Shown here one piece after another: positions 1 through 29,064 of a DNA stretch of 29,064 nt. Positions within the stretch are counted from its first letter, which is position 1; each line of letters starts with the position of its first letter. Under the pieces are notes generated by a model, which saw nothing but the letters and a program-made list of their open reading frames with translations, made no database searches and had not been told where the DNA came from. The DNA is from a virus: positions 1 through 29,064 of IMG/VR virus record IMGVR_UViG_3300021962_000474; one strand, given 5' to 3'. The translations under genes and the position numbers were made by a program.

Positions 1-654
1 GTAGGGATTAGACCGTACAATGCTATCGCGTTTTCTGGGCCTATCGCTGTTTTTGTCAGTGTGTTTCTCATGTATCCACTCGGACAATCCAGTTGGTTCT
101 TTGCGCCGTCGTTTGGCGTTGCAGCGATTTTCCGCTTCCTCCTATTCCTACAAGGTTTCCACAACTGGACACTCAACCCCTTTCATATGATGGGAGTTGC
201 TGGTATACTGGGAGGAGCACTGCTTTGTGCAATTCATGGAGCAACCGTTGAGAATACTCTTTATGAAGACAGTGATCAATCGAATACTTTCAAAGCATTT
301 GAACCTACGCAAGAGGAGGAGACTTACTCAATGGTTACGGCTAACCGTTTCTGGTCTCAAATCTTTGGTATCGCTTTTAGCAACAAGAGGTGGCTTCATT
401 TCTTTATGCTCTTTGTGCCTGTTATGGGTCTTTGGACTTCTTCCATTGGTATTATTGGTCTTGCCCTTAATCTTCGTGCTTATGATTTTGTAAGTCAGGA
501 AGTTAGAGCAGCAGAAGATCCTGAGTTTGAAACTTTCTACACGAAGAACATTCTTCTAAATGAAGGTCTCCGTGCCTGGATGGCACCAGTAGATCAACCT
601 CATGAGAACTTTGTGTTCCCTGAAGAGGTCTTGCCAAGAGGTAATGCTCTCTAA
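1..654 (+). CDS. psbD: Photosystem II D2 protein, 5' truncated by window edge
   Basis: This is the C-terminal part of the photosystem II reaction-centre protein D2. The frame is open from base 1, and the ligand spacing lets it be numbered: the window starts at codon 136 of a normal 352-codon D2. Visible landmarks are Tyr160 (TyrD, in MYPLG), His189 (QGFHNW), His197 (NPFH), His214 ([11 protein letters not shown]) and the KRWLHFF segment carrying the iron ligand His268. All expected residues are present and there is no internal stop, so it should be functional. Cyanophages carry psbD to sustain photosynthetic electron flow in the infected host thylakoid; it normally follows psbA, which would lie outside the window. 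A hairpin terminator follows immediately. Confidence 0.98.
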
Positions 655-665
655 AAAATAAATAA

Positions 666-691
666 GAGGAGTTCTCTGAACTCCTTTTTTT
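666..691 (+). terminator. Rho-independent terminator after psbD
   Basis: A 7-bp perfect stem (GGAGTTC at 668-674 with GAACTCC at 678-684) with a TCT loop is followed by seven T. It lies 12 bases after the psbD stop and should end the photosynthesis transcript. Confidence 0.9.
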
Positions 692-716
692 ATGTTTCTA
701 ATTTTATTTTCTTTCA

Positions 717-744
717 TTGCATTTGGGTTTTTTATTTTTATAAT
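717..744 (+). promoter_or_regulatory. Possible sigma70-type promoter, weak -35
   Basis: TATAAT (739-744) lies 16 bases after TTGCAT (717-722). The -10 is perfect but the -35 matches only three of six bases. It sits between the psbD terminator and a run of small genes, where a promoter would be expected. In this AT-rich DNA a chance match is quite possible. Confidence 0.35.
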
Positions 745-762
745 GTCAATTATCCAGGACTT

Positions 763-882
763 ATGATAACATCAACAACTCCATATAAATTAGCAGAAAT
801 TATTAGGGATACTTGGCCAAACCTTTACAGACCGCCAACAAAGACTTATAATCAAACAAGAAAGGTAGAAAAAAATGTTTGA
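763..882 (+). CDS. Small hypothetical protein, 39 aa
   Basis: A short frame starting ATG ATA ACA and ending in the first bases of the next gene (8-nt overlap). AGGA at 756-759 is a usable though close ribosome binding site. The product is basic and polar with the run YRPPTKTYNQTRK; no domain is recognised. Support comes from the tight overlap, the upstream Shine-Dalgarno-like sequence and its filling of an otherwise empty gap. It might instead be chance. Confidence 0.45.
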   Translation: MITSTTPYKLAEIIRDTWPNLYRPPTKTYNQTRKVEKNV

Positions 883-1159
883 TTATTGGGTGGTTACAAA
901 CAAAACCACAGGTAAAGTAATTGCTCATTGTGGCGAAGAATCCGATGCATTGATGTTAGTTGGGTTTGATAAAGACAAAAGAACTTATCGCAAGCAAAAG
1001 TTTATCCTAGATCAAGTGATTACAATAACATCAACAACAGATAAACAACTTCCTGGACAACAAGGTTTACCTGCTGCAAAAGAAGAACTACCTCCAATTG
1101 AACTTCAGCAGCAAGTGTGGTTACCTGAAGGACAAGGAATTCCAGTTAACGCTAAATAA
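875..1159 (+). CDS. Conserved-type cyanophage hypothetical protein, 94 aa
   Basis: A soluble protein without signal peptide or membrane segment. The N-terminal half (residues 1-55) mixes hydrophobic strands and charged turns (FDYWVVTNKTTGKVIAHC); the C-terminal part (about 56-94) is rich in Gln, Pro and Leu and probably disordered (KQLPGQQGLP, PIELQQQ). Upstream AAAGGTAG gives a plausible ribosome binding site. No function is recognised. It heads the short gene series that leads into glutaredoxin. Confidence 0.75.
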   Translation: MFDYWVVTNKTTGKVIAHCGEESDALMLVGFDKDKRTYRKQKFILDQVITITSTTDKQLPGQQGLPAAKEELPPIELQQQVWLPEGQGIPVNAK

Positions 1160-1179
1160 CTTTCAGTTTTATAAAAATT

Positions 1180-1416
1180 ATGAAGTTTACAGTTTATTCA
1201 AAAGACGGTTGCCCATATTGCACAAAAGTTCAACAGGTGCTACAGTTGGCGGAGTTGCAGCATGTAGTTTATAAACTTGGAGTTGATTTTACCCGCGAAG
1301 AATTCTATTCAGAATTTGGACAAGGTTCTACTTTTCCCCAAGTAATTGTTGATGATAAACACATTGGCGGATGCACCGATACTGTTCAATATCTGAAGGA
1401 GCAAAATTTAGTGTAA
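1180..1416 (+). CDS. nrdC: Glutaredoxin
   Basis: A 78-residue glutaredoxin, the usual length of the phage family. It reduces disulfides using glutathione and in T4-like phages serves as electron donor for ribonucleotide reductase. The redox motif CPYC is at residues 11-14, the cis-proline loop TFPQV at 51-55 and the glutathione-contacting GGCTD at 63-67, so the full active site is intact. The stop codon overlaps the next start (TAATG), implying translational coupling. The family call is very secure; the symbol follows T4 usage and an equally valid name would be grx. Confidence 0.93.
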   Translation: MKFTVYSKDGCPYCTKVQQVLQLAELQHVVYKLGVDFTREEFYSEFGQGSTFPQVIVDDKHIGGCTDTVQYLKEQNLV

Positions 1417-1775
1417 TGGATAGCAATTTTCACGAAGTCTATGGTGATGTAGAGAAGGCAATTGATTATGCCTTCAAGGGACAGTTTGTTTTGAAGTTTT
1501 ATGATTATTTAAAAATTCGTGGAACGAGGAGATATGAAGTTGAAGAGTTTATTGAAAGTGCCACAGCTAACGAAATTAATAATCTTGTAATGGATTTGGA
1601 TGACTATCTTGAAGGTGGTGCTGATGAAATTCATAAACAACTTCGTGAGGGATATGGTTATCTACCAAAACCTGAAGCAAGAAAAATTAGAAATTATCTG
1701 TATAGCATCTTAGAGGATGCCTGGAAGTATAGTCATGATAGACGACCAGGAAGAAGGAAAAAGCAAACTAAATAA
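1416..1775 (+). CDS. Hypothetical protein, 119 aa
   Basis: The start is chosen at the ATG overlapping the glutaredoxin stop (TAATG), with AAGGAG at about 1396-1401 as ribosome binding site; an in-frame upstream ATG inside glutaredoxin is less likely. The protein is charged and helical, acidic in the middle (VMDLDDYLEGGADE) and strongly basic at the end (RRPGRRKKQTK), suggesting a nucleic-acid contact, but no family is recognised. It overlaps the next frame by about 40 bases. Confidence 0.75.
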   Translation: MDSNFHEVYGDVEKAIDYAFKGQFVLKFYDYLKIRGTRRYEVEEFIESATANEINNLVMDLDDYLEGGADEIHKQLREGYGYLPKPEARKIRNYLYSILEDAWKYSHDRRPGRRKKQTK

Positions 1776-1941
1776 ATCAGAACCTCAGATTAATCGAGGT
1801 GTTGAGTTATTACTTAGGAATAGGAGGAAGAAATCACCAGAACCTAAAACTTTTCAAGTGAAGTTTGGTAAAATGATTTCTCTCTTCCGCAGAGAGTTTC
1901 ATTTCTTTATAGAATTTCATTTTGATATTAGAAAAAAATAA
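1735..1941 (+). CDS. Small basic hypothetical protein, 68 aa
   Basis: This frame begins inside the end of the previous gene. The ATG at 1735, with GGAAG eight bases upstream, is preferred over ATG 1717, which has no spaced ribosome binding site. The product is basic with an Arg/Lys cluster (LLLRNRRKKSPEPK) and an aromatic C-terminal segment (LFRREFHFFIEFHF) ending in RKK. The alternating aromatic and charged residues suggest an amphipathic beta structure. No family is recognised. The overlap with the preceding gene makes the start uncertain. Confidence 0.6.
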   Translation: MIDDQEEGKSKLNKSEPQINRGVELLLRNRRKKSPEPKTFQVKFGKMISLFRREFHFFIEFHFDIRKK

Positions 1942-1958
1942 ACTCTCTGGAGAAAAAA

Positions 1959-2192
1959 ATGGAACCAGCATATGTAATAACATTCTCAGTAATGTTCACG
2001 TTGCTCTTTTTTATGGTTGGTAGTATAATTGGTTGGTTAACTTACAGACATCTGTTAGAATCAAAACCTCCCTATTTACATCCAGAGTTCTTTGACGAAA
2101 ATGGACAGGTGATACCTGACGAAATAGTATCTGTACGATTTGAAAATAGCGATTACGATTATGACGACTACGAAGACGAGGAAGAAGACTGA
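1959..2192 (+). CDS. Small single-pass membrane protein, 77 aa
   Basis: Residues 5-27 form one strongly hydrophobic helix (VITFSVMFTLLFFMVGSIIG), followed by a cytoplasmic-type tail ending in a very acidic stretch (DYDYDDYEDEEED). The layout predicts an N-terminal membrane anchor with an acidic soluble tail. CTCTGGAGAA upstream gives a good ribosome binding site. Small anchored proteins of this kind are common in cyanophage early regions, but their function is unknown. The end overlaps the start of the next gene by about 30 bases. Confidence 0.75.
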   Translation: MEPAYVITFSVMFTLLFFMVGSIIGWLTYRHLLESKPPYLHPEFFDENGQVIPDEIVSVRFENSDYDYDDYEDEEED

Positions 2193-2727
2193 GGAACAAA
2201 TTCCATCCCTTCCCACAAATCCATTTGTTTTTGAAATTCTAGAACTTGCATCAAAACAAAGAAGTAATGCAAAGAAAGTAGAAGTTCTTAAAACATATGA
2301 ACATGATTCTCTTAAAACAATTTTTATTTGGAATTATGATGAGAGTGTTATCTCTTTGCTTCCTCCAGGCGAAGTTCCTTATGGTGATTTAAAAGATCAG
2401 AATGTTTATTCTGGAAATCTATCAGATAATCTTTCCAGAGAAGCTGGCGGAGGAGAGTCTGCGACAGGACAAGACTTGGATGGTAGAGGACGTACCTCTC
2501 TTCGTAGAGAGTTTCATAATCTATATCATTATGTTCGGGGTGGTAACGATTCTCTTACTACAATTCGCAGAGAGATGATGTTTATTAATTTATTGCAAGG
2601 ACTTCATCCCAAAGAAGCTGAAGTAGTTGTCCTTACGAAGGATAAAAAACTTACTGATAAATATAAAATTAGTTTTGAAAATGTGAAGGAAGCGTATCCA
2701 GATATTCGTTGGGGAGGACGTTCATGA
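2161..2727 (+). CDS. Conserved T4-like phage protein (possibly DUF6433 family), 188 aa
   Basis: A full-length soluble protein of unknown function. Its core (FVFEILELASKQRSNAKKVE, then IFIWNYDESVISLLPPGEVP) matches a family I recall in many T4-like phages, possibly DUF6433; I cannot confirm the number. The middle is glycine and charge rich and likely a linker, followed by a conserved helical part (INLLQGLHPKEAEVVVLTKD). The start at 2161 (MTTTKTRKK) is preferred to ATG 2140 because it overlaps less with the upstream gene. Its stop overlaps the next start (ATGA), indicating co-translation. Confidence 0.8.
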   Translation: MTTTKTRKKTEEQIPSLPTNPFVFEILELASKQRSNAKKVEVLKTYEHDSLKTIFIWNYDESVISLLPPGEVPYGDLKDQNVYSGNLSDNLSREAGGGESATGQDLDGRGRTSLRREFHNLYHYVRGGNDSLTTIRREMMFINLLQGLHPKEAEVVVLTKDKKLTDKYKISFENVKEAYPDIRWGGRS

Positions 2728-3074
2728 GTAGTACTCGTGATGTTTTAAAGGAGAAGCAGGAAAGTGTAATGACAAAAAAGAAAACAGAACAAAGTACAAA
2801 TAGTCCTGCTTCTTATGGATGTGACATCCTTTTACAAGATACAACAATCCAACAAGCAAATGATTCTTCTTTTCCAAATGATGCTTATTTGATTTGGTAT
2901 GTTGTAGAAGATAAAGAATATATTGACTTAGTAAGAGGAACAAGAGTTCGTATTTTTGATATGTATTATGATAAGTACGGTCCAGGTTCTGTAAAAAAAA
3001 TTGATTTTGGATATGGAAGGACTAATCCCAAACTTTGGGGATATCAACAACCGGAAAAAAAGAAAAGACGATGA
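2724..3074 (+). CDS. Hypothetical protein, 116 aa
   Basis: The start is set at the ATG overlapping the previous stop (ATGA), preceded by the strong ribosome binding site GGGGAGGA (2711-2718). The N-terminal 40 residues are polar and lysine rich; residues 50-116 form a compact domain (YLIWYVVEDKEYIDLVRGTR, then FDMYYDKYGPGSVKKIDFG) ending in the basic tail KKKRR. No family is recognised. It ends in another ATGA overlap with the next gene. Confidence 0.75.
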   Translation: MSSTRDVLKEKQESVMTKKKTEQSTNSPASYGCDILLQDTTIQQANDSSFPNDAYLIWYVVEDKEYIDLVRGTRVRIFDMYYDKYGPGSVKKIDFGYGRTNPKLWGYQQPEKKKRR

Positions 3075-3271
3075 GTGAAGGTTTTAGTGAAGAAAATATA
3101 GAAGTTGCAATTAATAAAAAAGAAATTCAAAAACTTCTTAAAAAATATAAAAAAATTAAAAAATATCAAAAATCACCTCTGTTTGCCATCAAAACAATGG
3201 ACGGCACAGAAGAAATTATAAGTTCATTGTTGGAAGAAGCAAAAGAGAATGGGGAAACATTATCTACTTAA
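3071..3271 (+). CDS. Small lysine-rich hypothetical protein, 66 aa
   Basis: It begins at the ATGA overlap with the preceding stop; the in-frame ATG at 3035 is rejected because it lies deep in the upstream gene. Residues 16-40 are almost a lysine/isoleucine helix (KKEIQKLLKKYKKIKKYQK), probably nucleic-acid or membrane-surface binding, followed by an acidic helix. No family is recognised. Its last 23 bases overlap the start of speD. Confidence 0.65.
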   Translation: MSEGFSEENIEVAINKKEIQKLLKKYKKIKKYQKSPLFAIKTMDGTEEIISSLLEEAKENGETLST

Positions 3272-3575
3272 CCTATATGGGTGTTCGTTTGTCCTTTTAG
3301 ACGATGAGCGTTGTCTTATAGATCTATTAGAAAATGCAGCAGCAGCAAGTGGTGCAACTGTAGTTCAAACCATTTCAAAAAAGTTTGAACCACAAGGAGT
3401 TACTGTAATTTGTTTGTTGTCAGAAAGTCATATTAGTATTCATACATGGCCTGAGGAAGGTAAAGCAGCGGTAGACGTTTATACCTGTGGAGATTGCAAT
3501 CCCAAAATCGGATGTGACATTATTATTCAACAACTCTACGCTACAAATCATACTCTAAGTTATATTGAGAGATAG
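3249..3575 (+). CDS. speD: S-adenosylmethionine decarboxylase proenzyme
   Basis: SpeD makes decarboxylated SAM, the aminopropyl donor for spermidine synthesis. The 108-residue length is typical of the short prokaryotic/phage class. The self-cleavage site is LLSES-HISIHTWPE: cleavage between Glu59 and Ser60 creates the pyruvoyl cofactor; His65 (processing) and Cys80 (proton donor, in VYTCGDC) are in place. It is a known cyanophage auxiliary gene, probably supplying polyamines for DNA packaging or host metabolism. The start inside the previous gene is the only one giving a complete N-terminal strand (KHYLLNLYGC). Confidence 0.95.
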   Translation: MGKHYLLNLYGCSFVLLDDERCLIDLLENAAAASGATVVQTISKKFEPQGVTVICLLSESHISIHTWPEEGKAAVDVYTCGDCNPKIGCDIIIQQLYATNHTLSYIER

Positions 3576-3604
3576 CAAAATTGTATCAGGAAATACACAC
3601 ATAT

Positions 3605-3634
3605 TTGACTATATAGTATGAATAGGAGTATAAT
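3605..3634 (+). promoter_or_regulatory. Sigma70-type early promoter
   Basis: TTGACT (3605-3610) and a perfect TATAAT (3629-3634) are separated by 18 bases. Transcription would begin near 3641, right before the conserved CGTTCATCC (3645-3653) that opens the glutamine-riboswitch-like region. The box quality is much higher than expected by chance. Confidence 0.85.
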
Positions 3635-3644
3635 AACCTCCTAA

Positions 3645-3901
3645 CGTTCATCCTATGACTAAAGCACTTTTGCTTTTAGCATGGGTTCCACTTCTTTCTG
3701 TTTCAACGCCACGACTTACACAGAATTCATATCCTGTGACTATAAGTTGTGACGCAGCGTGGGAACTAATGGACATCGTTAAAAACGACGATGTAGTCCA
3801 CCAAAGAGTAGAAGACCGATTGCTTTTAGAACTCCGAAAGGATGTGATTCGAAGGTGCTAAAACTGAATAGGACGGAAGTAAGCCGACGCGGAACGGAAC
3901 G
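3645..3901 (+). ncRNA. Glutamine-riboswitch-like element 1, split by an ORF
   Basis: The conserved pieces of the glnA/Downstream-peptide aptamer class, as I remember them, appear in order but separated: CGTTCA (3645-3650), a P2 strand TCCTAT (3651-3656), then after the 68-codon ORF the exact P2 complement ATAGGA (3868-3873), an E-loop-like CGGAAGTAAG (3874-3883), and GGAACG (3896-3901) that can close P1 with CGTTC. The element starts where the upstream promoter would initiate. The family is known from cyanobacteria and marine phages; a P2 loop of over 200 bases holding a gene is unusual. The assignment needs a covariance search. Confidence 0.55.
3655..3861 (+). CDS. Small secreted or membrane-anchored hypothetical protein, 68 aa
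   Basis: Residues 1-17 (MTKALLLLAWVPLLSVS) look like a signal peptide or anchor: a lysine followed by a hydrophobic core. The rest is a soluble acidic helix-rich domain with two cysteines (ISCDAAWELMDIV; C-terminal RRC) that could pair in the periplasm. I believe similar small proteins occur in cyanophages but cannot name a family. The ATG lies in the P2 strand of the riboswitch-like element, and the whole ORF sits in its loop, so its translation could respond to RNA folding. No good Shine-Dalgarno sequence is evident apart from AGGAG far upstream. Confidence 0.7.
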   Translation: MTKALLLLAWVPLLSVSTPRLTQNSYPVTISCDAAWELMDIVKNDDVVHQRVEDRLLLELRKDVIRRC

Positions 3902-3941
3902 TTCATCGGGTAACCGACGCAAACGCCGACTGAAGGAACGC
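3900..3941 (+). ncRNA. Glutamine-riboswitch-like element 2, compact
   Basis: A compact aptamer-like fold lies directly after element 1: P1 CGTTC (3900-3904) with GAACG (3936-3940); P2 TCGG-GTAA-CCGA (3906-3917) with a GNRA tetraloop; internal CGCAAACGCC (3918-3927); conserved CTGAAGGAACGC (3930-3941). Immediately downstream CTCTTT (3941-3946) can pair with AAGGAG (3960-3965), the ribosome binding site of the next ORF, a plausible translational switch. Tandem aptamers controlling short downstream ORFs are known in the Downstream-peptide/glnA class. The internal loop differs from the usual CGGAAGTAGG, so ligand binding is uncertain. Confidence 0.6.
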
Positions 3942-3972
3942 TCTTTAACCTAAAAAACTAAGGAGAACCCTA

Positions 3973-4125
3973 ATGTCTAAAGTCGTATATCGCGGTGTTG
4001 AATATAACACCACAAACCGCCCAAATCAAACATTTAAGCGTGAACCACATGTAGAAATCTACCGTGGAACCATGTTCTATGTTGATGAAAATGGAAACAA
4101 GTCTTCCATGGAGAGGGTAAAATGA
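3973..4125 (+). CDS. DUF4278-like small protein, 50 aa
   Basis: A short protein with the N-terminal motif VVYRGVEY (residues 4-11) and a second partial copy EIYRGTMFYV (28-37). The YRG-x-x-Y motif is typical of small cyanobacterial proteins of the DUF4278 type, whose function is unknown. It has an excellent ribosome binding site (AAGGAG at 3960-3965) that could be masked by the riboswitch-like element upstream. The stop overlaps the next start (ATGA). Position and size fit the downstream peptide for which the RNA motif is named. Confidence 0.8.
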   Translation: MSKVVYRGVEYNTTNRPNQTFKREPHVEIYRGTMFYVDENGNKSSMERVK

Positions 4126-4220
4126 AGAAACTTAACTTCCTTCAACTTATTAAAGAACAAAAACAAAAAGAAGAGCGTCGTCACCAAGCACATCTTGCAA
4201 ATGTGGGTGCAGGAAAATGA
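4122..4220 (+). CDS. Tiny hypothetical protein, 32 aa
   Basis: An amphipathic, highly charged peptide (LIKEQKQKEERRHQAH) that begins at the ATGA overlap with the DUF4278-like gene and ends in another ATGA overlap. It has no recognisable domain. The double stop-start overlap in a chain of four ORFs between a promoter and a terminator is the main support for it being translated. Confidence 0.65.
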   Translation: MKKLNFLQLIKEQKQKEERRHQAHLANVGAGK

Positions 4221-4303
4221 TTGCTACAATTGCTGCAATTACTGGAGCATCAACAGCATTCATTTTTTTAATTTATGCAGAAGTTCTATTGCTGAATAAG
4301 TAA
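4217..4303 (+). CDS. Tiny membrane peptide, 28 aa
   Basis: Residues 2-26 are one hydrophobic helix (ATIAAITGASTAFIFLIYAE) followed by LLLNK, a complete single-span membrane peptide. It starts in the ATGA overlap with the preceding gene and its stop overlaps the next start (TAATG). Size and composition resemble small photosystem- or high-light-type peptides, but no chlorophyll-binding motif (ExxNGR) is present, so a high-light-inducible protein is excluded. Confidence 0.65.
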   Translation: MIATIAAITGASTAFIFLIYAEVLLLNK

Positions 4304-4458
4304 TGGAAAACTACACATATCATTATGATGATATGGACAAGGACAACAGACCTCCTGCTTGTTATCAATTAACATACAGAGGTTGCAATTATTGGTCTTG
4401 TTATACCATTCATCTAGATGAATGGTTTGAAAAAATGTTTAAGGCAGAGGGTTCTTGA
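4303..4458 (+). CDS. Small aromatic protein with YRG motif, 51 aa
   Basis: It begins in the TAATG overlap with the membrane peptide. The centre reads QLTYRGCNYW, the same YRG-x-x-Y pattern as the DUF4278-like protein two genes upstream, flanked by three cysteines and many tyrosines. This suggests a related fold, though the match is short. The stop codon lies inside the terminator hairpin that closes this mini-operon. Confidence 0.7.
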   Translation: MENYTYHYDDMDKDNRPPACYQLTYRGCNYWSCYTIHLDEWFEKMFKAEGS

Positions 4459-4474
4459 CGAACCCTCTTTTTTT
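4446..4474 (+). terminator. Rho-independent terminator of the small-peptide operon
   Basis: A perfect 9-bp stem (AGAGGGTTC 4446-4454 with GAACCCTCT 4460-4468) with loop TTGAC is followed by a T run (4469-4474). It contains the stop codon of the preceding gene. The loop plus first stem base is also the -35 box of the next promoter. Confidence 0.93.
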
Positions 4475-4483
4475 GTGTATAAT
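4455..4483 (+). promoter_or_regulatory. Sigma70-type promoter overlapping the terminator
   Basis: TTGACG (4455-4460) and a perfect TATAAT (4478-4483) are exactly 17 bases apart. The -35 box is the terminator loop plus the first base of its 3' arm. It should start the transcript for the 59-aa protein, thyX and downstream genes near 4490. Confidence 0.85.
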
Positions 4484-4505
4484 AGCTTTGTCAGCGTTCA
4501 TATGA

Positions 4506-4685
4506 ATGGATAAAGAGAAACTTAAGTTAATTGTCAGAAACCTTGAATCTCTGGTAGAATGTTTAAAGTCAGAGGTATATTCTGATGTAGATTCATATAA
4601 GATGAACTACGAAGAAGTAGCACCTTACATTACTGATTACGACGAAGTATTTTATGATGGAGACGATGATGGATATCCCGACTGA
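4506..4685 (+). CDS. Acidic hypothetical protein, 59 aa
   Basis: A small acidic protein: an N-terminal helix (KLKLIVRNLESLVECLKSEV) and a very acidic, tyrosine-rich tail (DYDEVFYDGDDDGYPD). I believe similar proteins sit upstream of thyX in other cyanophages but know no function. The start is the ATG at 4506; an overlapping ATG at 4502 stops after three codons. It is the first gene of the transcript from the promoter just upstream and overlaps the thyX start. Confidence 0.75.
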   Translation: MDKEKLKLIVRNLESLVECLKSEVYSDVDSYKMNYEEVAPYITDYDEVFYDGDDDGYPD

Positions 4686-5385
4686 TTTTGAGTTTATGAA
4701 ACCAGAAGTAAAACTCATTAGTGTTACTCCAGATGCAGAGAAGCATATGGCTTACTGTGCAAGGGTGAGTAATCCTGCTAACCAAGAGAATGAAAAGTTC
4801 TCTGGACTGCTCAAGTATTGTATTCAGCATCAACACTGGAGTATCTTCGAACAAGCTTCGATGACTGTAGAGATCAATACGACTCGTGGTATCGCAGCTC
4901 AAATTCTCCGGCATCGTTCGTTCACATATCAAGAATTTTCGCAACGTTATGCTGATACCAATCTTCTGAACAAAACTATTCCTCTTCCTGAACTGCGTCG
5001 TCAGGATGATAAGAATCGTCAGAATAGTATTGATGATATTCCTGATTATCTGAAACTGACTTTGACAGAAGATATCCGTGTTCATTTTGAGAGTGCTCTG
5101 CGACTCTACAACCGTCTTCTGGACAAAGGAGTAGCAAAGGAGTGTGCAAGGTTTGTACTGCCCCTAGCGACGCCTACACGCCTCTATATGACGGGCTCTG
5201 TAAGATCATGGATTCACTACATTGATTTGCGTTCTGCACACGGAACACAAAAGGAACACATGGAGATTGCAGAACTAGTACGTTGTATCTTTACTTGTCA
5301 GTTCCCTGCAGTATCTGAAGCACTTGGTTGGACTCGTGAAGGGTGCTCTGAGTGTAATGATGCACCTTCTATCACTATTGAATAA
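4669..5385 (+). CDS. thyX: FAD-dependent thymidylate synthase
   Basis: ThyX methylates dUMP to dTMP using methylenetetrahydrofolate and reduced FAD, supplying thymidine for phage replication. The signature RHRSFTYQEFSQRYA starts at residue 81 and corresponds to the ThyX motif RHR-x7-S; a typical family start (VKLISVTPDAEKHMAYCARV) precedes it. The length of 238 residues is normal. Several ATGs are available; 4669 is chosen because GGAG (4659-4662) lies six bases upstream. The gene overlaps the preceding acidic ORF by 17 bases. No defects are seen. Confidence 0.95.
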   Translation: MDIPTDFEFMKPEVKLISVTPDAEKHMAYCARVSNPANQENEKFSGLLKYCIQHQHWSIFEQASMTVEINTTRGIAAQILRHRSFTYQEFSQRYADTNLLNKTIPLPELRRQDDKNRQNSIDDIPDYLKLTLTEDIRVHFESALRLYNRLLDKGVAKECARFVLPLATPTRLYMTGSVRSWIHYIDLRSAHGTQKEHMEIAELVRCIFTCQFPAVSEALGWTREGCSECNDAPSITIE

Positions 5386-5388
5386 ATA
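5381..5388 (+). promoter_or_regulatory. Possible T4-type late promoter
   Basis: AATAAATA matches the cyanophage/T4 late -10 motif (consensus TATAAATA) at seven of eight bases and lies 27 bases before the next start codon. It overlaps the thyX stop. Such matches occur by chance in AT-rich DNA. Confidence 0.4.
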
Positions 5389-5414
5389 TCCTTACATACA
5401 ATGGAGGACTAAGA

Positions 5415-5663
5415 TTGGCAACATATCCTGTTATTAATAAATCAACTGGAGAACAAAAAGAAGTTGTTCTCAGTGTTCATGATTGGGATCAGTGGAAAAA
5501 AGATAATCCTGAGTGGGATAGAGATTGGAGTGATCCATCTACCTGTCCTTCATCGGGAGATGTTGGAGAAGTCTATGACAGACTGAAAAAGTCCCATCCA
5601 GGATGGAATGATGTTTTGCACAAAGCTTCAAAAGTACCAGGATCAAGAGTAAAACCCGTCTGA
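5415..5663 (+). CDS. FmdB-like small protein lacking zinc cysteines, 82 aa
   Basis: The N-terminus (ATYPVINKSTGEQKEVVLSV) resembles the first strands of FmdB-type putative regulatory proteins, which occur in many cyanophages, and the end (HPGWNDVLHKASKVPGS) resembles their phage versions. The paired zinc cysteines of FmdB are absent; only one Cys remains. Translation must start at TTG (5415): GGAGG (5403-5407) sits seven bases upstream, and the only nearby ATG (5401) meets a stop after three codons. The function is unknown; DNA or RNA binding is possible. Confidence 0.75.
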   Translation: MATYPVINKSTGEQKEVVLSVHDWDQWKKDNPEWDRDWSDPSTCPSSGDVGEVYDRLKKSHPGWNDVLHKASKVPGSRVKPV

Positions 5664-5667
5664 ACAT

Positions 5668-6423
5668 ATGACAAGAAAAAGAAGAACAACCGATCAACCA
5701 ATTGGCGTTGGCATGACTGCTAAACAAATGAAAAGAAAAAAACCAATTGGTTCTGAACTGATGCGAGAGATTGAACCTCTCACAGATAATCAAAAGGCTT
5801 TATTTGAAGCATATGATAAAGATCAAAATATCGTTGCTTATGGATGTGCTGGAACAGGTAAAACTTTCATCACACTTTATAATGCACTTTGCGATGTGTT
5901 AGATGAGAGATCTCCTTACGAAAAAATCTATATTGTTAGATCTTTAGTAGCAACAAGAGAGATTGGTTTTCTTCCTGGCGATCATGAAGATAAATCCTCA
6001 CTTTATCAGATTCCTTATAAGAATATGGTAAAGTATATGTTTAATATGCCAGATGATCCATCTTTTGAAATGCTTTATGCAAATCTAAAAACTCAAGGTA
6101 CGATTAGTTTTTGGAGCACTTCTTTTATTCGTGGAACTACTTTGGATAAAAGTATTATTATTGTAGATGAATTCCAGAATCTTAACTTTCATGAACTAGA
6201 TTCGATTATTACTCGTGTTGGTGAAGATTCTAAAATTATGTTTTGTGGTGATGCTACTCAATCTGATCTTCAAAAATCAAATGAGAAGAATGGTATTGTA
6301 GATTTTATGAAAATTCTTCGTATCATGCCTTCAATTGATATTATTGAATTTGGAGTTGAAGATATTGTTCGCTCTGGATTTGTCAAAGAATATATTTTAG
6401 CGAAGATGGAAGTTGGTGTATGA
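5668..6423 (+). CDS. phoH: PhoH-like P-loop ATPase
   Basis: A 251-residue PhoH-family protein. Walker A GCAGTGKT is at residues 59-66, Walker B IIIVDEFQN around 163-171 (Asp167, Glu168), and the sensor-type CGDATQSDL follows; this is the core of the PhoH ATPase/RNase domain. The N-terminal 35 residues are basic and probably disordered. PhoH is one of the most common auxiliary genes in marine phages; its role in infection is unsettled (RNA metabolism or phosphate stress have been suggested). The stop overlaps the start of the exonuclease gene (ATGA). Confidence 0.95.
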   Translation: MTRKRRTTDQPIGVGMTAKQMKRKKPIGSELMREIEPLTDNQKALFEAYDKDQNIVAYGCAGTGKTFITLYNALCDVLDERSPYEKIYIVRSLVATREIGFLPGDHEDKSSLYQIPYKNMVKYMFNMPDDPSFEMLYANLKTQGTISFWSTSFIRGTTLDKSIIIVDEFQNLNFHELDSIITRVGEDSKIMFCGDATQSDLQKSNEKNGIVDFMKILRIMPSIDIIEFGVEDIVRSGFVKEYILAKMEVGV

Positions 6424-7100
6424 GTTTTATTCATCATAATTTTTTAGGTGATATTGAATTAGAATGCAAAACAACAGAAAGCATTCGTCTCTATAATCTT
6501 CCTAATGGTAACTGGGTTCCTTCAATTACTTCAGTTACCTCATTCTATAATCGCCAGATCTTTGCGAAGTGGCGTGAACGTGTTGGACTTGAAGAAGCAA
6601 ACCGTATCACAAAGAAAGCGACAGCAAGAGGCACAGATTTTCACCAAGTATGTCAGGACTATCTTGAGAACAAAGAACTTAACTGGGATGATTATCAACC
6701 CCTGACAAAGTTCATGTTTTTTCATGCAAAACCTTATCTTGATAAGATAAATAACATACACGCAATTGAACGCACACTCTACTCAGAGTACCTTGGACTG
6801 GCAGGTAGAGTAGATTGTATCGCTGAATATGACGGCGAACTTGCAGTGATTGACTTCAAGACTTCAGAAAAAATTAAACCAGAAGAATGGATTGAAAACT
6901 ATTTCGTTCAAGAAACATTCTATGCTGCTGCATACTACGAACTCACTGATATTGTTCCCGTAAAACTCATCACCATTATGGTAACCCCTGGTGGTGAAGT
7001 AAAAATATTTGACAAAAGAAATAAAGGGGATTATATTAAGTTATTAGTTCGGTATATTAAAGAATTTGTACGTCACAATACTAGGCAAGATGGAGAATGA
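6420..7100 (+). CDS. PD-(D/E)XK exonuclease, RecB-like
   Basis: A 226-residue single-domain nuclease. The motifs of the RecB/lambda-exonuclease fold are visible: GTDFHQV around residues 71-77, Glu124 (YSEYLG), GRVD (129-132) and DFK (145-147), with the final helix QETFYAAAYY. These form the metal-binding catalytic centre. It begins in an ATGA overlap with phoH and ends overlapping the gp33-like gene, so it belongs to the replication and recombination block. It likely trims DNA ends for recombination or degrades host DNA; the exact substrate cannot be read from sequence. Confidence 0.88.
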   Translation: MSFIHHNFLGDIELECKTTESIRLYNLPNGNWVPSITSVTSFYNRQIFAKWRERVGLEEANRITKKATARGTDFHQVCQDYLENKELNWDDYQPLTKFMFFHAKPYLDKINNIHAIERTLYSEYLGLAGRVDCIAEYDGELAVIDFKTSEKIKPEEWIENYFVQETFYAAAYYELTDIVPVKLITIMVTPGGEVKIFDKRNKGDYIKLLVRYIKEFVRHNTRQDGE

Positions 7101-7347
7101 ATTAGAGAAGGTTCTAGAGAGCAAATTCTTTTGCCCATCAAGATTCGCACAGGAAATTGAAAAGTTAGTTCAGACAAATCCTGATATGAACTACATTGAT
7201 GCAATCATCCATTTCTGTGAGCAGAATAATATTGATGTGGAATCTGTTCCCAAACTGATTTCAAAACCACTGAAAGAGAAGATTAAGTACGAAGCAATGG
7301 AACTTAATTTTCTGAAGAAGACTTCCCGTGCTAAATTAATTTTTTAA
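7090..7347 (+). CDS. 33: Late transcription coactivator gp33-like, 85 aa
   Basis: A small helical protein with the pattern FAQEIEKLVQTNPDMNYIDA and IHFCEQNNIDVESVPKLISK, as in the gp33-type late promoter accessory proteins of cyanophages. In T4, gp33 bridges RNA polymerase and the sliding clamp at late promoters. The start at 7090 (MENELEKVLE) is chosen because it overlaps the exonuclease end only slightly; ATG 7066 lies deeper. The position next to gp59 and gp32 matches the T4 cluster 59-33-32. The family is short and divergent, so the call relies partly on context. Confidence 0.75.
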   Translation: MENELEKVLESKFFCPSRFAQEIEKLVQTNPDMNYIDAIIHFCEQNNIDVESVPKLISKPLKEKIKYEAMELNFLKKTSRAKLIF

Positions 7348-7402
7348 TCCATTTTTGATGGAAAAAATTTCCCGGCAAAAATTCCTTATATTACTTTTTT
7401 GA
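7348..7402 (+). repeat. Intergenic palindromic element, copy A
   Basis: This gap is nearly the same as the gap at 28053-28110. Shared blocks are TCCATTTTT, a G/A-rich palindrome centre ending AATTTCCCGG, AAAAATTC and ACTTTTTT, placed between a stop codon and an ATG. Here it precedes the gp59 gene, for which no ordinary ribosome binding site is visible. Confidence 0.75.
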
Positions 7403-7999
7403 ATGATGCCTTTTGATGCATATAAACAATATCTTGCGCTGAAGAATCACTTCACAAAAGATTCCTATGACTATCACAAATACTGTGGTAAAAGTCGTGC
7501 GACAGTTCAATCATTCTATAAACGTAAAGATAGAATGTGGTTTGAGAAAGTTGCACGGCAGAAGTCAGATCAAGAAGTTGTAGAATTTTTTGTTGCTAAC
7601 TTTGTCTCTTGTCCTGATCCAGAAACACTCTGGATTGGTGAGATGATAAAGGAAGGTGAAGGAAGATATCAACAGTGGCAAAAGAAAATTCAATCACTTT
7701 CCTATGTCTTCAAAGAAGAAACGCAACAACTCTTTGAAGAACATAAGTTTGAAGATGTATTCAACTGTTCCAAAGGACATCCGCCCATTCTTAAAAAGTT
7801 CCTGAGCGGGAAAATTAGCCTAGAAACTATGGTGATTTACGATAGAATATTCCTGTACGGGAATACGTTTGATAAGAAACTCAAGGACCCAGTGTGGGAA
7901 ACCGTAAGTCGCAAAATTAAAAAGTATAACCCGTTTCTAAATATTGATGTATTCCGTTATCGTAAAATTTTGAAGGAAGTTATTTTAGGGGACGCATGA
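7403..7999 (+). CDS. 59: Helicase loader gp59
   Basis: A 198-residue basic protein matching the gp59 helicase assembly factor, which loads the gp41 helicase onto gp32-coated forked DNA. The start (PFDAYKQYLALKNHFTKDSY) with DYHKYCGKSRATVQSFYKRK is typical of the N-terminal HMG-like domain; the C-terminal helical domain includes LSGKISLETMVIYDRIF and the end FRYRKILKEVIL. The normal T4 size is 217 residues. Either of two adjacent ATGs could start it. It is preceded by the repeated palindromic element rather than a clear Shine-Dalgarno sequence and overlaps the next gene by four bases. Confidence 0.9.
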   Translation: MMPFDAYKQYLALKNHFTKDSYDYHKYCGKSRATVQSFYKRKDRMWFEKVARQKSDQEVVEFFVANFVSCPDPETLWIGEMIKEGEGRYQQWQKKIQSLSYVFKEETQQLFEEHKFEDVFNCSKGHPPILKKFLSGKISLETMVIYDRIFLYGNTFDKKLKDPVWETVSRKIKKYNPFLNIDVFRYRKILKEVILGDA

Positions 8000-8340
8000 G
8001 TTTTTTTGATTCCGAATTTGTTCGTGCAGAGATGACTGAAATCTCTGAACTACAAGAAGAAATTTATGGAAGTGTTTTTAAGTTTCCTTCAATGACGAAG
8101 GAGGATAAGATTCGCCATGTAGACCTTCTTGAAAAACTATTGAGCAAGCAACAGGTTTTGTATACTCGCATGAGTCTGTCTGATGATCCTGAAGCGCAGG
8201 AAATGAAAGAACGTATTTCAGATTCCGCTAGAATGATGGGACTTCCTCCTGGTGTTGACATGAATGTTATTTTTTCTAACATGACTAAAATGCTGGAAGT
8301 GATGAAGCAACAGATTGACAAGACAGGTTCCGACCTGTAG
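7996..8340 (+). CDS. DUF1825-like protein, 114 aa
   Basis: The N-terminus SFFDSEFVRAEMTEISELQE and the helix pair that follows (MTKEDKIRHVDLLEKLLSKQ, then MSLSDDPEAQEMKER) resemble DUF1825, a family of small helical proteins otherwise typical of cyanobacteria. Near the C-terminus GLPPGVDMNVIFSNMTKMLE also fits the family layout. The function is unknown. It starts in an ATGA overlap with gp59 and sits where T4 has gp33/dsbA, between gp59 and gp32, suggesting a replication or transcription partner role. Confidence 0.75.
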   Translation: MSFFDSEFVRAEMTEISELQEEIYGSVFKFPSMTKEDKIRHVDLLEKLLSKQQVLYTRMSLSDDPEAQEMKERISDSARMMGLPPGVDMNVIFSNMTKMLEVMKQQIDKTGSDL

Positions 8341-8390
8341 AATAACGAAGTACACAAAAGCCAAATCCGTACACAATCCGAGGTAATCTA

Positions 8391-9326
8391 ATGTCTTTTA
8401 ACGATCTCAAAAAGCAATCTTCTCTTGGTTCGCTCACTGCGAAACTGGTAAAAGAAGTAGAGAAGATGAGTACAACTTCTAGTGGCGCAGATGAGCGTCT
8501 CTGGAAACCCGAAATGGATAAAACTGGCAATGGTTTCGCAGTTATCCGTTTCCTCCCTGCCCCCGAAGGCGAAGAACTTCCCTGGGCAAAAATGTATTCC
8601 CATGCCTTCCAAGGTCCTGGTGGTTGGTACATCGAGAACTCTCTGACTACTATTGGACAGAAAGATCCGCTGGGTGAATATAACCGTGAACTGTGGAACA
8701 CGGGCACAGAATCAAACAAAGAAACTGTGCGTAAGCAAAAGCGTAAACTGTCTTACTATAGCAATATCTACGTTGTAAAAGATCCCGCAAATCCTGCCAA
8801 CGAAGGTAAAGTCTTCCTGTTCAAGTACGGCAAGAAGATTTTTGATAAGGTTATGGAAGCAATGCAACCTGAGTTTGAGGATGAAACCCCTATCAATCCT
8901 TTTGACTTCTGGGCAGGTGCTAACTTCAAACTGAAGATTGTGAAGAAGGATGGTTATTGGAACTATGATAAGTCTGAGTTTGGTTCCGTTGAACCTCTTC
9001 TGGATGATGATGATGCTCTGGAAGCAATCTGGAAGAAAGAGTATTCTCTTTCAGCAGTAACTGCTCCCGATCAGTTCAAATCCTATGAAGAACTTGAGAA
9101 GCGTCTGCAGTATGTTCTTGGACAGAAAGGCACTCCTCGCATGTCTTCTGTTGAAGAAGAAACCGAATACGACAACTACACTGAAAGCAAAGAAAGTGCT
9201 GTTGTAAAGGAACTAGAAGAGTCTTATGCTCGTTCCAAATCTCCTGTGCTTCCTAAAGTGACTCAGGAAACTGATGAGGATGAGGATGATGCTCTAGCAT
9301 ATTTTTCTCGTTTAGCCAACGACTAA
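8391..9326 (+). CDS. 32: Single-stranded DNA binding protein gp32
   Basis: The 311-residue T4-type SSB coats replication and recombination intermediates. The N-terminal basic cooperativity region includes a LAST-like motif (SLTAKL, about 14-19); the OB core runs from about 38 to 235 (GNGFAVIRFLPAPEGEELPW, then YYSNIYVVKDPANP); the C-terminus is acidic (ETDEDEDD) for partner contact and ends in AYFSRLAND. The protein has no cysteine, so the His-Cys3 zinc site of T4 gp32 is absent although the surrounding segment is kept. GAGG upstream serves as ribosome binding site. A terminator follows. Confidence 0.96.
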   Translation: MSFNDLKKQSSLGSLTAKLVKEVEKMSTTSSGADERLWKPEMDKTGNGFAVIRFLPAPEGEELPWAKMYSHAFQGPGGWYIENSLTTIGQKDPLGEYNRELWNTGTESNKETVRKQKRKLSYYSNIYVVKDPANPANEGKVFLFKYGKKIFDKVMEAMQPEFEDETPINPFDFWAGANFKLKIVKKDGYWNYDKSEFGSVEPLLDDDDALEAIWKKEYSLSAVTAPDQFKSYEELEKRLQYVLGQKGTPRMSSVEEETEYDNYTESKESAVVKELEESYARSKSPVLPKVTQETDEDEDDALAYFSRLAND

Positions 9327-9358
9327 ATAGATAAACCTGTAAGTCGCATTATAGGTGG

Positions 9359-9385
9359 AAAGGGTGCTTTCGGGCACCTTTTCTT
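9359..9385 (+). terminator. Rho-independent terminator after gp32
   Basis: Stem AAAGGGTGC (9359-9367) with GCACCTTTT (9374-9382), nine pairs including one G-T, followed by a short T-rich tract. It ends the replication operon. Confidence 0.9.
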
Positions 9386-9386
9386 G

Positions 9387-9394
9387 TATAAATA
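9387..9394 (+). promoter_or_regulatory. T4-type late promoter
   Basis: TATAAATA is an exact match to the T4 late -10 consensus, just after a terminator and 26 bases before the start of the homing-endonuclease-like gene, which lacks another promoter. Confidence 0.7.
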
Positions 9395-9419
9395 CTACTG
9401 CGACTTACAGAGTAGAACT

Positions 9420-10031
9420 ATGGAACTCAAAGAGTATCACTATGTCTATTATTCCTATGAGGAATATGGTAGAGGATATTTTGGTAGTAGAACTTGTAAA
9501 TGTCTTCCAGAAGAAGATGTAAAATATTTTGGTTCTTATAGTGATAATACATTCAATCCAACTCAAAAAATAATATTGAAGAGTGATTATTTTACAAGAG
9601 AAGAGGCATATGATGATGAGATTATTTTACAACAATATTATAAAGTAGTAGAGAATACTCATTTTGCAAATAAAGCATATCAAACTACAAGTAAATTTTT
9701 CTATATTCCTACTAAAAATTCTTCTAAAAAAAGAAAATCAATGTCGCAAGAACAAAAAAATAAACTGAGTGATATTGCTAAAGGTAGAAAAATGAGTGAA
9801 GAGCAAAAACAAAAAATATCTGAATCTAACAGAAATAAAAAAGTTAGTGAAGAGACTAGAAAAAAAATGAGTGATTCTGCTAAAAAAAGAATTTATAAAA
9901 ATAAAGAGGAATGGATAGAAAAAATAAAAAGAGGTAGGAAAGGACAATCTTCTTGGAATAAAGGAGTTCCGCATAAAAAAGAAACTAAACAAAAGATATC
10001 AAAGACTTTAAAGTCTAAGAATAAAGTCTAA
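9420..10031 (+). CDS. GIY-YIG-like homing endonuclease with NUMOD3 repeats, 203 aa
   Basis: The N-terminal 90 residues carry a divergent GIY-YIG core: VYYSYE, then GRGYFGSR (the YIG strand and its following Arg) and, further on, FTREEAYDDEIIL with a candidate catalytic Glu. From about residue 105, three or four NUMOD3-type DNA-binding repeats follow (MSQEQKNKLSDIAKGRKM, MSEEQKQKISESN, VSEETRKKMSDSAKKR, KKETKQKISK). Such free-standing enzymes spread by cutting alleles that lack them. The start at 9420 is chosen because the upstream frame runs through the terminator. It is more AT-rich than its neighbours and its end overlaps the convergent gp53 gene by 17 bases. Confidence 0.85.
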   Translation: MELKEYHYVYYSYEEYGRGYFGSRTCKCLPEEDVKYFGSYSDNTFNPTQKIILKSDYFTREEAYDDEIILQQYYKVVENTHFANKAYQTTSKFFYIPTKNSSKKRKSMSQEQKNKLSDIAKGRKMSEEQKQKISESNRNKKVSEETRKKMSDSAKKRIYKNKEEWIEKIKRGRKGQSSWNKGVPHKKETKQKISKTLKSKNKV

Positions 10032-10683
10032 TATTTTCCGCTCTTTTTAGATTTTCTGAGACATATTGAGTGGAACCCTCTTTATATGGCATGATTTCAT
10101 CCATATCATTTAATACAAGATTTAGATAAGTTCCTTTGAGAACGAAGATATTTCTTTTATCATTCTCGATTTTGCTTTCATAATCGTAGTTTGTTATTGG
10201 AACTGTGATGTTTGTTTTTGTTACATAAGCTCCTAAGTTAGAATCATAAAATTCAACACTATAATTAGAATCTACGATTAATTTTGCAGGAACAATTATT
10301 GTTCCTAAACTATCTGTAACTTGAATTGTCTCATAATGATGAACTCCAAAAATATTTTCATCTGAACCATACTTATTGTTAAGAAAGTTTTGAAAAGAAT
10401 CTTGAGACAAAGGCCATTCTGTTTGTACATTCAAAATATTATTTGAAAGTAAGATTAACCAATCTAAAGTTTCATCACCGTAAACTTCGAAGGCAACATT
10501 ATCAGGACGATCATCCCCAACAATTTGGTACTTGGTGAAAAAAGTTAAGTCGCCAAAAATATCATCACGAAGTTTTCCTCTTTTAAAAAGATTCTTAACA
10601 GTTCTGTACTCTGATATATTTTTTGTATCAGCAGTTCTGCTGACGTACTCAAAGTCTGGAACTTGGCGGAAGTATGTTGGCAT
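10015..10683 (-). CDS. 53: Baseplate wedge protein gp53
   Basis: A 222-residue protein matching T4 gp53, which joins baseplate wedges to each other. The N-terminus is characteristic (YFRQVPDFEYVSR, then NLFKRGKLRDDIF and YQIVGDDRPDNVAFEVYGDE), followed by DWLILLSNNILNVQTEWPLS, the strongest family signature. T4 gp53 is about 196 residues. It is the last gene of the minus-strand block, one base after the gp48 stop, and converges with the homing endonuclease gene. Confidence 0.9.
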   Translation of the reverse strand: MPTYFRQVPDFEYVSRTADTKNISEYRTVKNLFKRGKLRDDIFGDLTFFTKYQIVGDDRPDNVAFEVYGDETLDWLILLSNNILNVQTEWPLSQDSFQNFLNNKYGSDENIFGVHHYETIQVTDSLGTIIVPAKLIVDSNYSVEFYDSNLGAYVTKTNITVPITNYDYESKIENDKRNIFVLKGTYLNLVLNDMDEIMPYKEGSTQYVSENLKRAENIRLYS

Positions 10684-10684
10684 C

Positions 10685-12085
10685 TTAGTAACCTATATTA
10701 TCAGCTGTTAAGTCGTTGGCAGGATCATTGTAGTCATTTTCGTAAATTGGTTCAAGTTCACTGAACCTTAAAGAAATCTGATAAGATGTCATCGTTCTTG
10801 CATCATCATTGAATGTCATATAAGTTCCATCTGGAGTGTAGTCAACATCGCAACTTAATAATGCACAGGATTTAATTCTATTAATCGATGGATGAGTAAT
10901 AAGGTTTCCTTGCTTATCATAAGAAAGATATTTAATATCAAAAATATTTGGTGATTGTAAGAAAACGTTTGACTCAGTGGCTTTCACTGACATTCCTTGT
11001 TTAAAGAAACGAATAATTTTTCTTACTGCAGTTGCTTCTGATGCATCTCTTGGAGAAAGTTTGAAAGTAAATCCAAAAGGACGCAAAGAAGGTCCATTAA
11101 AAAGTAACTCTAAATTTGGATTTAGAACAGCTCCAGTAGCTCTAGACAATAAACCTTGAGCTCCTACTGCTTCTTGAGCAAAATATAATCTCATTGCTTG
11201 CTGAACAGCAGTTGGGTTTTCTCCAGTTCCTCTGAGGAGTTGAGACACTTTTCCTAAAATATTACCAACATTTTGTCCTAGTTGTTGTGTATCACTGCTG
11301 GTAATAAATTTAAAAGATGCTGCGGCTCCAAATGCTTGAATTGCATTTAATGTTCCCCCACTCCAATCAACAGTATTGTTATCTGAAATTGAAGGTTGAA
11401 TTGGCAAATAAACAGCACCTTTTATGTTTTTTGTAGTTCTTTTTTCTATAGTTTTTTTATTGGAATCAATTCTTGGATTTATTGTGCTACCTTCTTGTCT
11501 TTTCATCGTAAATACAATACGATCCTGCTTATTAGACGCTAAATCTGTAGGATAATAAAGAGGTGGACCATAATCATCTCTCACTCCCTTTGATGGTATG
11601 GATATATTAATTGGTGATGCGTTTTGTACTGCGTCTTCAACATTTTGAGTGGTTATCGTTGCATCATCTGGTGGTGGCGGCGGTGGTGGAGATTGAGGTC
11701 CTATTTTCGTGTTGGGATTTAGTTGATTATATCTATTAAGTGATACAGACAAATTGGTCTGCATAGCATCTTTAATTAATTTAGTTGTATTATCAGTATA
11801 TCCACTTATCCCAAAGTCATTTGCAATTTGTTGAATTGAATTATATTGTATCTTATTTCCTGCGCCATCATCGTATTGATATGTTATTTTTCCATCAGTT
11901 CTAACAGCATAACTAAGCTTTTTTACAATAGGATCAGTTGATTCTGAATCAACCCTAATATATCCTGTTTTGTTCGTTGCGGTTATTGTTGTTAACGCAT
12001 TATTTCCATTAGAATTTTTGTATGTATTATTTACATACATTTCTTCGTTTTCAAGTGTCGTACTATTTACATTCCAGAAAGGCAT
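10685..12085 (-). CDS. 48: Baseplate tail tube cap gp48
   Basis: A 466-residue structural protein similar to cyanophage gp48, which sits on the hub and begins tail tube polymerisation. The C-terminal half holds the family signature: LNPNLELLFNGPSLRPFGFT, then FKLSPRDASEATAVRKIIRF and FLQSPNIFDIKYL. The N-terminal third is polar and includes a run of seven prolines at residues 133-139, an apparent linker. T4 gp48 is shorter (about 364), so the N-terminal extension is a cyanophage feature. GGGGAGG upstream is a strong ribosome binding site. It is followed directly by gp53, as expected for cooperating baseplate proteins. Confidence 0.9.
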   Translation of the reverse strand: MPFWNVNSTTLENEEMYVNNTYKNSNGNNALTTITATNKTGYIRVDSESTDPIVKKLSYAVRTDGKITYQYDDGAGNKIQYNSIQQIANDFGISGYTDNTTKLIKDAMQTNLSVSLNRYNQLNPNTKIGPQSPPPPPPPDDATITTQNVEDAVQNASPINISIPSKGVRDDYGPPLYYPTDLASNKQDRIVFTMKRQEGSTINPRIDSNKKTIEKRTTKNIKGAVYLPIQPSISDNNTVDWSGGTLNAIQAFGAAASFKFITSSDTQQLGQNVGNILGKVSQLLRGTGENPTAVQQAMRLYFAQEAVGAQGLLSRATGAVLNPNLELLFNGPSLRPFGFTFKLSPRDASEATAVRKIIRFFKQGMSVKATESNVFLQSPNIFDIKYLSYDKQGNLITHPSINRIKSCALLSCDVDYTPDGTYMTFNDDARTMTSYQISLRFSELEPIYENDYNDPANDLTADNIGY

Positions 12086-12147
12086 CAGAAATCCTCCCCA
12101 ACTACAAGAGGATTAATCATCTCAATTTTTTGTAGAGAATGAGACAT
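12085..12147 (-). CDS. Possible 20-aa leader peptide before gp48
   Basis: A 20-codon frame (MSHSLQKIEMINPLVVGEDF) ends exactly on the gp48 start (TGATG overlap), filling the gap after a late-promoter-like sequence. Upstream there is no clear ribosome binding site. Translational coupling to gp48 is possible; chance is equally possible. Confidence 0.35.
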   Translation of the reverse strand: MSHSLQKIEMINPLVVGEDF

Positions 12148-12165
12148 TTATTGATACTTTTTACT

Positions 12166-12173
12166 TATTTATC
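12166..12173 (-). promoter_or_regulatory. Possible late promoter for gp48-gp53
   Basis: On the minus strand this reads GATAAATA, seven of eight to the T4 late consensus, about 80 bases before the gp48 start and right at the end of the upstream gene. Confidence 0.45.
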
Positions 12174-12558
12174 CAGGTACTGTACGAAAATAAGCATATC
12201 CAATGTCACGTAAATCATTGATTTCACTTTGACGAACAATATGTAATTGTCCTGCAACTTCATTCCAAGTATAGTTTCTCATGGTTCCCCAGTGAAAATT
12301 AAGTCCACGAAATCCCCATCTCTCTACGCTCATACAAGCAATCAATGGATGTTGATCGTATTTTAATCTTGGAGTTTTTGCATTGTATATAAAGGTATAA
12401 TAATTTCCAACATCAGGAACAATTTCGATATCTTTCAATGTATCGATAATCAATACCATCATCTCCTCAGGATCATCCATCCCTTTAAGAGTTTGTTTTA
12501 TTCTTTTAATTCTATTAGTTCCAACAAGTTTTGTATATTGTCCAAAACCTTCTGCCAT
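12169..12558 (-). CDS. Conserved-type cyanophage protein, 129 aa
   Basis: A basic N-terminal helix region (YTKLVGTNRIKRIKQTLKGM) precedes a compact aromatic domain (VGNYYTFIYNAKTPRLKYDQ, then SVERWGFRGLNFHWGTMRNY) and a final segment ending FRTVPG. I do not recognise the family. It starts in a TAATG overlap with gp4 and lies in the late baseplate/head block, so a virion or virion-assembly role is likely by context only. The high content of Trp and Tyr suggests a well-folded domain. Confidence 0.75.
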   Translation of the reverse strand: MAEGFGQYTKLVGTNRIKRIKQTLKGMDDPEEMMVLIIDTLKDIEIVPDVGNYYTFIYNAKTPRLKYDQHPLIACMSVERWGFRGLNFHWGTMRNYTWNEVAGQLHIVRQSEINDLRDIGYAYFRTVPG

Positions 12559-13010
12559 TACTTGATACCTAACTCGTCTTCTGTGATAACTTTAAACTGT
12601 ATCATTCTATCATCACACCATTCTTGAATTGATTTCCATTTGGATTGATTGACGATATAAGTATTTACTTCATTGATGAGGGTTTTATTTTTTTTATTGC
12701 CTGGTACTGGAGGCATAGTTTGTTTTTTTGGTTTTATTTCTATGACATATTTTTGTATGTTTCCCCCATCTTCTAATACTTCAATAATAAAATCTGGAAA
12801 ATATCTACAAATCCTTTGTTTGACTGGATTATAATATGGAATGCAAAATTCTTCCGAACCATAACGAAGTATATTGGGAGATCTATCACACCATTGCATA
12901 AACTTAAGTTCCCATCCACTACGATATACTATGTTTTGTGGATCTCCAATATATTTTTTTGGATTTCTTGGGTGAAAATATCCTTGATGATATTTTGAAT
13001 CACGTGGCAT
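12558..13010 (-). CDS. 4: Head completion protein gp4
   Basis: A 150-residue protein, the same size as T4 gp4 (gp50/65), which completes DNA-filled heads before tail joining. The fold is that of a small PD-(D/E)XK nuclease: YRSGWELKFMQW (Glu34), YFPDFIIE (Asp73) and VIEIKPKKQ (Glu91, Lys93) supply the catalytic-type residues. The start at 13010 (MPRDSKYHQG) agrees with the family; a longer in-frame ATG at 13043 would add eleven residues that overlap the upstream homing-endonuclease fragment. It heads the original minus-strand operon. Confidence 0.88.
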   Translation of the reverse strand: MPRDSKYHQGYFHPRNPKKYIGDPQNIVYRSGWELKFMQWCDRSPNILRYGSEEFCIPYYNPVKQRICRYFPDFIIEVLEDGGNIQKYVIEIKPKKQTMPPVPGNKKNKTLINEVNTYIVNQSKWKSIQEWCDDRMIQFKVITEDELGIK

Positions 13011-13434
13011 TTTTCCAACCTTTATGAGACTTTCTTTTTCCACATAAAACTTGTCCTATGTGTGATGGATTTAGATTTAATTTTTTGCATATGTGAGATA
13101 TACAATCAAATTCAATTATTTCACCTTCTTTTGAAATTATTTTTCCTCCCTTTTGAAATTGTGGATATTCACATCCTTTATTAAGTGCTGGTTTTCCTTT
13201 TCTTTTTTTAGAAGATGCTTCTATTGCTTTACGCATATCCCTTCCCTTTGCAATTTCACTCATTTTCTTTTTTGTTTTTTCAGAATGTTTTAGGTTTAAC
13301 ATTCCCGAAAAATTATATTTATTTTGAGTTACTTCAAAAGTATCTTCTATTATCTGTGCTCCACTAATATTAAATACTTTACATAAGTTTGTCGTATCAA
13401 ATTTATAAGTAATTAATTTTTTATTTTCTGCCAT
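13000..13434 (-). CDS. Homing endonuclease remnant: DNA-binding modules only, 144 aa
   Basis: Residues about 48-75 hold a NUMOD3-type repeat (HSEKTKKKMSEIAKGRDM), followed by KRKGKPALNKG, and the C-terminal 50 residues match a NUMOD1/IENR1-like helix-turn-helix (DCISHICKKLNLNPSHIGQV, then LCGKRKSHKGW). These are the DNA-recognition modules of phage homing endonucleases, but no HNH, GIY-YIG or LAGLIDADG nuclease motif is present in the first 47 residues. It is therefore a fragment, or a regulator derived from one. The start MAENKK (13434) is preferred to ATG 13488, which would overlap the divergent gene. Its end overlaps gp4 by 11 bases. Confidence 0.75.
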   Translation of the reverse strand: MAENKKLITYKFDTTNLCKVFNISGAQIIEDTFEVTQNKYNFSGMLNLKHSEKTKKKMSEIAKGRDMRKAIEASSKKRKGKPALNKGCEYPQFQKGGKIISKEGEIIEFDCISHICKKLNLNPSHIGQVLCGKRKSHKGWKNAT

Positions 13435-13465
13435 TATCCCGACTACATAATATATCAAGTAAAAG

Positions 13466-13473
13466 TATTTATA
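13466..13473 (-). promoter_or_regulatory. T4-type late promoter for the minus-strand block
   Basis: The minus strand reads TATAAATA, a perfect late -10 consensus, 32 bases before the start of the homing-endonuclease remnant and in the divergent gap before the tail operon. It should drive the remnant, gp4 and probably all genes down to gp53. Confidence 0.75.
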
Positions 13474-13478
13474 GATAG

Positions 13479-14240
13479 ATGCCTGCACCTAGTCCATCTA
13501 AAAAGGTATTATCAGATTTAAAAGCGTCTATTTTAAATCCAGCTTTAACATCTCATTTTCAGTGCTGGTTTAACCCACCAAGTTTAGTTCAGGAGTGGAT
13601 GTCGCAAAAGGCAAATGCTGGACTTGGAATTGTTTATGGGAGCAATTCAGAATTTTTCTCCGTATCATGTTCTGAAGCATCATTGCCTGGTTCTTCTTTA
13701 GCAACACATGAAATTAATAATGACTATAGTGGTGTAACTGAAAGACATGTATATAGAAGACAGTATGATGATAGAGCATCATTTACATTTTATGTTGATC
13801 ATGACTATAATATAATTTACTTCTTTGAAAATTGGATTTCGTTTATTGTAAATGAACAATTTGCTGATGCTAATGGAATACCTGGTATTGAAGATCCAAA
13901 TCATTTTTATAGAGTTAATTTTCCAAAACAATATCAAACAGAAATTTATTTGAAAAAATTTGAAAGAGATTATACTGGTAGAATACTACAGTATAGATTT
14001 TTAAATGCATATCCAATTAGCATTGATTCAATGCCAGTTTCTTATGATTCATCTCAATTATTAAAGTGTACCGTGTCATTTAACTATTCAAGATATATTG
14101 TTGGTGGAGGAGAAAATATAAATGTTAGTAACAGCGAAGGACCTCTACAAAATAATTTTGGTTTACAGCAATTGCCGGGTAATATCGGTGGATTTACTGG
14201 AGCTGGGTTTGAAGGATTTGCTCCACCAAATGTTGCTTAA
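13479..14240 (+). CDS. 54: Tail tube-like baseplate protein, probably gp54
   Basis: A 253-residue protein of the tail tube family. Tube-like features are the strands around FTFYVDHDYNIIYFFENWIS, the ENWISFI helix, and the later IYLKKFERDYTGRILQYRFL then NAYPISIDSMPVSYDSSQLL. This arrangement is shared by T4 gp19 (tube) and gp54 (tube initiator). It is longer than a gp19 and sits next to gp48, gp53 and the hub genes, which favours gp54, the initiator that binds gp48. The C-terminus is a Gly/Phe-rich tail. No ribosome binding site is obvious. Confidence 0.6.
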   Translation: MPAPSPSKKVLSDLKASILNPALTSHFQCWFNPPSLVQEWMSQKANAGLGIVYGSNSEFFSVSCSEASLPGSSLATHEINNDYSGVTERHVYRRQYDDRASFTFYVDHDYNIIYFFENWISFIVNEQFADANGIPGIEDPNHFYRVNFPKQYQTEIYLKKFERDYTGRILQYRFLNAYPISIDSMPVSYDSSQLLKCTVSFNYSRYIVGGGENINVSNSEGPLQNNFGLQQLPGNIGGFTGAGFEGFAPPNVA

Positions 14241-14246
14241 TAAATA
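14239..14246 (+). promoter_or_regulatory. Possible late promoter before the gp26-like gene
   Basis: AATAAATA (seven of eight to the late consensus) overlaps the end of the gp54-like gene and lies 28 bases before the next start codon. Confidence 0.45.
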
Positions 14247-14274
14247 ATCACACTGAAACTTTCTATAGGATATT

Positions 14275-14994
14275 ATGCCTTTACCAAAGATCTCTACGCC
14301 AACATATGAGTTGGAATTGCCTTCAACTGGACAAACAATTCAGTACCGTCCATTTCTAGTTAAAGAAGAAAAACTATTAGTATTAGCATTAGAAAGTGAG
14401 AATACAAAAGAGATTACAACTGCGATTAAAAATGTAATCAAATCTTGTATTCATACAAAAGGAATTAAAGTAGAAACTCTACCTACTTTTGATATTGAAT
14501 ATCTGTTCTTAAACATTCGTGGCAAGTCTGTTGGAGAAGAAATCGAAGTCAATATCATCTGTCCGGATGATGGGGAGACTTATGTTCCTGTCAAAATCAG
14601 TATTGATGATATTAAAGTAGAAAAGAAAGAGGAACATACTAACAAGATTCGAGTTGATAAATCAATCGTGATGGAAATGAAGTATCCATCACTGGATCAG
14701 TTCATCAAGAGTAACTTTGATTTTAATTCTGATGGTGCAATGGATCAATCATTTGATTTAGTTGCAACATGTATTGATAAGATTTACACTGAACAAGAAG
14801 TGTGGGCTGCTGCCGATTGCACGAAGAAAGAACTGGTAGAATTCCTTGAGCAAATGAATTCGACTCAATTCAAAGAAATTGAGAAGTTTTTTGAAACGAT
14901 GCCTAAACTTTCTCACGAAATCAAAGTCACAAATCCCAATACTGAAGTTGAAAGCACTGTTGTGCTGGAGGGACTCTCAAGTTTTTTCGCATAG
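14275..14994 (+). CDS. 26: Baseplate hub/chaperone protein, gp26-like (T4 baseplate family)
   Basis: A 239-residue protein of the T4 base plate family (T4 gp26 type). Typical parts are the start LPKISTPTYELELPSTGQTI and the next segment IQYRPFLVKEEKLLVLALES, then NVIKSCI, and IEYLFLNIRGKSVGEEIEV with ICPDDGE, a small ribbon-like insert. The second half is helical and acidic. In T4, gp26 acts in hub assembly together with gp51. Its last codons are AGT TTT TTC GCA TAG, containing a slippery heptamer followed by a hairpin, so a minority product fused to the downstream gp51-like frame is predicted. Confidence 0.82.
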   Translation: MPLPKISTPTYELELPSTGQTIQYRPFLVKEEKLLVLALESENTKEITTAIKNVIKSCIHTKGIKVETLPTFDIEYLFLNIRGKSVGEEIEVNIICPDDGETYVPVKISIDDIKVEKKEEHTNKIRVDKSIVMEMKYPSLDQFIKSNFDFNSDGAMDQSFDLVATCIDKIYTEQEVWAAADCTKKELVEFLEQMNSTQFKEIEKFFETMPKLSHEIKVTNPNTEVESTVVLEGLSSFFA

Positions 14995-15019
14995 CTCTAG
15001 TCCACATGGACTTGGAGAG
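14982..15019 (+). promoter_or_regulatory. Predicted -1 programmed ribosomal frameshift signal
   Basis: The slippery heptamer T_TTT_TTC (14982-14988) is in the correct phase. After a 6-nt spacer comes a stem-loop: CTCT (14995-14998) with AGAG (15016-15019), AGTCC (14999-15003) with GGACT (15008-15012), loop ACAT, and a TGG bulge. The -1 frame continues without stop into the gp51-like ORF, giving a 299-residue fusion. Confidence 0.75.
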
Positions 15020-15173
15020 TTACTTCAAGCTTAATTTTTCATTAATGCAATACCATAAATATTCATTAACGGAGATTGAGAACATGATGCCTTGGGAACG
15101 AGACATCTATGTTGAGTTATTAAGAGCTCATTTAGAAGAAGAAAAACTAAAACAACAGCAAAATGGGTCCTGA
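15006..15173 (+). CDS. 51: gp51-like hub assembly protein, 55 aa, or frameshift extension
   Basis: A short helical protein (SYFKLNFSLMQYHKYSLTEI, then ENMMPWERDIYVELLRAHLE) ending in a Lys/Gln-rich tail. The LTEIENMMPWERDIY motif is typical of small tail-assembly chaperone extensions and of gp51-like proteins of cyanophages. As an independent gene it has no clear ribosome binding site, and its ATG lies in the loop of the hairpin that follows the slippery site. The frame is open upstream to the heptamer, so translation as the C-terminal part of a gp26-gp51 fusion is equally or more likely. It overlaps the next gene by 11 bases. Confidence 0.7.
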   Translation: MDLESYFKLNFSLMQYHKYSLTEIENMMPWERDIYVELLRAHLEEEKLKQQQNGS

Positions 15174-17184
15174 CGAGTTAGATGATTTACTGGCAAGTAT
15201 AAGAGCGGAAGGTAAGAAAGATTCCGCTCTTGCTTTGTATGAAGGTGTTCGTGAGGATGATTTAGTTGATGAGAATGTAGACGAAAGAATATTAAAATTA
15301 CTTGGACTCGATGATGTTTTTGATATTGACTATGGAACTTATACCACTCTTTTAAAAGAAAGACTTGCAGCATCCAGAAGTTTCAGCAAAAAACTTTCCA
15401 CAGAAGAAGACGAACTACTTGTTGAAGAGTTTAGAAAAGTCAAAGGAAAGGTTGGTAGATTTAAGATAAAGAGAAAAAAAATATCAGCAGAGAATCTTGG
15501 AGTAAGAGGTCCTGTCAAAGTTTCTACCGAAAGATTTTATTTGACATCAAAGGCAATCATGCCTCAACCAACACCTGTTACTGGAGAGCAATCGGAAGAT
15601 ATTAAGGATATCAGTGAAGCACTTGATGAGTTATTGAAAAGTATTATCGGGCAGAACAAAGAAGAAAAGAAAAAAGCAGACGAAAGTAGAAAAGAAGACG
15701 AACAAAAGAAAAGAGTAAAAAGAGAAGCAGAATTAGAAAAACCGATTAAGAAAGCACTTGGATTGGTTAAAAAATTAGTAGCACCATTCCAAAGTATTCT
15801 GGATAGAATTATGAAATTCATTCAGTTTACTTTCATTGGATTCTTGGTTGATAAGGTTTTAAAATGGTTTGCTGATCCTGCAAATGAGAAGAAAATAAAA
15901 ATCCTTGGTAGATTCTTAAAGGATTGGTGGCCTTCATTAGCATTTGCTGCTGGATTATTCTTGACTCCGCTTGGAGCATTTGTTCGCGGAACTATTAAAA
16001 TGTTGAGAGGATTTATTCCTCAAATGGTTAGATTTATGGCTGCTCATCCAGCAATTTTTCTTGCTACAACAGGAGCACTTGCTGCTGGTGCTGGTGAAAT
16101 GTTTAGGCAGAAAGAAGAAAAGAGACAAGTAGAAAGAGAGGCAAAGCAGAGAAATGTAAAACCTGAAGTTGTAAAGAAAGAACTTGTAGAAGCACAACGT
16201 TCTCCCCTTGCAATATTTGGTGAAGCAATGCAAAACATTTCTGGCGTTGCTGGTGGTGGACAAATCAGAAGAAGAAAGTCTTTCTTTGGTGGCGGCGGTA
16301 GAGAAGTTAATGTAAAAGATATTGCATTTGATGGTGGCGGTGGAATTTCTGATGACAGTGGATTAAGAGTTACTGGAGCAGGACCTGATACTCAATTGAT
16401 TGCTGCTCAACCTGGCGAAGTCATGATGTCCAAAAAGGCAGTTGATAAGTATGGGGCAAACTTCTTCTTGGGATTAAACAAGAGAGCGGGTGGAACTAAT
16501 ATTCCACGGATGGTAAACAACATTCAACTTGCTCAAGGCGGCGGAATGATTGGTAAGACAATGAATTTCTTGGGAGGGCTTGGGTTACCTGGAACTGGTA
16601 GTGTAATGGCACCAAATTATACTGGAATGGGGTATCAAAATAAGTTTCTTGGAATAAATTTGAATAGAGTTAATCTCCCGCAAATTCCTGGTAGACAATT
16701 TTCACAATCTGAAGTTCAAAGATATAATCAATCTCCCACTGCTCCAAGTACAATTAGAAATTGGAGTCCTTATGACCCCGTTCAAGTGAGTGTGCCCAAA
16801 GCAACAAGTTCTGGGCAAGGAAGTTCTTTTGTTGGTGATGCTTTTAGAAATTTTGGACAGAATGTAAAAACAATAAAGGGTTCCGCAGCGCGTCAAGAAA
16901 TAATGATGCGTGAAATGGGCGTCAAACCATCTGGATATGTAAATCTTCGCGGACAACCAATCAATTTAGGTCCACAATCTAGAGCGATGCCTGTTGGAAC
17001 ACCAACAATCATTTCTAGAAGTCAAACCATTGTGCTGCCACCACAAACAATGCCAGGCAAAAAACCAAGTGTTCCAGTTAAGACGGGAACACAAATACCC
17101 GATGTTTCAATTGTTGCCACAATTCCTCATAGAGAAATGGTAATTCGTTCTCTTGGAATCGGTGACTTAATGGGAGTAGGATGA
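15163..17184 (+). CDS. Tape-measure-like tail protein 1, 673 aa
   Basis: A long tail protein located directly after the chaperone pair, the standard place of a tape measure gene. Residues about 160-205 are a charged coiled coil (EEKKKADESRKEDEQKKR); SILDRIMKFIQFTFIGFLVD (about 209-228) begins a hydrophobic part with membrane-like helices near 254-275 and 296-312. Later regions are glycine-rich with a conserved segment (GPDTQLIAAQPGEVMMSKKA) and a Pro/Gln-rich end. It shares the SILD...FT..G.L.DK segment with the next gene. T4 gp29 is 590 residues. Whether this or its paralog sets tail length cannot be decided. Confidence 0.7.
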   Translation: MGPDELDDLLASIRAEGKKDSALALYEGVREDDLVDENVDERILKLLGLDDVFDIDYGTYTTLLKERLAASRSFSKKLSTEEDELLVEEFRKVKGKVGRFKIKRKKISAENLGVRGPVKVSTERFYLTSKAIMPQPTPVTGEQSEDIKDISEALDELLKSIIGQNKEEKKKADESRKEDEQKKRVKREAELEKPIKKALGLVKKLVAPFQSILDRIMKFIQFTFIGFLVDKVLKWFADPANEKKIKILGRFLKDWWPSLAFAAGLFLTPLGAFVRGTIKMLRGFIPQMVRFMAAHPAIFLATTGALAAGAGEMFRQKEEKRQVEREAKQRNVKPEVVKKELVEAQRSPLAIFGEAMQNISGVAGGGQIRRRKSFFGGGGREVNVKDIAFDGGGGISDDSGLRVTGAGPDTQLIAAQPGEVMMSKKAVDKYGANFFLGLNKRAGGTNIPRMVNNIQLAQGGGMIGKTMNFLGGLGLPGTGSVMAPNYTGMGYQNKFLGINLNRVNLPQIPGRQFSQSEVQRYNQSPTAPSTIRNWSPYDPVQVSVPKATSSGQGSSFVGDAFRNFGQNVKTIKGSAARQEIMMREMGVKPSGYVNLRGQPINLGPQSRAMPVGTPTIISRSQTIVLPPQTMPGKKPSVPVKTGTQIPDVSIVATIPHREMVIRSLGIGDLMGVG

Positions 17185-17185
17185 T

Positions 17186-20023
17186 ATGGCAGTTATAGAT
17201 TCTAAAAAACTATTACCATCTGGTAACCCCGGTGGTTCTATTACAGAGTCCCAAAAACCATTTTTGGTTCCTGTAAGTAATATCATCTATAAAAAAGATG
17301 TTAATATATCTCCAAAACTTTTAAAACCAGCAGATAGAGAAACTCAAGAACCTGGTGGTAGTCTTGTTGTAGTCAAAAAGAAAGTTTTAAAAATTAAAGA
17401 TGTTATTAATAGTACTTACTTAATTCAACAAAGTGAAAATAATCGTAAGAGAAAAGAAAAACAAAGACAAAAAGCAGAAGATAGAGAAAAAAAATTAGAA
17501 ACTAAACCAGGAGGAAAGGTAGATTTTAATAATCTATCAAAGATATCTCTTCCTGGAAGAAGTATTCTTGATACGATTAATCGCTTCCTTGCATTCACTC
17601 TAGCAGGTTATTTGTTTGACAAATATAATCAATATCTTCCCAAGTTATTAGAGTTTGGAAAGTATATTGAGCCTGTTACTAGGTTTATTGATGCATTTGC
17701 TAAAAATGCTGTTGATGGAATTATTAAATTTATTGACTTGGGATATAAAACATATGATAAAGTCAGTGAAACAATTAAAAATATTGGTGGTAAAGACGCA
17801 GCGAAAACATTTAATGAGTTTTCTGGAGAACTAAACAAATTATTGAATGGTGCCATCATGGCATCAATGTTAATTGCAAGTACTGCTCCACGTTCACGAA
17901 GAGGTGTATCTGGTGCTCTTGGTGCTGGCATGGGCGCTGGAAAAACTTTAGGTGGAATTTCAAAACCAACGAGTGGGTTTGGTGCTGGAACAGCGATGAC
18001 TCCTGGTAGATATAGAGCTCCTGGACAAGCAAAAGTAAGTTCTTTTGATTTGGCTCAAGCAAGAAAAGGTTTAACTTTTGAACAGTCTGTTGCAGCAAGA
18101 AAAACTACGCAAGCAGCAGCAACTCAAGCAACAAAACAATCTTTAAGAACGGTAACGGCAGTTCCAATTATTGGTGCTTTGATTGGTTTTATTGTTGATA
18201 CTGTTGTGTTCCGTGAAAAACCATCTAGAGCAGCAGCAGGTGCAGTTGGAAGTGCTCTTGGACAAGGAATTGGAATTGCTCTTGCCGGTGGAACGACATT
18301 TGGACTTGGTGCTGGGGTTGGTATGTTTGTTGGTGGTTTTGTTGGTGATTGGATGGGTAAATCTTTATATGATACTTTAACAAGTTATAATCCAGCACCA
18401 ACTCAAGCAAGAGCGCAAGGAGGACAGATAAGAGGAGGACAATCGGGTGTTTCTCCAACAAGAAAAATTAAGACACAACAATCTCCACGTCCTAAAACTT
18501 ATACTGCACCAAAAACACAACCAGGAAGAGACATTGGTGGTAAATTAAAAATTGAAGAACTCTATGGCAAGGATGAACCAGGAAAAAGAAGTGCATTAAG
18601 AGCACTCACAAAAAGTTCAATAGACTTGAAGAAAATGAACTCCATGCATGGAGTTACTGGTGGTATGCTTGGTGCAGGTATTGACATGGCACTCGGACAA
18701 AAACCAGATAAAAAACTTTCAAACTCTCTTGGAAGTATGTTTGGTTCTGTAGTTGCAGCAGCAGTAAATGCCGAACTTGATTCTTCTTTTAATGATATTT
18801 CAAAAGCAATTGCCATGGCAAGTGGTGGAGTGGTTCCATCAAGAGAAATTAAAGGAGGTATGAGTATTGGTGAGAAGATTGGTAAGTATATCTCAAATGC
18901 ATTTTCTATTGCACTTGAAAGTTCTGCTGCAAAAGTTTTAAGTAATTTAAATCAAGAGTTGAATTTAGAGGGTGGCGCTCCTGGTGAACCTGGAGATGGT
19001 GGTGCAGGAGGTACTGGTGGATATGCAGAAGGAGCGGAAAATTTTGTGTCTTCTAAAGAAGTCTATGCATATCTGAAAAGCAAAGGACTTTCTCACAATC
19101 ATGCTATGGGAATCCTGGCAAATATACAGGCAGAATCTTCATTCAATGCAGGAGCAATTGGAGATAGTGGAACATCTGGTGGATTATTTCAACATCATGC
19201 AGAAAGATTTGAAGGAATGGTTGCTTTTGCCGGAAAAGATTGGGCAAAAAATTGGAAACGTCAGGTTGATTATGCTTTGAGGGAAGCAGCTGGAAAACAA
19301 TACGCACAAAAACAGTTTAATAGTCCCGAAGAAGCTTCCGAATGGTTCACTCTTAATTTTGAAAAACCTGAATATAAAGAACAAAAAGCAAAGGATCGCC
19401 TTCAGAATTTGCAAAACTTTGGTGCGGATGGTTCTTGGAAAGGTATGAAAGGAGTTTCATCTAAACCAACACAAGGATCATTATCTACGGTTCTTCCAAA
19501 AGGCAATCCTCAATTTACTAGTGGATTTGGTTCAAGATTTGGAAGACAGCATCAAGGTATTGACATTGGTGTTGATGCAAATTCTCCTGTCATTGCCTTA
19601 CAAGATGGCAAAGTCGTTGACATTTATAGAAATTTTGGTGGACATGGAGATGGAATCGTTGTTCAAAATTCTGACGGATCTAAAGTTGTATATGGACATG
19701 TAAATTCAAATGTATCAATAGGATCAAAAGTTAAAAAAGGGCAAACAATTGCTAATGTTAAAGGTTGGTATAATGCATATGGAAATAGAGATAATACTCA
19801 CTTACATTTGGAGAGATATGTTGGCGGAACTGCCCAAGATCCAAGTGGATATTTGAATTCTCTTTATAAACAAAAACAACCAAAACCAAAATTACAAGCA
19901 TCATTAGCACCATCTCAACAATCAAGAGAGATTGCATCTATTCAACAAAATCCTTCATATAGTCAAGGTGGTAGTATGATAATTCATGATGTAAATAACA
20001 TAGTAATGCCAGTGATAGGTTAA
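17186..20023 (+). CDS. Tape-measure-like tail protein 2 with lysozyme and M23 peptidase domains, 945 aa
   Basis: The N-terminal part has a basic coiled coil (residues 85-115) and SILDTINRFLAFTLAGYLFD (about 131-150), homologous to the previous gene, then hydrophobic Gly/Ala-rich helices (for example near 325-395). About 622-745 is a phage tail lysozyme-type domain (HAMGILANIQAESSF, likely catalytic Glu650, then SGGLFQHH). About 770-890 is an M23 metallopeptidase: HQGID (His789, Asp793) and HLHLE (His872, His874) form the zinc site. Together these would cut glycan and peptide cross-links of the host wall during DNA entry. The start has the site GGGAGTAGGA upstream. All catalytic-type residues are intact. 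Confidence 0.85.
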   Translation: MAVIDSKKLLPSGNPGGSITESQKPFLVPVSNIIYKKDVNISPKLLKPADRETQEPGGSLVVVKKKVLKIKDVINSTYLIQQSENNRKRKEKQRQKAEDREKKLETKPGGKVDFNNLSKISLPGRSILDTINRFLAFTLAGYLFDKYNQYLPKLLEFGKYIEPVTRFIDAFAKNAVDGIIKFIDLGYKTYDKVSETIKNIGGKDAAKTFNEFSGELNKLLNGAIMASMLIASTAPRSRRGVSGALGAGMGAGKTLGGISKPTSGFGAGTAMTPGRYRAPGQAKVSSFDLAQARKGLTFEQSVAARKTTQAAATQATKQSLRTVTAVPIIGALIGFIVDTVVFREKPSRAAAGAVGSALGQGIGIALAGGTTFGLGAGVGMFVGGFVGDWMGKSLYDTLTSYNPAPTQARAQGGQIRGGQSGVSPTRKIKTQQSPRPKTYTAPKTQPGRDIGGKLKIEELYGKDEPGKRSALRALTKSSIDLKKMNSMHGVTGGMLGAGIDMALGQKPDKKLSNSLGSMFGSVVAAAVNAELDSSFNDISKAIAMASGGVVPSREIKGGMSIGEKIGKYISNAFSIALESSAAKVLSNLNQELNLEGGAPGEPGDGGAGGTGGYAEGAENFVSSKEVYAYLKSKGLSHNHAMGILANIQAESSFNAGAIGDSGTSGGLFQHHAERFEGMVAFAGKDWAKNWKRQVDYALREAAGKQYAQKQFNSPEEASEWFTLNFEKPEYKEQKAKDRLQNLQNFGADGSWKGMKGVSSKPTQGSLSTVLPKGNPQFTSGFGSRFGRQHQGIDIGVDANSPVIALQDGKVVDIYRNFGGHGDGIVVQNSDGSKVVYGHVNSNVSIGSKVKKGQTIANVKGWYNAYGNRDNTHLHLERYVGGTAQDPSGYLNSLYKQKQPKPKLQASLAPSQQSREIASIQQNPSYSQGGSMIIHDVNNIVMPVIG

Positions 20024-20040
20024 ATAGTAATAAAAGATAA

Positions 20041-21360
20041 ATGACAGGTTCAAAAGAGTCACTTCAGTTTAATAGATTTGAAATTATTGCTAATGAAGAT
20101 GGAAAGTCTGTAGATCTTCGTTCTGGAACACCCAGAATTGAATATCGTGAAAGTGTCTTTGTTCCTTATGTGACAATCACTGCTGCAATTGTTGATACTG
20201 GAAATGCAGTTGCAGAAGATTCAAAGGAAGCATCGGGAACTATAAGTGTTTTGAATTCAATCAAATGTCAAGGTACGGAAAAGATATTATTTAATATTGA
20301 GGATGGACGTGGAAATAAAATTAGATTAGATAAAGACTCTGATTTAAGAGTTGACACGACAAATTTAGTCACAGAATCTTTTAAAAGCACTTCTTTTATT
20401 TTAACAGTAGTGTCAAAAGAAGCATATGACAATACTCTTTTAGATAATAGATGCAGAATAAATTACAGTGGTAAAATATCTGATATTGCTCAAACTATAA
20501 TCAAACAAACTTTAAAGTCTAATAAAAAAGTTTATGTTGATGATACTGAAAATACTTTGAGTCAGTTTGGAAACGATAGATACCCATTTGAGATGCTTTT
20601 AGACATTCAAAAATTAAGTATACCTAACATACAAAATGCAAAAGGGAAGATGGCAGGTTATCTTTTCTGGCAAACTTCAGAAGGATTTCATTTTAAATCT
20701 TTAGATAAACTTTTTGATAAAACTGGAAAGACAATCAAGAAGTATATTTTAAATCATAAAGTTGACAGTGAAACAGTTCCTGCAGGATATGATGATAAGA
20801 TATTGTATCATAGGGCGAATAGAACAACACAAGCACTTCAACAATTTTATTCTGGTGCGTTTGGAACAGTGTTAGAAGTTTGGGATCCAGTAACTCAAAC
20901 ATATACAAAGGCAGCTCCATTCACTGCCAAAGAAAAAGGAAATGGAATTATTGCTGCAAAAACTTTACCAGTTGTAAATTCGGAATATAAAGATAAAACA
21001 ACTAAACGTATAGTTACACAAGCAGCAAAAGGACAACTTGTAGTTCCAGGAGATTCGTATACAACTCAAAATGAGAAAAAAACCACACCGAATTTTGTTG
21101 TGGAAGAGATATTACAACAATCCAGACAAAATTATCGCCAAAAGTTTAATATGTCTGTAGACATTATCATACCTGCAGATTTTAGTTTACACGCAGGTGA
21201 TTTAGTTTATTGTGATTTTCCGCAACCAACCACAATAAAAACTATTAGAGAAAGTCCCGTCAGTAGTGGTATATATATGATATCAGATCTTTGTCATTTT
21301 GGAACTCGTTCAAGCACTTTCACGGGACTTCATTTAGTAAGAGACTCCTACGGTAAATAG
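20041..21360 (+). CDS. Baseplate hub protein, gp27-like, 439 aa
   Basis: A beta-rich structural protein. The N-terminal part (RFEIIANEDGKSVDLRSGTP, then YRESVFVPYVTITAAIVDTG) fits the first tube-like domain of gp27/late-control D hub proteins, and the middle includes a typical SGKISDIAQTIIKQTL segment and a helix before FLWQTSEG-like strands (GYLFWQTSEGFHFKSLD). The end (FSLHAGDLVYCDFP, then SGIYMISDLCHFG) fits the second tube domain with its DLVYCDFP loop. It would form the hub torus between spike and tube. It sits between the tape-measure genes and the spike-type genes. The family is inferred from pattern and order. Confidence 0.7.
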   Translation: MTGSKESLQFNRFEIIANEDGKSVDLRSGTPRIEYRESVFVPYVTITAAIVDTGNAVAEDSKEASGTISVLNSIKCQGTEKILFNIEDGRGNKIRLDKDSDLRVDTTNLVTESFKSTSFILTVVSKEAYDNTLLDNRCRINYSGKISDIAQTIIKQTLKSNKKVYVDDTENTLSQFGNDRYPFEMLLDIQKLSIPNIQNAKGKMAGYLFWQTSEGFHFKSLDKLFDKTGKTIKKYILNHKVDSETVPAGYDDKILYHRANRTTQALQQFYSGAFGTVLEVWDPVTQTYTKAAPFTAKEKGNGIIAAKTLPVVNSEYKDKTTKRIVTQAAKGQLVVPGDSYTTQNEKKTTPNFVVEEILQQSRQNYRQKFNMSVDIIIPADFSLHAGDLVYCDFPQPTTIKTIRESPVSSGIYMISDLCHFGTRSSTFTGLHLVRDSYGK

Positions 21361-21365
21361 CAATC

Positions 21366-21581
21366 ATGGACAGAACACTTCAACAACACATCAACGATGA
21401 TCGCGATGAACTGGATAATCCTAGTACAAGTTCTCAACGTCGTCGTCACCTTGAAAGTGAATTAGATTCTTTGGAAAAATATCAGGCAAATCATCCAGAT
21501 GAAGAACATGATCCAACAGTATTAGAACTTTATTGTGATGAGCACCCAGACGCATCTGAGTGTAAAATTTATGAGGATTGA
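21366..21581 (+). CDS. CP12-like protein, 71 aa
   Basis: The C-terminus (VLELYCDEHPDASECKIYED, residues 52-71) matches the CP12 C-terminal module: two cysteines eight residues apart with the DEHPDASEC spacer and the terminal YED. In cyanobacteria CP12 binds GAPDH and PRK and shuts the Calvin cycle; phage CP12 is thought to redirect carbon to the pentose phosphate pathway. The N-terminal cysteine pair and the AWD_VEE core of host CP12 are missing; instead there is a charged helix (HLESELDSLEKYQANHP). Its location inside the tail operon is notable. A structural role using a CP12-like tail cannot be excluded. Confidence 0.72.
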   Translation: MDRTLQQHINDDRDELDNPSTSSQRRRHLESELDSLEKYQANHPDEEHDPTVLELYCDEHPDASECKIYED

Positions 21582-21588
21582 ATAAGGA

Positions 21589-24537
21589 ATGAGTGAGTAT
21601 ACTGGCAATACAGGAGAAAGATACAATCAGCAACTTTTTGAAAATCTCCTAAACACCAACTCAAGATTTAAACCACAGATTGCCCAAATCGCAGATGAGG
21701 ATGGATATCTATCGGGAATTCCTGCAAAAAAATATACTGTAGTAGGATTATCTACTGATATTATTTTAAGGAGATATAAAATTAGAATATGCTCAATGCA
21801 TGATTCTAATACTCCTATTAGCGATTTACCATATGCTTATGCTAAACTTACAACATCAGGACTCAGAAGAGAGTCTTGTGGTATAACAGTTTATCCTAAA
21901 AATACATACGTTACAGTTTATCAAAATCCTGATACTGGTGATTATTATATTGATGAAGTTCGTGCAAATACATTACCACAACTTCCTGCCAAATTTGAAA
22001 ATGCTTGTGCTCCTGGAAGTGGAATTGATCCGCAACCAATTCATTTTGAAGCACCAACGACTGCTATTAAACCACAGGGAAATGGAATAGCGGTTGGATC
22101 AGAAACTCATTTAACTGTTCCATGTAAGTTTAATGAACAACAGGATGCACAAAATGAAACGATTGTATTAGGTAACGGATGTAAGAAAGTTAATACCGAA
22201 GCTATCAACAAAGAGCTTGAAAAATTAATTAAAGATGTTCAAAAATTAAAAAGTGATTTGACTGGTAAGGATAGTTTCTTACAAACCAGTCAAAATTTTT
22301 TCAATGATGTTCAATCTAAAGTCAATGAGGCGTCTGCAAAAATATCAAATTTGACGGCATGGGCAATTCAAGAATTAAGAAAATATATTATTCGTAAAGT
22401 TAATGCGGGAATCAGAGATTTATCTGGCAATGCTCCTCTAAGTTCTAGGTACTTAATAAATCAAGCTACAAAAGAGACTTTAAATACTATATCTTGTCTT
22501 TTTGCAAAACTCCTACAAAATCTTGAAAATATTATCAGACAAATTTTAAATGCAATTATTGATAAGGTTGTAAATACTGCTCAATGTGTTTTAGAAAATT
22601 TACTTGGCGATTTAATCGGACAAATTGTTTCTCAATTAACCTCTGCAATTAATAGTGTTTTAGGTCCAATCTCAAGTCTTCTTGGTTCTGTAATTTCTTT
22701 TACGAATGAAGTTTTAGATTTTGTAATTTCGATTCTTGACTTTTTAGAGTGTAAAATTGAGAATGTATGTCCAACACCCACTGAATGGAATTTTTTAGAG
22801 GGAGCACCACCACCAAAATCTACTATTGATTTCAATAGAGTATTTCAGGCTGCTAAAGGAGTTGTTGATAGTGCAGTAGGAGTAATTAATATTCCAGAAA
22901 ATTTGAATAATTTTAATTTTAATATTGATGCAAATTCCGCTTTCTTAGGGGCTGCGGGATGTTTAGGTTTTGGACCTCAAGCATGTGGAGCACCAAATGT
23001 TGTTTTCTGGGGAGGTTCTGGTTCAGGTGGATTGGGAAATGCAGTCATCAATGCAGCAGGTGATATTATTGGCGTAGATATTGTGACGCCAGGAAATTAT
23101 AGTTCGGCACCTGTTCTTGCATTTGAGGATAATTGTGGAAACGGTGTAGGTGCATATGGTATTCCTATTTTGGGAGATGTAGAAGTTCCTGTTGATGGTA
23201 CTACAGGAACCACAGGTATCACAACAATTACACCAACTGGAACAACAGGTGAAACTGGAACAACAGGAACAGCAACTACAACAATAACAGGCATCACTGA
23301 TGTAGTAATTCTTAAAACGGGGTATGGATATCTTCCAGCTCCTGATGGTTCAAAAGGAGGAATGAACAGAACCTGGGCAGATCGTTGCCAAACAATAGTA
23401 AGAAGGGCAAATGGTGACTGGGATCCTCCATATAGTTATGAGCAACCCATCAAATTATTCTTTGGTGATATGATTCAACTTCCTGGTAAGGGAGAAGTTT
23501 ATATTGATTGTGATTTTACTGCTGGCAAATTACCAGGATGTAATGTTATTGGAACTCTAACGTGTCTCAAGAGTATGATTGGGTTTGACGATAGCAGAGG
23601 AACACCTTTTAATGTTCCAAACATTAAGAGTATGGTTGGATTTGATGATATTAGAGGTTCAAGTCTAGAAAATACACCACCCATCCCTCCTGAGCATCAA
23701 AGGAGAATCGATGAGTTGATGAGAACAACTGAAGCAGTTGAAGCATTTAATAGAGAAAGAATTCTAGTTGAACAAGGAGTAATTTCTGGTGCATATCGTC
23801 CAGATCAATTTGGATTTACTAATGATTATCCTTATGCAAAAGAACTTGGATTTACGGATCAAGATATTCGATTTTATATCGAAGGTTTCTATTCAAAAAT
23901 ATTAGGTAAAAAAATAGGACCTTTGATGCAGGTTGTTCTAAACGATCCAAACTTTGGTCCTTTACCTAAGTACATTACTGGAAATGGTGGTGCAGGTGTA
24001 TTTGATTATGAAAATGATTATCCATATGCTGTCTCCCTTGGATTTACCGATCAAGACATTCGGTATTACTTGGAAAATTTCTACACAGGAATTATTGCGG
24101 ACGATATGCAAAGAAAACTAAATGATTCAAGTTGGGGAAGAATACCTGAGTTCTATGTAACAATCACTGCTCCTGATTGTCCACCTCAAAGTCCAGCACC
24201 TGGTTATGATGTCATCACCACTATCGGAGATGTTTATATTGAGGATGGTGGATTTGGATTTACTCCAGGTGATACTGCAACTCTTCTAGATTGTGCTGGA
24301 AATCCAGATGCTGCAACAAAAATTGAACTTGATATCGATCAGAACGGAACAATTCTTAAAGCAAGAGTTGTTCAGTCTGGTACAAACTTTACTTGTATCC
24401 CTGAGATACGACTAAATACTCAGACAGGGTATAATGCAAGACTCAAACCTATTCTTAGATTCAGAAGAGCAACTGAAGATAATGTTCCGGCGGGAACTGT
24501 TCCACTTAAAGTTATTGATTGTGTAGGTAAGGTATAA
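21589..24537 (+). CDS. Large baseplate hub/fibre protein with OB-like N-terminus, 982 aa
   Basis: Residues about 45-150 (YTVVGLSTDIILRRYKIRIC, then LPYAYAKLTTSG) look like the OB domain found at the start of gp5/VgrG-type hub proteins. About 205-400 is helical and very hydrophobic (LLGDLIGQIVSQLTSAINSV). A Thr/Gly repeat of the collagen-like TGTTG kind lies near 536-570. Near 660-690 SMIGFDDSRGT and SMVGFDDIRGS form a small duplication, and two copies of a 55-60-residue module (DYPYAKELGFTDQDIRFYIE; DYPYAVSLGFTDQDIRYYLE) lie at about 741-798 and 803-861. The last 110 residues hold a repeated GxGFTPGDTATLLDC-type beta unit. No lysozyme domain is seen. Confidence 0.7.
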   Translation: MSEYTGNTGERYNQQLFENLLNTNSRFKPQIAQIADEDGYLSGIPAKKYTVVGLSTDIILRRYKIRICSMHDSNTPISDLPYAYAKLTTSGLRRESCGITVYPKNTYVTVYQNPDTGDYYIDEVRANTLPQLPAKFENACAPGSGIDPQPIHFEAPTTAIKPQGNGIAVGSETHLTVPCKFNEQQDAQNETIVLGNGCKKVNTEAINKELEKLIKDVQKLKSDLTGKDSFLQTSQNFFNDVQSKVNEASAKISNLTAWAIQELRKYIIRKVNAGIRDLSGNAPLSSRYLINQATKETLNTISCLFAKLLQNLENIIRQILNAIIDKVVNTAQCVLENLLGDLIGQIVSQLTSAINSVLGPISSLLGSVISFTNEVLDFVISILDFLECKIENVCPTPTEWNFLEGAPPPKSTIDFNRVFQAAKGVVDSAVGVINIPENLNNFNFNIDANSAFLGAAGCLGFGPQACGAPNVVFWGGSGSGGLGNAVINAAGDIIGVDIVTPGNYSSAPVLAFEDNCGNGVGAYGIPILGDVEVPVDGTTGTTGITTITPTGTTGETGTTGTATTTITGITDVVILKTGYGYLPAPDGSKGGMNRTWADRCQTIVRRANGDWDPPYSYEQPIKLFFGDMIQLPGKGEVYIDCDFTAGKLPGCNVIGTLTCLKSMIGFDDSRGTPFNVPNIKSMVGFDDIRGSSLENTPPIPPEHQRRIDELMRTTEAVEAFNRERILVEQGVISGAYRPDQFGFTNDYPYAKELGFTDQDIRFYIEGFYSKILGKKIGPLMQVVLNDPNFGPLPKYITGNGGAGVFDYENDYPYAVSLGFTDQDIRYYLENFYTGIIADDMQRKLNDSSWGRIPEFYVTITAPDCPPQSPAPGYDVITTIGDVYIEDGGFGFTPGDTATLLDCAGNPDAATKIELDIDQNGTILKARVVQSGTNFTCIPEIRLNTQTGYNARLKPILRFRRATEDNVPAGTVPLKVIDCVGKV

Positions 24538-25181
24538 TGACATATCAAAGTCCAAACACGGGTGAAACAGCCTGCAAGTCTTTTAATTACTTTGGTACTA
24601 CTGAAGGACAAGTTGCCTTTGGTGATGTGATGAAAAATGACACCAAGATGGCTGTCTTGATTAGTCGTATTTTTCCAGGAAAACATAAGAGTGCTCAGTA
24701 TATTGGACTTGTTCAAAATGGAAAACTTGATGGTTCTATTTTGAATGTTGCACCTTCAACTTATCAGGTTTTTTGTGGAGAGAATCCAGTAGATAATGTT
24801 GCTGGTTATTTTTACGCAGAAAATGGTGATTTAATTTTACATGCTCCTAGCGGTAGAATTCGTTTGATTGCTAAGGATATTGATATAGAATCAACTGGAA
24901 ATGGAACGGATACTGGTTGGGTAAATATTAGATCAAACGCTGCCATTGATATTAATTCTCCAAGAGTTCAAATGGAAGCTCATGATTCTTTAGCATTTGG
25001 TGCAGAAAGAGACGTAAGTATTAATATTCCTGGGGAATATAAAATAACATGTGGTAACTTTAAAGTTGTAGAAACCCCCGATGTTTCTATAATTACAAGT
25101 CCTCTTGGCAGCGGTTCAAATACAGTAAAACAATCTCTTGAGGGATTTGTAAAATTGATTAAAAGTTTTTCGGGAAGATAA
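24537..25181 (+). CDS. Beta-helical spike-like protein, 214 aa
   Basis: It begins in a TAATG overlap with the large hub gene. After an N-terminal globular part, residues about 95-185 run as short repeated strands (GDLILHAPSGRIRLIAKDID, then AAIDINSPRVQMEAHDSLAF and DVSINIPGEYKITCGNFKVV). This alternation of hydrophobic residues is characteristic of the triple-stranded beta-helix of T4 gp5 and VgrG needles. A membrane-piercing spike role is inferred: the OB part would be in the preceding protein and the needle here. It ends in a helix (KQSLEGFVKLIKSFSGR). Confidence 0.65.
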   Translation: MTYQSPNTGETACKSFNYFGTTEGQVAFGDVMKNDTKMAVLISRIFPGKHKSAQYIGLVQNGKLDGSILNVAPSTYQVFCGENPVDNVAGYFYAENGDLILHAPSGRIRLIAKDIDIESTGNGTDTGWVNIRSNAAIDINSPRVQMEAHDSLAFGAERDVSINIPGEYKITCGNFKVVETPDVSIITSPLGSGSNTVKQSLEGFVKLIKSFSGR

Positions 25182-25184
25182 AAT

Positions 25185-26126
25185 ATGGAAGTATCTGATA
25201 TTCACGTAGGTAAACAACTACAAGTAAATTATAGTATTCAAGGAGCAACTCCTAATCCACCTTTGTGTTTTGGATTTGGACCTACTGCAGTTCCTGGAAC
25301 TGGATTCTTTAATGGCGGACTTTTAGTTGGTAATCCACTCAACTTCCCGATTCCAAACATACCAGAAGCAGCATGTATGATTGGGCGTCCTGAACCCATA
25401 TCAAATCCTCTTGCTTCTAAGACTCCATCTATTTTTAAGATAACCAATAAAGGTTCTGCACTTCCACCAACTCCAATTGATGTGGTGATTGGAGAACCTG
25501 CAAAGGGAGTCGTTGGTATTTCTATCAACTCTTTAAGCATTAGTATCTTTAACAATACAAATGTATCAATCATTTCTCCATACACAACTGGTGTTGGTGT
25601 TTTAAATTGGGTTGGAGCTAAAACTCTTACTGGTGTCGAAAACTTAACAGGTGCAAAAGCGCAGGCAGGTGCAGAAGCAAGAAGCAGCACTAAAGTTTTC
25701 AACGGAATTGTTCAAGTTAATGGACTTATTAAGTCTGATATTTGCAAATCTGATTTGGGAATATTTAAATCCGTTGCAGCTCCATTCAAAAAATTTGATA
25801 TCCCACATCCAACAAAATCAGGATATCGTCTTGTTCACACATGTCTCGAAGGTCCTGAAATTGGGGTTTACTATAGAGGAAAATTAGTGGATAATAATAT
25901 AATAGAACTCCCAGAATACTGGAGAGGTTTGGTTGATCCAGAAACAATCACTGTAAACTTAACACCCCATGGTTGTTACCAAGAGTTATTTGTTAATAAA
26001 ATTGAGTGGGGAACCAAAGTGATTATTCAAAATAACTCTGGAGGTCCTATCAACTGTAGTTATGTTGTTTATGCTGAAAGAAAAGATGTTGACAAACTTG
26101 AAATTGAATATAAAGAGGAAGAATAA
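25185..26126 (+). CDS. Fibre-like structural protein with C-terminal cyanophage fibre domain, 313 aa
   Basis: The N-terminal 100 residues are Gly/Pro rich with PxxP patterns (FGFGPTAVPGTGFFNGGLLV), possibly packing in the baseplate. The middle has a short repeat (GAKTLTGVENLTGAKAQAGA), likely a trimeric stalk. About 200-313 is a domain common in cyanophage fibre proteins: FDIPHPTKSGYRLVHTCLEG, then ELPEYWRGLVDPETITVNLT and INCSYVVYAERKDVDKLEIE. This domain is shared with the small protein two genes downstream. It is probably a host-contact or fibre-anchor protein. Confidence 0.7.
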   Translation: MEVSDIHVGKQLQVNYSIQGATPNPPLCFGFGPTAVPGTGFFNGGLLVGNPLNFPIPNIPEAACMIGRPEPISNPLASKTPSIFKITNKGSALPPTPIDVVIGEPAKGVVGISINSLSISIFNNTNVSIISPYTTGVGVLNWVGAKTLTGVENLTGAKAQAGAEARSSTKVFNGIVQVNGLIKSDICKSDLGIFKSVAAPFKKFDIPHPTKSGYRLVHTCLEGPEIGVYYRGKLVDNNIIELPEYWRGLVDPETITVNLTPHGCYQELFVNKIEWGTKVIIQNNSGGPINCSYVVYAERKDVDKLEIEYKEEE

Positions 26127-26128
26127 AC

Positions 26129-27547
26129 ATGTTATCGACTGATCTTATTGCGGATGCAACAAAAAAGGTAGAACAAAAGGAATACAACATTGAATATTTT
26201 CAAGATCAAATCGTATTGATTGATAATGAAAAATCTTTGTATGATGGCGGAATTGTAGCATTGGACTCGGATGTTTTCAATTCCATCGAAGACTTAAATA
26301 ATTCTTTTGTTGGTGTTCAATCTGCATATCAGGATAGAATTAATGTTGGATGTAGAACAGATTTATTCTGGAGAGTTATCGGTCAAATAGATGATGGGTT
26401 AGGCGGTTACGAATACACATTATCTGTTACTCAACTATCTGTTGTTGGATATAGTTCAATTGGTATTGGAACTACGACAGTTGGCATTGGCACCGATGAA
26501 TTGGCTGTTGTCGAATCTAATGGTGGAATTTCTACTTATCCTCGCACAACACAAATTGGAGTTGAACAGAGAAATAACTATGGATTAAAATATTATGATG
26601 AACCATATGCAAAAGATATTGGTGACACCTTTATAACAAGTTTCATTGGAACTATTTCTCTTGGTTCTAATAAACTTACCGTAATGAGTCCTGTCGGTGC
26701 GGGTATTTCTGAACTATTTCAGGTAGGACAAATTGTAACCACATCAAAAGTCGGAGTTTTTCCAATTCTAACTCCAACAAAAATTACAGGAGTTGGGACA
26801 ACAGAAGTTGATTTAACCACAGTTAATCCTGGTATTGGAACTGCATCATCAATTGTAAACATCTTAACACTTGATACTGTTGCTTCTACATCTGTAAAGG
26901 CTCCAGAAGCTGATGGTTCATTTGTGGGATTTACCGTAATATCTGATCCAGCAGGCGTTGCTTCTGAAGGTAGAAGAAAATATGAATTAAATTTCTTCTC
27001 GAATCCATTTAATCCTCAAACTGTCGGTATTATGACAAGAGGAAACATTGGTATTGGCGTATCTGTTGCTTTAGATAGTTCTGGCAAACCTTCAGCATCT
27101 CAAGGATGGAATCCAGATTTGAATGGATATGAAATTGATGGGACAACTATCGTTCCTCCAAATGTTGGTGCTGATAAAATTTTCTACACTGTAGGATTTA
27201 CATCCACTCCATCATATCTTGGAACACCTCAAGGAATTGGAGCATCTATTACCGTATCTTCATTGGCATCGTTATATACTAGTTTGCCAACTTGTTCAAC
27301 TGAAGACGCAACTTTAGCAACAAAAATTGGTATTGCTTCTGCAAAAGAAACTGCATTCATTGATGATGCTGGTGATGTCAATTTAAAAATCAATGCATCT
27401 AATGCATTGAGACTTGAAAGAAATGAATATTACTTAAGAATCTGGGGACTTAGACAATCAATCGGAAAGGAAAATGAGGAGATAGATAGATATAATTCTC
27501 TTAAAACTTACATCGGATTATCAACAATTAGTGGTACTATAGGATGA
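26129..27547 (+). CDS. Virion structural protein, 472 aa
   Basis: A helical N-terminal region (residues 1-50; DLIADATKKVEQKEYNIEYF) is followed by a long beta-rich part with VGIGT/IGIGT repeats (SIGIGTTTVGIGTDE around 110-124, and again GNIGIGVSV), typical of cyanophage structural proteins. The C-terminal 60 residues are helical (NALRLERNEYYLRIWGLRQS), possibly a coiled coil with the N-terminus. AGAGGAAG upstream is a good ribosome binding site. No known T4 counterpart is evident. It lies between two fibre-domain genes, so a baseplate-peripheral or fibre-connector role is likely. Confidence 0.7.
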   Translation: MLSTDLIADATKKVEQKEYNIEYFQDQIVLIDNEKSLYDGGIVALDSDVFNSIEDLNNSFVGVQSAYQDRINVGCRTDLFWRVIGQIDDGLGGYEYTLSVTQLSVVGYSSIGIGTTTVGIGTDELAVVESNGGISTYPRTTQIGVEQRNNYGLKYYDEPYAKDIGDTFITSFIGTISLGSNKLTVMSPVGAGISELFQVGQIVTTSKVGVFPILTPTKITGVGTTEVDLTTVNPGIGTASSIVNILTLDTVASTSVKAPEADGSFVGFTVISDPAGVASEGRRKYELNFFSNPFNPQTVGIMTRGNIGIGVSVALDSSGKPSASQGWNPDLNGYEIDGTTIVPPNVGADKIFYTVGFTSTPSYLGTPQGIGASITVSSLASLYTSLPTCSTEDATLATKIGIASAKETAFIDDAGDVNLKINASNALRLERNEYYLRIWGLRQSIGKENEEIDRYNSLKTYIGLSTISGTIG

Positions 27548-27831
27548 AAATTAAATTAGAAAATCAAGAGTTAGAATACTCTTATCCAGGCACACCAGAA
27601 AACTGTGTCTTTCTGAGAGGTAGAGCAAACAAACCTCTAATTAAACTTCCAGATGAATGGGAAGAGTTTGTGGATTTAACTACTCTTTCTGTTCACTTAA
27701 CTCCAATCGGAGCCAATCAAAATATTATTGTAAAAAGAACTCAAGGACTGGAAGTTCACCTGCAAACCAATGGACTGCCTGTAGACTGCTACTACTTGAT
27801 TTTTGGACAGGTGCTTGACAAGGCACTCTGA
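27544..27831 (+). CDS. Stand-alone fibre-domain protein, 95 aa
   Basis: The protein is essentially the last domain of the 313-residue fibre-like protein upstream. Matching stretches are LIKLPDEWEEFVDLTTLSVH against IIELPEYWRGLVDPETITVN, LTPIGANQNIIVK against LTPHGCYQELFVN, and VDCYYLIFGQVLD against INCSYVVYAERKD. It starts in an ATGA overlap with the preceding structural gene. It could cap or compete with the fibre, or be assembled in the same ring. A free-standing copy arose by duplication or by domain loss. Confidence 0.75.
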   Translation: MKIKLENQELEYSYPGTPENCVFLRGRANKPLIKLPDEWEEFVDLTTLSVHLTPIGANQNIIVKRTQGLEVHLQTNGLPVDCYYLIFGQVLDKAL

Positions 27832-27843
27832 GTGTCCTATACT
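27815..27843 (+). promoter_or_regulatory. Strong sigma70-type promoter
   Basis: A perfect TTGACA (27815-27820) is 17 bases from TATACT (27838-27843). It overlaps the end of the tail operon and opens the following small-gene and tRNA region. The -35 box lies in the loop of a short stem (GTGC 27811-27814 with GCAC 27823-27826). Confidence 0.88.
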
Positions 27844-27868
27844 ACTTGGGTAATCACGAAATGAACCA

Positions 27869-28051
27869 ATGCAAGATGAGTACCTGACACGTTGCGTTGT
27901 TGATCCAGTCAAGCGAACCGTGTATCTTTACTCTAATGAGGGTGATGAGAAAACCGTTACCTGCGAAACCGTTGAGCAGTTTATGAGCGTGTTGGACTTT
28001 GTTCGTGCTACTGTGGATGAAGAAACTCTCTCATACGCAAATCCACTTTAA
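27869..28051 (+). CDS. Small hypothetical protein, 60 aa
   Basis: A compact acidic protein: two or three strands (RCVVDPVKRTVYLYSNEGDE, then KTVTCETVEQF) followed by a helix (MSVLDFVRATVDEETLSY). This looks like a real small domain of a type frequent in cyanophages, but I cannot name it. It is the first gene after the strong promoter, about 20 bases after the expected transcription start. The palindromic intergenic element follows its stop. Confidence 0.75.
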   Translation: MQDEYLTRCVVDPVKRTVYLYSNEGDEKTVTCETVEQFMSVLDFVRATVDEETLSYANPL

Positions 28052-28052
28052 G

Positions 28053-28110
28053 TTCCATTTTTAGGGGGAAAATTTTCCCGGTAAAAATTCTCACACGATA
28101 CTTTTTTCAA
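28053..28110 (+). repeat. Intergenic palindromic element, copy B
   Basis: Second copy of the element found before gp59. Its centre is the perfect 14-bp palindrome GGGAAAATTTTCCC (28066-28079), followed by CGGTAAAAATTC and ACTTTTTT, ending right before the ATG of the next gene. Confidence 0.75.
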
Positions 28111-28317
28111 ATGAATCTTTATCACATTAATCTTAAAGCACTAAAAGAAGAACCAGTGAAAACAACACCAGAGAATGTGAAGGAAGCAAATGAGAACTTG
28201 TTTCGTGCTAAGTGGAATCTCCCCCAAGCAGCAAAACATTGTGGAATGTCACATAAAGAAATGAAGTTGACATTCTGGGAGTATCTCAAGTATAATCCTG
28301 CTACTTACCAAGCGTAA
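28111..28317 (+). CDS. Small helix-turn-helix-like hypothetical protein, 68 aa
   Basis: Residues about 24-60 (NENLFRAKWNLPQAAKHCGM, then SHKEMKLTFWEYLKYNP) have the layout of a helix-turn-helix of the Fis/recombinase type: a helix, the turn containing CGMSHKE, then a recognition helix. This suggests DNA binding and possibly transcription control. The gene has no normal ribosome binding site; the repeated palindromic element lies directly before its ATG. No family name is claimed. Confidence 0.7.
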   Translation: MNLYHINLKALKEEPVKTTPENVKEANENLFRAKWNLPQAAKHCGMSHKEMKLTFWEYLKYNPATYQA

Positions 28318-28325
28318 GTTTTTAT

Positions 28326-28398
28326 GGGAGTGTAGTCCAGCGGAAGAGACAGAGCACTTAAAATGCTTCCAGGGTGGGTTCGAATCCCACCACTCCTA
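28326..28398 (+). tRNA. tRNA-Leu (anticodon UAA)
   Basis: All arms can be drawn: acceptor GGGAGTG with CACTCCT (one G-T), D stem GTC/GAC, anticodon stem GAGCA/TGCTT with loop CTTAAAA giving anticodon TAA, T stem GTGGG/CCCAC with loop TTCGAAT, and discriminator A. CCA is not encoded. The variable loop is only five bases (CCAGG), whereas leucine tRNAs normally have a long variable arm. Confidence 0.85.
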
Positions 28399-28447
28399 TT
28401 GGGAGTTCTAACCAACTTCTAAATAAACAAAAGTAGGAAACAATCCT

Positions 28448-28717
28448 ATGAAGTACAGAATAGATACCAGATACTGTTGGTATAATAAAGGAACCCAAAT
28501 AGTTCTAATGTATTTCATAAACCAAGTTCCTTTTACTTTTGATGAACTTCCAGATGATACATTGTATGATTTGGAACTAATCGAAATAGCAGATAACGAA
28601 AGACGCTACGAACCAGATGATTTATATAAGTCATCATTTTACTTAATTGATGAACAATGTCATCCTTTAATGTTTGAAGTAGAACTGGAAAATCCAGAAA
28701 TGTTACCTGTTGATTAA
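28448..28717 (+). CDS. Hypothetical protein, 89 aa
   Basis: An acidic small protein between two tRNA genes. It begins with a strand-rich part (KYRIDTRYCWYNKGTQIVLM, then YFINQVPFTFDELPDDTLYD) and ends with another strand (HPLMFEVELENPEMLPVD). AGGA about ten bases upstream can serve as ribosome binding site. No family is recognised. Confidence 0.7.
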   Translation: MKYRIDTRYCWYNKGTQIVLMYFINQVPFTFDELPDDTLYDLELIEIADNERRYEPDDLYKSSFYLIDEQCHPLMFEVELENPEMLPVD

Positions 28718-28720
28718 TTC

Positions 28721-28792
28721 GCCCTTGTAGCTCAGTGGTAGAGCAACGGTTTTGTAAACCGTTGGTCGTCCGTTCAAATCGGATCGGGGGCT
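28721..28792 (+). tRNA. tRNA-Thr (anticodon UGU)
   Basis: Acceptor GCCCTTG with CGGGGGC (including G-T pairs), D arm GCTCAGTGGTAGAGC, anticodon stem ACGGT/ACCGT with loop TTTGTAA (anticodon TGT), T arm GTCCG-TTCAAAT-CGGAT with one G-T pair, discriminator T. CCA is not encoded. It would read ACA codons, frequent in this AT-rich phage. Confidence 0.93.
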
Positions 28793-28809
28793 TGAGTTCT
28801 ATAACTCCA

Positions 28810-28968
28810 ATGTCACTTATTTCTCAACAAGATCGTTTGATGGCGATTGAAGCCCTTGAATATTATGTACAAAAACTAAAAGATGACAACTGTAACCAAG
28901 CAGCAATCAGTTCTTTTCAAACACTCCTTAACTGGATCGAACTGGAGTATTTCAAACATGAAGATTAA
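28810..28968 (+). CDS. Small helical hypothetical protein, 52 aa
   Basis: A fully helical small protein (LISQQDRLMAIEALEYYVQK, then NQAAISSFQTLLNWIELEYF). The ATG at 28810 is chosen; the longer frame from 28735 would run through the tRNA-Thr gene. The end overlaps the start of the next frame by 11 bases. No family is recognised. Confidence 0.65.
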   Translation: MSLISQQDRLMAIEALEYYVQKLKDDNCNQAAISSFQTLLNWIELEYFKHED

Positions 28969-29064
28969 TCTCTGGTACTGTCCTGAAATGAAACAATGGC
29001 GTTGGACTTTAACTGATAATACACGTCCTATTTGTAAACAAGAATCGGGACAACAACCTCATCT
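28958..29064 (+). CDS. Hypothetical protein, 3' truncated by window edge
   Basis: The first 35 codons of a gene whose start overlaps the previous one. The visible sequence (MKINLWYCPEMKQWRWTLTD, then ICKQESGQQPHL) is rich in Trp with two cysteines and open to the window end. I believe similar short proteins occur in other cyanophages; the function is unknown. Confidence 0.65.
   Translation, partial: MKINLWYCPEMKQWRWTLTDNTRPICKQESGQQPH

Follow-up and report, generated by a model that had tools for sequence, protein, structure and literature searches.

Results

The window, by which we mean the whole 29-kb IMG/VR virus record analysed here, carries SpeD, a structured element, a small YRG-motif gene, Td and PhoH, an order resembling that of S-PM2, in which a compact form of the element without a gene occupies the same place beside speD. 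The promoter, the parts of the element and the small gene all lie on the + strand. A sigma-70-like promoter spans 3605-3634 (TTGACT at 3605-3610, an 18-nt spacer, TATAAT at 3629-3634) in a layout shared by relatives, and its predicted start falls a few nucleotides before the CGTTCA of the aptamer. Upstream of it lies an NtcA-box-like GTA-N8-TAC (3583-3596); among the matches listed, GTAN8TAC occurs within 90 nt upstream in 93 of 104 distinct relatives, against 2.8 expected from shuffles, and NtcA sites are used by cyanophages (PMC3037559). The -10 hexamer is itself enclosed by an inverted repeat, TAGGAG...CTCCTA (3623-3643); repeat arms of at least 6 flank it in 74/104 relatives among the matches listed, compared with about 7 in shuffles, and the arm sequences vary between phages. 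Such a repeat might serve as an operator, form a cruciform or act in the RNA.

The downstream gene (3973-4125) encodes 50 amino acids and is preceded by a Shine-Dalgarno sequence, AAGGAG (3960-3965), which is also present in relatives. Pfam DUF4278 (PF14105) matched it at 20.9 bits (E 4.8e-4), below the cut-off of 25.3; because the YRG motif is present we nevertheless call it DUF4278-like. A YRG peptide follows the element in 100 of 102 relatives among the matches listed. A terminator-like hairpin with a T-run (4447-4476) comes after the small downstream genes, and a further CGTTCAT (GCGTTCATATGAATGG, 4494-4515) has TATAAT before it and a small ORF after it, with no 3' half visible.

An earlier note on this DNA had described two tandem glutamine-riboswitch-like elements at 3645-3965, and direct inspection found all of the sequence features it named in place. 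CGTTC occurs at 3645-3649 and 3900-3904; TCCTAT (3651-3656) and ATAGGA (3868-3873) flank a 68-codon ORF (3655-3861); CGGAAGTAAG lies at 3874-3883 and GAAGGAACGC at 3932-3941; and CTCTTT follows at 3941-3946, ahead of the AAGGAG.

Covariance models bore out the identification as a glutamine-aptamer-like RNA, at sub-threshold scores. When 1 kb was compared with all 4,227 Rfam families, RF01739 (Glutamine) matched element 2 (3898-3944) at 31.6 bits (E = 1.1e-4), below the gathering score of 35. Element 1 gave no match to any family in that search, because 211 nt separate its P2 strands; other cyanophages match its 3' half at 92-95% identity. Two compact relatives passed the RF01739 cut-off (L003, 35.6 bits; L005, 35.4 bits) and others scored 24.4-34.2. 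RF01704 (Downstream-peptide, glutamine-II) had no match in the window, and scored compact half A of P-TIM68 at 28.8 bits and that of S-PM2 at 24.6, both below its cut-off of 33. The H-type pseudoknot of glutamine-II, with P2 3' of GAACG, is absent: in half A just a short link separates GAACG from the CGTTC that comes next. Single-copy Rfam models detect only fragments of the composite RNA.

Comparative sequence evidence indicates that the two CGTTCA...GGAACG elements are halves, A and B, of one interlocked RNA. The first CGTTC (3645-3649) would pair with the last GAACG (3936-3940) as outer P1, the partner chosen by RNAalifold and framed by covarying neighbours, and the two middle P1 strands would pair together in an inner hairpin, GAACG-GAA-CGTTC (3892-3904). 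A single P3 joins the halves, its 5' strand AGCCGACG (3882-3889) facing CGCCGACT (3924-3931), as between-half covariation shows. Within P3 the inner module (3892-3920) would form a circularly permuted P1/P2, comprising the inner P1, the covariation-supported P2B hairpin TCGG-GTAA-CCGA (3906-3917), compact in the window and gene-holding in many relatives, and an inner long-range pair G3897:C3920 that relatives conserve as Watson-Crick. P2A is formed by TCCTAT, which holds the AT of the nested start codon, and its complement ATAGGA. The outer long-range pair joins G3876 to C3941, across both halves. AGTA (AGUA; 3878-3881) matches the AGUA side of loop E in ordinary glutamine-I aptamers and GAA (3932-3934), conserved in half B only, the other side; the loop-E motif as such is taken from the literature, where it lies next to the ligand site in glutamine-I (PMC6698751).

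The viral contigs were scanned with two 3' halves, GACGSAARYANGCCGACNCGGAACG for A and GACGCAAANGYYGACNGAAGGAACG for B; frequencies are sample values from the matches listed. In 108 distinct A-B pairs among these matches, the base that follows ACG in A and the one that follows the last GAACG in B were C:G in 63 and G:C in 45, with no exceptions, and a relaxed search yielded at least 221 composites, in which this outer pair was C:G or G:C in 221/221 of those listed. The corresponding pairs within an element were often mismatched among the matches listed (G.G in 42/108 for A, C.C in 43/108 for B). The end base of P3 in A and the first P3 base in B were T:A 67, A:T 19, G:C 19 and T.G 1 times in the same 108 listed pairs, the other two being shifted in register by one base, and a P3 end pair within an element was possible in only about 46% of sequences among the matches listed. 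The inner long-range pair was Watson-Crick in 107 of the 108 A-B pairs and in 209 of the 221 composites from the relaxed search, again among the matches listed. A scan with half B alone agreed: in the further composites that it yielded, S23 was G and P3 was T, as predicted, in each of the 81 A halves that could be read.

On a tree of the peptide encoded downstream, the two sides of P3 changed concordantly in 10 of 10 contrasts that were independent and supported (p = 0.002). Those of the long-range pair did so in 3 of 3, a number too small for a test of its own. Even where P3 has diverged, its strands still complement each other (AGTCA/TGACT, AGTCG/CGACT, ATTCG/CGAAT, AGACAACT/AGTTGACT), and P3 retains a constant C.A mismatch, often with an A.C as well. 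In a 28-sequence alignment the interlocked fold had 95.1% of cells paired and the tandem fold 91.2%; at the deciding pairs the values were 93-100% and 43-64%. RNAalifold picked the interlocked P1s unprompted, and the interlocked fold was stabler in 28/28 compact elements. The P1 strands are invariant across relatives, so their partners are deduced from neighbouring covarying pairs and energy. When the full 351-nt region of the window was folded, the minimum-energy form was not the aptamer, which is unsurprising given its 211-nt coding loop.

In this arrangement the features of RF01739 are found with exchanged partners. P1 CGUUC/GAACG, from half A and half B, closes P2 and P3; the long-range pair 23:60 beside the ligand forms between halves; and by sequence AGUA (half A) and GAA (half B) adjoin P3 at the P1-P3 junction. 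The candidate of tandem copies that each form P1, P3 and the long-range pair internally was tested and failed at the deciding positions, and the earlier note's two separate aptamers gave way to swapped P1 partners and a common P3. Its suggestion that folding might be mutually exclusive pointed in a useful direction, the P1 strands being interchangeable. The bases 3900-3901 proposed as common to both P1 strands are not conserved: the overlap is peculiar to the window's GAACGGAACG, the conserved strand is 3892-3896, and most relatives have GAACG-GAT-CGTTC or GAACG-GGTT-CGTTC at the junction.

The P2 loop exceeds 60 nt in at least 136 distinct elements, 52 in A and 84 in B. The proposal that the P2 loop contains an ORF whose ATG belongs to the stem is upheld by all 136 of these relatives among the matches listed, in which the ATG lies within the P2 5' strand, 3-6 nt from its start, and opens an ORF of 49-69 codons, as does the window gene (3655-3861; 68 amino acids), which has homologues at the same position. 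In 80 of the 84 B genes among the matches listed, the stop codon is the TGA (position +15) within the aptamer's GACTGAAGG. Of the 52 A genes, likewise among the matches listed, 25 stop at the TAA of AAGTAAG and 21 at relative positions -7 to -15, ahead of the P2 3' strand; the nested gene of the window and its closest relatives ends before that strand. The pairing of TCCTAT with ATAGGA is kept in related phages in the sense that the P2 strands of ORF-bearing relatives covary and do not match by chance: gene-bearing long loops had 137/150 cells paired in P2B (107.6 in shuffles) and 68/78 in P2A (61.4 in shuffles). Among the matches listed, 14 of 106 paired gene-bearing elements (~13%) have no ATG base in the uninterrupted P2.

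The nested genes are conserved as proteins, with a median dN/dS of 0.21-0.33 in four families (0.33 in the window's own). Across 20 aligned members Cys32 is invariant and the terminal Cys68 nearly so; the window protein has both, with a hydrophobic N-terminus. The nested proteins of both loops resemble one superfamily, with a hydrophobic N-terminus and two conserved cysteines ~35 residues apart, and may be exported. One nested family switches loop, lying in P2A in some phages and in P2B in others (L079, L165). The window protein had no Pfam, PHROG, PDB sequence or fold match, and tblastn against annotated phages returned nothing; its AlphaFold model is helical and of low confidence (pLDDT 72.9). 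Several nested ORFs are annotated as hypothetical proteins in genomes (T4-GC 429, 430).

Of 95 ordinary viral glutamine-I aptamers, 94 have a P2 no longer than 40 nt and one carries a nested gene. One locus, L250 (5080-5410), holds the same nested family and downstream gene, with a simple P3 loop instead of the inner module; from its sequence we read it as a natural variant, an ordinary glutamine-I aptamer housing a P2 gene. The composites of P-RSM4 (L404) and S-TIM54 (L406) have genes in both P2 loops and a P3 that is fully rewritten yet complementary. In P-SSM4 a manA RNA (184 bits; L007, 1019-1204) lies directly upstream of a gene-bearing composite.

Composites are common, at least 200 having been found, in viruses of marine and freshwater cyanobacteria, and gene-bearing forms occur in sequenced isolates, among them P-SSM4, P-HM2, P-RSM4 and S-TIM54. 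The composite model hit 1 of 151 host-family genomes, on a contig that is probably phage, compared with 54/151 for ordinary RF01739, and the exact half-A pattern occurred in 2 of 84,980 prokaryote species genomes, both Prochlorococcus single-cell or metagenome assemblies; one of these two hits lies on the very contig matched by the composite model. Given this near-absence from prokaryote and host-family genomes, a host origin was rejected and the composite is regarded as essentially confined to cyanophages.

Discussion

We interpret the element as a composite glutamine-riboswitch-like leader of a cyanophage nitrogen-responsive operon whose P2 loops house protein genes, a reading to which we give a probability of roughly two in three. 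Judged from sequence, it would most likely respond to glutamine by switching on the DUF4278-like gene, with transcription from an NtcA-type promoter; expression is likewise turned on by the glutamine riboswitches that precede DUF4278 genes (PMC6316151). In glutamine-I the ligand sits at C1:G59 with G22 and C58, beside the long-range pair (PMC6698751). L-glutamine would bind at the outer site and perhaps at the inner one too, and binding would hold C3941 in the long-range pair with G3876. C3941 has two alternative roles in the window, as the partner of G3876 in the aptamer or as the first base of CTCTTT over AAGGAG; held in the former, it should keep CTCTTT from masking AAGGAG, and the DUF4278-like gene would be translated. 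The anti-Shine-Dalgarno pairing put forward in the earlier note is a possible one, given the complementary sequence and the two-state folding of compact relatives: in constrained folding the ribosome binding site was more accessible with the aptamer closed in 25/27 of them. Modelled accessibility in the G:C class was low even when closed (0.19 vs 0.05), and a CTCTTT-like strand was not obvious in the C:G class.

Since the nested start codon lies inside P2, aptamer folding should hinder nested translation, which would amount to opposite control; since the loops hold genes of 140-225 nt, the aptamer would close only after these have been transcribed. We put forward tentatively, at somewhat under even odds, the full version of this scheme: an interlocked two-site riboswitch that houses genes, in which glutamine shuts the nested start and frees the downstream ribosome binding site, with sensing that is possibly cooperative. 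If so, a single RNA drives two genes in opposite directions.

Two alternatives concern the nature of the RNA. We regard as barely credible a tandem pair of independent glutamine aptamers, in which P1, P2 and P3 all form within each copy and the first P2 holds a gene. Invariant CGTTC and GAACG would let each element close its own P1, RF01739 matches single elements (24.4-35.6 bits), and tandem glnA RNAs have been described (PMC2864571); yet this arrangement, already disfavoured by sequence covariation, leaves the long-range pairs mismatched and the P3 end pair possible in fewer than half of the sequences, is less stable in all 28 compact elements, provides one loop-E side per half only, and does not explain why the inner strands are lost jointly in L250. 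A structured leader for a protein or for a ligand other than glutamine is improbable. It would suit the RF01739 and RF01704 scores near or under cut-off; against it, the outer site has equivalents of the glutamine contacts C1:G59, G22, C58 and the long-range pair (PMC6698751), and the promoter and downstream gene class are nitrogen-related, as for known glutamine riboswitches.

The other alternatives accept the RNA and differ over the nested genes. These may be passengers in a real riboswitch, free of aptamer control, with a P2 apical loop that tolerates inserts; known aptamers vary freely there, and the compact, gene-free composite of S-PM2 stands beside speD as in the window. The order seen exceeds what passengers need, however, with the ATG fixed 3-6 nt into P2, the stops set at conserved aptamer codons in most B genes and many A genes, and such a gene in only one of the ordinary viral aptamers, and we consider this explanation unlikely, if a serious contender. 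More doubtful still is that nested-gene translation controls the downstream gene, as in leader-peptide attenuation, a ribosome in the aptamer core either melting P3/P1 and the anti-RBS helix (positive control) or keeping the aptamer open (negative control). The stops in loop E or P3, within one ribosome footprint of the P1 3' strand, are what this would predict, but the nested gene of the window and its closest relatives, like 21 of the A genes, ends before the P2 3' strand, and conservation as proteins goes beyond what ribosome baits require.

Returning to the composite leader, we conclude that it is a novel architecture within a known riboswitch class. Glutamine riboswitches are known in cyanophages, including a 99-nt glnA match in S-CREM1 (PMC9964418) that actually covers both halves; in the searchable papers, which included few subscription papers, neither aptamer-loop genes nor the interlocked form with swapped P1 strands is described. 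The composite offers a testable route by which phages might tie the simultaneous switching of two genes to the nitrogen state of the host. It is also a natural example of an aptamer hosting a gene.

The outer site resembles glutamine-I (RF01739) in its CGTTC/GAACG P1, P2 hairpin, GACGG..C long-range pair, AGUA/GAA loop-E halves, P3 and DUF4278-like gene downstream, with ON logic assumed. Unlike glutamine-I, the composite contains a second, circularly permuted P1/P2 module in its P3, carries protein genes in its P2 loop or loops, has a long-range pair that may also be C:G, and scores only 24-36 bits in its single halves. The inner site is closer to glutamine-II (RF01704): it keeps CGTTC, ACGC and GAACGG, with CGTTCA-hairpin-ACGC and GAACGG giving the equivalent of the C19:G41 long-range pair. 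It differs in having no loop E, no H-type pseudoknot with its own P2, and a permuted strand order. As in the tandem glnA RNAs (PMC2864571), one leader holds two aptamer-like cores. In the composite, unlike those RNAs, the cores are interlocked, P3 is common and neither half is complete alone. Group I and group II introns carry ORFs in peripheral loops of structured RNA, and the composite shares with them a protein gene in such a loop; it differs from them in lacking an intron core or homing enzyme, and in placing the start codon of its gene within the RNA's own helix.

Follow-up and report, generated by a model that had tools for sequence, protein, structure and literature searches.

Phage lambda makes its two tail assembly chaperones (TACs), G and GT, with the slip site G_GGA_AAG. 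For T4-like phages, the abstract of a later study of their TAC genes reportedly names genes 26 and 51 and describes frameshifting as conserved in several T4-like groups. The lambda frameshift has been characterized in a series of papers (Levin 1993; Xu, Hendrix and Duda 2004, 2013 and 2014; reviewed in PMC5009743). The two lambda products are made at a ratio of ~30:1, which is important for tail assembly; the tape measure is bound through the G part and the tube subunits through the T part (PMC5009743). G-T frameshifting was described as widely conserved except in T4 (Atkins et al. 2016; PMC5009743). The TAC genes of T4-like phages have since been treated by Vladimirov, Gautam and Davidson (2022, Virology 566:9-15), as represented in the papers that cite this work (PMC10885494, PMC12846349 and PMC11131426). 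According to those papers, some T4-like phages encode the short and the fused form in two separate genes (PMC10885494), and poly-T is a known slip site in the TAC-N genes of T4-like phages (PMC12846349).

The window and its genes

The stretch of DNA analysed here, referred to as the window, is a whole sequence of 29,064 bases from a marine virus, the full length of the IMG/VR entry IMGVR_UViG_3300021962_000474. It was assigned to a cyanomyovirus because it contains a fragment of photosystem II D1, PhoH, a single-strand binding protein (SSB) and T4-like tail genes. The features referred to in the text are listed by position, with the strand in brackets where it matters and with the type of evidence at the end of the line (SD, Shine-Dalgarno sequence).

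61-654: 3' part of a psbA-like gene (photosystem II D1), at the start of the window
14275..14994 (+): gp26-like gene, short tail assembly chaperone (TAC-N), 239 aa; PF12322, phrog_150, AlphaFold model
14967..14972 (+): SD-like GGAGGG, candidate internal 5' stimulator, 9 nt before the heptamer; sequence, codon bias
14982..14988 (+): T_TTT_TTC, the slippery heptamer, at which the P site would go from TTT to TTT and the A site from TTC to TTT; conservation, codon test
14988..15173 (+): -1 frame TAC-C domain (gp51-like), 61 aa after the shift, stop TGA at 15171-15173; phrog_634
14989..14994 (+): 6-nt spacer GCATAG, including the 0-frame stop TAG at 14992-14994; sequence
14995..15019 (+): bulged 9-bp stem-loop, candidate 3' stimulator; folding, covariation, synonymous-shuffle test
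14999-15003 with 15008-15012 (+): core stem of the stem-loop, covarying
14995-14998 with 15016-15019 (+): lower stem of the stem-loop, lineage-specific
15006..15008 (+): ATG of the type annotated as the gp51 start, without SD; kept in the window clade, missing in many other clades
15163..17184 (+): 673-aa gene, tape-measure-like candidate, without SD; 11-nt overlap with the end of gp51
28325-28399: tRNA-Leu(taa), near the window end
28721-28792: tRNA-Thr(tgt), near the window end

Two homing-endonuclease-like ORFs (phrog_314) are located at 9384-10031 (+) and 13000-13488 (-), one adjoining the single-strand binding protein gene and the other overlapping a gp4-like head closure gene. Near the other end, phrog_17490 and phrog_28536 are both matched by 25185-26126 and by 27544-27831, a partial duplication flanking a 472-aa ORF (26129-27547) that has no PHROG match. 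The gp51-like frame is followed by two genes, of 673 aa and 945 aa, whose matches to tape-measure profiles are weak. The second of them (17186-20023), directly after the tape-measure-like gene, is a tail gene encoding a phage tail lysozyme domain and then Peptidase_M23.

A -1 frameshift signal at the end of the gp26-like gene

The gp26-like protein matches PF12322 (T4_baseplate) over residues 9-239 with an E-value of 4.7e-77 and 259 bits, against a curated cut-off of 24.5, and it matches phrog_150 with an E-value of 1.6e-81. The last codons of its ORF, AGT TTT TTC GCA TAG, place the heptamer in frame. In the -1 frame, the translation reads RIALVH and then MDLESYF..., and it is open until the TGA. 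The phrog_634 (gp51) profile aligns with this frame from residue 2, that is, with the residues before the ATG included (E 1.6e-28). The predicted fusion comprises 238 + 61 = 299 aa. An earlier note on this DNA, made from its letters, had described the in-frame T_TTT_TTC near the gene end, the 6-nt spacer, the bulged 9-bp stem-loop, a -1 frame running through the gp51-like ORF and products of 239 and 299 aa, and each of these is borne out. It had also placed the gp51 ATG in the hairpin loop, which is correct for the A and the T; the G is paired, so that the codon straddles loop and stem.

By itself the heptamer means little, since TTTTTTN occurs in frame six times in the 8429 ORF codons of the window; only the copy at the end of gp26 lies within 100 codons of a stop. 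The hairpin (CTCT-AGTCC-ACAT-GGACT-(TGG bulge)-AGAG) has 9 bp. The minimum-energy fold has 12 bp and -12.8 kcal/mol, with a z-score of -1.9 and 12 of 200 dinucleotide shuffles equally stable, and the stability of the window hairpin alone is therefore not exceptional.

Considering the comparative evidence given below, we read the locus as a programmed -1 ribosomal frameshift in a TAC-N/TAC-NC gene pair, with a probability of about 0.94. We infer that most ribosomes would finish the gp26-like TAC-N of 239 aa, and that a minority would slip by one base on U_UUU_UUC and read on into the gp51-like domain, giving a TAC-NC of 299 aa. In this event, tRNA-Phe in both sites would change its pairing from UUU-UUC to UUU-UUU, and two elements probably promote the slip: the SD-like GGAGGG, which ends 9 nt upstream, and the hairpin, which starts 6 nt downstream. 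If lambda G/GT is a guide, the tape measure protein would be coated by many TAC-N and a few TAC-NC molecules, with the C domain bringing in tube subunits. A literature search turned up no usable cyanophage proteomics in which the fusion is seen.

Conservation of the heptamer and of the -1 frame

The sample comprised 256 loci with a complete gp26 end, taken from 16 named phages and from the best matches of four queries. T_TTT_TTN was present near the gp26 end in 254 of these best-matching and named loci, corresponding to 102 out of 104 clusters at 80% protein identity and 19 out of 20 at 50%. The last base of the heptamer is C in 74 of the 102 clusters, A in 18 and T in 10. In all of the 80 best-matching IMG/VR relatives, TTTTTTC precedes the stop by exactly nine bases. 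In those of the 256 loci that include its end, the -1 frame terminates between +158 and +200 nt beyond the gp26 stop, and none of the 256 has an earlier stop. The first residue following Phe-Phe in the predicted fusion is Arg in many of the relatives. The examination of the heptamer and of -1 frame stops across relatives, proposed in the earlier note, thus came out in its favour. The Vibrio phages K369 and 1.255.O form the sole sampled lineage without the full heptamer, having A_CTT_TTC or A_CTT_TTT, in which only a U_UUN tetramer is kept. In 1.255.O, a TAATG start overlaps the gp26 stop; together with the lost heptamer, this suggests that the lineage may use reinitiation instead.

The codon before TTT ends in T in every cluster, although the encoded residue varies (AGT, GAT, TCT, AAT and ACT). 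Given the amino acids and the codon usage of gp26, finding a preceding T plus TTT in 102 out of 102 clusters has a log10 P of -35.7, a value that ignores shared ancestry and concerns a site chosen for its TTTTTT, and which should be taken as very strong but not literal. Chance or a constraint on the protein could mimic such a signal if Phe-Phe were needed at the end of gp26 and base composition supplied T-rich codons; these genes are AT-rich, and even the T4 gp26, which does not frameshift, keeps Phe-Phe. However, the split genes of T4 and of Enterobacter phage Q7622 encode this pair as TTC TTT after GAG, which is not slippery, and other Phe-Phe pairs within gp26 are rarely in slippery form. 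This explanation also leaves the open and constrained -1 frame unexplained, and the conservation of that frame argues strongly against it. With the codon test pointing the same way, we give the chance explanation next to no credence.

The constraint on the -1 frame extends upstream of the gp51 ATG. In the six codons between heptamer and ATG, compared in 78 distinct close relatives, mean entropy was lowest at position 2 of the -1 frame (0.31) and highest at position 3 (1.03). The rest of the gp51-like domain shows the same pattern, with 0.38 and 1.15, respectively. Judged by these values, coding constraint in the -1 frame already acts upstream of the ATG, which counts for the fusion because a separately translated gp51 would not need it.

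The gp51 start codon and its annotation

A separate, small gp51 would be made if ribosomes initiated independently, or reinitiated, at the ATG at 15006, 11 nt past the stop, in which case the heptamer would be incidental. The window does have an ATG, as do all 28 window-clade clusters within the first ten codons of the domain, and cyanophage annotators call gp51 a gene of its own. Outside the window clade, however, ATG, GTG and TTG are all absent from these ten codons in 46 of the 74 clusters, and even within it one locus (L047) has ATA in place of the gp51 ATG. In the window, no SD was found before the ATG. Adding the conservation of the heptamer at the nucleotide level and that of the pre-ATG residues in the -1 frame, we consider a separate gp51 to be very unlikely as the explanation of this locus. 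As a general rule, independent gp51 translation was rejected, since start codons are missing in many clades.

Programmed frameshifting therefore remains the preferred reading, and in most other clades, where gp51 lacks its own start codon, the fusion appears to be the only obvious route to gp51. Dual use is conceivable in the window clade because the ATG is kept there, and separate initiation could add to frameshifting in these phages. The coexistence of both modes, suggested in the earlier note, is favoured by this retention and disfavoured by the missing SD and by the clusters of other clades without a start, and we put it forward for the window clade only tentatively.

Since start codons are missing in many clades, gp51 has been annotated from internal methionines or left out. 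The public record of P-HM2 (NC_015284.1) starts gp51 at an internal methionine and gives it 31 codons, stop included, and those of syn9 (DQ149023.2) and Melnitz-2 (MZ577096.1) do likewise, with 48 codons, stop included. The records of S-CAM4 (NC_031900.1) and Aeromonas phage AS-yj (MF498774.1) omit it. Despite the annotation, the -1 frame domain is intact in all five phages, which offers a practical correction of gp51 annotation in several reference cyanophages.

RNA elements flanking the heptamer

Across 76 distinct rows of the alignment, 85.5% of the cells in the 5-bp core stem hold standard pairs, and pairing falls to 50-53% when the partner is slid by one column. Cells with a double change number 43, against a shuffled mean of 11.3, and none of 500 shuffles was as high. 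By the measure of such compensatory changes, the hairpin core covaries. The 4-bp lower stem differs by lineage and is paired in 48.7% of the cells across relatives, and an alternative register was no better; a fixed lower stem was thus rejected, and conservation is claimed for the 5-bp core only. In 101 clusters, the 45-nt stretch beginning 2 nt after the heptamer folds more stably than its synonymous shuffles, with a mean z-score of -2.66 compared with -0.37 for control stretches in gp26 (P 4e-18; P 4e-9 with the other clades alone). In some clades (L192, L166 and L163), heptamer and -1 frame are intact but no stable hairpin was predicted downstream, and the element is thus not present in all relatives. 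Its conservation across relatives, raised in the earlier note, accordingly applies to the core, whereas the lower stem varies and some clades lack the structure.

Upstream of the heptamer, codon choice at the SD-like position is biased. Glu is encoded by GAG in 53 of 76 cases, against a background of 30%, and Gly by GGG in 21 of 102, against 7%; both counts, made on the 102 clusters, ignore shared ancestry. This bias is as expected for an internal SD stimulator, for which GGAGGG is a candidate. An internal SD is a known element of bacterial -1 signals, and in the rules established for E. coli, U_UU.Y tetramers rank second, behind only A_AA.G (PMC4066793).

The same fusion would result from transcriptional slippage on the T run if one U were added to some of the mRNAs, and the site is a T6 homopolymer, extended to T7 in a few relatives (L082 and L188). 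A run of six, as most relatives have, is short for slippage by a polymerase. Moreover, the base following the run can be C, A or T, yet the X_XXY_YYZ phase persists, and a covarying hairpin at ribosomal spacing, together with the SD-like element, suits a ribosomal mechanism. Transcriptional slippage is on these grounds extremely improbable, and ribosomal frameshifting is the mechanism that we retain.

Possible coupling of the 673-aa gene

The first 11 nt of the 673-aa gene are shared with the end of the -1 frame. The anti-SD energy for the start of this gene is +1.2, compared with -2.9 or lower in 16 of the 24 checked window genes. In nearly all window-clade relatives the two frames overlap by 1-20 nt, mostly without SD. 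Owing to this overlap and to the missing SD, translation of the 673-aa gene may be coupled to termination of the frameshift product: only slipped ribosomes would end beside the start at 15163, and these could reinitiate. In the window clade, the frameshift might then also set the level of this tape-measure-like gene via reinitiation, and tape-measure synthesis would be tied to TAC-NC. SD-independent starts are common in cyanobacteria, and for this reason the coupling is proposed as a hypothesis only, which we regard as possible but rather doubtful.

Predicted fold of gp26 and relation to T4 gp26 and gp51

The AlphaFold model of the gp26-like protein has a pLDDT of 86.5. Among the PDB candidates compared with its residues 1-96, the TAC of HK97 (2ob9) ranked first, with a Z-score of 7.9 (rmsd 4.1 over 84 residues), which, being under 8, is middling. 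It was followed by 3fgx (Z 7.6) and YqbN (3klu, Z 7.3), likewise middling and both presumably XkdN-like phage tail proteins, then by 5ir0 (4.9) and others at 4.1 or below. Foldseek also retrieved 2ob9 first, but with an E-value of 0.87, which is not significant. Neither Foldseek nor VIA-align gave an informative PDB match for the T4 gp51 model, and the sequence profile matched nothing relevant in the PDB; the fold evidence is that of the gp26 model. This model is supportive, not conclusive, of a tail assembly chaperone fold in the N part of the gp26-like protein.

A profile built from 99 conceptual fusions was compared with a set of seven proteins. T4 gp26 matches positions 10-237 of the profile and T4 gp51 positions 23-282, while other T4 tail proteins gave no convincing match. 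The C-domain profile matches residues 206-245 of T4 gp51 (domain E 7.9e-8 in the seven-protein set), and T4 gp26 and gp51 match each other by blastp (E 1.4e-5). In the AlphaFold model of a T4-type gp51, the elements follow one another as in the gp26 model, and three helices are added at the C-terminus. The short form finds its counterpart in T4 gp26, and the whole fusion, N and C domain together, in T4 gp51.

Considering these alignments and a predicted gp26 fold nearest to the HK97 TAC, the identification of gp26/gp51 as a TAC-N/TAC-NC pair equivalent to lambda G/GT is supported. The earlier note had suggested this counterpart, and the heptamer, the open -1 frame with its coding constraint and the hairpin lend it further support. 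It had also taken T4 to use separate genes; 26 and 51 are indeed two complete genes in T4, on opposite strands and without a slippery site. The frameshift pair is kept by most sampled relatives, other Straboviridae included: Cronobacter phage S13, Vibrio phage R11Z and Aeromonas phage AS-yj retain T_TTT_TTC and the -1 domain. The simplest history would start from an ancestral frameshift pair, which in the T4 lineage underwent duplication and became two separate genes. The T4 gp51 'assembly catalyst' can accordingly be re-read as a putative TAC-NC.

Comparison with known systems

The slip site is U_UUU_UUC here and G_GGA_AAG in lambda. The window protein belongs to the T4 gp26/PF12322 family, for which no sequence similarity to lambda gpG was established here, and the window site further differs in being flanked by a hairpin and an SD-like element. 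In phage Adele and the TACs of Vandenendeviridae/Andersonviridae, a -1 shift takes place at a conserved poly-T, GTTTTT, at the end of TAC-N, and the downstream ORF is, as in the window, a C domain only; these are other phage families than that of the window, and stimulators are not described in the relevant passages of that paper (PMC12846349).

The T4-like TACs of Vladimirov, Gautam and Davidson (2022), as represented in the citing papers, are the same proteins with a poly-T slippery site as here, the window phage differing as an uncultured cyanomyovirus fragment. Since that study identified the TAC genes of T4-like phages, the lambda-type TAC frameshift in these phages is already known, and the equivalence with G/GT is not new. 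Set against what the citing papers relate of it, the covarying hairpin, the candidate SD-like stimulator, the wrong gp51 annotations and the possible coupling of the next gene are new to us. The -1 ORF of the window encodes the C domain only, unlike T4 gp51, in which the N and C domains occupy one ORF. T4, the exception in the 2016 review (PMC5009743), can thus be addressed by sequence, its gp26 and gp51 appearing as the split counterpart of the frameshift pair. The window adds one more phage with a predicted lambda-type frameshift, its RNA signal being described in unusual comparative detail.
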